Assembly (NCBI GenBank): GCA_020723345.1
Contig: DYJA01000049.1
Location: 1 to 48,454, forward strand
DNA length: 48,454 bases
Source: Candidatus Aquidulcis sp.
GTDB lineage: Bacteria; Chloroflexota; Anaerolineae; UBA4142
Direction of reading: 5' to 3'
The translations under genes were made by a program, and so were the position numbers. Position 1 is the stretch's first letter; the number at the start of each line of letters is the position of its first letter. This document shows, piece by piece, positions 1 to 48,454 of the stretch. The notes under the pieces were generated by a model that worked only from the letters and a program-made list of their open reading frames with translations, was not told where the DNA came from and searched no databases.

Positions 1-36
1 TGAATTTTGAATTTCGAATTTCGAATTTGCAATTTC
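1..36. repeat. AT-rich GAATTTC word repeat
   Basis: GAATTTCGAATTTCGAATTT-type words lie in otherwise GC-rich DNA. They are read in frame by the partial minus-strand gene. Confidence 0.6.
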
Positions 37-738
37 CCGCAACGCCGCGTCCACCTCCCTCGTCTTGTTCGGCACGTCGGCGATGAGGCGCGCGGTGATT
101 TCGTCCGCGCGTTCGCGGTCCACCCACGCAGCCACTAGTCGCTGGAGCAGGCCGAAGGTGAGATCGGCCTGCGTCAAACTCCAGCGATGGATTCGCAGAA
201 CCCCGCGATGCAAACGTTCCACCTCGCGCAGCGCGGCGAAGATGTCGTGCGGCTCCGCGTGAACCCGCGCCTCCAACCGCGCGCGCAGCGCGGCAAGGCG
301 CGCGTCGTGCTCGCGCGTGTAATGCGCCCAATGCCGATAGTTGTTCAACGGCGAGACGTTGAACGGGTCGGAGAAAAACGTGCGGAGGAACGAAAATACA
401 AAGCGCGGCGCGTCGAACCAGCGCGGGTACGGCGCGCGCCGGCGGAGCGCAACCGCGCCGTCGGGAAAATAACGGTACGCGTCTTCGGGCAGCAGGAAAT
501 CGGGAAAACCCTTGTAGAAAATCTGGAAGGCCTGCGCGTTCGCGTATGGATGGCCGTGCCACAGGCGCGTCAACGGAATCGTTTCGGCCTGCGGGTAACC
601 CAGGCAGCGCAGCGGATCGCGCAGCGCGAGTTCCTCGATGAACGGACCGATATGCGACCAACCGAGCGGCGAGATCGGCGCGGGCAGTCGTTCGTTGATA
701 AAGCCGCTCGTCCACAGAATGTCGTTTTCGTTTTCCAT
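1..738 (-). CDS. PEP-utilising enzyme / rifampicin phosphotransferase-like protein (3' end outside window)
   Basis: An open frame of 246 codons starts at ATG 738 and runs off the window edge without a stop. The N-terminal region has a WTSGFINERLPAPISPLGW-type segment, followed by HGHPYANAQAF and LLPEDAYRYFPDG. I recognise this pattern from large PEP-synthase-like or rifampicin-phosphotransferase-like proteins; that is recall, not a search result. The catalytic swivelling-His domain would lie beyond the window. The last ten codons in view read through an AT-rich GAATTTC repeat (1-36), giving IANSKFEIQNS, which is unlike the rest of the protein and may be an in-frame repeat insertion. The gene is divergent from the tRNA-Val gene. 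The strong plus-strand frame at 187-819 is its antisense shadow. Confidence 0.55.
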   Translation of the reverse strand, partial: MENENDILWTSGFINERLPAPISPLGWSHIGPFIEELALRDPLRCLGYPQAETIPLTRLWHGHPYANAQAFQIFYKGFPDFLLPEDAYRYFPDGAVALRRRAPYPRWFDAPRFVFSFLRTFFSDPFNVSPLNNYRHWAHYTREHDARLAALRARLEARVHAEPHDIFAALREVERLHRGVLRIHRWSLTQADLTFGLLQRLVAAWVDRERADEITARLIADVPNKTREVDAALREIANSKFEIQNS

Positions 739-768
739 CGCGTCCGATTATATCGCCGCGATTCTTGT

Positions 769-797
769 TTGACAAACGCGCCACATGAACCTATAAT
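769..797 (+). promoter_or_regulatory. Consensus sigma-70 promoter of tRNA-Val
   Basis: A perfect -35 TTGACA (769-774) and -10 TATAAT (792-797) are separated by 17 bp. The tRNA begins 13 bp after the -10 box. Confidence 0.9.
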
Positions 798-809
798 GCG
801 CTTGATTTC

Positions 810-882
810 GGGCGAATAGCTCAGTTGGTAGAGCGCTTGCTTTACACGCAAGATGTCACGGGTTCGAGTCCTGTTTCGCCCA
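810..882 (+). tRNA. tRNA-Val (anticodon UAC)
   Basis: The full cloverleaf folds by eye. The acceptor stem is GGGCGAA (810-816) with TTCGCCC (875-881), and A882 is the discriminator. The D-arm is GCTC/GAGC, the anticodon stem CTTGC/GCAAG with loop TTTACAC, and the T-arm ACGGG-TTCGAGT-CCTGT. The anticodon TAC at 843-845 decodes GUA and probably other GUN valine codons. CCA is not encoded in the gene. Confidence 0.97.
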
Positions 883-890
883 CACCTCCC

Positions 891-921
891 AGGCGATTTC
901 AGCGACGAAGTCGCCTTTTTT
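891..921 (+). terminator. Rho-independent terminator after tRNA-Val
   Basis: AGGCGATTT (891-899) pairs with AAGTCGCCT (908-916, one G-U pair). A run of Ts follows to 921. It lies just upstream of moaC, so moaC may depend on read-through or on its own promoter. Confidence 0.8.
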
Positions 922-935
922 GCAAGGAAATTTTC

Positions 936-1424
936 GTGACTCTTTCTCATCTCGATGAACACGGGCGCGCGCAGATGGTGGACGTTAGCGCGAAAGCCGA
1001 TACCGAACGCGTCGCGATTGCCAAAGGTGAAATCACGATGCAAGCCGCGACGCTCGCGCTGATTCGCGCCGGCAAGATCGAAAAGGGCGAAGTGTTCGCG
1101 GTCGCGCGCGTCGCCGGAATTATGGCGGCGAAACGCACGCACGAATTGATCCCGATGTGCCATCCGCTCCTCGTCACCGATATCGCGGTGGACTTTGAAA
1201 TTCTTGCCGAAGGGAACGCGAACGAACGCGCGCGCGTCGGCATCATCGGCACGGCGAAGAATGTCGGCAAGACCGGCGTCGAAATGGAAGCGCTCGTCGC
1301 GGTGACGACCGCCGCGCTGACGATTTACGATATGGCAAAAGCGGTCGACCGCGCGATGCGAATCGAGAATGTGCGGCTGGTCTTAAAACGGGGAGGCAAG
1401 TCCGGCGAGATCGTGTTGGAATAA
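936..1424 (+). CDS. moaC: Cyclic pyranopterin monophosphate synthase MoaC
   Basis: The 162-residue product matches MoaC length. MoaC converts the 3',8-cyclo-GTP product of MoaA into cyclic pyranopterin monophosphate, the first stable molybdenum-cofactor intermediate. Visible hallmarks are the MVDVSAK start region, the conserved [13 protein letters not shown] segment that contains the active-site histidine, and the [13 protein letters not shown] segment. I chose GTG 936 because AAGGAAA (924-930) sits upstream at good spacing. The longer frame begins inside the tRNA and cannot be the true start. No other moa gene is in view. Two membrane-protein genes and selD follow closely, so read-through into selD is possible. 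Confidence 0.95.
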
Positions 1425-1434
1425 AGGGGAAGCC

Positions 1435-2832
1435 ATGCGCCGATGGTTCACAGCACCTGGGTTTTGGTTTGCGATCTTGTTGGTATTTCTTGGCGTGAAA
1501 CAAGCGCTCGCGCTGTTCGTTTTTCGACAGCCGGGGAATGCTTTCCTTCCAGACTCGTTTGGCTATGAAGACCTGGCGGTCAATCTTTTGCAGCGCGCCA
1601 GTTTCGACGTTCCAGGCGAACCCATGGTTGGCTTGGTGCGGACGCCCGGTTATCCGGTATTCATCGCCGGCATCTATGCGCTCGCTGGACGAATTCCGGG
1701 TTGGGTGATTTTCGTCCAACTGATTTTGGATGCGCTGACGGCTTTGCTGATCTGGCGAATCGCGCGGGAATATTTTTCCGAAACAGTCGGCGTGATCGGC
1801 GCGTTCATCTACGCGATCAGTTTGAACGCGACCGTGGGCGCGCTGTACCTTCTATCGGATACGCTGTTTACGTTTCTCTTGGTCGGCGCGTTCTTTTTGC
1901 TGAGCCGATACTGGCGCGCGCCGGAGCGCCGCTGGCTGATTTCGCTGGGAGTCATTCTCGGCTTGCTGCCGCTGGTTCGTCCCATCGGTCTGTATCTCGC
2001 GGTGATTTGGATTGTCTTTTTCGCAATCAAGCAATGGAGAGATTCGATCAAACGATGGTACCGTCAGCCACTCGTCGTGGGCTTGCTCTGCGCGGTCTTG
2101 GTTGCGCCGTGGATTCTGCGAAACTATGCGGTGACCGGTCGCGCGATGTTTTCGGCGGCAGAGGCGATGAATCTCTACTGCTGTTTTGCGCCCGCCGCGT
2201 TGGCGGAAGACGCCAAGATACCCTTGCTCGACGCGCGCGCGCAGGTCGACGCGCCGTTTCGATTTCAATCTCTGAACACGGTTGAACCGCGCCAACTCTT
2301 TCTCGCCGCCGATTACGCGATCCAAATTATCTTGCAGCATCCGCTCGGTTATGCCAAGGCGCATATCAAAGGAGTCTTTGCCACCCTCTTCGAACCAGCG
2401 TACAAACAATGGCTGCCACTCGTGGGGAGTGAATACACCGCGTCCGGATTTCTTGCCAAACTAATGTCGCTCGATTTGAGAGGAGCAAGCGCCAGTTTAT
2501 CTGAAACGACGGCGTCGGGCTGGTTTTGGCTAGCTCTACCCATTTTGAATTTGAGCTACACCATCGCCGAGTACTTGTTGGCGGCATGGGGCGCGTGGAA
2601 AATATTCCGCCGGTCGTCGAATCGCCAGGCGCTTGCGCTTGTCTTGCTGGGCGTGATTACGATTCTCTATCTTGTCGTCGCGCCGGGCTCCGGCGGCGGT
2701 TTGCGTTTCCGCATTCCCGCCGAACCGTTGATCGCCTTGCTTGCCGCGGTCGGCGTGACGAAAATAAACCTGGGTTCCATGAGCCAGGGAAAACCACTAT
2801 CGGTTGCGTCGAGAACAAACGCGCATGATTAA
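1435..2832 (+). CDS. Multi-pass membrane glycosyltransferase (GT-C / ArnT-PMT-like)
   Basis: The 465-residue protein has about ten hydrophobic segments. Its layout is typical of lipid-linked-sugar GT-C transferases (glycosyltransferase family 39-like): an N-terminal helix, then an extracytoplasmic loop with acidic residues (PDSFGYEDLAVNLL) and VRTPGYPVFIAGIYAL, which resembles the conserved RxPGYP motif of that superfamily. Substrate and acceptor cannot be told from sequence. The start is ATG 1435, preceded by AAAGGGGA and 10 bp after moaC. It overlaps the next membrane-protein gene by 8 bp, suggesting co-translation. Confidence 0.75.
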   Translation: MRRWFTAPGFWFAILLVFLGVKQALALFVFRQPGNAFLPDSFGYEDLAVNLLQRASFDVPGEPMVGLVRTPGYPVFIAGIYALAGRIPGWVIFVQLILDALTALLIWRIAREYFSETVGVIGAFIYAISLNATVGALYLLSDTLFTFLLVGAFFLLSRYWRAPERRWLISLGVILGLLPLVRPIGLYLAVIWIVFFAIKQWRDSIKRWYRQPLVVGLLCAVLVAPWILRNYAVTGRAMFSAAEAMNLYCCFAPAALAEDAKIPLLDARAQVDAPFRFQSLNTVEPRQLFLAADYAIQIILQHPLGYAKAHIKGVFATLFEPAYKQWLPLVGSEYTASGFLAKLMSLDLRGASASLSETTASGWFWLALPILNLSYTIAEYLLAAWGAWKIFRRSSNRQALALVLLGVITILYLVVAPGSGGGLRFRIPAEPLIALLAAVGVTKINLGSMSQGKPLSVASRTNAHD

Positions 2833-4069
2833 TCGCAATCTGGCAACGGCGGAAGACCGCGCGCGCTTGCCGATTCAGCGGATTGAAGTTGTTTATTTCG
2901 CGATCTTGTTGGTCCTGTTGGCAGCCGTCTTTGCGTTCAACGCGTTCGTCGCAGGCGGTACGATCTCGAGCGTCAAGCAACTCGCGATTGATTCGGCTTC
3001 GTGGCCCTACCCGCCGCAGTACTGGGGTATTCAATATTGGCCCGCGGCGATCAACCGCGTGCTGTTTCGCTGGATCATCCAGGGCACTTGGACGCTTTTC
3101 TGCGCGCCCGATGACGCGTGGGGATTTTACATTATTTTCATCGCTTGGAGTTTCGCGCTATTTTACGGCACGCTGGTCGCGCTGTACTTTTTCTTGCGAC
3201 TGTTGGATTTTTCTCGCCGGATGAGTTTTGGCGGCTGTCTGTTGTTCCTTGCTTGCGCGCCGGTGCTGTTGGCGTACAAATACCCTGTTGCCACGCGCGA
3301 AGATCCGCTGGCGTATTTCCTGATCGTCTTGGGACTCGTCGCGCTTTTCAAATCGAGACCGATCCTTTTTACGGTGATCGCAACGGCGGCGGCATTGACG
3401 CGCGAGACGACGTTGATTCTTCCGCTCGCGTATTTTCTGGCGTCGGGCGAATCGCTGCGGCAGCGCGTGCTCGTTTTCATTCCGCCCGTCTTGGCGTTCT
3501 TTGGAATTCGCCTGGTCACGCAAGCGCCGGTACCAGTGAACCAGCTCGAAGCGTCGCTGCTCAACTTCCTTTTTCCGTGGGAATTGATCGCGTTTCTATT
3601 CTGCGCGTTTGGCGCGCTGTGGGCGCCTTACCTGATCGGGATGCGCGAGCGGCGACAGTATAACGACGCGCTTAACTTTCCGTGGCGCGTCTTGATCACG
3701 ACAGGACCGATCATTCTCGTGTTGATCCTGGGGACGAGCGTCGCGCTGGGCAGAGCGCGCGAGATTCGTCCGACGTTTCTGATTTTTCCGTGGGTCATCG
3801 CGTTTGCGCTCGATTGGTTTAGCCGAAACCGCGCGTACCTGGCGCGACTGGCGGCGCGCAAGACTTTTTGGGTGTTCGCGTTTTCGATTTTCGCCGGATT
3901 GGCGGCGATTGTCCTCTATTTCAATTACGCGCAACGCGAGTTGACGACAGCCATCCTGGCGGATTTCCGCAATGGCTATTGGCTGGTCCTCGGAACGATC
4001 AATCTTGCGATCACGCTCGCGCTCTTTTTGCCGCGTGCGCGATCCAAGTGGCTAGCAGAGCAAGTTTGA
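2825..4069 (+). CDS. Multi-pass membrane protein of unknown function, possibly GT-C related
   Basis: About 414 residues with roughly ten transmembrane segments and short basic loops. A soluble domain or catalytic motif is not evident. I prefer ATG 2825 (MINRNLATAEDRAR), which overlaps the upstream stop by 8 bp, over ATG 2804, which would overlap by 29 bp. Neither has a good ribosome-binding site. The final TGA (4067-4069) shares its A with the selD ATG, so the two are translationally coupled. Pairing with the upstream gene suggests a joint role in cell-surface polysaccharide or lipid glycosylation. That is an inference from context only. Confidence 0.65.
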   Translation: MINRNLATAEDRARLPIQRIEVVYFAILLVLLAAVFAFNAFVAGGTISSVKQLAIDSASWPYPPQYWGIQYWPAAINRVLFRWIIQGTWTLFCAPDDAWGFYIIFIAWSFALFYGTLVALYFFLRLLDFSRRMSFGGCLLFLACAPVLLAYKYPVATREDPLAYFLIVLGLVALFKSRPILFTVIATAAALTRETTLILPLAYFLASGESLRQRVLVFIPPVLAFFGIRLVTQAPVPVNQLEASLLNFLFPWELIAFLFCAFGALWAPYLIGMRERRQYNDALNFPWRVLITTGPIILVLILGTSVALGRAREIRPTFLIFPWVIAFALDWFSRNRAYLARLAARKTFWVFAFSIFAGLAAIVLYFNYAQRELTTAILADFRNGYWLVLGTINLAITLALFLPRARSKWLAEQV

Positions 4070-5118
4070 TGACCACCGCAAAACAAATCCGATTAACTTC
4101 CTACGCCGCGTGCGCGGGCTGAGCGTCCAAACTCGGCGCAGCCGAATTGGCGCAAGTTGTGCGCCCCCTCAGCGATAAATTCAATCCGCGAGATTTCCCC
4201 GCGCTCCTCGTCGGACTCGGCGATCCGGACGACGCGGCGGTTTATCGCGTCAACGCCACGACCGCGCTGATCCAAACGCTCGATTTCTTTCCGCCGGTCG
4301 TGGACGACGCGTACTCTTTCGGCGCGATCACCGCGGCGAACGCGATGAGCGACGTGTACGCGATGGGCGGACAAGTGATCCTCGCGCTCAATCTCGCCGC
4401 GTGGCGCGACGACCTGCCGCTCGAACTGCTCAGCGAAATTCTGCGCGGCGGCGCGGACAAAGTCGCGGAAGCCGGCGCGGCGATTGCCGGCGGTCACACG
4501 ATCACCGATCAGGAACCCAAGTACGGTCTGTCGGTCACCGGCATCGTGCATCCCGACCGCATCGCGACGAAAGGCGGCGCGCGCGGCGGCGACGTGTTGG
4601 TGCTGACGAAACCGCTCGGCAGCGGCTTGATCACGACGGCCGGCAAAAACAGCGTCGCGTCCGACGCGCATCTGCAGAACGCGATTGCGTGGATGGCGCG
4701 TTTGAATCGCGGCGCGGCGCACGCAATCCAGGAAATCGGCGTGAAATGCGCGACCGACATCACCGGCTACGGTTTGCTCGGTCACGCGTACGAAATCGCG
4801 CAAGCGTCGCGCGTCGCGCTCCGCTTGCGCGCGGATGCGCTGCCGCTGCTCGACGGCGCGCGCGAATACGCGCGCCAACAACAAATCCCCGGCGGCGCGG
4901 GGCGCAACAAATTGTATCTCGAAGACAAGGTGGAATTTACGCGCGCGCTTGACGACGACCTGTTCGAAATTTTTTTCGATCCGCAAACGTCGGGCGGTTT
5001 GCTGATCGCCGTCGCGGAAACCAGACTGGACGCGCTTGTGCGCGCGCTGAAATTGCGGAACGTCGATCAGTGGATCGTCGGCGAAGTTGTCGCAGGAAAA
5101 GGAATCATCGTCCAGTAA
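4069..5118 (+). CDS. selD: Selenide, water dikinase SelD, itself a selenoprotein (in-frame UGA = Sec18)
   Basis: SelD makes selenophosphate from selenide and ATP for selenocysteine and selenouridine synthesis. The frame from ATG 4069 reads MTTAKQIRLTSYAACAG, then TGA at 4120-4122, then ASKLGAAELAQVVRPLSDKF and the complete SelD body to 5118. That makes 349 residues, the usual family length. The UGA falls exactly on the catalytic Cys/Sec position, three residues before the essential Lys (K21). This matches the Cys17/Lys20 spacing of E. coli SelD. The body shows DDAAVYRVN, TLDFFPPVVDD, NAMSDVYAMGG, AGGHTI and DPQTSGGLL. A caller treating UGA as stop would begin at GTG/TTG-type codons near 4147 and lose the active site. 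The start overlaps the upstream stop as TGATG. Confidence 0.93.
4123..4150 (+). promoter_or_regulatory. Candidate bacterial SECIS hairpin directly after the selD UGA
   Basis: CCAA (4127-4130) pairs with TTGG (4147-4150), and CGGC (4134-4137) pairs with GCCG (4141-4144), with a GCA apical loop. Bacterial SECIS elements lie immediately 3' of the Sec UGA inside the coding region, as here. The fold was made by eye only. Confidence 0.6.
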
Positions 5119-5174
5119 ACAGTCAACGGTTTCGACTGTTCACTGTTCACTGTTCACCGTTCACTGTTCACTGC
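5119..5174. repeat. Word-repeat spacer (GTTCACT words)
   Basis: The selD-fabF spacer is built from repeated CTGTTCACTGTTCAC words, with an ACAGTC/GACTGT inverted start. It is unlike the flanking coding DNA. Confidence 0.7.
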
Positions 5175-5178
5175 ATTT

Positions 5179-5184
5179 AGGAGG
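5179..5184 (+). promoter_or_regulatory. Strong Shine-Dalgarno of fabF
   Basis: AGGAGG lies 8 bp before ATG 5193 and fixes the fabF start. Confidence 0.85.
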
Positions 5185-5192
5185 AATGTCCA

Positions 5193-6458
5193 ATGGCGGA
5201 CCATTCACGACGCGTCGTCGTCACGGGCTTGGGGATCATTTCGCCGCTTGGCAATTCGGTTGAAACATTTTGGCGCGAGATACTCGCGGGCACGTGCGGG
5301 ATCGATCGCATCACGCGTTTCGATCCGTCGCGCTTTGCGGTGCAAATTGCCGCGCAAGTCAAAGATTTCAATGTCGCCGAGTACGCCGAATACATCGACT
5401 ATAAAGAAGCGCGGCGGATGGATTGGTTCATCCAACTTTCCATCGCCGCAACCGCGCAGGCGATGAAGCAATCGGGCTTGAAGATTGACGATGCGAACCG
5501 CGATTGGGTCGGCGTGCTGATCGGCTCCGGCATCGGTGGCTTGGTGACGATGCAGGAGAGTATGCGGACGCTGCTCGAAAAAGGTCCGATGCGCGTGAGC
5601 CCGTTCACCGGTCCGTACATGATTCCGAACATGGCGAGTGGTCAGGTTGCGATCACGTTCGGCATGATGGGACCCAACTTTACCATTGCGTCCGCGTGCG
5701 CGACGGGCACGAACGCGATCGGCGAAGCGTACGAAATTATCAAGCGCGGCGACGCGGACGCGATGATTACGGGCGGCGTCGAATCGCAGATCACCGAATT
5801 TGGTTTGTCCGCGTTTCATCGCACGACCGCGATGTCGACATCGCGCAACGACGATCCCCAGCACGCGTCGCGTCCGTTCGACTCGAAACGCGACGGCTTT
5901 ATTTTCGGCGAAGGTTGCGCCGCGATGATTTTCGAGGAACTCGGTTTCGCGCAAAAACGCGGCGCGCAAATTCTGTGCGAGGTCGCGGGGTATGCCGCGA
6001 ACGACGACGCGTTTCACATCAGCGCGCCCGCGGAAGGTGGCGCGGGCGCGGCCAAAGCGATGGCGCGCGCGCTGCACAAAGCCGGGCTGAAACCCGCCGA
6101 TGTGGATTACATCAACGCGCACGGCACGTCGACGATCTTGAACGACGCGGCGGAAACCCAGGCGATCAAAACCGTTTTCGGCGAGCGCGCGTACAAAATT
6201 CCGATCAGTTCGACGAAATCGATGGTCGGGCATTTGCTCGGCGCGGCGGGCGCGGTCGAAGCGGTCGCGACGATCAAAACGATCGAGACTGGCTGGATTC
6301 ATCCGACGATCAATTACGAGTATCCTGATCCCGTGTGCGATCTCGACTACGTCCCGAACCAAGCGCGCCAGCACAATGTTCGCGTCGCGATGTCGAACTC
6401 GTTTGGTTTTGGCGGACACAACGCGATTATTATTTTCAAAAAGTATGGAATTAGATGA
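5193..6458 (+). CDS. fabF: Beta-ketoacyl-ACP synthase II FabF
   Basis: FabF elongates acyl-ACP by condensing it with malonyl-ACP in type II fatty-acid synthesis in the cytoplasm. The 421-residue product has the complete Cys-His-His catalytic set of elongating KAS enzymes: C169 in SACATGTN, H310 in NAHGTST and H347 in VGHLLGAAG. It also has the N-terminal [15 protein letters not shown] signature and the C-terminal [10 protein letters not shown] segment. The His-His arrangement separates KASI/II from FabH. The gene overlaps rnc by 14 bp. fabF next to rnc is a common bacterial order (often with acpP), although no acpP is seen here. Confidence 0.96.
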
Positions 6459-7233
6459 ATTGCAAACCGCGCTCGGCGTCGCATTCAAAGACAAATCGCT
6501 GTTGACGCGCGCGCTCACACACCGCTCGTATCTCAACGAGAATCCCGATCTGCCGTACCTCGACAACGAGCGGCTGGAATTTCTCGGCGACGCCGTCTTG
6601 GATTTTGTCGCGGCGGAATTTTTGTATCAGCGTTTTCCCGAAATGAGCGAAGGCGATCTCACGTCGCTGCGCGCCGCGCTCGTCAAGGGCGATACGCTCG
6701 CGCGCTTTGCGATTGACCTGGGTTTGCCGCAGCACTTGTTGATGTCGCGCGGCGAAGAAGCCGCGCGCGGACGCGAACGCGCGCCGCTCCTCGCCGGCGC
6801 GTTCGAAGCGTTGATCGGCGCGCTGTACCTCGATCAGGGACTCGGCGCGGCGCGCGCGTTCGTCTTGCGCTTTCTGCCTGCCGAATCGGAACGCGTGCAC
6901 GCGCTCCGGCTCGACCGCGACGCAAAAAGTATGCTGCAAGAATTGAGTCAAGGCAAATTGCAGATCACGCCGCAGTATCGGCTGGTCGAAACGCGCGGCC
7001 CCGATCACGCGAAGGATTTTACGATTGCGGTGTTTCTCAATGAACAGGAGTACGGACGCGGGGTGGGGCGGAGCAAGCAGATCGCGGAACAAGAAGCCGC
7101 GCGCGTCGCGCTCGAAAATCTGCAAGCCGAGATTTCGCGCGAGGATCACGCGGTACTCATCGCGCTCAAGGGGCAGGTGACTGAGCCAAGTCAATCAGGC
7201 GACCAGTCCATCAGTCCATCAGTGAGTCAGTGA
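6445..7233 (+). CDS. rnc: Ribonuclease III
   Basis: RNase III cleaves double-stranded RNA in rRNA maturation and mRNA turnover. The 262 residues show the signature [22 protein letters not shown], the second metal-binding [15 protein letters not shown], and a C-terminal dsRNA-binding domain (about residues 160-230: [19 protein letters not shown], then [20 protein letters not shown]). I take ATG 6445, overlapping the end of fabF, because canonical RNase III begins about here ([11 protein letters not shown]). The longer frame's N-terminus is a fabF shadow. The last residues ([17 protein letters not shown]) are encoded by the intergenic CAGTCCAT/GTCAGTGA word repeat, so the original stop has probably been displaced. 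Confidence 0.95.
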
Positions 7234-7288
7234 GTCAGTGGGTCAGTCAACCAGTTGCCTAATTACCCGATTGCCTGACCATTCGATT
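7180..7288. repeat. Word-repeat spacer (AGTCAGTG and CAGTTGCCTAATT words)
   Basis: Repeated CAGTCCATCAGTCCATC, GTCAGTGAGTCAGTG and ACCAGTTGCCTAATTACC words fill the end of rnc and the spacer. The second half resembles the spacer at 47588-47656. Confidence 0.7.
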
Positions 7289-8191
7289 ATGCGACTATTA
7301 ATCACCGGCGGCAGCGGTTATGTCGGCGCGGGAATTTTGCGCCGCGCGCCGCAAGAATGGAAAATCGCGGCGACGTATTTCGCTCATCCGCTTGAACCGT
7401 CAGGCGTTGCCGCGTTTCGCGTTGACATCCGCGACACAGACGCGGTTAATCGGCTGTTTACCGAATTTCGTCCCGATGTCGTCATTCACACTGCCGCGCT
7501 GATGGCGGGCGATGAAATGATGGCGACGAACGTGGACGGCTCGCGTCACGTCGCGCGCGCGGCGATGCGATCCTTCGACTCTGCTGGCGCTCCGCTCAGG
7601 ACGCGTTTGATTCACCTGTCGAGCGATGTGATCTTCGACGGCGAGCACGCGCCGTACGACGAAGACGCCGCGCCCGCGCCGCTCACGCCGTACGGCGAAT
7701 CGAAAGCGCGCGCGGAACAAGGCGTAACCGCAGAACACGCGAATCCGATTATCGTCCGCACGTCGCTCGTGTACGGTTTCGCGCCGATGGATCCGCGCAC
7801 GCGCCAAACGCTCGACGGCGCGATGCCGCGTCTCTTCACCGACGAGTATCGCTGCCCAATTTTCGCTGACGATCTCGCGGACGCGCTGATCGAACTTGCT
7901 GGTAGTAGGCGATTCATCGCCGACCCTCGCGCTGAAGCGCACACTACGAATGCGCTCTCTGTCCTCAACATCGCGGGACCGCAGCGATTAAGTCGCTATG
8001 AATTCGGCGTCAAACTCGCGCGCGCGTTCGGCGTCGCGTCGCGCTTTCAGCCCGCGCTCAGCGCGTCGAGTCCCACGCCGCGTCCGCGCGATTGCGCGCT
8101 CGACATCACGCGCGCGCAGCAGATTTTGAAAACGCGCTTGCAAAGTGTGGATGCAGTGTTGGCGCAGACAAGCGCGCGGAGTAATGGATAA
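7289..8191 (+). CDS. NAD(P)-dependent sugar-nucleotide reductase, RmlD/RfbD-like (SDR family)
   Basis: A 300-residue extended short-chain dehydrogenase/reductase. It has an N-terminal Rossmann motif (MRLLITGGSGYVGAGIL), the catalytic serine region LIHLSSDVIFDG, then PYGESKARAE holding the YxxxK tyrosine and lysine. The pattern best fits dTDP-4-dehydrorhamnose reductase-like proteins that make activated deoxysugars. The rest of the rml pathway is not present, so the substrate is uncertain. Start ATG 7289 gives the canonical N-terminus. Two segments look foreign: residues about 94-105 (SFDSAGAPLR) and 205-221 (SRRFIADPRAEAHTT). Both are encoded by palindromic repeats found elsewhere in the window. 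The stop TAA overlaps the next gene's ATG (TAATG). Confidence 0.8.
   Translation: MRLLITGGSGYVGAGILRRAPQEWKIAATYFAHPLEPSGVAAFRVDIRDTDAVNRLFTEFRPDVVIHTAALMAGDEMMATNVDGSRHVARAAMRSFDSAGAPLRTRLIHLSSDVIFDGEHAPYDEDAAPAPLTPYGESKARAEQGVTAEHANPIIVRTSLVYGFAPMDPRTRQTLDGAMPRLFTDEYRCPIFADDLADALIELAGSRRFIADPRAEAHTTNALSVLNIAGPQRLSRYEFGVKLARAFGVASRFQPALSASSPTPRPRDCALDITRAQQILKTRLQSVDAVLAQTSARSNG
7570..7603. repeat. Palindromic repeat inside the RmlD-like gene (CCTTCGACT...CTCAGGACG family)
   Basis: The segment opens with ATCCTTCGACT and ends with CCGCTCAGGACG. The same ends occur, in reverse orientation, at 39761-39794 and 44062-44093 in spacers. It is read in frame as SFDSAGAPLR. Confidence 0.7.
7902..7950. 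repeat. Palindromic repeat inserted in frame in the RmlD-like gene
   Basis: GTAGTAGGCGATTCATCGCC, then a GCGCT-GAAGCGC arm and CACACTACGAA. The reverse complement of 32370-32421 carries the same blocks in the same order. It is read as residues about 205-221. Confidence 0.85.
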
Positions 8192-9843
8192 TGGATCAAG
8201 ACACGCGCCTGCGGCTGGAACGCATCCTCGCGATCAGCTACGAAATGATCTCGACCGCGTCACTCGACGATATTCTGCACCGGATTGTTCAAGTCGCGGC
8301 AGAACTTGTCGATTGTGAGACCGTCGGCATTTTGCTATTGGACGAATCGGCGAACATTTTACGCTTTGTCGCGGCGACGCTGTTCAAGGATCGCCTCCTC
8401 GATATTCCCGTTCCCCTCGACGTGTCCATCGCCGGCGCGGCATTCACCAGCGCGCAGCCGATCATCGCGAACGACGCCCGACGCGATCCCCGCTACTATC
8501 CCAAAGTGGATCAAGTGCTCGGTCTCTCCACGCAATCGCTCGTCGCCGTGCCGCTGCAATTTCGCGACCGCAAGATCGGCGTGTTGGAAGCCAAAAACAA
8601 AAAGCAGGGTCTGCTCTTCGACGCCGCGGATGCGGAAACCCTCGCCCTGCTCGCCGCGCAAACGACGATCGCGATTGAGAACGCGCGCTTGCTCGATCAG
8701 TACGCGCGGCTGCTGCAAACCGAACAGACCGAACATCAAATGGCGGACGCGTTGCGCCAAGCCAGCGTCGCGTTGAGCAGCACGCTCGATTACGCGCAAG
8801 TCATCGACCGCATTCTCGAACAGGTCAGCCAGGTTATTCCCAACGACACCAGCAACGTGATGATGATCGAAGCGGGCGACATCGCGCGCGTTTTTCGCGG
8901 ACACGGGTACGCGCGCTTTGGCACCGCGGAGAAACTGGATTCGATCACGTTGAACATCGCGGACGCGGCGGGCTTGCGCCAAATGCGCGCGACCGGCAAG
9001 CCCATCGTCATTCCCGACGTTTCGCAAGACCCGACCTGGGTTCATTCGCGTCCCGAACACGCGTGGATCAAGTCGTACGTCGGCGCGCCGATCATCATTC
9101 ACGATCAGGTCGCGGGATTCTTGAACGCGAACAGCGCGACGCTGAACGCGTACGATCAGACGGACGCGGAACGCTTGCAGGCGTTCGCCGCGCACGCCGC
9201 CACGGCAATCGAAAACGCGCGGCTGTATCAGCAAGCCCAGCAAGAAATCGCCGAGCGCATCAAAGTCGAAGAGGAATTGCGGCAGCATCGCGATCACCTG
9301 GAAGAATTGGTCAAAGAGCGCACCGCCGAACTGCAGCGCCTCGCCATTACCGATCCGTTGACGGAAGTGTTCAATCGCCGCCATTTGTTCGTGTTGGGCG
9401 AGCAGGCGTTCCAGCAAGCGCAGCGCTATCGGCATCCGCTTGCCGCGTTGATGATCGACCTGGATCATTTCAAACAGATCAACGATCGCTACGGACACGC
9501 CGTCGGCGATCAAGCGTTGAAAAAACTGGCGGAACGGCTGGTGAGCAATTTGCGCGCGGTGGATATTCTGGGACGCTACGGCGGCGAGGAATTTGTCGTG
9601 CTGATGCCAGAGACCGATGGGGAGACCGCGCGGCAAACGGCGGAACGTCTCTGCGCGAGCATTCGCGCGATCAAGGTCGAAACTGCCCATGGCGGAATCA
9701 GTTTCACGGCGAGCATCGGCATCGCGACACTCCACGCGGCGAACGATGTAACGATCGACGCGTTGATCCAGCGCGCCGACGCCGCGATGTATGCCGCCAA
9801 GCAAGCCGGGCGCAACCAGGTTTGCGCGCAACGCCAAGAATGA
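8191..9843 (+). CDS. Diguanylate cyclase with two GAF domains
   Basis: A 550-residue soluble signalling protein. Two GAF sensor domains occupy about residues 15-170 and 190-350. A short coiled coil (ERIKVEEELRQHRDHLEELVKERTAEL in two parts) leads into a GGDEF domain at about 380-545. The catalytic motif is GGEEF (464-468), an active variant. The allosteric I-site RxxD is intact (R455-AV-D458), so c-di-GMP synthesis with product inhibition is expected. No transmembrane segment or EAL domain is seen, so the inputs are cytoplasmic small molecules or redox/gas ligands of the GAF domains. The start ATG 8191 overlaps the upstream stop by one base. Confidence 0.92.
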   Translation: MDQDTRLRLERILAISYEMISTASLDDILHRIVQVAAELVDCETVGILLLDESANILRFVAATLFKDRLLDIPVPLDVSIAGAAFTSAQPIIANDARRDPRYYPKVDQVLGLSTQSLVAVPLQFRDRKIGVLEAKNKKQGLLFDAADAETLALLAAQTTIAIENARLLDQYARLLQTEQTEHQMADALRQASVALSSTLDYAQVIDRILEQVSQVIPNDTSNVMMIEAGDIARVFRGHGYARFGTAEKLDSITLNIADAAGLRQMRATGKPIVIPDVSQDPTWVHSRPEHAWIKSYVGAPIIIHDQVAGFLNANSATLNAYDQTDAERLQAFAAHAATAIENARLYQQAQQEIAERIKVEEELRQHRDHLEELVKERTAELQRLAITDPLTEVFNRRHLFVLGEQAFQQAQRYRHPLAALMIDLDHFKQINDRYGHAVGDQALKKLAERLVSNLRAVDILGRYGGEEFVVLMPETDGETARQTAERLCASIRAIKVETAHGGISFTASIGIATLHAANDVTIDALIQRADAAMYAAKQAGRNQVCAQRQE

Positions 9844-9847
9844 TCAG

Positions 9848-9890
9848 CCCGAAGTGTTTGCGACAGTAAACCTTCGGGTTATTTGTTTAT
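9848..9890 (+). terminator. Probable terminator after the diguanylate cyclase gene
   Basis: CCCGAAG (9848-9854) pairs with CTTCGGG (9872-9878). A T-rich stretch (TTATTTGTTT) follows. Confidence 0.5.
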
Positions 9891-9911
9891 CCGTCCCTCT
9901 TGTTGTATACT
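9883..9911 (+). promoter_or_regulatory. Probable promoter of smc
   Basis: TTGTTT (9883-9888), a 17 bp spacer and TATACT (9906-9911) lie about 45 bp before the smc start. Confidence 0.55.
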
Positions 9912-9917
9912 ACCGCT

Positions 9918-9955
9918 CGAATCTTCGAATCTCTAATCTCTGATCTCTAATCTCC
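9918..9955. repeat. Word-repeat spacer (ATCTCTAATCTCTGATCTC)
   Basis: Four variants of the AATCTCT word run directly into the smc start codon. Confidence 0.65.
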
Positions 9956-12607
9956 ATGTATCTCAAACATCTCGAACTTCACGGCTTTAAGACGTTTGCC
10001 AACCGTACGCATTTTGTGTACGACCTCGGCGTTACTGCGATTGTCGGACCGAATGGCAGCGGCAAGTCCAACATTGCCGACGCCGTGCGTTGGGTGATGG
10101 GCGAGCAGTCGCATTTGGAATTGCGCGTCAAGAAAACCGAGGACGTGATCTTCACAGGCAGCGCGACGCGTCCGCGGATGGGCATGGCGGAAGTTTCGAT
10201 GACGCTGGAGAATCCCGAGCCGTGGACGCGCGATTCAGCCACAGGGGACATGACTGTGGCAGAAGTGCGCCACAGCCAGGACACAGGGGAAAAAACCAAA
10301 GTTGATCCTGTGACTGAATTGCTCCGCTCGAATCCCTCCGAAGTGACGATTGGTCGCCGCGCGTACCGCGACGGCGGCAACGAATATTATCTCAACGGCT
10401 CGCGCGTGCGATTGCGCGACGTGATGGAACTCCTCGCGCGCTGGGGACTCGCGCGCAACACCTACGCGGTGATCGGACAAGGTTTAGTTGATCAAGCATT
10501 GTCGCTGCGTCCCGAAGAACGCCGCGCGCTGTTTGAAGAAGCCGCGGGCATCGGGCTGTATCAATCGAAACGCCAGAACGCGCTCGACAAACTTGCCGAG
10601 ACGCAGCAGAACCTCGTCCGCGTCAACGACATCATCAACGAAATTTCGCCGCGCCTGCCTTCGCTCGCGCGCCAAGCGGAGCGCGCCAAAAATTACGATG
10701 GAGTCGTGCAATCGCTCGACGACAAATTGCGTTTGTGGTACGCGTTTCATTGGGTGCACGCGCAGCAACACGCGCAAGAAGCGGCGACGCGCGAAAAGAG
10801 CGCGCGCGAAATCTTGACCGCGCGACGTACGGGCGTGCAAGACCTGACCGCGCGCATGGCGCACTTGCGCCGTCAAGGGCAAGAACTGCGCGCGCAACTC
10901 GCCGACGCGCGGCGCGCGCGGATGCAATTGGAGCAAACGCACGCGACGTACTTGCGCGAACTCGCCGTCCTCGAAGAGCGTTTGCGTTTCACGACGCAGC
11001 AGCGTGACGAAGCCAGCGCGGAAACCGAATCGTTGCAAGAATCGAAACGCGCGCAAGAAAAACGGATCGAACTCGCGGCAGCCGAACGCCAAGCGAAAGA
11101 GCAGGAACGCGATCACGCCGCGCAGCGCGTCGCCGCAAAAGAAAAGGAACTGCGCGATTTGGAGTATCGCGCGTCGCACGCCGAGACCTTGCTCGAAGAA
11201 AGCCAGCCCGAAATCCGCGCGCTCGCGAAAAAACTTGCCGCGCTCAAAGAACGGCTGGGTGTCTACGAAGACGGTTTGCGCGCGGCGGCGGCGTTGAGCG
11301 TCCAAGCCGATCTGCTCACCTCGCTCGAATTCAAACGCGCGGAAGCGGATCGCGCGCTCGAGGCGGCGCGCGCGCAAATCGCGGAACTGCGCGCCGCGTT
11401 AACGATTGCCGAGCGTGAAGTCGCGAACGCGCGCGCGGTCGAAGAAGCGGCGCGCGGCGGACTGGCGCAGTACGACGCGCAGATCGCGGCAAAGACGCGC
11501 CGCGTCGACGCGTTCGCGCGCGAAGTGCAAACCGCGACGACCAAGCGCGACGAGTACAAAGCGCAAAGCGATAAAGCCGCGCGCGCGCTCGCGGAGAACG
11601 ACCAGACGGTCGCGCCAGTTGAAGCGCGGCTCGCCGAAACCGAAAAAGCGCAAGTCGAATTGGAAGAGCAGGAATCGCTGGAACGCGCGCGGCTCGCGGA
11701 GTTTGAGGACGCGCACAATCGCGCGGTGCTCGACGCGGAGCGCGCGCGCGCGGAAATCGCGCGGCTTGAGGCGGAAATCGAAGACGACCTCGCGTCTGGC
11801 AGAATCGTCTCCGAGATCAAAATCGCGGACGAGACGAACGGCGCGGCGCGCGATACCGCCATCGTCTTCAACGCGGACTTGCCATCGCAGTTGCGTTTGC
11901 AGATGGGCGAAGAAGTCGTCGCGCTGCCCGTTGTCACCGAGGTACCCGAAGGACTCGAAAAAGAGATTCGGCGTTTGCGAAATCAGTTGAAATATATGGG
12001 CGCGGTGAATCCGAACGCGCCGCAAGAGTACGACGAGTTGAAAACGCGCCACGCGTTTCTCACGGAACAAACAACCGACGCGCAGCACGCGATTGAAAAA
12101 TTAAATCTCGCTGTCGCCGAACTCGACCAGATCATGCGCGAGAAATTTCAAGAGACGTTCAAAGCAGTCAACGTCGAGTTCACGAAATTTTTTACGATTC
12201 TGTTCAACGGCGGCACCGCGCGCCTCGAACTGACGAATCCCGAAGACATTACGCAGACTGGCATTGACGTGGTCGCGCGTCCGCCGGGCAAACGCTCCGC
12301 GCATCTCGCGATGTTGTCGGGCGGCGAGCGCGCGCTGACTGCAACCGCGCTGCTCTTCGCGATCCTCAAAGTGTCGCCGACGCCGTTCTGCGTGTTGGAC
12401 GAGGTGGACGCCGCGCTCGACGAAGCGAACGTCGCGCGGTTCCGCGACGCGCTGCGGACGCTGACCGCCGGCACACAGTTCATCGTCATCACGCACAACC
12501 GCACGACGATGGAAAGCGCGGACGCGGTTTACGGGATCACGATGAGCGAGGACGGCGTGTCGCAGGCGATTTCGTTGCGGCTGGAGTCAACGAATCAAAA
12601 CGAATAA
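9956..12607 (+). CDS. smc: Chromosome partition protein SMC, short form without a recognisable hinge
   Basis: SMC ATPases compact and segregate chromosomes with ScpA/ScpB. The N-terminal head has Walker A GPNGSGKS (31-38). The C-terminal head has the signature LSGGE (787-791) and Walker B FCVLDEVDAALDEAN (from about 811). The middle is Ala/Glu/Arg-rich coiled coil. At 883 residues it is about 300 shorter than usual SMC (near 1170-1190). The first arm reaches GVYEDGLRAAAALS (about 436-450), the point where canonical SMCs enter the hinge. Here it passes straight into more heptads, with no glycine-rich hinge block. There is no CxxC zinc hook either. Residues about 93-121 (DSATGDMTV...PVTEL) form an extra loop encoded by an inverted-repeat segment. 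The stop codon lies in a palindrome. Confidence 0.9.
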   Translation: MYLKHLELHGFKTFANRTHFVYDLGVTAIVGPNGSGKSNIADAVRWVMGEQSHLELRVKKTEDVIFTGSATRPRMGMAEVSMTLENPEPWTRDSATGDMTVAEVRHSQDTGEKTKVDPVTELLRSNPSEVTIGRRAYRDGGNEYYLNGSRVRLRDVMELLARWGLARNTYAVIGQGLVDQALSLRPEERRALFEEAAGIGLYQSKRQNALDKLAETQQNLVRVNDIINEISPRLPSLARQAERAKNYDGVVQSLDDKLRLWYAFHWVHAQQHAQEAATREKSAREILTARRTGVQDLTARMAHLRRQGQELRAQLADARRARMQLEQTHATYLRELAVLEERLRFTTQQRDEASAETESLQESKRAQEKRIELAAAERQAKEQERDHAAQRVAAKEKELRDLEYRASHAETLLEESQPEIRALAKKLAALKERLGVYEDGLRAAAALSVQADLLTSLEFKRAEADRALEAARAQIAELRAALTIAEREVANARAVEEAARGGLAQYDAQIAAKTRRVDAFAREVQTATTKRDEYKAQSDKAARALAENDQTVAPVEARLAETEKAQVELEEQESLERARLAEFEDAHNRAVLDAERARAEIARLEAEIEDDLASGRIVSEIKIADETNGAARDTAIVFNADLPSQLRLQMGEEVVALPVVTEVPEGLEKEIRRLRNQLKYMGAVNPNAPQEYDELKTRHAFLTEQTTDAQHAIEKLNLAVAELDQIMREKFQETFKAVNVEFTKFFTILFNGGTARLELTNPEDITQTGIDVVARPPGKRSAHLAMLSGGERALTATALLFAILKVSPTPFCVLDEVDAALDEANVARFRDALRTLTAGTQFIVITHNRTTMESADAVYGITMSEDGVSQAISLRLESTNQNE
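10234..10318. repeat. Inverted-repeat segment inside smc
   Basis: TTCAGCCACAGG (10234-10245) faces CCTGTGACTGAA (10307-10318). Internal CCACAG/CTGTGG arms lie between them. It encodes about 28 residues absent from the usual SMC head loop. Confidence 0.55.
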
Positions 12608-12643
12608 ACGAATGTTGCCCGCGCGCTCATTCGTTTATTCGTT
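12599..12643. terminator. 16-bp perfect inverted repeat at the smc 3' end
   Basis: AACGAATAAACGAATG (12599-12614) pairs exactly with CATTCGTTTATTCGTT (12628-12643). The smc TAA stop is inside the left arm. There is no long T tract, so the terminator role is probable, not certain. A single-armed copy lies near 31453-31464. Confidence 0.55.
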
Positions 12644-12718
12644 GGAGATTCGTTGAGGCGGTTTCGTGATTGGTAGCCGTTCGTTTGCAACGAACGACAT
12701 CTGGAAGGAGATATTCAA

Positions 12719-13474
12719 ATGACATCTGATCCAATTGAATCGCTCCACAAACAAGTCTTGCAGTCAAAACTCGATGCAGTCGCGAAATCTTCACAAACCC
12801 CGAACGAAATACCGTCGGACAAATATATTTTCTGCAATACTTGTAAAGGAGAAACCAATCACATTTGCAAGGCAGACTATTCTCGGCAGTACGTGACGGA
12901 AGCCGAGAGATTTCTTGGCGGCTTTTGGCAAGAGGTTGGCTATCGTCTCTGGATGTGTGCGGGATGCGAGAGTTGTACGCTCGAACGCTATTATACAGAT
13001 GAAACAATGGAAGATGGTACAGGTGATTTTGGCGAGCAGTATTATGATGTAGAGTACTACCCGGAGCGTACTGAATTTCATGTTGAAAGCAAACGATTCC
13101 TACAACTTCCAGAGAAACTGGACGCGTTATACCGAGAAACATTACACGCTTTCAATCACAATATGCCCGTTCTTTGTTCTGCTGGGGTGCGTACTCTGAT
13201 TGAGGGTATCTGCGAAGACAAACACATCAAGGGGAAAAATCTCGAAGAAAAAATCAATGGTTTGTCCGCTGTCCTCCCTCAGAATATTGTAGCCAATCTT
13301 CATCGGTTTCGCTTTATTGGGAACACGGCCTTGCATGAACTGGTGACTCCCGACCGCGACGATTTGCGATTGGCGATTGAGATTTGCGAAGATCTGCTGA
13401 ACTTTCTCTATGAGTTGGATTACAAGACAAGCCGACTGGCAGGTTCAAATCAAGGCAACGAACCGATACCATGA
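12719..13474 (+). CDS. DUF4145-type protein with N-terminal zinc-binding cysteines
   Basis: A 251-residue soluble protein. The N-terminal third has a treble-clef-like cysteine set (C39, C42, H48, C50 and a MCAGCESC block near 80-87). The C-terminal region (about 130-235: AGVRTLIEGICEDKHIKGKNLEEKINGL, then FRFIGNTALHEL) matches my recollection of the DUF4145 helical domain. That domain is often found alone or in restriction and defence contexts; its function is unknown. The start is ATG 12719 with GGAAGGAG upstream. Codon use is visibly less GC-rich than in the neighbours, suggesting acquisition. It overlaps the next gene by 4 bp (ATGA). Confidence 0.75.
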   Translation: MTSDPIESLHKQVLQSKLDAVAKSSQTPNEIPSDKYIFCNTCKGETNHICKADYSRQYVTEAERFLGGFWQEVGYRLWMCAGCESCTLERYYTDETMEDGTGDFGEQYYDVEYYPERTEFHVESKRFLQLPEKLDALYRETLHAFNHNMPVLCSAGVRTLIEGICEDKHIKGKNLEEKINGLSAVLPQNIVANLHRFRFIGNTALHELVTPDRDDLRLAIEICEDLLNFLYELDYKTSRLAGSNQGNEPIP

Positions 13475-13974
13475 ACCACCTCTTCTCCATCCTCTACCTC
13501 CCCGTCACCGTCACCATCATCATCCCAGCCGTCATCCTGTCCGCGAGCAATCGCATCGCAGTTGGGTGGGGATTGGGCGCGCCGCTGAATTTGCTGCCGC
13601 CCATCGTCGGCGCGGGCGTGATCGCGTTCGGACTCGCGCTGATGGTGATGACGATTGCGCTGTTCGCGACAGTCGGCAAGGGAACGCTCGCGCCGTGGGA
13701 TCCGCCCAAGCATCTCGTCGTGCGCGGCGTCTATCGCCACGTTCGCAATCCGATGATTAGCGGTGTGATATTTGTTCTGCTCGGCGAAGCGATTTTGTTT
13801 GGCGCGCTCGCGCTGTTCGTTTGGTTCGGCGTATTCGCGCTGATCAACGCGATTTACATTCCGCTCGTCGAAGAGCGCGGTTTGGAAAAACGATTTGGCG
13901 AAGAATATCGCGTTTACCAGCAAAACGTGCCGCGCTGGATTCCGCGCGTGAAAGCGTGGGACGAGAATACGTAA
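13471..13974 (+). CDS. Isoprenylcysteine carboxyl methyltransferase / phospholipid methyltransferase-like membrane protein
   Basis: A 167-residue integral membrane protein with about four transmembrane segments. It ends in the family signature VYRHVRNPMISGVIF ... VEERGLEKRFGEEYRVYQQNVPRWIPR. The RHxRxP and EE motifs form the S-adenosylmethionine and lipid site in ICMT/PEMT-type enzymes. The methyl acceptor (isoprenoid, phospholipid or heavy metal-related) cannot be deduced. It is translationally coupled to the DUF4145 gene by an ATGA overlap, but its GC-rich composition resembles the host genes more than that partner. Confidence 0.8.
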   Translation: MNHLFSILYLPVTVTIIIPAVILSASNRIAVGWGLGAPLNLLPPIVGAGVIAFGLALMVMTIALFATVGKGTLAPWDPPKHLVVRGVYRHVRNPMISGVIFVLLGEAILFGALALFVWFGVFALINAIYIPLVEERGLEKRFGEEYRVYQQNVPRWIPRVKAWDENT

Positions 13975-13977
13975 CGC

Positions 13978-14052
13978 GAATTATTGGACACAGATTAACG
14001 CAGATAAACACAGATTAGAAAATCAGTGTCATCAGTGTTTATCGGTGTCCCA
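13978..14052. repeat. GGACACAGATAAACACAGAT-type palindromic repeat
   Basis: A GGACACAGATTAACGCAGAT-like stretch is followed by AATCAGTGT and GGTGTCC, so the ends are complementary. A second copy lies at 37325-37379. Confidence 0.7.
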
Positions 14053-14074
14053 ATGATTTTCATGATTGCCCCAT

Positions 14075-14103
14075 TTGTCATCCCAGGCATTGTGTTGTAT
14101 CAT
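14075..14103 (+). promoter_or_regulatory. Probable promoter of the zinc-ribbon protein gene
   Basis: TTGTCA (14075-14080), 17 bp and TATCAT (14098-14103), 28 bp before ATG 14132. Confidence 0.6.
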
Positions 14104-14131
14104 CACGTTCGATCCTGCTCGGAGGTGAACC

Positions 14132-14695
14132 ATGTTCCGACGACCGATGCGCCCGCTCCGCCGCGCGGCAATGCGCGGGGTCATGCGCCCGAATCAAATC
14201 GTACTGCAAGCCGTCGCGCGCGCGAACAATTTGCTCGCGCAGGGCAAGCCGAACGACGCCGCGCAAATTTTCGAGCGGCTCGCGCAAGAAGGCGACGCGC
14301 GCGGTTTGGCGAAACCTGCCGCGAACGCGCACGCGCAAGCCGCGCTCGCGTACGCGCAGGCGAAGAACGAGAACACCGCGCTCACGCACGCGCGCACCGC
14401 GCTGACCCAGTTTGCGCAACTCGGTATGGCGCAGCGCGCGCCGACGTTTTACAACAACATCGTCCAGAAATTGCGCGAGAACGGCATGACGAACGCGGCG
14501 GACGCGTTGACGCGCGAGTTCGGCGATCAGATCAAAACGCTTGGCGCACAAGGAGTTGGCGCCGCGCCGCGCGGACGACTGCCGAGCAAGTGTCCGCATT
14601 GCGCGGGTCCCGCGCGCAGCGACGAAGTGGAATGGATCGACGCGCAGAGCGCGGAATGTGTTTATTGCGGCGGGGTAATCCAAACGGAAGGATGA
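14132..14695 (+). CDS. Helical-repeat protein with C-terminal zinc ribbon, function unknown
   Basis: 187 residues. A basic N-terminus (MFRRPMRPLRRAAMRG) is followed by alanine-rich helices resembling TPR-like repeats (about 25-125). The protein ends with a four-cysteine ribbon, CPHC near 149-152 and CVYC near 177-180, in a context typical of small zinc ribbons. GGAGGTG precedes ATG 14132 and fixes the start. I do not recognise a family with a known role. It may be an adaptor in protein or RNA binding. The TGA stop (14693-14695) abuts a 13-bp perfect hairpin that probably ends its transcript. Confidence 0.65.
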   Translation: MFRRPMRPLRRAAMRGVMRPNQIVLQAVARANNLLAQGKPNDAAQIFERLAQEGDARGLAKPAANAHAQAALAYAQAKNENTALTHARTALTQFAQLGMAQRAPTFYNNIVQKLRENGMTNAADALTREFGDQIKTLGAQGVGAAPRGRLPSKCPHCAGPARSDEVEWIDAQSAECVYCGGVIQTEG

Positions 14696-14733
14696 AGTCA
14701 GAAGTATGAATTCATACTTTATACTTCTGACTT
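14695..14733. terminator. 13-bp perfect inverted repeat after the zinc-ribbon gene
   Basis: AAGTCAGAAGTAT (14695-14707) pairs with ATACTTCTGACTT (14721-14733). The loop contains GAATTCATAC. No strong T tract follows. Confidence 0.5.
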
Positions 14734-14752
14734 TAGTTACGAGAGGAACTTG

Positions 14753-15649
14753 ATGTCACTAAAAATTGAAGGGGTCTTTCCACCCGTCCCAACTCCATTC
14801 GACGCGAATGGGGAAATCGCGCCAGACAAACTCAAAGCGAACATCGCGCTGTGGAACAAAACTGGCTTGAACGGCTACGTCGTCCTCGGCTCGAATGGCG
14901 AAGCGGTGATGCTGACCGAGGACGAAAAAATCGCGCTGTGGCAAGCCGCGCGCGACGCGATTCCGCGCGATAAACTTTTCCTCGTCGGCGCGGGCATGGA
15001 GTCCACGCGCGCGAGCATCGCGCTGGCGAAACGCGCCGCGCAAGTCGGCGCGGACGCGGCGATGTTCGTCACGCCGAGTTACTACAAAGCCGAAATGAAA
15101 CCCGCGACGCTCGTCAATCACTATCGCGTCATCGCCGACGCGTCGCCGCTTCCGACGATTATTTACAACATGCCTGCCGCCACCGGCATTGACGTGGACG
15201 CGAACACGGTGACTCAACTCGCGCAGCATCCCAACATCATCGGCATCAAGGACAGCGGCGGCAACGTCGCAAAGTACGCCGACCTTGTGCGCGCGGTGCG
15301 TCCCGATTTCGCGGTGCTCGCGGGGTCGGGCGGCTATTTGTATCCCGCGCTGTGCGTCGGCGCGCGCGGCGCGGTCGCCGCGCTTGCGAACGTCGCGCCG
15401 CGCGAATGTGTTGCGATGTACGACGCATTCCGCGCCGGTCGGCACGACGAGGCGCGCGCGCTGCAACTGCGTTTCACGCAACTCAACGCGGCGGTCACGT
15501 CGCGCTGGAACGTGCCTGGGCTTAAAGCCGCGCTCGAAGAATTGAACCAGGGTTATTACGGCGGCGCGCCGCGCTTGCCGCTCCGCCCGCTCGGCGACGA
15601 AGACCGCGCGGCGTTACGCAAAGTGATGCAAGACGCGCAAGTAATCTGA
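14753..15649 (+). CDS. Dihydrodipicolinate synthase family aldolase (HOGA-like GSNGE variant)
   Basis: A 298-residue class I aldolase with a TIM-barrel fold. The Schiff-base lysine lies in IIGIKDSGG and the catalytic tyrosine in IIYNMPAATG. The pyruvate-binding loop reads GSNGE instead of the GTTGE/GTTGES of true DapA. That variant is seen in 4-hydroxy-2-oxoglutarate and related 2-keto-acid aldolases, so I do not call dapA. The start is ATG 14753, six bases after GAGAGG; a TTG three bases earlier is less likely. It stands between hairpin spacers, so it is probably monocistronic. Confidence 0.85.
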   Translation: MSLKIEGVFPPVPTPFDANGEIAPDKLKANIALWNKTGLNGYVVLGSNGEAVMLTEDEKIALWQAARDAIPRDKLFLVGAGMESTRASIALAKRAAQVGADAAMFVTPSYYKAEMKPATLVNHYRVIADASPLPTIIYNMPAATGIDVDANTVTQLAQHPNIIGIKDSGGNVAKYADLVRAVRPDFAVLAGSGGYLYPALCVGARGAVAALANVAPRECVAMYDAFRAGRHDEARALQLRFTQLNAAVTSRWNVPGLKAALEELNQGYYGGAPRLPLRPLGDEDRAALRKVMQDAQVI

Positions 15650-15699
15650 TCACGCATCACGCATTACGCATCACGTGAATCGTGATGCGTGATGCGTGA
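15650..15699. repeat. Inverted word repeat (TCACGCATCACGCATTACGC)
   Basis: TCACGCAT words (15650-15675) face their complement GTGATGCGTGATGCGTGA (15682-15699). Related words recur at 44036-44101 and 45095-45145. Confidence 0.7.
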
Positions 15700-15709
15700 A
15701 CATCCCATC

Positions 15710-16819
15710 ATGTCTTTCGACGAACTGCTCTTCCAACTCGACAACGCGAAATCCGTCGCCGCCAAGACGCGCTTGGTGCGCGAATTTGCGAACGCGCACC
15801 CGTCGCCGCTGATCGAAGACACCCGCGTCACGTTCTTTTACATCAGCGAAGACGCCGAAAGCGTCGAACTCGTCGGCGATTGGACGCACTGGCAGCCGAC
15901 CGCGCCGCTGGAATATCTCCCGGATACCCCCCTCTGGTATCGGGTCGAGCGATTTCCGCGCGCGGCGCGCTTGGAGTACCGCGTCGTCGTCAACGGGCAC
16001 GCGCGCGTCGATCCGCGCAATCCGTACACCGCGCCGCCGGGCTTCGGACCCAATTCCGAAATCGTCATGCCGGACTATCGCGCGCCGCGCGAACTGACGG
16101 ACGCGCCGCCGTCGACGCGCGGCGTGGTCGAACAGCACTGGATGATCAGCAGCGCGCTGAAAGATCGGCGGACGTTTTGGATCTGCTTGCCGCCGCGCTA
16201 TGCGGCGCAACAAGAATATCCGGTCGCGTATTTTAACGACGGCGACGGCTATTTGCACTATGCGGAATTGCCGCGCGTGATGGATTATTTGATCGAGTGC
16301 GGCGCGGTCAAGCCGTTCATCGCGGTCTTGATCAAACCGGACGACCGCGAGAAAGAATACGCGCGCAACAATTCCTACGTGCGTTTTTTGACGAACGAAC
16401 TTGTCCCGTGGATGGACGACAACTATCCGACGCGCGCGGACGCGTCGGCGCGCGCGATCATCGGCGCGTCGTTCGGCGGATTGATCGCCGCGCACGCCGC
16501 GCGCCGCCGCCCGAATGTATTCGGCTTGGTCGGCGGGCAGTCGGGATTTTACAGTTATCACAACGACGCGCTGCTGCGCGATTACGCCGCCGCGCAAAAT
16601 CTGGGAATGCGTTTCCACCTGACGGTCGGCGCATTTGAAACGGATTTGCGCGGCAATGGCAAATCTGATGATGATCTCGTCGCCGCGCAGCGACGCTTTG
16701 GCGATTTGCTGCGCGCCAAAGGTTACGCGGTCGAGAGCGCGGAATATCCGGAAGGACACCAGTGGGGATTCTGGCGCGCGCACGTTGGGGAGATGCTCAA
16801 GTTCTTTTGGGGAAACTAG
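15710..16819 (+). CDS. Enterochelin-esterase-like alpha/beta hydrolase with N-terminal E-set domain
   Basis: 369 residues. An N-terminal immunoglobulin-like (CBM48/Fes-N type) domain at about 35-125 (VTFFYISEDAESVELVGDWTHW) precedes an esterase-D/Fes-type hydrolase domain. The nucleophile serine is in IIGASFGGL and the catalytic histidine in PEGHQWGFWR near the end. Proteins of this layout hydrolyse siderophore trilactones, acyl esters or glucan-linked esters. No iron genes are nearby, so the substrate is open. No signal peptide is visible, so it is probably cytoplasmic. Start ATG 15710 is chosen because the 7-codon extension lies in a palindromic spacer. Confidence 0.82.
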   Translation: MSFDELLFQLDNAKSVAAKTRLVREFANAHPSPLIEDTRVTFFYISEDAESVELVGDWTHWQPTAPLEYLPDTPLWYRVERFPRAARLEYRVVVNGHARVDPRNPYTAPPGFGPNSEIVMPDYRAPRELTDAPPSTRGVVEQHWMISSALKDRRTFWICLPPRYAAQQEYPVAYFNDGDGYLHYAELPRVMDYLIECGAVKPFIAVLIKPDDREKEYARNNSYVRFLTNELVPWMDDNYPTRADASARAIIGASFGGLIAAHAARRRPNVFGLVGGQSGFYSYHNDALLRDYAAAQNLGMRFHLTVGAFETDLRGNGKSDDDLVAAQRRFGDLLRAKGYAVESAEYPEGHQWGFWRAHVGEMLKFFWGN

Positions 16820-16829
16820 GTCGGGGCAC

Positions 16830-16886
16830 AGTATTCAGTATCCAGTATTCAGTGATCCGAAAACTGAATACTGGATACTGAATACT
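16830..16886. terminator. 24-bp perfect inverted repeat between convergent genes
   Basis: The arm at 16830-16853 (AGTATTCAGTATCC...) is the exact complement of 16863-16886, with a 9-nt loop. It contains the 3' end of the antiporter-like gene, whose TAG comes from the palindrome. It probably terminates transcription from both sides. Confidence 0.7.
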
Positions 16887-18243
16887 ATTTGAGGTAGCTC
16901 GCCTTGCCCAACGTTTCAAGCAGTGGCTCGGCGATGAGTTGCGGAAAGATTCCCGCGCCGATCAACACGAGGAATACAAGTACCGCGACGATCACGCCCA
17001 AGTACGGAATGATTTTGATTTCTCCATTCGATTCCTCTACGCGTTCACCGATGACGCGCCACATCGCGCGCAAAATTGTCGCGCCCGCGAGCGCGTTCGA
17101 TCCGACCAAGACCGCGAAGAGCGTCGGATTCGCGCCGCTCAAATCGCGATAGATCGCATAGTTCCCCGCAAAGCCGAGGAGCGGCGGAACTCCGATCAAT
17201 GCCAAGCCGCCCAGCAACAGCGCGCCCGCGCCGACGATTTGCCAGCGTCGTTCGTGATGATGTTCCGCGAAACTCATGCCGCCCGCGACGAGCGCGACGC
17301 CCCACGCGCGATTGATGATCGCCAGCAGCGCGCCCGCCAACGCGAGCCGCGTTCCCAAACCCAATCCGATCAACGCGTGTCCGAGTGGAATCAGCGAAAG
17401 GTACGCGAGCAAGCGCGCGTCGCGGCGTTCGGAAAGCGCGAGCAGCGCGCCCAGCGCCGCGGTCAGCGCGCCGCCGAACAGCAACACGTTCAGCCAGGGC
17501 GACCGCGTGACAAGCCAGGTCACGTCGTTCATTTGTTGCAGCAGCAGCCATAGTCCGACGGACTGCGCGACGCCGACGAGGAACGCGATCCCCAAAGGCG
17601 ATGCTTCATCGGCGAGCGGACCCAGCCAGATGTGCAGCGGCGCGACTGAGAGCAACAAACCAAATCCGAGCGCGAGAAAGACCGCCGCGTTGCGAATCAG
17701 ATCCAAATTCTCCGGCGTCAGCGGATACAGATCGAAAAAGCGACTCGCGAGCAAGAGATTCGCGCTGGCGATGACGATGAGCAGCAAAAATTGCGCCGCG
17801 CCGCCGACGCGACTTTCGCTCTGCGGCTGCGCCGACAGCATCAGCGCGATCAAACCAATCGCCCAGCAAAAGACCGCGAGCGGAAAACTATCGATCACAC
17901 TCGCGACGACGAGCGGAGCGAGCGCCCAAAAGAAAAACGCGCCCTGCGAATTCGCGACGACGCGCGCCGGCGCATTGCTCGGCTGTTCGAATGTCAGCGG
18001 CGCAAAGAGCGCGAGCGCGCTCGTCGCGGTCAGCGCGAGCCACAGAAACGCGCGCGCGCCCGGATCGAGTGTGAGCGTTCGTCCGAGAAAATAAACCGGC
18101 GCGCTCGGCGCGGCGGCGAGCAATGCGGCGATCACGCCTGCGCCGAATAGCGTCGCGAAAAAAGCGAGGCGCGGCACGCGGCGCAGCAGCCGAATCACGC
18201 CGCCGGTGACGACGCACGCCAGCACAATCAGGGCGATGCTCAT
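16885..18243 (-). CDS. Proton-antiporter-type membrane subunit (NuoN/MrpD/HyfB-F-like)
   Basis: A 452-residue protein with 13-14 hydrophobic segments. It resembles the Proton_antipo_M superfamily of complex I, Mrp antiporters and group 4 hydrogenases. The lysine- and glutamate-poor helices include LGPLADEASPLGIAFLVGVAQS, comparable to the conserved antiporter core with a broken helix. The exact subunit cannot be assigned and no hydrophilic complex I subunits are in the window. It overlaps its upstream partner by 4 bp (ATGA), which argues for a two-gene complex or an incomplete ion-pumping module. The stop is inside the intergenic palindrome. Confidence 0.75.
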   Translation of the reverse strand: MSIALIVLACVVTGGVIRLLRRVPRLAFFATLFGAGVIAALLAAAPSAPVYFLGRTLTLDPGARAFLWLALTATSALALFAPLTFEQPSNAPARVVANSQGAFFFWALAPLVVASVIDSFPLAVFCWAIGLIALMLSAQPQSESRVGGAAQFLLLIVIASANLLLASRFFDLYPLTPENLDLIRNAAVFLALGFGLLLSVAPLHIWLGPLADEASPLGIAFLVGVAQSVGLWLLLQQMNDVTWLVTRSPWLNVLLFGGALTAALGALLALSERRDARLLAYLSLIPLGHALIGLGLGTRLALAGALLAIINRAWGVALVAGGMSFAEHHHERRWQIVGAGALLLGGLALIGVPPLLGFAGNYAIYRDLSGANPTLFAVLVGSNALAGATILRAMWRVIGERVEESNGEIKIIPYLGVIVAVLVFLVLIGAGIFPQLIAEPLLETLGKASYLK

Positions 18244-18932
18244 CGGATTTCTCCGCGGCGTTGTCGCAAATCACGGAGTTCTGGAGCTAGGGCGGCGAGG
18301 TTGGCGATCACGAGCGCGAGCAGCAAATCGGAAATGTTGATCAGGCCGTACAACAGCAAGCTGCTTTGCGTCGCGGTTTCGAGGATCACAAAACCGTTCG
18401 TGAACATCAAAATACCGAATCCCAGTCGCAAGACCTCGCGCGAAAGGATCGCGACGAGCACGCCCGCCGCGATCAGCCACAACCCGCCGAACAAAATGTC
18501 GGCGGATAAACCCAGGAACGTCATCGACGACGCAATCCCGATGATGCCGACCGCGACGAGGGCGAGCGCGAACACGCGGAACGGCAAGCCGACGACGAAC
18601 ACTTGCAACCGATACAACTGCCGGATCACGAGACGCGCGGCGGCGTCTTCCGCGTCCTGGAGCGCGCGGCGATAGTTGTCCTCCGCGCGGCGAAACGTGA
18701 AATACAAAATCGCCGCGGCGAACGCGCCCGAAACCACGCGTACCAATGCCATCGGCAGCGGCACCAAGCCCGCCAGCAGCGCCGCCGCGAGCAAGTACTG
18801 CGCGAGCAGCGCGAACAGCGCGACGCGCCAATCGGCGATCAGCACGATGAACGCGGCAGCGACGATCAAGCCGACGAGAATGTTTGCGTTGAAAAATTGA
18901 ATGAGCTCTGGAAAGGAAAGCACCAACGCCAT
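18240..18932 (-). CDS. Membrane protein with HyfE/NuoK-like C-terminal half
   Basis: 230 residues with about six transmembrane helices and a basic cytosolic loop (TFRRAEDNYRRALQDAEDAAARL). The C-terminal helices (LSREVLRLGFGILMFTNGF, then LLYGLINISDLLLALVIANLAAL) recall the NuoK/MrpC/HyfE subunit type. This is a pattern judgement only. I prefer ATG 18932 (MALVLSFPEL) to the longer 18959 start. It is translationally coupled to the antiporter-like gene, which supports a shared membrane complex. Confidence 0.6.
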   Translation of the reverse strand: MALVLSFPELIQFFNANILVGLIVAAAFIVLIADWRVALFALLAQYLLAAALLAGLVPLPMALVRVVSGAFAAAILYFTFRRAEDNYRRALQDAEDAAARLVIRQLYRLQVFVVGLPFRVFALALVAVGIIGIASSMTFLGLSADILFGGLWLIAAGVLVAILSREVLRLGFGILMFTNGFVILETATQSSLLLYGLINISDLLLALVIANLAALAPELRDLRQRRGEIR

Positions 18933-19020
18933 TCTAGCAGAGCGATAACCGAATGTCAAAAGAGTGTCCGGGCTATGCGGGTTCTTCCCTGGTTCAATTG
19001 ATCTGTGACTGGATGCTCAG

Positions 19021-19049
19021 TTGACACTGCAACCAAACAGGCATACAAT
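19021..19049 (+). promoter_or_regulatory. Promoter of the KimA-like permease gene
   Basis: A perfect TTGACA (19021-19026), 17 bp spacing and TACAAT (19044-19049). AGTCAA-T-TTGACT (19056-19068), a 13-bp palindrome, sits at the expected transcription start and could be an operator. Confidence 0.8.
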
Positions 19050-19106
19050 TCAGCCAGTCAATTTGACTACGCATGGGTGGTGCCCTGACCATGATCTTGG
19101 AGGTCA

Positions 19107-19142
19107 AGGGTATTTTTTATACGCGAGAAAAAGGTACCAGTA
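19107..19142 (+). promoter_or_regulatory. Leader hairpin with T-run: candidate attenuator or riboswitch expression platform
   Basis: CCC-T-GACC (from about 19082) pairs with GGTC-A-GGG (ending about 19110), followed by TATTTTTTATA. It lies inside the roughly 85-nt leader between the promoter and ATG 19143, so it looks like a terminator ahead of the gene it would control. I could not match a c-di-AMP (ydaO) riboswitch consensus. Confidence 0.5.
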
Positions 19143-21254
19143 ATGAAAAAGAGCAATGCGCCAGGCGCGCCGGGAGGCGATGAAAAACCGTATAGTTCTG
19201 ACGGCGCGGGCGCGCCCGCGCGCAAAATCAATCCCGATTTAACGATCGCTGAAATCAAGCACGGTGTTCGCCCCGGCGATGTCTACGTCCGGATGCGCCA
19301 GCCGCACAGCCACATTTTTCGCAAAGTCGGTCCCGGACATTTTGTCGCGACGCCCGCGTCGGATGTGCCGACGAGTTCGTGGGAGCGCGGCTATCGCCTG
19401 CTCAAGAAAATCTTGGTTGGGCGTCCGCTGGAGACAGCCGAAGAAATTCACCAACGACTTAATAAAGTCAAATCGCTCGCGGTGTTTGGTTCGGACGCGA
19501 TTTCGTCGAGCGCGTACGCGACCGAAGCCGCGCTCATCGTTCTGGTGGCGGCGGGCAACGGCGCGCTCGGCATCGTGTTTTACACTTCGATTGCCATCGC
19601 GGTCATGCTTTCGATCATCGCATTCTCGTACCGGCAAACGGTGTACGCTTATCCGCACGGCGGCGGCTCGTACAACGTCAGCCGCGAAAATTTGGGCACG
19701 CTGCCGGGCTTGATCGCCGCGTCCGCGCTGCTGATCGATTACGTGCTGACCGTGGCGGTTTCCATCGTCGCGGGCTCCGCCGCCGTGATTTCCGCGCTGC
19801 TCGCGTCGGGCTATGCTGAACAGATCGAAGCGCTCGAAGCCGCGATGCCGGCGTTTCTCAATCTGAACGTCGTCCTGAGTTTGTTCTTCATCGGCTTGAT
19901 CACGTTGGGCAATTTGCGCGGCATTCGCGAATCGGGAACGATTTTTGCGATCCCGACGTACTTGTTCATCGTCAGTCTCAGCGTGATGTTGCTCGGCGGC
20001 TTGTTCAAAGCGTTCACCGGGACGCTGCACCCGGTCACGCCGCCGCCGCTGTTGCCGATCGTCGAGCCGTTGGGCGCGTGGCTGATTCTGCGCGCGTTCT
20101 CCGCGGGCGCGGTGGCGATGAGCGGCACCGAAGCGATTTCCAATGGCGTGCCGGCGTTTCAGAAACCGGAATCGCACAACGCGGCGACGACGCTGACGGT
20201 GATGGCAACGCTGCTCGGCGCGTTCTTCCTCGGCGTGTCGTTCCTCGCGACGCGGATGGGCTTGGTGCCGGGTCAAGAGACGATCATTTCCCAAGTCGCG
20301 CTGGCGGTGTTTGGCGCGTCGCTGCCGTACTATATTTTCCAAATCGCGACGACCGGCATTCTCGTGATCGCGGCGAACACGGCGTTCGTCGATTTTCCGC
20401 GTTTGTCGTCCGTATTGGCGCGCGATAATTTTATGCCGCATCAGTTTTTGTTTCGCGGCGATCGGCTGGCATTCTCGACCGGAATTTTCGCGCTCGGCGG
20501 CATCGCCGCGCTCCTCGTCATCGCGTTCGAGGGGAGCGTTGATAGTCTGATTCACCTGTACGCTGTCGGCGTGTTTCTCGCGTTCACGCTGTCGAATTCC
20601 GGAATGGTCGTCCATTGGTGGAAACTGCGCGGACCCAACTGGCAGACGAGTCTGGTGATCAACGGCGTCGGCGCGAGTTTGTCTGTGATTACACTTGCGA
20701 TTGTTGCAGTGACCAAGTTTGCGCTCGGCGCGTGGATCGTCATCGTCTTGATTCCGATCATCACGTCACTTTTCCTCTTCGTCCACACGCATTATTCGCG
20801 CGTTGCCGAGCAACTTCGCATCGTGCCGACGCAACTCCCGCCGAAGAAGATCGATCAACTGGTGGTCGTGCCGATTGACGACGTGAATTACGCGTCGCTG
20901 CGCGCGATGGCGTTCGCGCGCACGATCTCTTCCGACGTCGTCGTCTTGCACATTTCGACGAATGTCGAGCGGACGGAGAAAGCGAAAGAAAAGATGCGCG
21001 CGTACGCGCCGGATTTGAAAATGATCGTCGTGGATTCGCCGCTGCGCGCGTTTGTGCGCCCGCTGCTGGCGTACGTCGACGCGGTGCACAGCCAACACCC
21101 GAACGCGTTCGTCACAATCGTTTTGCCGGAGTTTATCACCGCGCACTGGTGGGAAAGTTTTCTGCACAATCGGACGGCGGCGCGTTTGCGGAGCGCGTTC
21201 GAAAGGCATCCGAACGTCGCGGTGGTTCTCGTCCCCTATTTGCTGGAACGATGA
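19143..21254 (+). CDS. APC-superfamily permease, KimA-type potassium/amino-acid importer
   Basis: 703 residues. A soluble N-terminus (about 1-110) leads into KVKSLAVFGSDAISSSAYATEAAL, which is characteristic of KimA/YdaO-like transporters. About twelve transmembrane helices follow, then a C-terminal soluble domain (about 560-700: KKIDQLVVVPIDDVNYASLRAM) that resembles a universal-stress-like domain. B. subtilis KimA is a proton-coupled potassium importer inhibited by c-di-AMP. Related proteins carry amino acids, so the substrate is not proven. Transcription starts from a strong promoter and passes an attenuator-like hairpin. A bidirectional terminator follows the stop. Confidence 0.85.
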   Translation: MKKSNAPGAPGGDEKPYSSDGAGAPARKINPDLTIAEIKHGVRPGDVYVRMRQPHSHIFRKVGPGHFVATPASDVPTSSWERGYRLLKKILVGRPLETAEEIHQRLNKVKSLAVFGSDAISSSAYATEAALIVLVAAGNGALGIVFYTSIAIAVMLSIIAFSYRQTVYAYPHGGGSYNVSRENLGTLPGLIAASALLIDYVLTVAVSIVAGSAAVISALLASGYAEQIEALEAAMPAFLNLNVVLSLFFIGLITLGNLRGIRESGTIFAIPTYLFIVSLSVMLLGGLFKAFTGTLHPVTPPPLLPIVEPLGAWLILRAFSAGAVAMSGTEAISNGVPAFQKPESHNAATTLTVMATLLGAFFLGVSFLATRMGLVPGQETIISQVALAVFGASLPYYIFQIATTGILVIAANTAFVDFPRLSSVLARDNFMPHQFLFRGDRLAFSTGIFALGGIAALLVIAFEGSVDSLIHLYAVGVFLAFTLSNSGMVVHWWKLRGPNWQTSLVINGVGASLSVITLAIVAVTKFALGAWIVIVLIPIITSLFLFVHTHYSRVAEQLRIVPTQLPPKKIDQLVVVPIDDVNYASLRAMAFARTISSDVVVLHISTNVERTEKAKEKMRAYAPDLKMIVVDSPLRAFVRPLLAYVDAVHSQHPNAFVTIVLPEFITAHWWESFLHNRTAARLRSAFERHPNVAVVLVPYLLER

Positions 21255-21297
21255 AAAAACCAGGTTTCTCCCCTTCGGGGAAACCTGGTTTTTTCGT
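21253..21297. terminator. Bidirectional rho-independent terminator
   Basis: GAAAAAACCAGGTTT pairs with AAACCTGGTTTTTTC, and an inner CCCC-TTC-GGGG stem sits above a 2-nt bulge. T runs on both strands serve the convergent permease and beta-helix genes. Confidence 0.9.
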
Positions 21298-21299
21298 CG

Positions 21300-22838
21300 C
21301 TATTGTCCTTGAATCGAGTTGCCGTCCGTCTTCCCATCCGCGATGATGTTTTTGGCGTTTCCGGCGAATTTGTTGTTGACGATTTTGTTGAAGATCGCGT
21401 TGGAGAGACGAATCCCGGCGACGGCGTTGTCGTGAATGAAATTGCCGTCGATCAGATTGTCGCGCGTCGCGTACTTGTCCGGGCTGGTCGGCAGAAACGC
21501 GTATTGTTTGGGATCCCACTCGTCCCAATACATGTAAACGCCCATCCGACTGTTGATGATTTCGTTGTTCGCGATGACGCTGCCCCGGCTGTTCCAGGTG
21601 ATAATGCCGTGATTCCGCATGTCGCGAATCATATTATCGCGGACTTCGGTGTTCGTCGTAAAGCCAAAGTACACTGCGTCGTACGAACCCGCCATTTCGT
21701 TGCCGATGATCTTGTTGCCTTTGCAGAACGACAATTCAATCGCGTTGTACAGCGCGCCGATGATCTTGTTGTTTTGGATCGTATTGTTGTCGCCGCAGCG
21801 AACGCCGTGCGCTTTGATAAAAATTCCGTTCGCGTTATCGCCCAGCACTTGGTTGTCTTTGACGACGTTGTTGCTGGAACCGTCTTGCAGAATGATCCCC
21901 GCCGCGTCGCATCCGCGCCCCACGGTGCCGTTACCCCACTTGCAGTAGCGCACATTTTCGCGCGTCGTGTTGTTGGAGACTTCGCTGTTCGACGTGTTCA
22001 GCAAATTGATCCCCCACGCCGAATTTTTGGATGAGGTGTTGTTGCGAATGACGATGCTGTCGCTGTTGCGAACGTCGATGCCGATGGCTTGGCTCTCGGT
22101 CGTGTTGTTCTCGATGCGCGCGCCGCGCACGTCTTCCAGACGAATGCCGCCGCCATCGGTCAAGCCGAGAAAGATGCCAAAGCCGGTGTGATCGATTGTG
22201 TTTAGGTTGTCGGAAAAGACATTATCGTGAATAAAAATATTTTTCGCGCTGGTGACGTTGACGCCGAATTTGTGATAGCGCGCCTTGCAGTTTTTGATCT
22301 CGACATTCGTCGGCGACTCGAGCAGCGGAAAGTTGAATTTGCGAACGGTAATCGCGGCGTAGACGTACTGTTTTTCCTTGACGATCTTTGTATTACCTTC
22401 AATAGTGCGATTGTCACAATCGAGGGTAACATCGTGACTTTGGACGATGAGGCAATCGCGCGTGCCGGACGCGACGATGTCGTTCGTCAATTTGTAAACG
22501 CCCGGCTGCCAAATTTCGGCGCACTGATTCACGGCGAACGTTTGCAGCGGCGTCGGCGTCACGGTTGGCGTGGGCGTGATCGTGCTCGTCGGCGTGGGGG
22601 TGGGCGTCGTCGTGCGCGTCGCCGTTGCTGCGGATGTTGGCGTTGCCGCGCGTTCGGTCGGCGGCGCGCCCTGAGCGGCAGTCGAAGGGGGCGCGCTGCC
22701 GGGATTCGCGGTCGTCGCGCGAACTTGGGTGGGCGCGGCGCGCGTGGGTGTGGGCAGAGGAGTTGGCTCGGCGTCCGCGCACGCGGAGATACTGGCTAGC
22801 GTGCTGAGGGCAATCAGGAGAAAGATCAATTGTCGCAT
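21300..22838 (-). CDS. Lipoprotein with right-handed parallel beta-helix (NosD-like)
   Basis: 512 residues. The N-terminus MRQLIFLLIALSTLASISAC is a lipoprotein signal with the lipid-accepting cysteine at residue 20. A Pro/Thr/Ala-rich linker (about 24-100) should carry the domain away from the membrane. The rest is a pectate-lyase-type beta helix with many NNT/NDN repeats (IENNTTESQAIGIDVRN, IRNNTSSKNSAWGINLLN, IQNNKIIGALYNAIEL). Such domains bind or cleave carbohydrates, or act as periplasmic scaffolds. No catalytic site is evident. The linker contains a copy of the CCTGAGCGG...AGTCGAAGG repeat (about 22669-22689). It lies downstream of the solute-binding gene, with its own likely promoter. 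Confidence 0.82.
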   Translation of the reverse strand: MRQLIFLLIALSTLASISACADAEPTPLPTPTRAAPTQVRATTANPGSAPPSTAAQGAPPTERAATPTSAATATRTTTPTPTPTSTITPTPTVTPTPLQTFAVNQCAEIWQPGVYKLTNDIVASGTRDCLIVQSHDVTLDCDNRTIEGNTKIVKEKQYVYAAITVRKFNFPLLESPTNVEIKNCKARYHKFGVNVTSAKNIFIHDNVFSDNLNTIDHTGFGIFLGLTDGGGIRLEDVRGARIENNTTESQAIGIDVRNSDSIVIRNNTSSKNSAWGINLLNTSNSEVSNNTTRENVRYCKWGNGTVGRGCDAAGIILQDGSSNNVVKDNQVLGDNANGIFIKAHGVRCGDNNTIQNNKIIGALYNAIELSFCKGNKIIGNEMAGSYDAVYFGFTTNTEVRDNMIRDMRNHGIITWNSRGSVIANNEIINSRMGVYMYWDEWDPKQYAFLPTSPDKYATRDNLIDGNFIHDNAVAGIRLSNAIFNKIVNNKFAGNAKNIIADGKTDGNSIQGQ

Positions 22839-22873
22839 TGGGTTTCACTCTCGCAAAGGAATTTCGAGGCGAG

Positions 22874-22901
22874 AGTATAACACAAGGCGGGGCAGAATCA
22901 A
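22874..22901 (-). promoter_or_regulatory. Probable promoter of the beta-helix lipoprotein gene
   Basis: On the minus strand, TTGATT (22901-22896), 16 bp and TATACT (22879-22874), 36 bp before ATG 22838. Confidence 0.5.
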
Positions 22902-22909
22902 AATTCGCG

Positions 22910-22960
22910 GTGTGGGACAATTTGGAAAATTGTCCTACGTGCGATCAAGGCGTCCCACAC
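22910..22960. repeat. GGACAATTT palindrome at the solute-binding gene 3' end
   Basis: An outer GTGTGGGAC/GTCCCACAC pair encloses the inner GGACAATTT-gga-AAATTGTCC hairpin. It overlaps the stop codon at 22945 and belongs to the same family as 29493, 31665 and 46366. Confidence 0.75.
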
Positions 22961-24375
22961 TTTGGTGGAATCCAATTGGGATGACTTGCTCTCCACGCGC
23001 TGGTGGCTTGCTCAAGTTTGCGGACGGCGTCTTGCCATGCGATTTCGGGCGATTTGCCGCGCAATGCGATCTCTTGAAGCATCGTGTCGATGATGCCCGG
23101 CGCGCCAAAAACCTCTTGCACCCACGGCGGAACGGTCGCGGAGCGTTCGAAACGCCCGGCGCGAATCGAGCCCATATTCATCGCCGGGTGGTTGACGTAC
23201 GGCGACCAATCGTAAAACGATTGAATCCAATCGCGATGTCGCCGCACGTACGGCGACGCGTCGTTCAGCGGCATCGCGCGTACCGAGCGCAGCGGCGGAA
23301 TCATGTGCCCCGGCAAAACCATATCGTACCGGTACAACCGGTCGCCGGTCAACAGCCAGCGCAGAAAATCTTTCGCTTCTTTTTGATAGCGCGTCCCGGC
23401 GGCAATCGCAAAGCGACTCCACACGCCCAGCGTCACTTGCGTTTGACCCCACGGCGGAAAAATCACCGTCGTGCGATCTGCGAGTTGGGGACTCGTTTCT
23501 TCGAGTTGGACGCCCAAGCGTCCCGCGTACATCGCCATCGCGGCTTGCCCTTTGAGGTACGCGTCGATTTGCTCGCGATAATCCCAGGTCGTAAATCCCG
23601 GCGGCGCGTATTGACTCAACGCCTGCCACCGGCGGATCGCTTCCAATGCCGCCGGTTCGCCGAACGTCACTTTGCCGTCGCAACTGAAATAGTCGCCGCC
23701 ATTCTGCCAGAGAAAAGTGGAAAAATAATTGAGCGTCGCGATGTTTTGTCCGCCCGGCAGCGCGATTCCATAAACGCCGCCGCGCGTCAGCGCTTGCGCG
23801 GCAGCCAACACGTCGGCGTAATTTTGCGGCACGCCCAGTCCGGCTTCTTTGAGCAGATCAGTCCGTACCCACAAACCGTACACGCTCACTGCGTAGGGCA
23901 GCGCGTACACGCGACCGTCGTACTGAAACAAACTGCCGTCGGCAAAATCGCTCGCGCCAATGTCGCGGACGATGTCGTCGAGCGGCAGAAGATAGCCCGC
24001 GCTGACCCAGTTCGGCATCAGTGTCGGTTCGATTTCGAAAATGCCGAGGTCAGCGCCGGAGGCGAGCGCGGTCAGTAGTCGCCGCCCGCGCGACGCCGGC
24101 GAAGCCATCACAATATCCACTTCGACGTTCGGATTGAGGCGTTGATATTCCACGATGAGTTTTTGCAAAAGCGCGAGTTGCTGGGGATCGGATTCGGTCG
24201 TGAAAAACGGGATAACCTGTGGACCTGCACGCGTGGCGGATGGAGCGGCGCGTGCGGTCGACTGTTTGGGGGGAGTCATCGCGCAGCCCGGCATAGCAAG
24301 CAATACACAGAGAGCAGCCAGCCGGAATACGCTTGGCGCAATCGCCGTGATCGAACGCGTGGATTGGGTTTCCAT
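22945..24375 (-). CDS. ABC-transporter extracellular solute-binding lipoprotein (family 1, sugar type)
   Basis: 476 residues. Signal MLxxL..LLAMPGCAMT has a lipobox with the cysteine near residue 30. The remainder is the two-lobed type I sugar-binding fold (VIPFFTTESDPQQLALLQKLIVEYQRLNPNVEVDI at the start, in parts; ALPYAVSVYGLWVRTDLLKEAGL mid-protein, a typical UgpB/MalE-like segment). Sugar or polyol uptake is expected, but no ABC permease or ATPase genes are adjacent. It is an orphan receptor or uses distant partners. Start ATG 24375 is set by GGAG upstream and the lipoprotein signal. The C-terminus (PPKCGTP) is shaped by the repeat at 22910-22960. Confidence 0.85.
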   Translation of the reverse strand: METQSTRSITAIAPSVFRLAALCVLLAMPGCAMTPPKQSTARAAPSATRAGPQVIPFFTTESDPQQLALLQKLIVEYQRLNPNVEVDIVMASPASRGRRLLTALASGADLGIFEIEPTLMPNWVSAGYLLPLDDIVRDIGASDFADGSLFQYDGRVYALPYAVSVYGLWVRTDLLKEAGLGVPQNYADVLAAAQALTRGGVYGIALPGGQNIATLNYFSTFLWQNGGDYFSCDGKVTFGEPAALEAIRRWQALSQYAPPGFTTWDYREQIDAYLKGQAAMAMYAGRLGVQLEETSPQLADRTTVIFPPWGQTQVTLGVWSRFAIAAGTRYQKEAKDFLRWLLTGDRLYRYDMVLPGHMIPPLRSVRAMPLNDASPYVRRHRDWIQSFYDWSPYVNHPAMNMGSIRAGRFERSATVPPWVQEVFGAPGIIDTMLQEIALRGKSPEIAWQDAVRKLEQATSAWRASHPNWIPPKCGTP

Positions 24376-24391
24376 GTGAGCACTCCACTCC

Positions 24392-24420
24392 ATACTATCC
24401 CAAAAGCGCGTCACTGGCAA
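24392..24420 (-). promoter_or_regulatory. Probable promoter of the solute-binding lipoprotein gene
   Basis: On the minus strand, TTGCCA (24420-24415), 17 bp and TAGTAT (24397-24392), just upstream of ATG 24375. Confidence 0.6.
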
Positions 24421-24465
24421 ATCGGTACAGCACACTAATTTTTCGTATGAGTTGTCTCAAACCTA

Positions 24466-24494
24466 TTGACACATTCCGTAGAGCATCTTATTGT
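24466..24494 (+). promoter_or_regulatory. Probable promoter of the RibD-C/VOC gene pair
   Basis: TTGACA (24466-24471), 17 bp and TATTGT (24489-24494). AAGGAGA follows before ATG 24523. Confidence 0.65.
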
Positions 24495-24522
24495 TGCAAA
24501 CAAACAGTGAAGGAGAGTGACC

Positions 24523-25125
24523 ATGCGAAAAATTATCGTCCTAGCGTTTGTGACGCTGGATGGCGTGATGCAAGCCCCCGGCGGTCCCCAGGAAGATACT
24601 ACGGGCGGCTTCAAACAGGGCGGGTGGACGGTGCCTTACTTTGACGATTTACTGGGCAAGGTAATGACTGTGCAAATGAGCAAGCCCTTTGCCCTTTTGC
24701 TGGGGAGAAAGACATTCGAGATATTTGCATCCTATTGGCCAGATCATGAGAACGAATGGCCAGGGATTAATCAAGCCACCAAGTATGTCGCTTCGAATAC
24801 GCTCTCGAAGCACGCGTGGCAAAATACGGTCTTTCTCAAAGGGAACGTTGCGGATCAAGTAAAAAAGATCAAGCAACAAGATGGTCCCGACATCCAAGTG
24901 CATGGCAGCGCTAACCTGATCCAAACGCTTCTGCAGCACGATCTGGTTGATGAATTCTGGCTGAAGATATTCCCCATCGTACTCGGTACGGGCAAACGCT
25001 TGTTTGGCGAAGGCGCTATGCCTGCTGCTTTCAAGTTATCCGAAAGCAAGAATTCGCCGAACGGAGTCATCGTCGCTTCGTACGAACGCGCGGGAGAAGT
25101 AACGACAGGTTCGTTCGGAACATGA
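24523..25125 (+). CDS. Dihydrofolate reductase-like protein (RibD C-terminal domain family, YyaP/YwjB type)
   Basis: 200 residues. The family markers are MRKIIVLAFVTLDGVMQAPGGPQED at the start, LLLGRKTFEIFASYWP mid-protein and the GSANLIQTLLQHDLVDEFWLKIFPIVLGTGKRLF block, which forms the NADPH-binding core of RibD-C/DHFR-like reductases. Its physiological substrate is unknown. Codon use is more balanced (less GCG-rich) than in the neighbours, suggesting recent transfer. The start is ATG 24523 with AAGGAGA upstream. A VOC-domain gene follows 23 bp later, a frequent pairing in soil bacteria. Confidence 0.85.
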   Translation: MRKIIVLAFVTLDGVMQAPGGPQEDTTGGFKQGGWTVPYFDDLLGKVMTVQMSKPFALLLGRKTFEIFASYWPDHENEWPGINQATKYVASNTLSKHAWQNTVFLKGNVADQVKKIKQQDGPDIQVHGSANLIQTLLQHDLVDEFWLKIFPIVLGTGKRLFGEGAMPAAFKLSESKNSPNGVIVASYERAGEVTTGSFGT

Positions 25126-25148
25126 ATAAACAAGAGGAGAAAGACGAA

Positions 25149-25601
25149 ATGACCAAACTGAACCCGTATCTCAACTTTGCGGGCAACACGGAAGAAGCAT
25201 TCAACTTTTACAAATCCGTCTTCGGCGGCGAGTTCACATCGGTCATCCGCTTCAAGGATATGCCGATGGAAGGTATGGAAATTCGCAAAGCGGATCAAAA
25301 TAAGATCATGCCCATCGGCTTGCCCATCGGCAAACAGGATGTCTTGATAGCGTCGGACACGCTTGAATCGTTCGGACAAAAACGGAGCCAGGGAAACAAT
25401 GTCTCCATTTCGATCCACCCGGACCGCAAAGCGGAAGCGGGCCGGATATTCAACGCCCTTTCCGCGGACAGCGTGATCGAAATGCCCATCGCCGATGCGC
25501 CCTGGGGCGATTACTACGGCAGTTTCCAGGACAAGTTCGGCGTCCATTGGATGGTCGACTACGAGTATCCAAAAGAGAAAAAACAAGAATTCGCATTTCC
25601 C
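25149..25601 (+). CDS. VOC-superfamily (PhnB-like) protein without a stop codon before the opposing gene
   Basis: The frame starts at ATG 25149 behind AGGAG and matches PhnB-like glyoxalase/bleomycin-resistance fold proteins (MTKLNPYLNFAGNTEEAFNFYKSVFGG, then PWGDYYGSFQDKFGVHWMVDYEYPK). Family members end a few residues after this last block, near 25580. Here no stop follows. The frame continues antisense through the whole citryl-CoA-lyase-like gene to 26345. I give the end as the boundary with that gene. CAA at about 25585 would be TAA with one change, or the 3' end may have been lost by recombination. Its ligand is unknown. A variant start at 25122 overlaps the upstream stop. Confidence 0.75.
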
Positions 25602-26402
25602 CTAGCGCGAAACCGCGCGCGGTTTTGGGCCATCGTACTCCACGGGGAATTTGATCCGAAGCGGTTGTTCGCGCGTATATTCCTCCATCACTTGCGCGCT
25701 CAGTCCGGCAACGTGCGCCATAATGAAAATCGCTTTAGCAAACGCGGGCGAAAAGCCGAGATCGTACAGAATCGCGGCAATCGCGCCGTCGACGTTGATC
25801 GGCAGGTACGCGATTTGTTCGCGGGCTTGGCGTTCGAGCGCGCGCATGAACGCGACGCCATCGGCGGCGACGCGCGCTTCGGTTGCCATGCGGAACAGCG
25901 TCGCGACGCGCGGCTCGGTCTTTTGCGCGCGCAAGCCCAGCCCCGGCAGTCGCTGCCCGGATTGTTTCACTTCGGCGATGATGCGCGCCACCGCGTCTTC
26001 AATCGAAATCGCTTCGCGCTGCGCCAACGCGATGCCATGCGCGATCATTTCCAAACACTGCGCGCCCGCGCCGCCGTGCGCGTCGCCGATGGCGAGCACT
26101 CCGGCGGCGATGGCGGCTTCCATCCCGCGACGATTGCCGCTGGCGACCGCGCGCGCGGCGAGCGCGGATGGCGCGTCCGCGCTGCTTCCGGCGCCCGCGA
26201 TGAGAATCGCGTTGACGAGTCGCTGCACGCCGGGCGACGGCAGTTCGCCTTGGTGCAACAAAAGCACGACCTCCGCGAACGAACAGTGCGTCATCAAATC
26301 CGTGACCGCATAGCCACGGAGCCAGACGTTCTCGTCGTCCGATGACGTGATGGCGGTATGCCACGCGCAATTTTCAAGTTCTGTCGCAACCGCTTTGCTC
26401 AT
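25602..26402 (-). CDS. Citryl-CoA lyase-like short citrate synthase family protein
   Basis: 266 residues, the size of citryl-CoA lyases (which cleave citryl-CoA to acetyl-CoA and oxaloacetate) rather than full citrate synthase. Residues supporting the fold are WHTAITSSDDENVWLRGYAV at the start, IGDAHGGAGAQCLEMI (the first catalytic His) and NVDGAIAAILYDLG (the catalytic Asp region). The second catalytic histidine, normally in a GxGHR motif, is replaced: the sequence reads GLGLRAQKTEPR. It may therefore act on another acyl-CoA or be inactive. It lies 131 bp downstream of an MmgE/PrpD gene and in the same direction as tctABC, pointing to tricarboxylate breakdown. Confidence 0.72.
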   Translation of the reverse strand: MSKAVATELENCAWHTAITSSDDENVWLRGYAVTDLMTHCSFAEVVLLLHQGELPSPGVQRLVNAILIAGAGSSADAPSALAARAVASGNRRGMEAAIAAGVLAIGDAHGGAGAQCLEMIAHGIALAQREAISIEDAVARIIAEVKQSGQRLPGLGLRAQKTEPRVATLFRMATEARVAADGVAFMRALERQAREQIAYLPINVDGAIAAILYDLGFSPAFAKAIFIMAHVAGLSAQVMEEYTREQPLRIKFPVEYDGPKPRAVSR

Positions 26403-26417
26403 AGTTCTAATTTATCA

Positions 26418-26527
26418 GGCGATTGAAATCGCGGCAACAAGATCACGAAGACCGCCTACGCGGTCTGACACAGAGCGAGCCGACGCAGGTCGGCTTTGTG
26501 CCATCGTTGACGCGGTTTCCAACCGCC
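26418..26527. mobile_element. MITE-like palindromic element, copy 1 (110 bp)
   Basis: The ends GGCGATTGAAATCGCGGCAA and its imperfect complement (GACGCGGTTTCCAACCGCC) form terminal inverted repeats. Inside are a GAAGACCGCC...GCGGTCT hairpin and an AGCCGAC...GTCGGCT hairpin. The reverse complement of 36589-36691 shows the same blocks in the same order. Confidence 0.75.
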
Positions 26528-26533
26528 AGGTTT

Positions 26534-27907
26534 CTATACCATCCACAACTCTGTTAGCGTCGCCGCGTCCGCGCACGCGTCGAGCGACCAGACCGCGTCG
26601 CGCAGCGCGCGCGATTTTTCTGGCGACAGGCGTCCCGCGACGTTCGTTGCAAACTTGGCGATCACTTCATCGTCCGTCATCGGATTGCGCGCGTGTCCGC
26701 GCGGATAGCGCACCGTTTGCGACAGCGTGCGACCATCGTTCAGCGTCACCGTGATCGTGTTCGGAATTCCGTCCGGGTAACCGGCGGTCAGGTCCGCTTT
26801 TTCCGCGAGCGTCGTGTGTTTCGCCAAAAACTCTTGCGTGCGCGGCGAGCGGATGCGCGCGAGATCGAACGACTTGTCGGTGATTTCGCCGTCTTGTAGC
26901 GCGACGAGGGTGATGTACTGAATCGAATGATCGGCGGTCTCGCGCGTTTTGGGCTGCCACTTTTCCGGATCTTTGGCGATGATTTCGTAACTTGCTTTGA
27001 ACGTGTCAATGTGAACCGACGCGATTTCCGCGCCGCGCAGTTGCGAATGAATTTCAAGCGCGGCGTCGACCGCGCTCTGCGCGTGATACTCGACCGGATA
27101 TTTTTTGATGTACGTGTCGAGGATGCGGCGCGGCGCGTCTTTGTTTTCGAGCGACGCGAGTTTGGCGCGGTCGAACGGCGCGTGCGTGAGCAATTCGCAG
27201 AAACCCATTTCGCCTTCAAACGGCTGAAAGGGTCCCGCCATTCCCTTTTCCGCGAGGAGCGCGGCGAAGATCGCGTTGCGGCTGGAGTTTGCCGCCGCCG
27301 CGCCTTTCCACATCGAGAGTTCACCCGCGCGCGTTTGGCGCATCGCCGCGTGCGGCACGGTCGCGATCGAGAGCGCGTGCTCGGTTTGCGCGCGATTCAG
27401 ATTCAACAATTTTGCCGCGCCCGCCGCGACCATAATCGCGATATAGTTGACGTGATCCCATTTGTGCGCGCGCAGACTCGCCGCGTCGCACAGATTCACG
27501 CCGATTTCGTACGCGAGCGCGATCGCGGTGATGAGCGCGCGCCCGGACGCGTGGCGCGTTTCCGCCAGCGCGAGCAGCGCGGGGATCACGTCGGAAGGAT
27601 GCAGCGGTTCGAGCGAGAGGTACGTGTCGTTGTAGTCGAGATAGCGCACGAGCGCGCCGTTCGCGAACGCGGCAAGATCAGGCGTCGTGCGCTGCGGCGT
27701 GCCGAGAATGGTCGCGCCGTTTGGAATCGGCGCGTCGAACGCGAGCGCGCGCGCGGCGCGCGCGGTGTCGCTGTCGAACGCGGCGAGCGCGACGCCGAAC
27801 GAATCGAGAACGCGACGTTTGACTTCGCGCGCGACCTCCGGCGCGAGATCGGCGTAATCAACCGCCGCGACGTAATCGGCAAATAAACGCGAGATGTTGT
27901 CGCTCAT
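26534..27907 (-). CDS. MmgE/PrpD family dehydratase/decarboxylase
   Basis: 457 residues covering the two-domain MmgE/PrpD fold. Start ATG 27907 gives MSDNISRLFADYVAAVDYADL. Core markers are RRVLDSFGVALAAFDSD, ALVRYLDYNDTYL, EPLHPSDVIPALLALAE (the H-P-SD segment) and HYSIQYITLVAL-like DHSIQYITLVALQDG. Members include 2-methylcitrate dehydratase and cis-aconitate decarboxylase, both acting on tricarboxylic acids. Placed with a citryl-CoA-lyase-like gene and TctABC, it probably dehydrates or decarboxylates an imported tricarboxylate. The exact substrate is an open question. Confidence 0.85.
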   Translation of the reverse strand: MSDNISRLFADYVAAVDYADLAPEVAREVKRRVLDSFGVALAAFDSDTARAARALAFDAPIPNGATILGTPQRTTPDLAAFANGALVRYLDYNDTYLSLEPLHPSDVIPALLALAETRHASGRALITAIALAYEIGVNLCDAASLRAHKWDHVNYIAIMVAAGAAKLLNLNRAQTEHALSIATVPHAAMRQTRAGELSMWKGAAAANSSRNAIFAALLAEKGMAGPFQPFEGEMGFCELLTHAPFDRAKLASLENKDAPRRILDTYIKKYPVEYHAQSAVDAALEIHSQLRGAEIASVHIDTFKASYEIIAKDPEKWQPKTRETADHSIQYITLVALQDGEITDKSFDLARIRSPRTQEFLAKHTTLAEKADLTAGYPDGIPNTITVTLNDGRTLSQTVRYPRGHARNPMTDDEVIAKFATNVAGRLSPEKSRALRDAVWSLDACADAATLTELWMV

Positions 27908-27921
27908 CGTGTCACCAAAAT

Positions 27922-27956
27922 CAGACTTCCGAAGTCTCGCAGACTTCGGAAGTCTG
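27922..27956. terminator. 16-bp perfect inverted repeat after tctA
   Basis: CAGACTTCCGAAGTCT (27922-27937), loop CGC, and the exact complement (27941-27956). It lies between the tctA stop and the PrpD start and may end or attenuate the tct transcript. No T tract is seen. Confidence 0.5.
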
Positions 27957-27962
27957 AATGCT

Positions 27963-29477
27963 TCACGCCGCCGCGCTGCGCCCAAACAGTTTTCGCCATC
28001 CGATTCCGATGTATTTCCAGTACGGATTTGTAATCGAGATGACCGCGAGGAGCAACAGGAAGAGCGAGATCGGGCGCGTGACGAAGATCGCCAGACTGCC
28101 GTCCGAGATCATGAGCGACTGCCGCATCGCTTGTTCCATCAAATCGCCCAAGACCATGCCGAGAATGATCGGCGCGGCAGGAATGTCGAGTCGCCGCAAA
28201 AAGTAGCCGATCACGCCAAAGCCGACCATCAAGAACAAATCCTGCACGCTGTTGTTCATCGTGTAAACGCCGAGGAACGAGAACAAAATGATGAACACCA
28301 TCAGCAAGTACAGCGGAATGTCGAGAATCTTGACCCACATTCCGACCAAGGGCAAGTTGAGCACGAGCAGCATCACGTTGCCGATGTACATACTCGCGAT
28401 CAAACCCCAGACGAACTGCGGATTTTGCACGAACAGCAAGGGACCCGGCTGCAAGCCGATCATCAACAACGCGCCGAGCATGATCGCCGTCGTGCCGCTG
28501 CCCGGAATGCCGAGGCACAGCAAGTGGATCATCGCGCCGCCCGCCGCCGCGTTGTTCGCAGCTTCGGGCGCGGCGACGCCTTCAATCGCGCCTTGCCCCA
28601 GTTCGTCTTTGTACTTGCACATTTTCTTTTCCAAGCCGTACGAAACGAAACTCGCGACGGCGGCGCCCGCGCCCGCGATGCCGCCGACAAAAAAGCCGGA
28701 GAGCGTGCCGCGCGTGAACGCCGGAATCGAGCGCTTCCAGTCTTCTTTGCTCATCCACAAGCCGCCCTTGATCTCCAGACGCTCTTGCACGGCTTGGTTC
28801 ATGTTGCACAGATTGACGATGACTTCGGACAGCGCGAACAGACCGATCGCCACGACCAAAAATTCGAGCCCGTCCAAAAGTTCAGGATTGCGGAACGTGT
28901 AACGCGGCACGCCGCTCTGCAAATCAATGCCGATCGTGGCGATCGCGAGACCGATCGTGGTCGAGAGCAGCGCCTTGACGAGCGAACGTCCGGCGAGACT
29001 CGTGACGACGGTGAGACCGGCGAACATCAACGAAAAATATTCGGGCGGACCAAAGTTCAGCGCGAACGCGGCGACCGCGGGACCGACGAGCATCAGCACC
29101 AACGTCGCAAACGTCCCGGCGATAAACGAACCGATTGCCGCCGCGGCGAGCGCGGGACCGGCGCGTCCTTTCTTCGCCATCTGATAGCCGTCGAAACAAG
29201 TCACGACCGACGACGATTCGCCCGGCGCGTTGACGAGGATCGACGTGGTCGAGCCGCCGTACATCGCGCCGTAATAAATACCCGCCATCAAAATGATCGC
29301 GGAAGTGGGTTCAAGTCCGAACGTAATCGGAATCAGCAGCGCGATGCCGGTCATCGGTCCGATGCCGGGCAGCACGCCGATAATCGTGCCGAGGAACACG
29401 CCGATAAAAGCGAGCACCAGGTTCATCGGCGTGACGGCGACGCCGAATCCGAGCGCCAAGTTATCGAAGAAATTCAT
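27963..29477 (-). CDS. tctA: Tripartite tricarboxylate transporter large membrane subunit TctA
   Basis: 504 residues with about 11-12 transmembrane helices. Diagnostic TctA segments are visible: IGVLPGIGPMTGIALLIP, AGIYYGAMYGGSTTSILVNAPGE (split here) and the second inverted half EAANNAAAGGAMIHLLCLGIPGSGTTAIMLGAL. TctA forms the sodium- or proton-driven channel that takes up citrate-like acids from the periplasmic protein TctC. I use ATG 29477 (MNFFDNLALGFGVA) with GGAGG upstream, 38 bp from the tctB stop. It forms an operon with tctC and tctB in the common order. Confidence 0.95.
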   Translation of the reverse strand: MNFFDNLALGFGVAVTPMNLVLAFIGVFLGTIIGVLPGIGPMTGIALLIPITFGLEPTSAIILMAGIYYGAMYGGSTTSILVNAPGESSSVVTCFDGYQMAKKGRAGPALAAAAIGSFIAGTFATLVLMLVGPAVAAFALNFGPPEYFSLMFAGLTVVTSLAGRSLVKALLSTTIGLAIATIGIDLQSGVPRYTFRNPELLDGLEFLVVAIGLFALSEVIVNLCNMNQAVQERLEIKGGLWMSKEDWKRSIPAFTRGTLSGFFVGGIAGAGAAVASFVSYGLEKKMCKYKDELGQGAIEGVAAPEAANNAAAGGAMIHLLCLGIPGSGTTAIMLGALLMIGLQPGPLLFVQNPQFVWGLIASMYIGNVMLLVLNLPLVGMWVKILDIPLYLLMVFIILFSFLGVYTMNNSVQDLFLMVGFGVIGYFLRRLDIPAAPIILGMVLGDLMEQAMRQSLMISDGSLAIFVTRPISLFLLLLAVISITNPYWKYIGIGWRKLFGRSAAA

Positions 29478-29492
29478 GATGCCTCCAACGTT

Positions 29493-29515
29493 GGACAAAT
29501 TTTAGAAATTTGTCC
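29493..29515. repeat. GGACAAATTT palindrome supplying the tctB stop
   Basis: GGACAAATTT (29493-29502), loop TAG, AAATTTGTCC (29506-29515). On the minus strand the flanking GTAG supplies the TAG stop of tctB. Confidence 0.8.
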
Positions 29516-30021
29516 TACAGTCCAAACCAGGAAAGGGGTCCGGCGGGCAACTGCACGCGCAATAGAAAAGTGAACGCAAAGTGCAGTCCAAAACTGATGA
29601 CCAAGCCAATGATCGCGTCGCGGACAAGGTGCCGGCGATCAAGGACGAGAACGCCCGCCATGAACATCAGGAACGTGGAGATGGGATAGCCCAGCCGCTC
29701 GAAGATGAAAGCGTAAATCAGCATCAGTCCCAACATGATTCCGACGGTCTTGACATCCACGTAACTGCTCAATTTTTCATCAGCCCCGATGAGGGCGGCG
29801 CGCGCTTCGTCTTCCTTGCTCATTCCGCGAAACGATTGGGCAACGTACGCCGCGGATAAGACGATCATCAAAATCCCGATCGCTTTGGGGAACGCGTCGG
29901 GACCGAGGATCTGCTTGGACGCGGGTTGACCGATGGTGAAAAAAGCCATCGCGAAATACGTGGCGGAAAAAAGAAGGAGGACCACGCTCGCGATGCGATT
30001 TTCCTTGACGTCATTACTCAT
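29515..30021 (-). CDS. tctB: Tripartite tricarboxylate transporter small membrane subunit TctB
   Basis: 168 residues with four transmembrane segments, the usual TctB size and layout (VVLLLFSATYFAMAFFTIG at the start; LGPDAFPKAIGILMIVLSA, matching the conserved GPxxFP turn; FERLGYPISTFLMFMAGVL). Its precise role is structural. Start ATG 30021 is preceded by GGAGGGATGAA. The longer frame to 30111 is repeat-derived (LGDCFVARNASRN) and rejected. Its stop codon belongs to the GGACAAATTT palindrome. Confidence 0.88.
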   Translation of the reverse strand: MSNDVKENRIASVVLLLFSATYFAMAFFTIGQPASKQILGPDAFPKAIGILMIVLSAAYVAQSFRGMSKEDEARAALIGADEKLSSYVDVKTVGIMLGLMLIYAFIFERLGYPISTFLMFMAGVLVLDRRHLVRDAIIGLVISFGLHFAFTFLLRVQLPAGPLSWFGL

Positions 30022-30066
30022 TTCATCCCTCCAACTCAACGCATTGCCAAGCGCAGATAGGGTTTT

Positions 30067-30155
30067 GTCATTGCGAGAAGCGTTTCTTGCGACGAAGCAA
30101 TCTCCGAGCAACTTGGATTGCTTCGTCGCACTCGCTTCGCGCTCCTCGCAATGAC
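30067..30155. repeat. GTCATTGCGAG palindromic repeat in the tctC-tctB spacer
   Basis: GTCATTGCGAG at the left and CTCGCAATGAC at the right enclose GACGAAGCAATC/GATTGCTTCGTC inner arms. This repeat type is widespread in several phyla. It could modulate tctC versus tctBA mRNA levels. Confidence 0.8.
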
Positions 30156-30184
30156 ACGAGTGCGCTTGGACTTGTACCTGCGAA

Positions 30185-31336
30185 CTATTTGATGAACCCG
30201 GTATCGGTCATCAACACTTTGTAGGATTGGAATTCTTCGTCGAGGAACTTGGCGAAGGAATCGCCGTCGGCGTACGCGTCCACCCATTGTAATTTGTCGA
30301 GCGAGTCTTTCCAGGTCTTGGTGGCGCTCATGCGCTTGAGCGTTTCACCCCACCATGCCTTCGCGTCGGCGGACATTCCGGGCGCGCCAAAGATGCCGCG
30401 CCACACTTCGTACGTGACGTTCCAGCCGGATTCCTTCCAGGTCGGTACGTCTTTCATCACGCCGCCGCGGCGTTCCGCTGAAGAGACGCCGAGCGCGCGC
30501 ACGGTCTTGGCTTCGACCTGCGGAATCGCTTCGCCGACGCCGGTCGACATGAAGCCGACGTTGCCGCCCAAGAGCGCGGTCAAGCCGGAACCGACATCGT
30601 TGAACGCGATGTACGACATCTTGCCCGGATCGATTCCCGCGTTTTTCGCCAACTTGGCGATGGCGAGGTGATCCATGCTGCCCGGCGAAGACGCGCCGGC
30701 GAATTTGACCGCGCCGGGGTCCTTTTTCAGCGCCGCCATCAAATCGCCCATTGTCTTGTATGGCGAGTCCGCCTTGACCAAAATTACTTGGTAGTCGGTG
30801 ATGAGTTTGGCGAGCGGGGTCAATTCTTTATAGTCGTTCTCGAACGTCTTGTTGAGCGTGTTGATGATCAGCGGCGGCGAGTATACGACCAATTCATAAT
30901 CGTCGGCTTTTTTGGTGAAGATGTAGGCGAGACCGACACCGCCACCGCCGCCAACTTTGTTGACGACCGTCGTCGGCTGCGGATACAATTTTTCCGTTTC
31001 GAGCGAGCGTTGAACGGTGCGTGCAAGTGTATCCCATCCGCCGCCCGCGCCTGCCGGCGCGACAATTTCGAGCGCTTTGTTGGGATAGCCGCCCTTGGTT
31101 GCCGGAACGAGACCGGTCGCGACAGTGGGCGCGGTTGTGGGTTTAGGCGCTTCGGTTGGTTTCGGAGCGTCGGTCGGTTTTGCCGCCGCGGCTGTCGGCG
31201 CAACAGTTGGCTTGGAGGCTTCCGTTGGTTTCGGCGCGACGGTTGGAACCGGCGTAGCCGTGGGCGCGGGCGCGCATGCCGCCACAATCACGATGAGCGC
31301 GAACAATGCGAACAGAACCACTTTCTTGTCGAACAT
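30185..31336 (-). CDS. tctC: Tripartite tricarboxylate transporter substrate-binding lipoprotein TctC (Bug family)
   Basis: 383 residues. The lipoprotein signal is MFDKKVVLFALFALIVIVAAC, lipid on C21. A Pro/Thr/Lys/Ala linker spans about 22-75. The TctC/Bug-type binding domain follows (YPNKALEIVAPAGAGGGWDTLARTVQ, the signature first loop; SPGSMDHLAIAKLAK; LLGGNVGFMSTGVGEAIPQV). This receptor delivers carboxylates to TctAB. GGAGGAAGGAA precedes ATG 31336. The lipid anchor plus linker suits an organism with a single membrane or lacking a conventional periplasm. It is first in the tct operon and lies downstream of a two-component system. Confidence 0.93.
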   Translation of the reverse strand: MFDKKVVLFALFALIVIVAACAPAPTATPVPTVAPKPTEASKPTVAPTAAAAKPTDAPKPTEAPKPTTAPTVATGLVPATKGGYPNKALEIVAPAGAGGGWDTLARTVQRSLETEKLYPQPTTVVNKVGGGGGVGLAYIFTKKADDYELVVYSPPLIINTLNKTFENDYKELTPLAKLITDYQVILVKADSPYKTMGDLMAALKKDPGAVKFAGASSPGSMDHLAIAKLAKNAGIDPGKMSYIAFNDVGSGLTALLGGNVGFMSTGVGEAIPQVEAKTVRALGVSSAERRGGVMKDVPTWKESGWNVTYEVWRGIFGAPGMSADAKAWWGETLKRMSATKTWKDSLDKLQWVDAYADGDSFAKFLDEEFQSYKVLMTDTGFIK

Positions 31337-31609
31337 TTCCTTCCTCCTTTAGGATTTTGGGCTGAGTGGAAAACAACCGATTCGGTACTGCGGACGACCA
31401 CCTCCCTTCCACAACATTTCAGCGCGAATAGGGTGTCAACGAATGTTCAACGAATAAACGAATGACGCGTCCCGAGAAGAGAATGGATTCCAAAGGAGGA
31501 TGTGATTCAGGGGCAAGTGAGGAGTGGCTGATTCGGGCAACGATGCGACTCCACCTTTGGAGAACAATATGCCAGCATACTGAATTCGAGATTAGCACAG
31601 AGGGCGGGC

Positions 31610-31654
31610 AAAAAAAACTACCAGACGGGGGGTTTTTCACCCCCCATCTGGTAG
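31610..31654 (-). terminator. Rho-independent terminator of the kinase-regulator operon
   Basis: On the minus strand CTACCAGA-x-GGGGGG pairs with CCCCCC-x-TCTGGTAG over a 7-nt loop, followed by eight Ts (31617-31610). The stem is 14 bp with one mismatch. Confidence 0.92.
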
Positions 31655-31664
31655 AATGAATGTT

Positions 31665-31686
31665 GGACAAATTTGCAAGTTTGTCC
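31665..31686. repeat. GGACAAATTT palindrome at the response-regulator 3' end
   Basis: GGACAAATTT (31665-31674) faces AAGTTTGTCC (31677-31686), with one G-U-compatible change. It sits just past the TAG at 31691. Confidence 0.75.
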
Positions 31687-31690
31687 TACG

Positions 31691-32356
31691 CTACTTGACC
31701 AATCCGAGCCGAATCGCCTTGACGGCGGCTTGCGTGCGATCATTCGTGCCGAGTTTTTGCAGGATCGTGTGGGTGTACCCTTTGACGGTGCCGGGGCTCA
31801 AACTCAACACTTGCGCGATCGCTTGATTCGTCAAGCCCTCGACCATCAGCCGGAGGATGTCTTTTTCGCGCGCGGTCAGCGGCTCGGATGTCTCGAGCGG
31901 AATGTCTTTGCCTTCCGGTTCATTCTCCAAATTTCGCAAGACGCTCTGCAAGAACTGACTGTCGACCATCGAGACGCCGCTTGCCACGGCGTAAATCGCG
32001 GCGAGCAAATCTTCGCGCGCGATATCCTTGAGCACGAATCCAACCGCGCCCGCCGACAACGAGCGCAACAAGTACGTCGTACTGCGATACGTCGTGAGCA
32101 TAATCACGCGCGCGGACGATTTCGCGGTCTTGAGCGCTTCCAACGCCTGGATCCCGTCCATCCCCGGCATTCGAATATCCATCAGGACGATGGCAGGGTT
32201 GAGCGCGAGCGTCAATCGTACCGCTTCGTCGCCGTTGTTCGCTTCGCCGACGATTCGGACGCGCGGCGCGTTCAACATGCTCCGCAACCCCGCGCGCACC
32301 ATTGGATGATCGTCGGCGATGAGAAGGGTAATCTCCGAATTCAATTCACTGCTCAT
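31691..32356 (-). CDS. NarL/FixJ-family response regulator
   Basis: 221 residues: a receiver domain (about 8-125) with the acidic pair D15-D16, phospho-acceptor D60 in IVLMDIRMPGMDG and the conserved lysine in FVLKD, then a LuxR-type helix-turn-helix (about 155-215: LTAREKDILRLMVEGLTNQAIAQVLSLSPGTVKGYTHTILQKLG, in two parts). It is a DNA-binding activator or repressor controlled by the adjacent kinase. It is downstream of the kinase gene in the same operon and faces the tct operon. Control of tctCBA is a reasonable inference, but no operator has been identified. Confidence 0.93.
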   Translation of the reverse strand: MSSELNSEITLLIADDHPMVRAGLRSMLNAPRVRIVGEANNGDEAVRLTLALNPAIVLMDIRMPGMDGIQALEALKTAKSSARVIMLTTYRSTTYLLRSLSAGAVGFVLKDIAREDLLAAIYAVASGVSMVDSQFLQSVLRNLENEPEGKDIPLETSEPLTAREKDILRLMVEGLTNQAIAQVLSLSPGTVKGYTHTILQKLGTNDRTQAAVKAIRLGLVK

Positions 32357-32369
32357 CCGTACTCCTCTG

Positions 32370-32421
32370 TTCGTAGTGTGCGCTTGAGCGCGTGCTGCGG
32401 CGATGAATCGCCTACTACGAG
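32370..32421. repeat. Palindromic repeat between kinase and regulator genes
   Basis: TTCGTAGTGTGCGCTTGAGC ... GGCGATGAATCGCCTACTAC. This is the intergenic twin, in reverse, of the copy inside the RmlD-like gene (7902-7950). It also supplies the TAG stop of the kinase (32415-32417). Confidence 0.85.
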
Positions 32422-34739
32422 CTTATTAACGACGCAAGCGGCACGCGCACAGCGACTGTCGTGCCCTGCCCCGGCTGACTTGTGATCTCGCAAACGCCGC
32501 CGAGCATCCTGGCGCGCTCGCGCATACTGATCAGCCCGACGCGATCCGTCGCTTCCGCTAACGCGGCAAGATCGAAACCGCGTCCCGCATCTTGCACACT
32601 CAGCAGCAGATCGCCGCGGTCGGGCTGCAAGCGGACACAGAGCCAGTCCGTCGCCGAGTGCTTGCGCGCGTTCGTGAGCGCTTCTTGGGCGATGCGAAAG
32701 ATCGCGGTCTCGGCGGGTGGACTCAAACGCACGCCATCCAGGTTGATCTGCGTTTCGCAGCGCCAGCCCTCCGCCGCGCACGCCTCGATGACGAAACGGC
32801 GCAACCCATCCGCCAATCCCAGGTCTTCGATCACCGTCGGACGGAGTTCGGCGATAAAGCGGCGCGCCTCGTCAATCGCGCGTTGAATCAGCGCGCGACT
32901 TGCCTCCAACTCGCGCTGCGCGGGCGCGTCCACCGATTGGGCGATCATCGCGTTCAACGTGTTCAAGTGCATATTCGCGCTGATGACCAACTGCGTCAAG
33001 CCATCGTGCAAATCCAAGCCGATCAAGCGGCGTTCTTCGTCTTGAATCTGCGCCAACTTTTGCATCAGCGTCCGCACATGTTCCTCGCGCTCCGACAAAC
33101 TCTTGTACAGGTGCGCGTTGCCCAGCGCGACCGCGGCTTGATCGGTGAGGAGATTCAAGATGCGAACGTCTTCGCGCGTAAAAGTTCGCCGCGCGAGCGA
33201 CGAAATGCGCAGCACGCCTAGAACTTGGTCGCCCAGTTTCATCGGGAATGCGGCGGTCGAAGGCGCGTGCCAGTTGAACGTGTCGCTGGCTTCGTACAGC
33301 GGCTCCTGGATCGCGCCGTTGAGAACGTGCGGCTGACCGGTCGACGCGACGACTGCCATGAGACTGTCCGGGCGCGCGGTCGCCGGTTCCACGATGCCGC
33401 TCTGCCCGGCGCTAACGGCAAGCCGCAAAGTTCCGGTATCGTCGCGCGTAAAGATGTGAACGCTGGACGGTTCGACCAAACCCAGGACGCTCGTCGCAAT
33501 CGTCTTGAGCACTTGATCGAGATCGAGCGTGCTCGTGATCTGCAGCATGACCTGGCGCAGCGTTTCGAGTTCCGCCAGGCGCGCTTTCAGACGGCGCTCG
33601 CGCGTCGCGAGATCCGTCATCATGTTGTTGAACGCTTCCGCGAGTCGTTTGAGTTCGTCGGTCGTGCGAATCGAGACCGGTTGTTCGAGGTTGCCCGCCG
33701 CCACGCGATCCGCGCCGCGCAAGAGCGCCAGAATATTTTGGTTCATCCCGCGCGCGAGACGCGTCGCGATCAATGCGGCGAGCGCGGTCATCGCGATCGG
33801 GATCACGAGACTGACGAAGATCGCCGAGCCAGCCGCCGTCGCCAAATCTTGCTGCGCCTGCGCGAGTTTTTGCGCTTCGAGCGGCTGGATTTGCTCGACG
33901 ATCACGTTTTGACTGGCTTGGAAAATTTCGGCGAAAAAGCGCGCAAAGAGCGCCTGCTGCCGGTCGCGGTCGCTGATCAATTGCGAGCCGAGGTTTTGCA
34001 AAATGAGAAACGCCGCGTCGATGCGCTGAATGCCGCGCACTTCGGCGTCGCTCGTCGCGAGGCGGCGGAATTGCGTGAGGTTTTGCTGAAATTGAATCGT
34101 CGCGTTGGTGAACTGCCCGCGCGTGCTCTCGTCCGGCGCGGCGAGATACGCGGTCACCGCGAGCAACATCCCACGCGCGTTTTCGTCCATACCGTCAATC
34201 GCGCGCTGATAGATCGAGTCGGAGGCGCGCAGTGGCTTGAATTGTCCGGACAGCAAATTGGACAGCTGGGCGTGCGCGGCGATCAGCGCTTTCAAATCGT
34301 CGTTTTGCTTGTCGCGCAATCGGATCAGGTCTTTGCCTAGCCCGGCTGCTGATTGCTGTGTTTGCTCAAGCGCGTTTGCCCAACGCAGATCATTGGGGGT
34401 GGACGCGAGCGAACGGTACTCGGCGACGCTCGCGCCGAAACTCGCGATCTGCTCGTCGAACTGCGTGGCAAAACCGGACTCGCCCTCGAGGTAATAGCGA
34501 TAGAGCGCGGCTTCGGCGTTGCGAAGTTTTTCGTCCATTTCGACCGCGACCAATTGGCGCACACGCACGCGGTCGATGTCGGCGAGCGAAGCCGCAATCG
34601 AGCGGGCGAGAAAAAGGAGCGCGAGAATGTTGATGGCGACTGCCATGCCAAAGAGCAGCATCAACGCCATCAGGCGGGTTCGAATCCGCATATTTTCTAC
34701 GCGGTCGAACAATGTGCGGACAAGCCGGTTCAGTTTCAT
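32415..34739 (-). CDS. Membrane sensor histidine kinase (HAMP-GAF-HisKA_3)
   Basis: 774 residues. Two transmembrane helices (about 23-45 and 300-325) flank a largely helical extracytoplasmic sensor. A HAMP domain follows (ALLRGADRVAAGNLEQPVSIRTTDELKRLAEAFN, in parts), then a GAF domain (about 395-540) and a HisKA_3 dimerisation domain with phospho-acceptor H578 in LDLHDGLTQ. The ATPase domain ends in DAGRGFD and GLISMRERARMLGG. This kinase type pairs with NarL-type regulators, and such a regulator lies 58 bp downstream. Start ATG 34739 (MKLNRLVRTLF) is chosen over the longer frame. The ligand is unknown; a tricarboxylate would fit the context. The C-terminus LISS and stop come from the repeat at 32370-32421. 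Confidence 0.9.
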   Translation of the reverse strand: MKLNRLVRTLFDRVENMRIRTRLMALMLLFGMAVAINILALLFLARSIAASLADIDRVRVRQLVAVEMDEKLRNAEAALYRYYLEGESGFATQFDEQIASFGASVAEYRSLASTPNDLRWANALEQTQQSAAGLGKDLIRLRDKQNDDLKALIAAHAQLSNLLSGQFKPLRASDSIYQRAIDGMDENARGMLLAVTAYLAAPDESTRGQFTNATIQFQQNLTQFRRLATSDAEVRGIQRIDAAFLILQNLGSQLISDRDRQQALFARFFAEIFQASQNVIVEQIQPLEAQKLAQAQQDLATAAGSAIFVSLVIPIAMTALAALIATRLARGMNQNILALLRGADRVAAGNLEQPVSIRTTDELKRLAEAFNNMMTDLATRERRLKARLAELETLRQVMLQITSTLDLDQVLKTIATSVLGLVEPSSVHIFTRDDTGTLRLAVSAGQSGIVEPATARPDSLMAVVASTGQPHVLNGAIQEPLYEASDTFNWHAPSTAAFPMKLGDQVLGVLRISSLARRTFTREDVRILNLLTDQAAVALGNAHLYKSLSEREEHVRTLMQKLAQIQDEERRLIGLDLHDGLTQLVISANMHLNTLNAMIAQSVDAPAQRELEASRALIQRAIDEARRFIAELRPTVIEDLGLADGLRRFVIEACAAEGWRCETQINLDGVRLSPPAETAIFRIAQEALTNARKHSATDWLCVRLQPDRGDLLLSVQDAGRGFDLAALAEATDRVGLISMRERARMLGGVCEITSQPGQGTTVAVRVPLASLISS

Positions 34740-34773
34740 AGCGCAGCGTAACCGCCTCTCGGTCTCCAAGCGT

Positions 34774-34802
34774 ATGATACCGAAATCCAACCGATTCCGC
34801 AA
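34774..34802 (-). promoter_or_regulatory. Probable promoter of the kinase-regulator operon
   Basis: On the minus strand TTGCGG (34802-34797), 17 bp and TATCAT (34779-34774), 35 bp before ATG 34739. It is back to back with the translin promoter. Confidence 0.6.
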
Positions 34803-34804
34803 GT

Positions 34805-34832
34805 TTGACCTGTTCGCGGCGCGTGGTATACT
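34805..34832 (+). promoter_or_regulatory. Probable promoter of the translin-family gene
   Basis: TTGACC (34805-34810), 16 bp and TATACT (34827-34832). Confidence 0.6.
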
Positions 34833-34838
34833 GTCAGT

Positions 34839-34908
34839 GAACAGTTTTCAGTTTTCAGTATTCGGTGTGAGCAAACTGAAAACTGCATACTGAACACTGA
34901 ATTCTGAC
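34839..34908. repeat. Inverted word repeat (CAGTTTTCAGTATTC)
   Basis: CAGTTTTCAGTTTTCAGTAT words face AAACTGAAAACTGCATACTG in the untranslated leader of the translin gene. The words resemble the hairpin at 16830-16886. Confidence 0.65.
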
Positions 34909-34920
34909 CGAGGGGGCGAG

Positions 34921-35559
34921 ATGCAGGAATTGGACATCATCGGCGAAAAGATACGAAAAGATTTCGTGGCGAAGAACGCGGCGCGCGACACCGCGCTCGG
35001 CGCGTCGCGCGAATTGATTCGCCATTGTTCGCTGTCGATTCGCGCGACGCACCGCGCGGAGTACGCCGACGCCGCGCAACTGCTCGCGCGCACGCGCGAA
35101 ATCGCCGCGCAGATGAAGGCGACGGTCGCCGCGTATCCCGATTTGTATTTTACCGGTTACGTGCAGGACGCGCTCAAGGAACTCGCGGAGGCGCACATCG
35201 TCCACGCGCTCGTCACCGACGCGCCGTTGCCGGACCCGGACGCGCTCGGCGTAGATTACGCGGCGTACCTCAACGGCTTGGGCGAAGCGGCGGGCGAGCT
35301 GCGCCGCTACACGCTCGACATCATCCGGCATGGCGACAGCGCGCGCTGCGAGAAAATGTTGAGCGCGATGGACGACATTTATTCGTTGCTCGTGACGATG
35401 GATTTTCCCGACGCGCTGACCGGCGGCTTGCGCCGCACAACCGACATGGTGCGCGGCGTTTTGGAGCGGACGCGCGGTGATTTGACGGTCGCGGTGCGAC
35501 AGGAAAAGTTGGAGCAGACGTTGCGGGAGTTTGAAGCGCGGCGGAGCGCGTCCGGCTGA
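34921..35559 (+). CDS. Translin-family protein
   Basis: 212 residues, all helical. I recognise the translin/TRAX fold from FVAKNAARDTALGASRELIRHCSLSIRATHR, YFTGYVQDALKELAEAHIVHAL, YLNGLGEAAGELRRYTLDII and the C-terminal GLRRTTDMVRGVLERTRGDLT. Each block is quoted in short pieces of the frame. In eukaryotes translin and TRAX form the C3PO RNase, and archaeal homologues form octamers that bind or cleave RNA. TRAX catalytic acidic residues would lie in the central helices; E89 and E133 are candidates by position only. Bacterial members are rare and uncharacterised. ATG 34921 follows GAGGGGGCGAG. Confidence 0.82.
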   Translation: MQELDIIGEKIRKDFVAKNAARDTALGASRELIRHCSLSIRATHRAEYADAAQLLARTREIAAQMKATVAAYPDLYFTGYVQDALKELAEAHIVHALVTDAPLPDPDALGVDYAAYLNGLGEAAGELRRYTLDIIRHGDSARCEKMLSAMDDIYSLLVTMDFPDALTGGLRRTTDMVRGVLERTRGDLTVAVRQEKLEQTLREFEARRSASG

Positions 35560-35568
35560 TCGGGGAAA

Positions 35569-35934
35569 TCAGCGCGCCGCGCGCAATCTAGCGCGGATGA
35601 CGCTCAACACTTGTTCGAGCGAGGTTTCGTCGGAGGGTTCGCGCCGATCTTGCTGACCGACGTGTTTGTGGTGGGGGAAGTTGGGCAAACGCATGTGATG
35701 CGGCGCGTTGTCCCAACCGATGATCAAGCGATCGCCTGCGTCAAGCCAATAATACGAGTATCCACCTAGCACACCATGCTTGTACTGTTCTCGTACGCGC
35801 AATGCGCTGTGATCAGCCAGAGTGACTTGAACTCGAAATGAATTGAATTCGACCGAGACAATGACAATATCGGTTGCCAGATTTCCAAGCCACTCGCGGA
35901 TGAGTGCGACTCTATTGGGGAAGATGTCCAGCAT
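35569..35934 (-). CDS. TumE-like (DUF6516) toxin candidate
   Basis: 121 residues. SYYWLDAGDRLIIGWDNAPHHMRLPNFPHHKHVGQ matches the signature of DUF6516/TumE-type toxin proteins (xYHWQD ... RWDNAPHHPELxxFPHHxH) as I recall it. The toxin is thought to target RNA or translation, but this member is unstudied. It starts inside the 3' end of the upstream gene (23-bp overlap), the classic antitoxin-first, toxin-second layout. I am fairly sure of the family and less sure of activity. Confidence 0.72.
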   Translation of the reverse strand: MLDIFPNRVALIREWLGNLATDIVIVSVEFNSFRVQVTLADHSALRVREQYKHGVLGGYSYYWLDAGDRLIIGWDNAPHHMRLPNFPHHKHVGQQDRREPSDETSLEQVLSVIRARLRAAR

Positions 35935-36256
35935 CGGTCGCCTCTAAAATCGCGCGGAGATGGTTCAGGACTTCGCGTGTTTCCTCCTGGGTGCCTTGCC
36001 AAGACGACCATTCGACCCAGTCTTCGTGTTCTTCGCGTCCGGCGTTTTCGGGCAGACCCACTTGATTGAGGCGTTCCAAATTCATTCCGTACTTGCGCTC
36101 AAATTCGCCGAGTTTTCGCTTTGCCAATTCCAAACGCCCTTCCATCTCGCGGGCAAGCACAAGCGCACCATAGCGCGCCAGTTTTTCCCGCTCTTCAAAC
36201 GGCAAGGCGGACACCGATGTTTCGATCTTTGCGATGACGTCAGTTGACAAGACCAT
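35912..36256 (-). CDS. Probable antitoxin partner of the TumE-like protein
   Basis: 114 residues, strongly helical and acidic (EEREKLARYGALVLAREMEGRLELAKRKL, then EFERKYGMNLERLNQV and EDWVEWSSWQG). No DNA-binding motif stands out. The GGAGGTGA ribosome-binding site and ATG 36256 give a clear start. It is the first gene of the pair and overlaps the toxin by 23 bp. A promoter with direct repeats between its -35 and -10 boxes suggests autoregulation. Confidence 0.65.
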   Translation of the reverse strand: MVLSTDVIAKIETSVSALPFEEREKLARYGALVLAREMEGRLELAKRKLGEFERKYGMNLERLNQVGLPENAGREEHEDWVEWSSWQGTQEETREVLNHLRAILEATDAGHLPQ

Positions 36257-36287
36257 TTGTCACCTCCACGTTCTCTTGCTTGATTCG

Positions 36288-36316
36288 ATTCTAACACACG
36301 AGTACACACGTGTCAA
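36288..36316 (-). promoter_or_regulatory. Toxin-antitoxin promoter with phased direct repeats in the spacer
   Basis: On the minus strand TTGACA (36316-36311), 17 bp and TAGAAT (36293-36288). On the plus strand the spacer holds ACACACG at 36294-36300 and again at 36304-36310, a 10-bp period, which is a plausible operator. Confidence 0.75.
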
Positions 36317-36579
36317 CTAAATTTTCTGATAATTCGATCATTCGCGCGAGTGAAATCGGCGAGTACGTCTTTTGTCAGCGCGCGTGGTGGCTGCATCGCG
36401 TCCAGGGTTTGGAATCCGCGAACCGCGCGCAGATGGACGCGGGCGCGGCGCGCCACGTTCAGCACGGTCGCGCGGTGCAACGCGCGGATTCGCTGACGCG
36501 CGCGGCGATCATTCTCTGCGCGGTCGCGCTCTTTTTCGCGCTGATGTTCGTGCTGGCGATGATTTTGTCTGCGGTGTGA
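36310..36579 (+). CDS. Cas4-like membrane nuclease, N-terminal half
   Basis: 89 residues from GTG 36310. [25 protein letters not shown] carries the N-terminal iron-sulfur cysteine (C22) and the conserved start of Cas4/Dna2-type RecB-like nucleases. A transmembrane helix (about 62-88) ends the frame at TGA. The catalytic residues are missing here but present in the next frame, 113 bp downstream and in another phase. Only a MITE-like repeat lies between. I infer a split gene. The start codon lies inside the divergent toxin-antitoxin promoter, and no ribosome-binding site is obvious. Confidence 0.65.
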
Positions 36580-36588
36580 CGCGACATG

Positions 36589-36691
36589 GGCGATTAGAAA
36601 TCGCGGCAACGACTGCGCAAAGCCGACCTTCGTCGGCTGATTAGACTGCGAAGGCAGTCTTCGTGCGCTTGTTGCCGCGACTTGAGTCGCC
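36589..36691. mobile_element. MITE-like palindromic element, copy 2 (103 bp), between the Cas4-like halves
   Basis: Reverse orientation relative to 26418-26527. GGCGATTAGAAATCGCGGCA at one end and TTGCCGCGACTTGAGTCGCC at the other form terminal inverted repeats. Inside are AGCCGAC/GTCGGCT and AGACTGC/GCAGTCT hairpins. Confidence 0.8.
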
Positions 36692-36692
36692 T

Positions 36693-37235
36693 ATGTGGAA
36701 CTCACAAATGGCTGGCTTGTTCGCAATTCTGTTTCTGGTCGCGTTGATGATCGCGCTCGCGCTGTTTTTGTCCGCGCGAAAACAGCGCGCGCAAACGGGC
36801 TTGCCGTACGGCGCGCGCATCGTCTACGCCGATACCGGCGCGTGGAAAAAAGTCGAGCGACCGCTTTTCTCGCGGCGGTACGGCTTGACCGGCAAACCCG
36901 ATTACGTCATGGAAGAGCGCGGCGCGATGATTCCCGTCGAAGTGAAGCCGAATCGCGTCGCACCCGCGCCGCGCGAATCGGACACGCTGCAACTTGCCGC
37001 GTACGCGCTCCTGGTCGAAGAGCATTTCGGCGCGACGCCGGCGTACGGCTTGCTGAAATATCGCGACGCGATTTTCCAAGTGGAACTCACGGACGAACTG
37101 CGCGCGCGTCTGCTCGCCACGCTTGCCGCGCTGCGCCGCGATCTCGACGCGCGCGATGTGGCGCGCAGCCATGCGGAGCCGCGCCGCTGTCGCGCGTGCG
37201 GGTACCGCGACGTGTGCGGGCAGTCGCTCGCGTAA
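36693..37235 (+). CDS. Cas4-like membrane nuclease, catalytic half
   Basis: About 180 residues from ATG 36693; a start at 36708 is also possible. A transmembrane helix (7-27) leads into a PD-(D/E)xK nuclease core: D70 in GKPDYV, E83-x-K85 in PVEVKPN and the Q100-xxx-Y104 motif in QLAAYALL. The C-terminal CRACGYRDVC holds C166, C169 and C175, the other three ligands of a Cas4-type iron-sulfur cluster. The fourth, N-terminal cysteine is in the preceding frame. No cas1, cas2 or CRISPR array is nearby, so a stand-alone DNA-processing or defence role is more likely. The start region is next to the repeat and its expression is uncertain. Confidence 0.75.
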   Translation: MWNSQMAGLFAILFLVALMIALALFLSARKQRAQTGLPYGARIVYADTGAWKKVERPLFSRRYGLTGKPDYVMEERGAMIPVEVKPNRVAPAPRESDTLQLAAYALLVEEHFGATPAYGLLKYRDAIFQVELTDELRARLLATLAALRRDLDARDVARSHAEPRRCRACGYRDVCGQSLA

Positions 37236-37267
37236 ATTTGTTTGCGCGCGTGAATCGTCAAAGTAAA

Positions 37268-37296
37268 TTGACTTTTTGAATGATGCGTTTTATACT
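37268..37296 (+). promoter_or_regulatory. Probable promoter of the 37399 gene
   Basis: TTGACT (37268-37273), 17 bp and TATACT (37291-37296). Confidence 0.7.
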
Positions 37297-37324
37297 TTTC
37301 GCCCACAAGTCGCAGGAAATAATT

Positions 37325-37379
37325 TTGGACACAGATAAACACAGATGAACGCAGATTGTTTTTGAATCAGTGTCCCAGA
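37325..37379. repeat. GGACACAGATAAACACAGAT repeat, second copy
   Basis: GGACACAGATAAACACAGAT through AATCAGTGTCC. It resembles 13986-14050 and lies in the leader of the next gene. Confidence 0.7.
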
Positions 37380-37398
37380 TAAAATCTAACGATAATCA

Positions 37399-39027
37399 AT
37401 GATGGATGGAGACATGATCGAAATTTGGCGAAAAAATATTCAAGCCAACTTGGATGCCATTCAGCGGAACCAGGGAGCCGGAGTTGCCACAATCGTCTCG
37501 GGCAGCGCGTCCGACAAAGCGTTTTGGCAAAAGTGGTTTCAGGACACCCGCCACGATGTTTTGGCTAAAGACGGATCAACGTTGGTCGTTTCCACGCACG
37601 AAGAAACGCGCAAAGGAAATTTTTTGGGCAGTCTTTACGCGTGGCTCAAGACGCGACGCGTGTTGGAAGAACAGCATCGCGAGTTGCCTGAGATCGGATT
37701 GATGTGCATGGTCTTCGGACAGGGCAAGCGGCTCAGTCCATTTACCCAAGCGCTGGGAAATCGCAAACCGGCTTTTCCGACGCCGCGCACAGGTTCCGCG
37801 CGGAAGGTCTACTTGACGACTGCCGACATCGCGAACTTGTCGTCCGCCGGATTGATGCGCGATTTGAACGCGGGCGGATTTCGCGGATTCCTGATCAAGT
37901 GGGGCGACGAAGCGCTCATTCCCAGCGCGCCGTGGCAAAATGCTCCGGGCAAATATGCGAACGTCGACGCGATCCGTTTTGTCTGGAAGACGGAACCAAC
38001 CGAGCAACTCGCGCGCGAAAAAGAGTGGGTGGTTGTCGATTCGCAGACCGGACAAATGGAATTCCAACTTGCGCGGCAAGATTTGGACGCGCTGCGATCA
38101 CGCATGTCCGGCTGGAACGCGCCGCGATATTACACGGGCGTCAATCTCGGCAGTCTCGCGATCAGTTACTCGTTTCTCAGCGCGGCGTGCGAAGTGATGC
38201 GCGATGATATTCTCTCTGCGGAAAAATGGTTGGATTGGGATCCGTATGTCTGGATCGCGCTTTTCTGTTTGAACGAACAGCAGTGGCAGGCGGAAATCGA
38301 TCACGAAGCGCGAATCGGCAGAAGCGGAATCAAAACGATCCTCGCGCGGTGCCCAAACTTTTTCGACAGGATTTGCGCAGTCCGAACCGCGCTCGAAAAG
38401 AAACTCGGCAGACCGCTGCGAATCGGCGTGCTGGATTACGGGAGTCCGTTCTGGGTCGATTGGGGTTTGCAAACGAGTTTGCGGCGAACGCTCGCGTCGC
38501 TAACCCAGGATTCGCCGGAAGGGATCGCCGCGCGCGAACTGTTCGGCATTTCGCACGACCGCGATCAGAACGGCAACATCGTTTTGGACAGTTCGATTCC
38601 GGCGGGAGCGAATATTCGCAATTCAGTTTTGCTCGATACGATCATCACCGATCCGGAGACGATCATGCGCGACGGCGTCGTGATCGGCGGGCGGCACAAA
38701 CGATTGCGGATGCCGGACGGCGGGAGCGCGTTGTTCTGCGCCGCCGACAATTTTGTCTTCGCCGGACCGAATGGGATCGCGTTCAAATCAGTCGGGAACG
38801 ATATTCGGGTTGAGGAAGGCGGCAGGCACACGACGCTATTCCTGGAGCAAAAACCTTTTCATTTGGTTTCGAATGAATGTATCGCCGATTATGAAGGGGA
38901 GAATTACGACAAACCGATCCTGGGAAATGAATTGTCGTTCGGCGAGGCGGCGACGTTGGTTGCGCGGGAAGAACTTGAAGCGCTGGAACGCCGCTGGTTG
39001 CAGCATTGGAGTACGTGGTTGAGGTAG
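37399..39027 (+). CDS. Unrecognised protein, possibly a sugar-phosphate nucleotidyltransferase relative
   Basis: 542 residues. I do not know its family. Two regions are suggestive. Near residues 103-127, MCMVFGQGKRLSPFTQALGNRKPAFPTP resembles the G-x-G-x-RL-x-P-x-T...KP nucleotide-binding start of sugar nucleotidyltransferases. Near 405-455 there is a turn-rich stretch with NIVLDSSIPAGANIRNSVLLDTI, like a left-handed beta helix, as in pyrophosphorylases with C-terminal helices. No signal peptide. Codon use is less GC-rich than in many neighbours. ATG 37399 is used, although ATG 37414 (MIEIWRKN), with GGAG just upstream, may be the real start. Confidence 0.55.
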   Translation: MMDGDMIEIWRKNIQANLDAIQRNQGAGVATIVSGSASDKAFWQKWFQDTRHDVLAKDGSTLVVSTHEETRKGNFLGSLYAWLKTRRVLEEQHRELPEIGLMCMVFGQGKRLSPFTQALGNRKPAFPTPRTGSARKVYLTTADIANLSSAGLMRDLNAGGFRGFLIKWGDEALIPSAPWQNAPGKYANVDAIRFVWKTEPTEQLAREKEWVVVDSQTGQMEFQLARQDLDALRSRMSGWNAPRYYTGVNLGSLAISYSFLSAACEVMRDDILSAEKWLDWDPYVWIALFCLNEQQWQAEIDHEARIGRSGIKTILARCPNFFDRICAVRTALEKKLGRPLRIGVLDYGSPFWVDWGLQTSLRRTLASLTQDSPEGIAARELFGISHDRDQNGNIVLDSSIPAGANIRNSVLLDTIITDPETIMRDGVVIGGRHKRLRMPDGGSALFCAADNFVFAGPNGIAFKSVGNDIRVEEGGRHTTLFLEQKPFHLVSNECIADYEGENYDKPILGNELSFGEAATLVAREELEALERRWLQHWSTWLR

Positions 39028-39034
39028 ACGCGGT

Positions 39035-39062
39035 TTGCCTTTCCGCGATTTCGCGATATAAT
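39035..39062 (+). promoter_or_regulatory. Probable promoter of the HELTH protein gene
   Basis: TTGCCT (39035-39040), 16 bp and TATAAT (39057-39062). The leader then crosses a CCTTCGACTTCGCTCAGGGC repeat (39118-39170). Confidence 0.55.
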
Positions 39063-39117
39063 TGCGGTGTAAGTTTTGGTTCGTCCCTGGTCGTTCGTTT
39101 GAACGCCCGAAGATCAA

Positions 39118-39170
39118 CCCTTCGACTTCGCTCAGGGCAAGCCTTCGGGCTGAACAGCCGAAGGACGCTC
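39118..39170. repeat. CCTTCGACTTCGCTCAGGGC-type palindromic repeat
   Basis: CCCTTCGACTTCGCTCAGGG is joined to GCCTTCGGGCTGAACAGCC and a GGACGCT/AGCGTCC arm. Confidence 0.65.
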
Positions 39171-39225
39171 AAGCGTCCTTGTTCTGCTTCGCCCAGTCGT
39201 TGACGACGGGCGAACGAGGCGGACG

Positions 39226-39741
39226 ATGCCCACCCGCTCCCTCCACCCACACGAACTCTTTGAAGTCCAAAACGTCTTTCGCACTGGACTAGACACCGCG
39301 CGCGTCGTCATCAGCGAAGGCGACGCGCTGCCCAACTGGGTCGGCAGAATCGGCGCGGCGCTGAAAGGGCAACCGCCGCCGAAGGAAAACGCGATTACTG
39401 TCGGTAACACGTCGTACTTTCCGCGCGCGCTAACATCGAGCGTTACCGATCTCGCGTGGCTGATCCACGAACTCACGCATCAGTGGCAGTATCAGCATTT
39501 CGGCATTCGCTATCTCTTTGAGGCGCTGCGCGCGACGACGTACGTTTACGCCAACGAAAACGAGTCGCACGATGCCGCGCTCAAACGTCTTTGGAGCGAG
39601 AACAAAAAGTTTTCCGATTTCAACCGCGAACAACAAGGCGACATCGTCCGCGATTATTTCTTTGCGCTCAAGCAACCGCCGCCGTATCCGGACTTGGCGG
39701 CGTGGGAACCGTACCTCCACGATCTTCGTCTGCCGCCGTGA
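39226..39741 (+). CDS. HELTH zinc-peptidase-like protein (vgr-related / eCIS-type motif)
   Basis: 171 residues. The central motif LIHELTHQWQYQHFG (H81, E82, H85) is the HExxH zinc site in the form seen in vgr-related and DUF4157-like domains that accompany contractile injection systems, as I recall. The third metal ligand is not obvious and the rest is unrecognised. The C-terminus has FSDFNREQQGDIVRDYFFALKQ, matching the FNxEQQxxIVxDY pattern of those proteins. No secretion signal and no injection-system genes are in the window. It is probably an orphan. ATG 39226 is used; no strong ribosome-binding site. Confidence 0.6.
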   Translation: MPTRSLHPHELFEVQNVFRTGLDTARVVISEGDALPNWVGRIGAALKGQPPPKENAITVGNTSYFPRALTSSVTDLAWLIHELTHQWQYQHFGIRYLFEALRATTYVYANENESHDAALKRLWSENKKFSDFNREQQGDIVRDYFFALKQPPPYPDLAAWEPYLHDLRLPP

Positions 39742-39745
39742 GTAA

Positions 39746-39811
39746 GGGCGAAGCATTTTTCGTCCTGAGCGGAACGTAGTGAAGTCGAAGGATCAGAAAA
39801 ATGCTTCGCCC
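39746..39811. repeat. Nested palindrome between convergent genes
   Basis: GGGCGAAGCATTTTTC (39746-39761) and its exact complement (39796-39811) enclose a CCTGAGCGGAACG...AAGTCGAAGGAT unit. The ABC-F stop codon begins at the next base. Confidence 0.75.
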
Positions 39812-41503
39812 CTACCGCCCCAACTCTCCGCGATCCACAAACCGCTTGATCGTCCCCTCGACCGGCGACCAAATCCCCGTCGCGAATTGATCGATGAACG
39901 CGCGGTCGTGCGTCGCGATCAGAATCGTCCCCGGAAACGCGTCGAGCGCGGACATGAAACGCGCGTGCGACGGAATGTCGAGATGATTGATTGGCTCGTC
40001 GAGCAAAAGACAATTCGCGCCGCTCACGACCAAGCGCGCGAGCAGCAAGCGCGCGCGTTCGCCGTAACTGAGCGCGCCGACGCGCGTAAAGACCGCGTCG
40101 CCTTCAAACAAAAAGAAATGCAGGAAATGCCGCGCCTGCGTTTCATCCAGCGGCGCGAGCGCGCGAATGAGCGCGAGCGGCGTCGCGTTCGCGTCGAGCG
40201 TCTCTTGTTCCTGCGGCATATAGCCGATCCGCACATTCGCGCCAATGCGCGCGTTTCCCTCCGTCGGCGCGAGTTCACCCGCGATCACGCGCAGCAGCGT
40301 CGTCTTGCCCGAACCGTTCGGACCGACGAGCGCGATCCGTTCGCCGTGTTGCAGCGTGAGGTTGACGTGGCGGAACAGCCATGTAGCGCGACCTGCCAGG
40401 TCGCGCGCGGGACGACCTGGCAGGTCGTCGCTACCGAACGCAAACCCCACATCCTCCAACGCGACGACGATTTGCCCGCCGCGCGGCATCGCGCCAAATT
40501 CCAATTTCATTTGCCACGACCGCGCGGGCTTGTCCACGCGCCCGTCGGTGAGCAGGTGTTCGATGCGTCGTTCGATCTGTTTCGCGCGGCGGATCGTTTC
40601 CATTCCGCGATTTGCGAAAAAGCCGCGCGCGAATCCATCGCCCGTGTCCGCTTTGCCGCCCTTGCGAAACTTGGCAATGCCGCGCAAATGCCGCGCCGCG
40701 TTCGACAGGCGCGCGATTTCGTCTTGCTGATCTTGCCACGTCGCAAATTGTTTCTCGCGCTCGCGCGCTTTTGCTTCGACGTACGCGCTATAGTTGCCCG
40801 CGTACTCCGCGACGCGATGCGTCTGGTCGTCCAACTCCAAGATGCGCGCGACCGTCGCATCGAGAAACGCCCAGTCGTGCGAGACGATGATCGCCGCGCC
40901 GCGATACTCGCGCAAGAATTTCTCCAGCCATTCGAGTGCGGCGATGTCGAGATGATTCGTCGGCTCATCGAGCAAGAGCAAATCGGGATCGGCGATCAGC
41001 AGGCGCGCGAGACCGACGCGCGTGCGCTGCCCGCCGCTCAATTGCGCGATCGGCGTGTCACGCGCGGCGACAAGTTGCAGCCCCGCGAGAATCGCTTCGA
41101 TCCGGTGTTCGACCGCGTAACCGCCGAGCGCGTCAAAGCGCGCGAACGCGTCGCCGTACTCCGCGAGCAATTTTTCGGACGACGATTGCGCCATCCGCGC
41201 GGCAAGCGCTTCGACGCGTTGGCGCGCGTCGTCGTACTCCGCGATCCCCGCGCGAATGTACGCGCCGATCGTCCGCGCGTCGTCGAGCGCGATCCCTTGC
41301 GGCAGATAGCCAACCGACGCGCGCACGCTGACGACGCCGCGATCGGGTTGTTCGTCGCCTGCGATGATTCGCAGCAGTGTCGTCTTGCCGCAGCCGTTCG
41401 CGCCGATCAACCCGACGCGCTCGCCTGCGTTCACGACGAACGACACGTCGGCGAGAATCGTTTGCGCGGCGAAGGATTTGGTGACGTGAGAGAGTTGGAG
41501 CAT
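39812..41503 (-). CDS. ABC-F family ATPase (ribosome-associated, Uup/EttA-like)
   Basis: 563 residues with two nucleotide-binding domains and no membrane segments, hence an ABC-F ribosome factor. First domain: Walker A GANGCGKTT, signature LSGGQRTRVGLARLL and Walker B DLLLLDEPTNHLD. Second: GPNGSGKTT, LSYGERARLLLARLV and NCLLLDEPINHLD. An ABC-F linker lies between, with the arm sequence rich in basic residues. Such proteins rescue stalled or antibiotic-bound ribosomes. Residues about 357-374 (SDDLPGRPARDLAGRATW), just before the second domain, are encoded by a palindrome (40383-40434) and look inserted. ATG 41503 is used. Confidence 0.9.
   Translation of the reverse strand: MLQLSHVTKSFAAQTILADVSFVVNAGERVGLIGANGCGKTTLLRIIAGDEQPDRGVVSVRASVGYLPQGIALDDARTIGAYIRAGIAEYDDARQRVEALAARMAQSSSEKLLAEYGDAFARFDALGGYAVEHRIEAILAGLQLVAARDTPIAQLSGGQRTRVGLARLLIADPDLLLLDEPTNHLDIAALEWLEKFLREYRGAAIIVSHDWAFLDATVARILELDDQTHRVAEYAGNYSAYVEAKAREREKQFATWQDQQDEIARLSNAARHLRGIAKFRKGGKADTGDGFARGFFANRGMETIRRAKQIERRIEHLLTDGRVDKPARSWQMKLEFGAMPRGGQIVVALEDVGFAFGSDDLPGRPARDLAGRATWLFRHVNLTLQHGERIALVGPNGSGKTTLLRVIAGELAPTEGNARIGANVRIGYMPQEQETLDANATPLALIRALAPLDETQARHFLHFFLFEGDAVFTRVGALSYGERARLLLARLVVSGANCLLLDEPINHLDIPSHARFMSALDAFPGTILIATHDRAFIDQFATGIWSPVEGTIKRFVDRGELGR
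40383..40434. repeat. Palindromic repeat inside the ABC-F gene
   Basis: The GTAGCG...CGCTAC ends enclose two hairpins, GCGACCTGCCAGGTCGC and GACGACCTGGCAGGTCGTC. It is read in frame just ahead of the second ATPase domain. Confidence 0.85.
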
Positions 41504-41514
41504 GTTCCATCAAG

Positions 41515-41543
41515 GTAGGGGCGCAATTGAATTGCGCCCCTAC
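41515..41543. terminator. 14-bp perfect inverted repeat between GNAT and ABC-F genes
   Basis: GTAGGGGCGCAATT-G-AATTGCGCCCCTAC. It lies immediately downstream of the GNAT stop on the minus strand. No T tract, so a repeat element with possible terminator activity. Confidence 0.6.
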
Positions 41544-41545
41544 AA

Positions 41546-42907
41546 TTACCCGACCGCGCACACACACGACGCGTGCTTCGGAAACAACGCGTCGAGCAGA
41601 ACAGTCGGTTCATCATTCGCCCAGACATCGGGATAGAACGTCCGCAGTTCCATAATCGCCGCGCGTCCAAAGAGCAATTGCAAAAACACGAGCGGCGGAA
41701 AGCCGCAATCGCCGCGCTCGTCCACGGTCGGTTGCCACGCTTCCGCGTTTGTGATCTTGCCATTTTCAAAAACGATCTTGAACCCGCGCCGATATTCGCT
41801 GATTTTCAGTTCGCCGGTGTATCCTGTCATCGTCGAGCGCGCGAGGCGCGCGTCGAGCGCGGGCGCGATGTGACGAATGAAACGCGGCACATCGGGCACG
41901 CGAATGTACCAGCCGTACGGCAAACGCGTTTTCGGCAGCAAGTCAGGAATCGCGTCGAAAACGGGATGCTCGCGCCCCAGCGCAAAGTAGATCGCGTTCG
42001 CGGGTTTGTTTTGCCGCGCGCTTTCCGCCTCGCCGTGCGCTTTCATCCAGCGCAAAACTGTCGGCATCAGCGCGCGCAGCGATTGTCCTTCCGCCGCCGC
42101 GATTTCGCCGACGACAACCGCGTCCTGCCAAATATCGTGACCACAATCGACGTAGCCGACCGCGCGCCCATCCAGCGTCTCGATGATTTGGAACGGCAGA
42201 CGATACGCGCGCGCGAGCGGCGAATCATCCAGGAAGTATCGCCACAGCGATGCCGGGCGCGGACACGCGACAAGCGAACGCGCGCTCGCGCGATCGTACA
42301 GCGGCGCGGCGAACGGAATGTCGTCCGATGTCATCGCGCGCAAGCGATACGATTCGGTTTCGTTTTCTTTGAGCGCGGGCACGTTTGAAAAATAGCACAG
42401 TCGCCCGCCGCTGAGATCGAGCGCGAACTCGTACTCGAACTGGCGATAGTACCACGGAATTCCCGTGATGCCTTGAACGAGATGACCCATCGCATCGCTG
42501 AGCGCGTGCAGCGTTTTGAACTGCTCGCGCACCAAACCGCGCTTGCGATATTCGGGATCGGTCGCGACAACTTCGGGACGCCCAACGGGAAATGGAATGC
42601 CCGCGTACGTCCACGTTTGCGGAATCAAGCACATCGTCGAAACGATTTTTTGCGCGCGCGTGTCCTCGACGATCAACGTGTTCGCCGCGCCGATGATCGG
42701 ATGCGCGTCGCTCGCGTAATGACGCGTATACGCGGCGAGCAACTCGTCAAAGCGTTCGCGCCCGAACGTGTGCCCGTTGAATTGCGCGAGCGGCTCGGCG
42801 TCGTCAGGCGTCGCGACGCGCATGACCAGCCCGTCGCCAAGATCGCGCGGTAGCGCGAATTGCATCAATTCGATTTGTTGTTTCAGTGTTGGTGATTTGA
42901 GACTCAT
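41546..42907 (-). CDS. GNAT-family N-acetyltransferase with C-terminal sterol-carrier-like domain (Eis-like)
   Basis: 453 residues. The N-terminal GNAT domain shows the acetyl-CoA loop in VVATDPEYRKRGLVREQF (Q/R-x-x-G-type). A second acetyltransferase-like part follows, and then a region (about 370-450: GFKIVFENGKITNAEAWQP) resembling the SCP2-like C-terminal domain of Eis-type enzymes. Substrates may be aminoglycosides, peptides or amines; none can be chosen. Start ATG 42907 overlaps the upstream DUF4037 stop by 4 bp. The extra N-terminus of the longer frame is a DUF4037 shadow. Confidence 0.8.
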   Translation of the reverse strand: MSLKSPTLKQQIELMQFALPRDLGDGLVMRVATPDDAEPLAQFNGHTFGRERFDELLAAYTRHYASDAHPIIGAANTLIVEDTRAQKIVSTMCLIPQTWTYAGIPFPVGRPEVVATDPEYRKRGLVREQFKTLHALSDAMGHLVQGITGIPWYYRQFEYEFALDLSGGRLCYFSNVPALKENETESYRLRAMTSDDIPFAAPLYDRASARSLVACPRPASLWRYFLDDSPLARAYRLPFQIIETLDGRAVGYVDCGHDIWQDAVVVGEIAAAEGQSLRALMPTVLRWMKAHGEAESARQNKPANAIYFALGREHPVFDAIPDLLPKTRLPYGWYIRVPDVPRFIRHIAPALDARLARSTMTGYTGELKISEYRRGFKIVFENGKITNAEAWQPTVDERGDCGFPPLVFLQLLFGRAAIMELRTFYPDVWANDEPTVLLDALFPKHASCVCAVG

Positions 42908-44010
42908 GTTGGTTGCTCCAATGTGTAGAGAATTTTCGTGCGATGCGCGAAACGTGGATTGTCGATAAGATCGACGGAATCCGAAAACTGATCGACTCCG
43001 CCCATCCATTCGTCGATCCTTTTGATCGTTTCGTCGGCGATCTCCTTGTGAATCGCCTGCGCGAAGCGCGCCGCAAAGATCACGCGGTACGGTCGCGTGA
43101 AAAAGTTCGTGATCGTCGGCTCGACGCGCGCGGTGATGCCGAGCGCGTTGGATTTCTCCGCGAGAATGACGTACGCCTCGCACAACGCCGCTTCGCGCTC
43201 CTGCCATTCGTCCGCCGCCAACGCACACCCCAAGATCGGCGTCAACTGTTGCGCGCAATCGAGCCGCGCGAACGCCGTGCCAAACCATTTGCTGTACGGC
43301 GCGTACGTTTTTTCAATCAGAAAACCCAGCCGCATCAAATCGCGCACCAAACGCGCCGCGATAATGCGGGAGCCGATGTCGTCGCCCACGTCGCCGCAGC
43401 GTCCGACGAACGGCTCTTCCTGTGATATGCGCTGCCACTGCGACGCCAGGCGGTACAGCCAAACGTCGCGCGGATAGTACGCGAATTTGGCGCGCATCGT
43501 TTCCAACTCGTTCAAACCATCGTGAAAAATTTTGCCGCGCGTCAGTTCCAAGAGCGCCTGCTCAGGAAACGTTAGCCAATCGATTGGCGCGATTTCCGCG
43601 TGCGGATCGATGCCGAGCGCGCGGCGAAAGAATCCCTGGATCGTTCGTACTTCGATGAGGTGATTGACGGGACCTGATTCGCTGGGTTTCATCCGTTGTG
43701 TCCCGCCATCGCTGAGATCGGGTTCGCTAAAGTTGACCGAGAAGCCGCGAAACGTGCGCGGCAGTTTTTGGCGCAAGCACTCGCGCAGTTCTTCGCGATA
43801 ACGATCCAGGTCGGGTGACGCGAGAAACAATTGCAGACGCGGACCCCAACCGTGATCCATCGACCGCGCGGTGTCAAAGCCCAGCACCTCGGAACCATTG
43901 CCGATCAGCGCGGCGGAATGCGCCAACCCAGGAAAGTTTTGCGCCAGAATCGGCTGGACGATCTCGTGATAGAACATTTCGTTCAGTTGGATGCCGGACA
44001 TGAACTCCAT
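42904..44010 (-). CDS. DUF4037 protein, nucleotidyltransferase-like
   Basis: About 368 residues. The N-terminal VLGFDTARSMDHGWGPRLQLFLA resembles the DUF4037 signature (GSxxSTDHDWGPRLQLF), itself similar to nucleotidyltransferase active sites with G-S and D-x-D. Here the usual aspartate after DH is a glycine. Other blocks are APIDWLTFPEQALLELTRGKIFHDG and YYPRDVWLYRLASQWQRISQEEPFVGRCGDVGDDIGS. I chose ATG 44010 because AAAGGA is well spaced for it, whereas it touches ATG 44019. It forms an overlapping pair with the GNAT gene, and another GNAT gene precedes it. Confidence 0.78.
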   Translation of the reverse strand: MEFMSGIQLNEMFYHEIVQPILAQNFPGLAHSAALIGNGSEVLGFDTARSMDHGWGPRLQLFLASPDLDRYREELRECLRQKLPRTFRGFSVNFSEPDLSDGGTQRMKPSESGPVNHLIEVRTIQGFFRRALGIDPHAEIAPIDWLTFPEQALLELTRGKIFHDGLNELETMRAKFAYYPRDVWLYRLASQWQRISQEEPFVGRCGDVGDDIGSRIIAARLVRDLMRLGFLIEKTYAPYSKWFGTAFARLDCAQQLTPILGCALAADEWQEREAALCEAYVILAEKSNALGITARVEPTITNFFTRPYRVIFAARFAQAIHKEIADETIKRIDEWMGGVDQFSDSVDLIDNPRFAHRTKILYTLEQPT

Positions 44011-44035
44011 TGGCGTCATTCCTTTTGTTGTGATG

Positions 44036-44101
44036 CGTGATGCGTGTTCCGTTTTGCGTCCTGAGCGGAACGCAGTGGAGTCGAAGGGTCACGCATCACG
44101 T
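44036..44101. repeat. TGATGCGTGATGCGTG word repeat with CGTCCTGAGCGGAACG unit
   Basis: TGATGCGTGATGCGTG is followed by a CGTCCTGAGCGGAACGCAGT...GTCGAAGGGTC unit and TCACGCATCACG, which closes a hairpin with the start. Confidence 0.7.
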
Positions 44102-45030
44102 TTTTCATTTTTGGTGAAAGTTAATTCTTGATTCACAACGCGAAATCCAACCGATTCATACAATCGCACCGCGCTCGCGTTTGATCCGCCCGTCGCGACG
44201 AGCGCGGTTTCCGCGCCACGCGCCTTCATGCGCGCCATTCCCTCCAGCAGCGCGGCGCGCGCGAGACCTTGCCGTTGAAACGCGGGACGCGTGCCGACCG
44301 GCTCGAATTCGCCGACCTTGTTCGCGCGATCGATCCAGCACATCGCGTACGCGGCGATCACGCCATCGGGCGAGACCGCGACGACGTCGAGATCGCGATC
44401 GTACTCCGACATTCGCATCAAGCGCGCATAGCCCTCGTCGGTCACACGCGACGGATGAAACGCTTCGCGATGTGCGCTCGCGCGGTTTGTGATCTCGTGC
44501 TCGCCCGCGACGCCGCGCACAGAAAAGCCGTTGGGCAATCGGGGATCGGGAATCGGTTCACTCAGCGAACGCGCGAAACGCAAGTACGGCTTGTCGCCGC
44601 GCGCAAAGCCGTGTCGTTCGAGAAACGCGATGCGCGGCGCGTCGTCCGCGAGCACGCCCGTGAACAAATCGCGTTTGTGTTCGCGCGGAATCGCCGGATC
44701 GTCCATTGATTCGCACCAGCGCGTTTCCGCCCACGCGAACATTTCATCTTCAATGCCGCGCCAGCGCGCGTCGGGGCGAACTTGCAGATCCATCGAAAAG
44801 TCATCGCCGAAGACCGCAAAGCCGACGAGCGCACCGGTGTTGTTTTCCCACAGGCGAATATTCGCGTGCAGATCGACGCGGAACGACATCAGAAACGTAC
44901 ACCACGTCAGTCCGCCGCCGATGTGCCAGTAGCCCGCGTAGTGTCCCGTCGCGCGTCGCGCGTCGATCAGAAACGCGCGCAGTTTTTGGAAATCGACATC
45001 GCCTTGAAATTGTCGTGAATGAAGTTGCAT
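44089..45030 (-). CDS. Tandem GNAT N-acetyltransferase
   Basis: 313 residues with two GNAT domains (about 5-150 and 160-305). The second has the complete acetyl-CoA motif, VGTRPAFQRQGLARAALLEGM, and the terminal SNASAVRLYESVGFR block. The first is degenerate but keeps DDAPRIAFLERHGFARG. This matches the tandem acetyltransferases of unknown substrate common in soil bacteria. The stop and last residues (EKRDA) come from the TGATGCGTG repeat. It lies 69 bp or so upstream of the DUF4037 gene, same strand; operon likely. Confidence 0.85.
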   Translation of the reverse strand: MQLHSRQFQGDVDFQKLRAFLIDARRATGHYAGYWHIGGGLTWCTFLMSFRVDLHANIRLWENNTGALVGFAVFGDDFSMDLQVRPDARWRGIEDEMFAWAETRWCESMDDPAIPREHKRDLFTGVLADDAPRIAFLERHGFARGDKPYLRFARSLSEPIPDPRLPNGFSVRGVAGEHEITNRASAHREAFHPSRVTDEGYARLMRMSEYDRDLDVVAVSPDGVIAAYAMCWIDRANKVGEFEPVGTRPAFQRQGLARAALLEGMARMKARGAETALVATGGSNASAVRLYESVGFRVVNQELTFTKNEKRDA

Positions 45031-45035
45031 GATCG

Positions 45036-45145
45036 GTTCTCACAGTTTCGTGCTGCGTGTTGCGTATTCCGTTTCCCTTGAGCGAAGTCGAAGGGTCACG
45101 CAACACGCAACACGCACCACGTTTCACGAATCACGTTTCACGCAT
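45036..45145. repeat. Word-repeat spacer (ACGCAACACGCAACACG and TCACGAATCACG)
   Basis: GTGCTGCGTGTTGCGTATTC pairs loosely with ACGCAACACGCAACACGCAC around a TTGAGCGAAGTCGAAGG unit, then TCACGTTTCACGCATCACGC words run into the RIO kinase stop. Confidence 0.7.
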
Positions 45146-46119
45146 CACGCCAAAAACACCTCCGACGAATCGCGTTTCACATTCTGTCGCCACAGATCGC
45201 GCGCGAGTTGGCGCGGGTTCACGTCAACACCGTAGCGCTGAAAGTACTGACAGACGCGCGTGATGTCGCGCTCGAACATCGGGAACGCTTTCGGATTGAC
45301 GTACGGATTGACCGCTTGCGGCAAGTCAATGATCCGAATGTCGCCGTCCCAGTACAGAATGTTGAACGCAGACAAGTCGGCGTGGACGCAGTTGTGGCGC
45401 AGCATCAGTTCGGCGTTACGCATCACGCGGTCGAACAACGCGCGCGCCTCATCGCGCGGCAGATCGATTGTGTTCAGCGATGGCGCGGGCATCGTTGCAT
45501 CGCCGAGGTACTCCATCAAGATCGTGTTGTTGCCTTGCGCGATCGGTTTGGGCACGTCCGCGCCCGCCGCGTGCAGCGCGAGCAGAAATTGATATTCGTT
45601 CGCGAGCCACGCATTGTGCATCAAGCCCTGACCGTACTCCGATTTCTTTTTGATCGCGAGTTTTTCGCGGCGTCCGCGCAGCACCTGGTTTTCTTCGTCG
45701 AGCATCACGCGCCCTTGCCGATAGTCGGCGTCGTTTTTCAGCGTGCGAAAAATTTTCGGGCGATACACCTTCGCGGCGACGAGTTCGACGCCCAAGTGTT
45801 CGTCGGCTTGACAGCAATACACCGTCGCCTCTTTGCCGCCTTTCACTTGGCGCAGCACATCGGCGATGAGGTGGTCTTCGAAGAACGGACCCAGGTACTC
45901 CAGAATCCACGCGCGCTCGAGTTTGGACGCCGAGAAGGTCGGACGGAATTCGGTTTCGACGCCGAGTTGCGTGACGGGATCGAACCGCGCGACCTTGCCG
46001 AGCGGCGCATCTGTTTGCGACTGCACGAGTTTTTTCTTAAAGCGCTTGCCTTTGCGACGGAGTTGGTGCGCGTCGAGTTCGTCGTCGAGTTCGTCGAGAT
46101 ATTCAGTTGTAAGATTCAT
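45145..46119 (-). CDS. RIO-family atypical serine kinase
   Basis: 324 residues. The RIO kinase core is complete: flexible loop G94-GKEATVY with the signature KGGKEATVY, ATP-anchoring K117 in VAAKVYRP, catalytic D248 in VHADLSAFNIL with N253, and metal-binding D265 in RIIDLPQAV. The N-terminus is rich in Asp/Lys (DELDDELDAHQLRRKGKRFKKK). RIO1/RIO2 act in small-ribosomal-subunit maturation in archaea and eukaryotes; bacterial members are less well understood. ATG 46119 is used. A short open frame with a strong ribosome-binding site and repeats lie upstream. Confidence 0.92.
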   Translation of the reverse strand: MNLTTEYLDELDDELDAHQLRRKGKRFKKKLVQSQTDAPLGKVARFDPVTQLGVETEFRPTFSASKLERAWILEYLGPFFEDHLIADVLRQVKGGKEATVYCCQADEHLGVELVAAKVYRPKIFRTLKNDADYRQGRVMLDEENQVLRGRREKLAIKKKSEYGQGLMHNAWLANEYQFLLALHAAGADVPKPIAQGNNTILMEYLGDATMPAPSLNTIDLPRDEARALFDRVMRNAELMLRHNCVHADLSAFNILYWDGDIRIIDLPQAVNPYVNPKAFPMFERDITRVCQYFQRYGVDVNPRQLARDLWRQNVKRDSSEVFLA

Positions 46120-46158
46120 TGTGGGAAAGCCCCGTCAGCACGGCGGCGCGGGGCATTT

Positions 46159-46273
46159 GTCATTTCGAGGCGCGCCCTGAGCGAAGCAGCGTCTTTCGCT
46201 GCCAAGTCGAAGGGTTGCGCCGAGAAATCTCTCACATTGCGGAACCGAGATTTCTCGCTTCGCTCGAAATGAC
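46159..46273. repeat. GTCATTTCGAG palindromic repeat upstream of the RIO kinase
   Basis: GTCATTTCGAG left and CTCGAAATGAC right enclose a CCTGAGCGAAG...AAGTCGAAGG unit and GAGAAATCTC/GAGATTTCTC arms. Confidence 0.8.
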
Positions 46274-46345
46274 ACAGCAAGCACCACCGTGCCAAAATTG
46301 TTTTGACATTCGATTGGTGGTTGAGACTTGTTCTTCGGCATTCAT
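46232..46345 (-). CDS. Candidate 37-residue small protein with strong ribosome-binding site
   Basis: On the minus strand AAGGAGGAG is followed by ATG 46345 and a 37-codon frame: MNAEEQVSTTNRMSKQFWHG, then GACCVISSEARNLGSAM and TGA. The first 24 or so residues are outside the repeat; the rest reads into the GTCATTTCGAG element. It may be a genuine short gene, or the remains of a gene cut by the repeat. It precedes the RIO kinase in the same direction. Confidence 0.3.
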   Translation of the reverse strand: MNAEEQVSTTNRMSKQFWHGGACCVISSEARNLGSAM

Positions 46346-46365
46346 AAAACTCCTCCTTTTCTGTA

Positions 46366-46387
46366 GGACAAATTTATAAATTTGTCC
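46366..46387. repeat. GGACAAATTT palindrome at the MFS 3' end
   Basis: GGACAAATTT (46366-46375), loop AT, AAATTTGTCC (46378-46387). It provides the TAA stop of the MFS gene (46374-46376). Confidence 0.8.
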
Positions 46388-47585
46388 GACGCACCCGCGC
46401 AAACAACGCGAGCACGGGCGATAAAATTGTCGCGGACGATAAGAGCGCGGCGCGCAGTGAAACCGCCGCGCCGATCGCGCCGACGATCGGTCCGCCGATC
46501 ATTTGTCCGAACGAATCGACTTGCGCGCTCAACGAATTCACCGTCGCGCGCGTTTGCGAATCGAGACGTTGATTGACCCAGGCGGCGTGCAACGGTCCGC
46601 CCGTCTGCCGCATGAGCGACCAACCCAGATACGCCGCAACCGCCATCGGAAAATCGAGCGACAACGCCAAGAGGACGAGCGACGCGAACACAAGTCCGTT
46701 GAGCGCGAAGAGCGCGCGGCGAATCGAACTTTCGTCGTCCATCTTGACGCGCCGATGCACGATCTCGTTGACCGCGATGCCGATCAGCGCGGAAGCGATG
46801 CGGATGATCCCAAACCACGTGACGGTCGTGAGACCGTCGAAGATCGGAAACGCGAAGGTCAACAGAAACGGCGTCCAGAGCCGATCCACGCCCTCGCTGT
46901 GCAAGCCCCAAAAAAGACTGATACCCAGGATCGTTTTCAGCGCGGGGCGTTTGCGGATCATCGCGAGTCCATCGCGAAACGTCATCCACATGTGCTGGAA
47001 CGAATTGCGATCCGCGCGCGGCGTTGGATGAAAATTCGTTTCGCGCAGCGCGAGCGCGAGAAAAATTCCGAGCGCGATAAAACCGACGCCGCCCGCGATG
47101 ATCGGCAGGTTGATGCTGATGTTGCCAAGTAGCGCGCTTGCGGCGACGCCGCCGAGCATCGTGAACTGCGCGATCTGCGCGCCGCGCAAAAACGCGCGTC
47201 CCGCGCGCGCCTCGCCAATTTCGTCGGTGAGCCACGCTTCGGTCGCGCCGCTCGTGAACGTCCAGCCCGCGCCCCAGATCACTTGCGCGAGCAAGACCGT
47301 CGCGAAAAACGGAAACGCGCCTTCGACGATGAATCCGATTCCGATCATCACGTAGCCGATGACGATCGAAAGTTTGCGGCTGTACACATCGGCGACGACG
47401 CCGGTGGGCACTTCGAAGAAGAACGCGGTCGCTTCGAGCGTCGTGCCGACGAGAACGAGTTGCAGCGGATCGAGTCCGACGACGGTGACTTGATAGATCG
47501 CGCTGACGGTGAAGATGAACCACGCGAGCGCGCTGTCCGCGCCGATCATTGTTAGGTACGTTGTGTAGGCGGTGAGTTGTTTCAT
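46374..47585 (-). CDS. Major facilitator superfamily transporter
   Basis: 403 residues with 12 hydrophobic segments in two halves. The helix 2-3 loop has the MFS pattern (FFFEVPTGVVADVYSRKLSIVIGY; G-x-x-x-D-x-x-x-R-K). It belongs to the drug-efflux-like MFS of unknown substrate. Start ATG 47585 (MKQLTAYTTYLTM) is used instead of the repeat-derived extension. The C-terminus RVRRTNL and stop come from the palindrome at 46366-46387. It does not overlap its neighbours. Confidence 0.85.
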   Translation of the reverse strand: MKQLTAYTTYLTMIGADSALAWFIFTVSAIYQVTVVGLDPLQLVLVGTTLEATAFFFEVPTGVVADVYSRKLSIVIGYVMIGIGFIVEGAFPFFATVLLAQVIWGAGWTFTSGATEAWLTDEIGEARAGRAFLRGAQIAQFTMLGGVAASALLGNISINLPIIAGGVGFIALGIFLALALRETNFHPTPRADRNSFQHMWMTFRDGLAMIRKRPALKTILGISLFWGLHSEGVDRLWTPFLLTFAFPIFDGLTTVTWFGIIRIASALIGIAVNEIVHRRVKMDDESSIRRALFALNGLVFASLVLLALSLDFPMAVAAYLGWSLMRQTGGPLHAAWVNQRLDSQTRATVNSLSAQVDSFGQMIGGPIVGAIGAAVSLRAALLSSATILSPVLALFARVRRTNL

Positions 47586-47587
47586 AG

Positions 47588-47656
47588 TCAATCGGTAATC
47601 AGGCAATCAGGCAACCAGTTGACCAGTTGCCTGATCGCCTGATCGCCTAATTGCCT
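47588..47656. repeat. Inverted word repeat (AATCAGGCAATCAGGCAACC)
   Basis: CAATCAGGCAACCAGTTG faces CAGTTGCCTGATCGCCTGAT. It shares words with the spacer at 7180-7288. It runs up to the ABC-2 permease stop. Confidence 0.7.
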
Positions 47657-48454
47657 ATCCATTCCGTTTCAACTTGCCCGCGCGCTTGGCGTACTGCTCC
47701 GCCAATCGGAAAAGGTACAAGCCGACGGGAACCATCACGACGCCCATCACGATCAGCGGTGCGATGTACTGCCACAGCGCGATGGTTGGCGCGCCGTCGA
47801 GCAGCGCGGCGCGCGTCCCTTCGAGCACATACGTCGCGGGCGAGTACTGCGCGAACACTTGCAGCCAGGTCGGCAGGACGCTCACGGGATAGTACACGCC
47901 CGAAACGAGCAAGAGCAGCGAGATGATCACGTGCGTCATCTGTTGTCCCTTTTCGGGAAAGAGCAGCGGCAGAATCGCGGCGATCACGCCAAAGCCGATG
48001 AACGATACGCTGCCGACGAGCAAGACGATTGTGCCGCCGATCAGATTCGCCTTCGACAAATCAATGTCGAAGAAGAGCGCGGTGATGCTCAGGATGACCG
48101 CGGTATGAAACATCGAATAGACGACGGCGAACGCGGTGTGACCCGCGAGATGCGTCAGGCGCGTGATCGGCGCCATCAGCGTGTATTCGATTGTCCCTTC
48201 CCAGCGTTCCATCCCGATGATGTCGGTGAGCCAGTAAAAGATCACCGACAAGTACCGCCAGACAATCGTGCCGATGATGAGATAGAGCACGAGAAAGTGA
48301 CTGTCCACTACCGCGCTGCTCATCGCGCCGACGCCTGGCGCGATGTACGCGACCGAGAGCGAATTCGTGATCGAGTAGAACAGCCAGACGACTTCCCAGG
48401 CCCAGTAGCGTTTGACGATGTTGATGTTGCGTTCGACGAACGCGTATGATGCTT
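47655..48454 (-). CDS. ABC-2 type transport permease (5' end outside window)
   Basis: The frame is open to the window edge: codons before Met 48323 read ASYAFVERNINIVKRYWAWE and then VVWLFYSITNSLSVAYIAPG, typical of the N-terminal helix of ABC-2 permeases, so 48323 is not the true start. Six transmembrane helices include the family loop RWEGTIEYTLMAPITRLTHLAGH and the C-terminal SGVYYPVSVLPTWLQVFAQYSPATYVLEGTRAALL. It would export a drug, lipid or polysaccharide with an ATPase encoded beyond the window. Confidence 0.88.
   Translation of the reverse strand, partial: ASYAFVERNINIVKRYWAWEVVWLFYSITNSLSVAYIAPGVGAMSSAVVDSHFLVLYLIIGTIVWRYLSVIFYWLTDIIGMERWEGTIEYTLMAPITRLTHLAGHTAFAVVYSMFHTAVILSITALFFDIDLSKANLIGGTIVLLVGSVSFIGFGVIAAILPLLFPEKGQQMTHVIISLLLLVSGVYYPVSVLPTWLQVFAQYSPATYVLEGTRAALLDGAPTIALWQYIAPLIVMGVVMVPVGLYLFRLAEQYAKRAGKLKRNG

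Follow-up and report, generated by a model that had tools for sequence, protein, structure and literature searches.

The selD locus and its reading frame

Our window, a 48,454-nt stretch, comes from contig C72 of a genome of 6.34 Mb in 132 contigs that is 95.5% complete, and on its forward strand positions 4069–5118 hold selD, a predicted Sec-containing selenophosphate synthetase gene (349 aa, selenocysteine at residue 18). Translated with TGA read as selenocysteine (U), this interval gives a single open protein of 349 residues with U18 and K21, the in-frame TGA lying at 4120–4122 (forward strand) and the TAA stop at 5116–5118. The NCBIfam model TIGR00476 aligns to SelD residues 8–318 (363.2 bits against a cut-off of 125), and because this match starts at residue 8, the frame 5′ of the TGA (residues 8–17) is part of the protein. 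After residue 18 come A-S-K, giving a UxxK motif, and in alignments the TGA falls on the codon that specifies Cys in Cys-type SelDs, so that the UGA does sit, as the initial annotation had it, at the catalytic Cys/Sec position three residues before the Lys. The gene also abuts its neighbour as described there: an upstream ORF (2804–4069) ends at 4069 and the selD ATG occupies 4069–4071, the stop and start overlapping by one base in TGATG (4067–4071, forward strand). The closest named relatives are Chloroflexota/Anaerolineae metagenome genomes (best 88% identical), and no relatives were found in the viral contigs searched. The sole RNA gene found in the window was a tRNA-Val (anticodon tac) at 810–883, which was also the only match of an Rfam scan of the window.

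Plain ORF finding shortens this gene, giving a TTG start and a 323-aa frame (4147–5118, forward strand) that lacks both Sec18 and Lys21. The earlier expectation that ordinary gene callers would mis-start selD therefore holds for plain ORF finding but not for two annotated records that read through the UGA: among four UGA-SelD plasmid records (L217, L218, L219 and L221), two are annotated there and both of their CDS (L217 and L221) cross the UGA, and the records L218 and L219 list no genes in the SelD stretch. Because the CDS crosses the UGA in L217 and L221, present-day annotation pipelines need not mis-start a UGA SelD. Translation could in principle begin at the TTG, past the TGA, since 4147–5118 is open without recoding, in which case the product would be a truncated SelD-like protein lacking the catalytic loop, and the pre-TGA stretch would not be co-translated; we regard this as very improbable given that relatives conserve, in the same frame, both IRLTSYAACAG ahead of the TGA and the Lys behind it, that the TTG falls inside a conserved hairpin region, and that the genome carries tRNA-Sec, SelA and SelB. 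Reading the frame from 4069 correctly restores a gene which plain ORF finding cuts short.

Selenocysteine machinery and conservation of the TGA codon

Profile searches of the genome found selA on contig C17 (593.8 bits), selB on contig C14 (361.5 bits, in a 621-residue frame) and tRNA-Sec on contig C70 (76.3 bits; gathering score 47), the last also called by ARAGORN as tRNA-SeC with anticodon tca, so that everything the initial annotation said the genome must have was recovered. The window SelD was the single genome match above the SelD cut-off, with three further matches being weak. A role for SelD in 2-selenouridine synthesis is unsupported, as selU had no match in the genome. Among 12 molybdopterin oxidoreductase matches of the genome, 5 have one in-frame TGA each, and in 4 of these it lies at the formate dehydrogenase motif ARLUH/ARIUH (U before H). 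The selD finding confirms the genome as a user of the selenocysteine code, one in which the enzyme feeding the pathway would itself depend on the pathway.

The TGA codon is conserved, with Cys as its only alternative. At the family level, SelD scored above cut-off in 13 of 14 genomes searched, and all 13 have one TGA, at this codon; at the class level, 250 of 298 genomes matched, and among 150 matches listed 143 contain one TGA and 7 no stop. Read directly at 123 loci, the codon is TGA in 113, TGT in 6 and TGC in 4, these loci including duplicates (distinct 54-mers number 97 Sec and 10 Cys); locus L017, which duplicates the window, was excluded from this reading and from later tests. A further 53 loci, 47 from two phylum-level searches centred on genomes titled Spirochaetes (L101) and Chitinispirillaceae (L110) plus 6 from plasmid records, gave 23 TGA and 30 Cys codons. 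Given that relatives with Cys exist (10 of 123 loci), one might suspect a Cys-SelD whose codon was corrupted to TGA in sequencing or assembly, as the initial annotation had allowed. This we hold to be vanishingly improbable: the codon recurs in assemblies from many projects, and hairpins accompany the TGA forms and not the Cys forms. Because 13 of 13 family SelDs and 113 of 123 loci have TGA, and the other 10 have Cys, we judge both chance and sequencing error at 4120–4122 to be excluded on this comparison.

Some loci in these searches depart from the common gene form. Two genomes (G422 and G465) carry second, divergent SelD copies (L215 and L216) that also have the TGA, beside another TGA-bearing SelD. 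In three class-level genomes (L140, L141 and L142), SelD matches with a Cys codon lie in open frames of 743–770 aa, and because these frames are so long SelD is probably fused there to another domain; a similar 752-aa frame occurs in G301.

Family score, a TGA at the catalytic codon within UxxK, and selA, selB and tRNA-Sec in the genome together place this gene among Sec-containing SelDs. The 4069–5118 product is SelD and, as first suggested, a predicted selenoprotein, since TIGR00476 spans the TGA, the codon is conserved and the machinery is in the genome; we are highly confident that in this Chloroflexota (Anaerolineae-like) bacterium selD codes for the selenocysteine form of selenophosphate synthetase, with selenocysteine as the residue presumably inserted at codon 18. 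A ribosome arriving at this UGA would be met by SelB with Sec-tRNA-Sec, which would bind a downstream RNA hairpin and insert Sec; Sec18 would then serve as the selenium-binding residue of the enzyme, and the selenophosphate made by SelD would be used by SelA for further Sec-tRNA-Sec, including that for SelD's own synthesis.

This core finding is correct and ordinary, adding one case to an already known kind. Sec-SelD is reported as the second commonest bacterial selenoprotein family (PMC1794560, PMC13188914), with 38 counted among bacteria, second to FdhA, and changes from Sec to Cys, with none from Cys to Sec, reported in SelD (PMC1794560). Compared with the bacterial Sec-SelDs described there (PMC1794560, PMC13188914), our protein is no different, sharing an N-terminal Sec in the selenium-binding loop, UxxK (listed as a SelD motif in PMC13188914), a SECIS inside the CDS, and selA/selB/selC; the window's signal, unlike theirs, looks like two hairpins, its G-U loop lying 32 nt away from the UGA. 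A search by title and abstract start, with subscription papers and supplements outside its scope, found no paper on SelD selenoproteins in Chloroflexota.

Hairpins downstream of the TGA

Two hairpins can be folded in the window past the TGA. The first, H1 (4133–4145, forward strand; bases 11–23 counted from the first base past the TGA), has 5 bp, loop GCA and −5.6 kcal/mol, its loop lying 15 nt past the TGA; the second, H2 (4149–4165, forward strand; bases 27–43), has 6 bp, loop AGUUG and −9.2 kcal/mol, with its loop 32 nt past the TGA. We propose H2 as the SECIS apex to which SelB would bind, a role with good support, and more tentatively H1 as a spacer. Bacterial SECIS elements in Sec-SelD have been reported by RNAz (PMC4561486), and the bSECIS model given in a figure legend (Fig. 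2, PMC13188914) specifies a loop of 3–9 nt with G in its first two places, 4–16 bp, a spacing of 16–37 nt and an energy of at most −7.5. Against this legend, H2 conforms in loop size, stem length, G position, spacing (32) and energy (−9.2), and H1, with a G-first loop, falls outside the limits for spacing (15 nt) and energy (−5.6). The SECIS-like hairpin that the initial annotation placed after the UGA is thus present, but it is double, with the second one fitting the published model; that model, as given there, describes a single stem-loop, and the window adds to it a conserved hairpin between the UGA and the SECIS. No paper on a two-hairpin bacterial SECIS was found by title and abstract start, a search outside which lie subscription papers and supplements with possible drawings of SelD SECIS elements.

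In the window alone, neither hairpin clearly beats chance, and the support is comparative: against synonymous recoding of the window, p was 0.19 for H2, 0.05 for H1 and 0.71 for bases 1–48, and the most stable structure of the 48 nt past the TGA has bases 1–5 paired in place of H1. Duplicates were removed before testing, leaving 97 distinct 54-mers of 113 Sec loci and, in a later set, 117 distinct 48-mers of 136; Sec representatives were picked at <85% (66) or <80% (76) identity over 60 residues. Across the 66, mean energy was −9.68 versus −8.45 for synonymous column shuffles in the H2 region and −7.59 versus −4.84 in the H1 region, with none of 200 shuffles as low in either. With the codon usage of each gene as the reference, mean z was −2.19 (H2) and −1.91 (H1) in Sec representatives, versus −0.27 and −0.14 in the 10 Cys genes, whose energies (−2.39 and −2.59) reveal no excess folding. 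Structure past the UGA is therefore conserved in Sec genes and absent from Cys genes. The 65 H2-bearing representatives gave −6.91 versus −4.38 shuffled for H1 and −9.09 versus −7.63 for H2 (0 of 300 shuffles as low for each).

Covariation at silent sites points the same way for H2. Its closing pair, formed by Gln codon 11 and Leu codon 13, changes in step, CAA occurring with TTG and CAG with CTG, and is matched in 42 of 46 representatives; their own codon usage predicts 29.1, and none of 20000 simulations reached 42. On a tree these two codons underwent 8 and 9 changes, yielding 6 independent pairs with 4.7 in the same direction and 0 opposite (median p 0.0625), so this covariation rests on few independent events. 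For H1, tests in a fixed register gave weak results (28 and 110 of 1000 shuffles did equally well) because its register varies among lineages; the energy test is register-free. A single extended H1 (bases 1–3 and 5–7 with 26–31) was rejected, its pairs being kept at 0.826 versus 0.824 shuffled (482 of 1000).

Near and far G-loop hairpins

Across the 117 distinct Sec sequences, a strict H2 (at least 6 pairs) occurs in 96, and within these 96 the H1 loop start G[G/U] is absent from 77 and present in 19; the 21 without a strict H2 have a proximal hairpin with G[G/U] in all but 1. By these criteria a G-loop hairpin is available in all forms except one, with its loop near the TGA (about 17–21) or far from it (33–34). 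Far forms usually keep a near hairpin as well (at −4 kcal/mol or better in 57 of 65 representatives), which mostly does without the loop demanded by the published model, the G pattern being missing in 50 of 65, and all 11 non-far representatives have a near hairpin with a G-loop. The 5-pair criterion for far forms is lenient, so that L091 and L177 are classed as far although their G-loop hairpin is near.

That near G-loop in 11 of 11 non-far representatives shows the H1 place to be the SECIS place elsewhere, and it raises the alternative that H1, not H2, binds SelB here, with H2 arising incidentally from the conserved coding sequence for LAQVLRP. We think this unlikely. In most genes that have H2, the G pattern is missing from the H1 loop (in 50 of 65 representatives, and in 77 of 96 sequences with the stricter cut); H2 also folds more stably than its synonymous shuffles, none of 200 and none of 300 being as low, and the window's own H1 misses the spacing and energy limits. 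Terrisporobacter L221, from outside the phylum, also argues against it, as its H2 lies at the same place and keeps 8 bp and loop GUU despite a different stem sequence.

We favour H2 as the putative SelB site and H1 as a putative spacer folded out between it and the UGA. Subtracting H1 (13–15 nt) from 32–33 nt leaves about 18–20 nt, against 18 nt for the formate dehydrogenase loops described below, which is why we suggest that H1 restores the usual distance; the agreement is in part unavoidable, because H1 has to find room between the ribosome and H2. Extended beyond the window, the idea becomes more tentative: SelDs of Chloroflexota and some other bacteria may use a two-part SECIS, with a distal H2 bearing the SelB loop and a proximal H1, itself devoid of a SelB loop, that folds out ~13–15 nt and brings H2 from 32–33 nt back to the usual 18–20 nt, and lineages may switch between this and a one-hairpin G-loop form; it is conceivable, though we would put it short of an even chance. 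Independent switches of architecture are few (8 changes), and on the tree far type versus G-loop gave 5 independent pairs, 3.4 in the expected way and about 0 in the other, a number that cannot reach significance. The two-hairpin signal is accordingly a modest new lead. If true, it would shed light on the great diversity of bacterial SECIS elements and on the broad range accepted for UGA-to-loop spacing (16–37 nt), as an intervening hairpin, and not nucleotide count, may set the distance.

In this genome the formate dehydrogenase genes (L128, L129, L134 and L135) likewise have a stem with a loop, there GGUCU or AGUUU (pairing by eye), but the loop lies 18 nt past the TGA, which leaves no room for an intervening hairpin, unlike in selD. 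The fifth TGA-bearing molybdopterin enzyme, off the dehydrogenase site, has a G-loop that starts 24 nt past the TGA (pairing by eye).

Two observations elsewhere in the genome stand apart from selD. Locus L131 (G000:C66:250184-252481) is a molybdopterin reductase of 766 residues with an in-frame TGA at residue 401, after GAGG and far from the formate dehydrogenase site; it is nearest PhsA/thiosulfate reductase (506 bits, under the model cut-off of 694). The codon is TGA in 8 loci including L131 and TGT/TGC in 8 relatives at 57–64% identity, more distant relatives (~35–39%) having no Cys at the position or a gap, and a G-rich inverted repeat (GGAGGCAGGTCTGCCTCC and variants) lies 3′ of the L131-type TGA. 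L131 is a probable selenoprotein among thiosulfate-reductase-like enzymes and may be more novel than the selD finding; a word search of the 2026 family review and our paper searches returned none like it. Contigs C101 and C73 each have, at their start, an elongation-factor-like match (L003 and L004); the two are nearly equal and lie at the same place (50–520), as would be expected had the assembly been interrupted at a gene present in duplicate, for instance tuf.

Follow-up and report, generated by a model that had tools for sequence, protein, structure and literature searches.

The window analyzed here is a 48,454-nt stretch of DNA that constitutes one contig of a 6.34 Mb Chloroflexota genome (132 contigs; G000), and its features are listed in Table 1. 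Among them is a gene encoding an RmlD-like protein, which scores under the equivalog cut-off of TIGR01214 (rmlD) and the fold of which matches RmlD and MAT2B structures. Orthologs of this protein were identified in 11 relatives, with 55-70% identity over the whole alignment, and the named relatives recovered with it are Chloroflexi and Anaerolineales metagenome genomes. Outside a loop considered below, dN is 0.14-0.18 and dS 0.56-1.28, indicating that the gene is constrained by purifying selection. A degenerate TCAGTGAG tandem repeat is located just upstream of its start (7211-7255). The initial annotation had placed a 49-bp palindromic repeat inside this gene and an intergenic twin at 32370-32421. 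Both copies were recovered at these locations with a covariance model of the repeat family, but their ends were corrected to 7898-7951 and 32369-32422, spanning 54 nt each. No other place in the window exceeds 16 bits; the training set of the model included both window copies, and the family itself was defined genome-wide.

Table 1. Features of the RmlD-like locus and of the kinase/regulator junction in the window.
Feature	Position	Strand	Evidence
RmlD-like NAD-dependent sugar-nucleotide reductase/epimerase gene, 300 aa	7289..8191	+	PF04321 RmlD_sub_bind, E=6.5e-39
54-nt REPIN-like element, in frame, 18 codons (residues 204-221 within ..AGSRRFIADPRAEAHTTN..)	7898..7951	+	64.5 bits
Left terminal arm GCTGGTAGT (consensus GTTCGTAGT, GTAG head)	7898..7906	+	aligned copies
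Hairpin 1, GGCGA-TTCA-TCGCC	7908..7921	+	
Hairpin 2, GCGCTGAAGCGC	7929..7940	+	
Right terminal arm ACTACGAAT (consensus ACTACGAAC)	7943..7951	+	aligned copies
Response regulator, downstream of the kinase	31691..32356	-	93% and 86% identical orthologs directly downstream in G006 and G007
AGGAG Shine-Dalgarno-like sequence, intact just outside the element	32362..32366	-	
Twin of the element, intergenic (kinase/regulator junction)	32369..32422	-	72.2 bits
TAG stop of the histidine kinase, from the GTAG head of the element	32415..32417	-	
GAF/HAMP/HisKA_3 sensor histidine kinase ORF	32415..34802	-	Pfam; orthologs 76% and 70% identical

Alignment of copies from the whole genome defined a family unit of 54 nt, in which 9-nt inverted ends (GTTCGTAGT...ACTACGAAC) flank two hairpins. 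From left to right, the unit comprises GTTCGTAGT, a spacer base, the hairpin GGCGA-TTCA-TCGCC, a short variable spacer, the hairpin TGCGC-TNAA-GCGCA and ACTACGAAC. Copy sizes are mostly 44-56 nt, with a compact 44-nt form presenting overlapping hairpins also common; the ends are constant across genome copies, and the GTAG head is dominant among those found by the model. At five loci (L064, L069, L070, L072 and L109) the element is nested in a longer repeat, the arms of which are CAGAAACTTGCG...AAGTTTCTGGG. The inner core alone, allowing up to 2 mismatches, is not found above chance in the window, where GC-rich palindromic 12-mers are common. Hence, the significance of the element derives from its full structure, not from the inner core alone. 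An Rfam search of the window returned one tRNA only, the element matching no known structured RNA. Selection for stop-free frames was not apparent, with 2.98 open frames out of six in the element and 3.23 in shuffled sequence.

The abundance of GC-rich palindromic 12-mers with 2 mismatches in the window could suggest that the similarity between the two copies is due to chance or to local duplication of a coding segment. The genome-wide counts refute this explanation and leave it practically no credibility. The exact core GGCGATTCATCGCC occurs 16 times in the genome, half-units with at most one mismatch 85 times and full pairs with exact ends 17 times, versus zero instances in each case for the reversed pattern. 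In all, about 59 distinct places carry the element according to the covariance model (E<=0.001), and the repeat is not a single-copy sequence but a dispersed unit in the form of an inverted doublet. Roughly nine of these copies lie in frame inside genes, as assessed by codon usage, so that the element is mainly extragenic and its in-frame intragenic fraction is far below the expectation from coding density (assumed to be ~85%). Beyond this genome, the model matches 8 of 20 genomes of the same order, all eight in family f1, and none of the 6 genomes of family f2; some genomes in the family of G000 itself are without the element. Across the class, exact outer ends separated by 26-46 nt were found in 43 of 298 genomes, with hairpins that covary freely, and the reversed control of this search produced a single match in each of three genomes.

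Covariation was evaluated on 30 half-units hand-picked from the class outer-ends matches and from G000, requiring the head and a fixed stem length. These half-units present the TTCGTAGT head with a 6-bp stem, and 94% of stem cells are paired. Cells changed on both sides number 63 versus 22 in shuffles, with a covariation score of 0.89 versus 0.28, and the pairs include A-U/G-C and some G-U. In this set the 8-nt head is constant and the hairpin stems vary freely yet stay complementary; since the set was pre-selected for the head, only the stem pairing constitutes independent information.

The kinase/regulator junction provides an orthologous empty site. In G006 and G007, the kinase and regulator orthologs are present without the element and overlap by 11 nt, the regulator start overlapping the kinase stop (ATGAGCAGTGA). 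The kinase C-terminus reads ..QRRTDEQ* and ..QRSVNEQ* in these orthologs, versus ..ISS* in G000, where the TAG of the GTAG head (complement of 32415-32417) does give the kinase its stop codon, as the initial annotation had proposed. Relative to the empty site, the G000 junction shows a net gain of 57 nt that abolishes the overlap, and the AGAGGAG of the regulator remains. Judged from these alignments, the twin is clearly an insertion at the junction, and one that undoes an overlapping gene pair while leaving the ribosome site in place. The overlap in the relatives presumably gave translational coupling.

The RmlD copy is carried in frame, its 18 codons agreeing with the earlier estimate of about 17 residues. 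Orthologs without the palindrome also lack the corresponding segment: bare loops (LELATSGYSGIL, LELAQHEFVGVL, LELAGSGLTGIL) comprise 12 residues versus 26 in the host, and the proteins bearing them are about 14 residues shorter. In an AlphaFold2 model with mean pLDDT of 88.8, the insert sits between a helix (193-205) and a strand (225-227), and the sole stretch below 50 (residues 212-220) falls within the element-coded segment; the model thus places the landing site of the element in a flexible loop. The preserved frame and the constraint on the host gene could be taken as signs that the insert is an adaptive addition, but its prediction has the low confidence of a disordered loop and the corresponding position in orthologs is either bare or filled by unrelated sequence, making this reading very improbable. 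Most likely, the 18 element-coded residues do nothing useful.

Nine intragenic copies are open and share the same coding frame on both sides, according to a codon-usage test of their flanks. Besides RmlD, they are found in L061, L062 (PxpC-like, PF02626), L079, L080, L086 (in the linker between BTAD and NB-ARC domains), L087, L090 (CbiB, PF03186) and L101 (before the PEP-utiliser domain). Ortholog comparison covers RmlD, PxpC and CbiB, and the assignment of the other six is based on codon usage and an open frame. Three further candidates were dropped, one (L114) resembling an ordinary methyltransferase motif and two (L115, L119) being weak model matches. Odd inserts (SFRAQREI...SRND, EIRNSKFKI, SSFILHPSSF, HPERTLSEQSESKRESKDA) were also observed in ORFs of L079 (1366-3471), L087 (936-2855), L101 (3-1544) and L119 (1-1662), and suggest that the genome harbors more coding repeats.

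G000 and G012 share the PxpC copy, which G013 and others lack. Between the two elements, paired positions differ at 1 of 38 and unpaired ones at 4 of 16 (Fisher p=0.023), against 18% of positions in the gene outside the element. This pattern, in a single case chosen after looking, is suggestive of retention of the palindrome and, as far as one case goes, the low change at paired positions counts against neutral filler. It is also what could be expected if the palindromes were kept for a role in RNA, such as mRNA stability, translational attenuation or termination, with coding copies being incidental. The strong stem covariation, comprising A-U/G-C and some G-U pairs, and the location of several copies shortly before a likely ribosome site and start codon point in the same direction. 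Recognition at the DNA level, however, would also give covariation, same-family genomes exist without the element and so do orthologous junctions, and we therefore regard an RNA role as unlikely.

The loops that harbor these copies also carry other palindromes. Across twelve RmlD orthologs, at least four palindrome types are seen in one loop. The G012 loop has 52 residues, from a TGTCATTGCGAG...CTCGCAATGACA palindrome, short pieces resembling which are present in the loops of G013, G008 and G003; the G011 loop carries AGAAACCCGTTTTCT...AGAAAACGGGTTTCT and that of G009 carries GAGATTTCCGAAATCTCCAAGATTTCGGAAATCTC. In CbiB, the same loop contains the 54-nt family element in G000 and the TGTCATTGCGAG type in G012. 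These types recur within their genomes, of which 178-191 kb were sampled each: the TGTCATTGCGAG type many times in G012, the AGAAACCCGTTTTCT...AGAAAACGGGTTTCT type at two further places in G011, and the GAGATTTCCGAAATCTCCAAGATTTCGGAAATCTC core twice in G009. Comparison of the orthologs indicates that the RmlD loop is a permissive site, at which palindromes of several unrelated families have apparently landed in related genera. The net length change is +14 residues in RmlD, +11 in PxpC (versus G013) and about 0 in CbiB, which is less than the element and implies that the events were not simple insertions or that the loops were trimmed later. The small changes seen in CbiB and PxpC are more consistent with replacement than with plain insertion, and it is conceivable, if doubtful, that unrelated palindrome families replace one another at permissive loops in a palindrome-for-palindrome exchange, with a few loops acting as recurrent landing pads. 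Related palindromes were observed elsewhere in the window. A TGTCATTGCGAG...CTCGCAATGACA palindrome of the type seen in G012 RmlD and CbiB spans 30066-30156, a perfect 17-nt inverted repeat (TCAGACTTCCGAAGTCT/AGACTTCGGAAGTCTGA) resembling the G009 palindrome lies at 27921-27957, near the start of the ORF at 27894-29573, and an inverted repeat with AAACCAGGTTTCT arms (21249-21299) is like the AGAAACC...GGTTTCT palindromes of G011.

Taken as a whole, the element is probably a mobile palindrome of REPIN type, non-autonomous, the coding copies of which most likely sit idle in permissive loops. Its dispersal, its structure, the clean kinase/regulator insertion and the absence of target duplication are matters of observation. 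It consists of two GTAG-headed hairpin units in inverted orientation, the 9-nt ends of which also pair with each other, and would spread as one piece in the genomes of this clade of Chloroflexota. Given its structure and the REPIN literature, which are the basis for this step, it may move as single-stranded, hairpin-forming DNA through an enzyme acting in trans. Intragenic copies would survive only with the reading frame preserved and at sites in a flexible loop or linker. A copy read in its third frame, in whichever orientation, gets a TAG stop from the GTAG head, a stop that is harmless only at a gene end.

This reading has against it the small net length changes at coding sites and the failure to find a mobilizer. 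RAYT was considered as the mobilizer and rejected: no convincing unit was found in the fetched flanks of 32 PF01797 loci, with units thus showing no linkage to Y1 transposase loci in the family. Element and PF01797 do not track each other either, G011 having the element without PF01797, and G002, G005 and G007 having PF01797 without the element. This lack of RAYT linkage, together with a GTAG contained in a constant 9-nt terminal inverted repeat and stems that vary freely, would also suit a MITE with 9-bp terminal inverted repeats moved by a conventional transposase and unrelated to REP/RAYT biology. Most DDE-transposase MITEs, however, have a target-site duplication, and at the element copies, despite the terminal inverted repeats, no duplication beyond chance level was detected. 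The GTAG head, hairpin and inverted-pair architecture, moreover, match REPINs (PMC3733652, PMC3116915), and a MITE appears the less plausible origin, with a modest probability slightly above that of an RNA role.

Compared with known repeats, the element is a REPIN-like pair of GTAG-headed palindromes and not a Rickettsia palindromic element. The likeness to the latter noted at the outset holds for in-gene behavior, as both are palindromes that occur in frame at tolerant positions of unrelated genes (Ogata et al. 2000, 2002, cited through PMC10969869 and PMC3733652), but not for kind. Tag and size rule out that family: the GTAG-headed inverted pairs described here are ~54 nt long, mostly extragenic and from Chloroflexota, whereas the Rickettsia elements are ~150 bp, CGTC-tagged and from a different phylum; REP units corresponding to RPE-4 and RPE-6 are CGTC-tagged and RPE-1 is longer (PMC3733652). 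A better precedent is provided by the GTAG REP dimers found inside genes in that 2013 paper, which reported intragenic GTAG and CGTC REPs, in-frame dimers of 20-30 residues, GTAG ends giving TAG stops and GTAG families in Chloroflexi. GTAG-tagged families share with the element the GTAG head and short hairpin, inverted dimers, compensatory stem variants, a mostly extragenic location with some in-frame intragenic copies, and TAG stops given to flanking ORFs (PMC3733652). They differ in that the GTAG is here inside a constant 9-nt arm (GTTCGTAGT) pairing with its partner, stems vary freely across the class and no linked transposase was found. REPINs (PMC3116915) are likewise inverted REP doublets dispersed as units, with hairpin potential and compensatory changes, but they were defined with nearby RAYT genes, a link sought here and not found, and the compact 44-nt form is also common here. 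A search of partial coverage found no literature combining Anaerolineae and REPs. Intragenic GTAG repeats having been reported in 2013, the kind is already known, and the unusual part is the promiscuous insertion loop. The analysis extends protein-coding palindromes to uncultured Chloroflexota, in which both empty and filled orthologous sites are at hand. Different REPs have been described near the same recB site in two Xanthomonas species (PMC3733652), a similar case in which different repeats occupy roughly the same coding position in species related to each other; here, at least four types in one loop across twelve orthologs form a natural series for measuring the cost and fate of such insertions.
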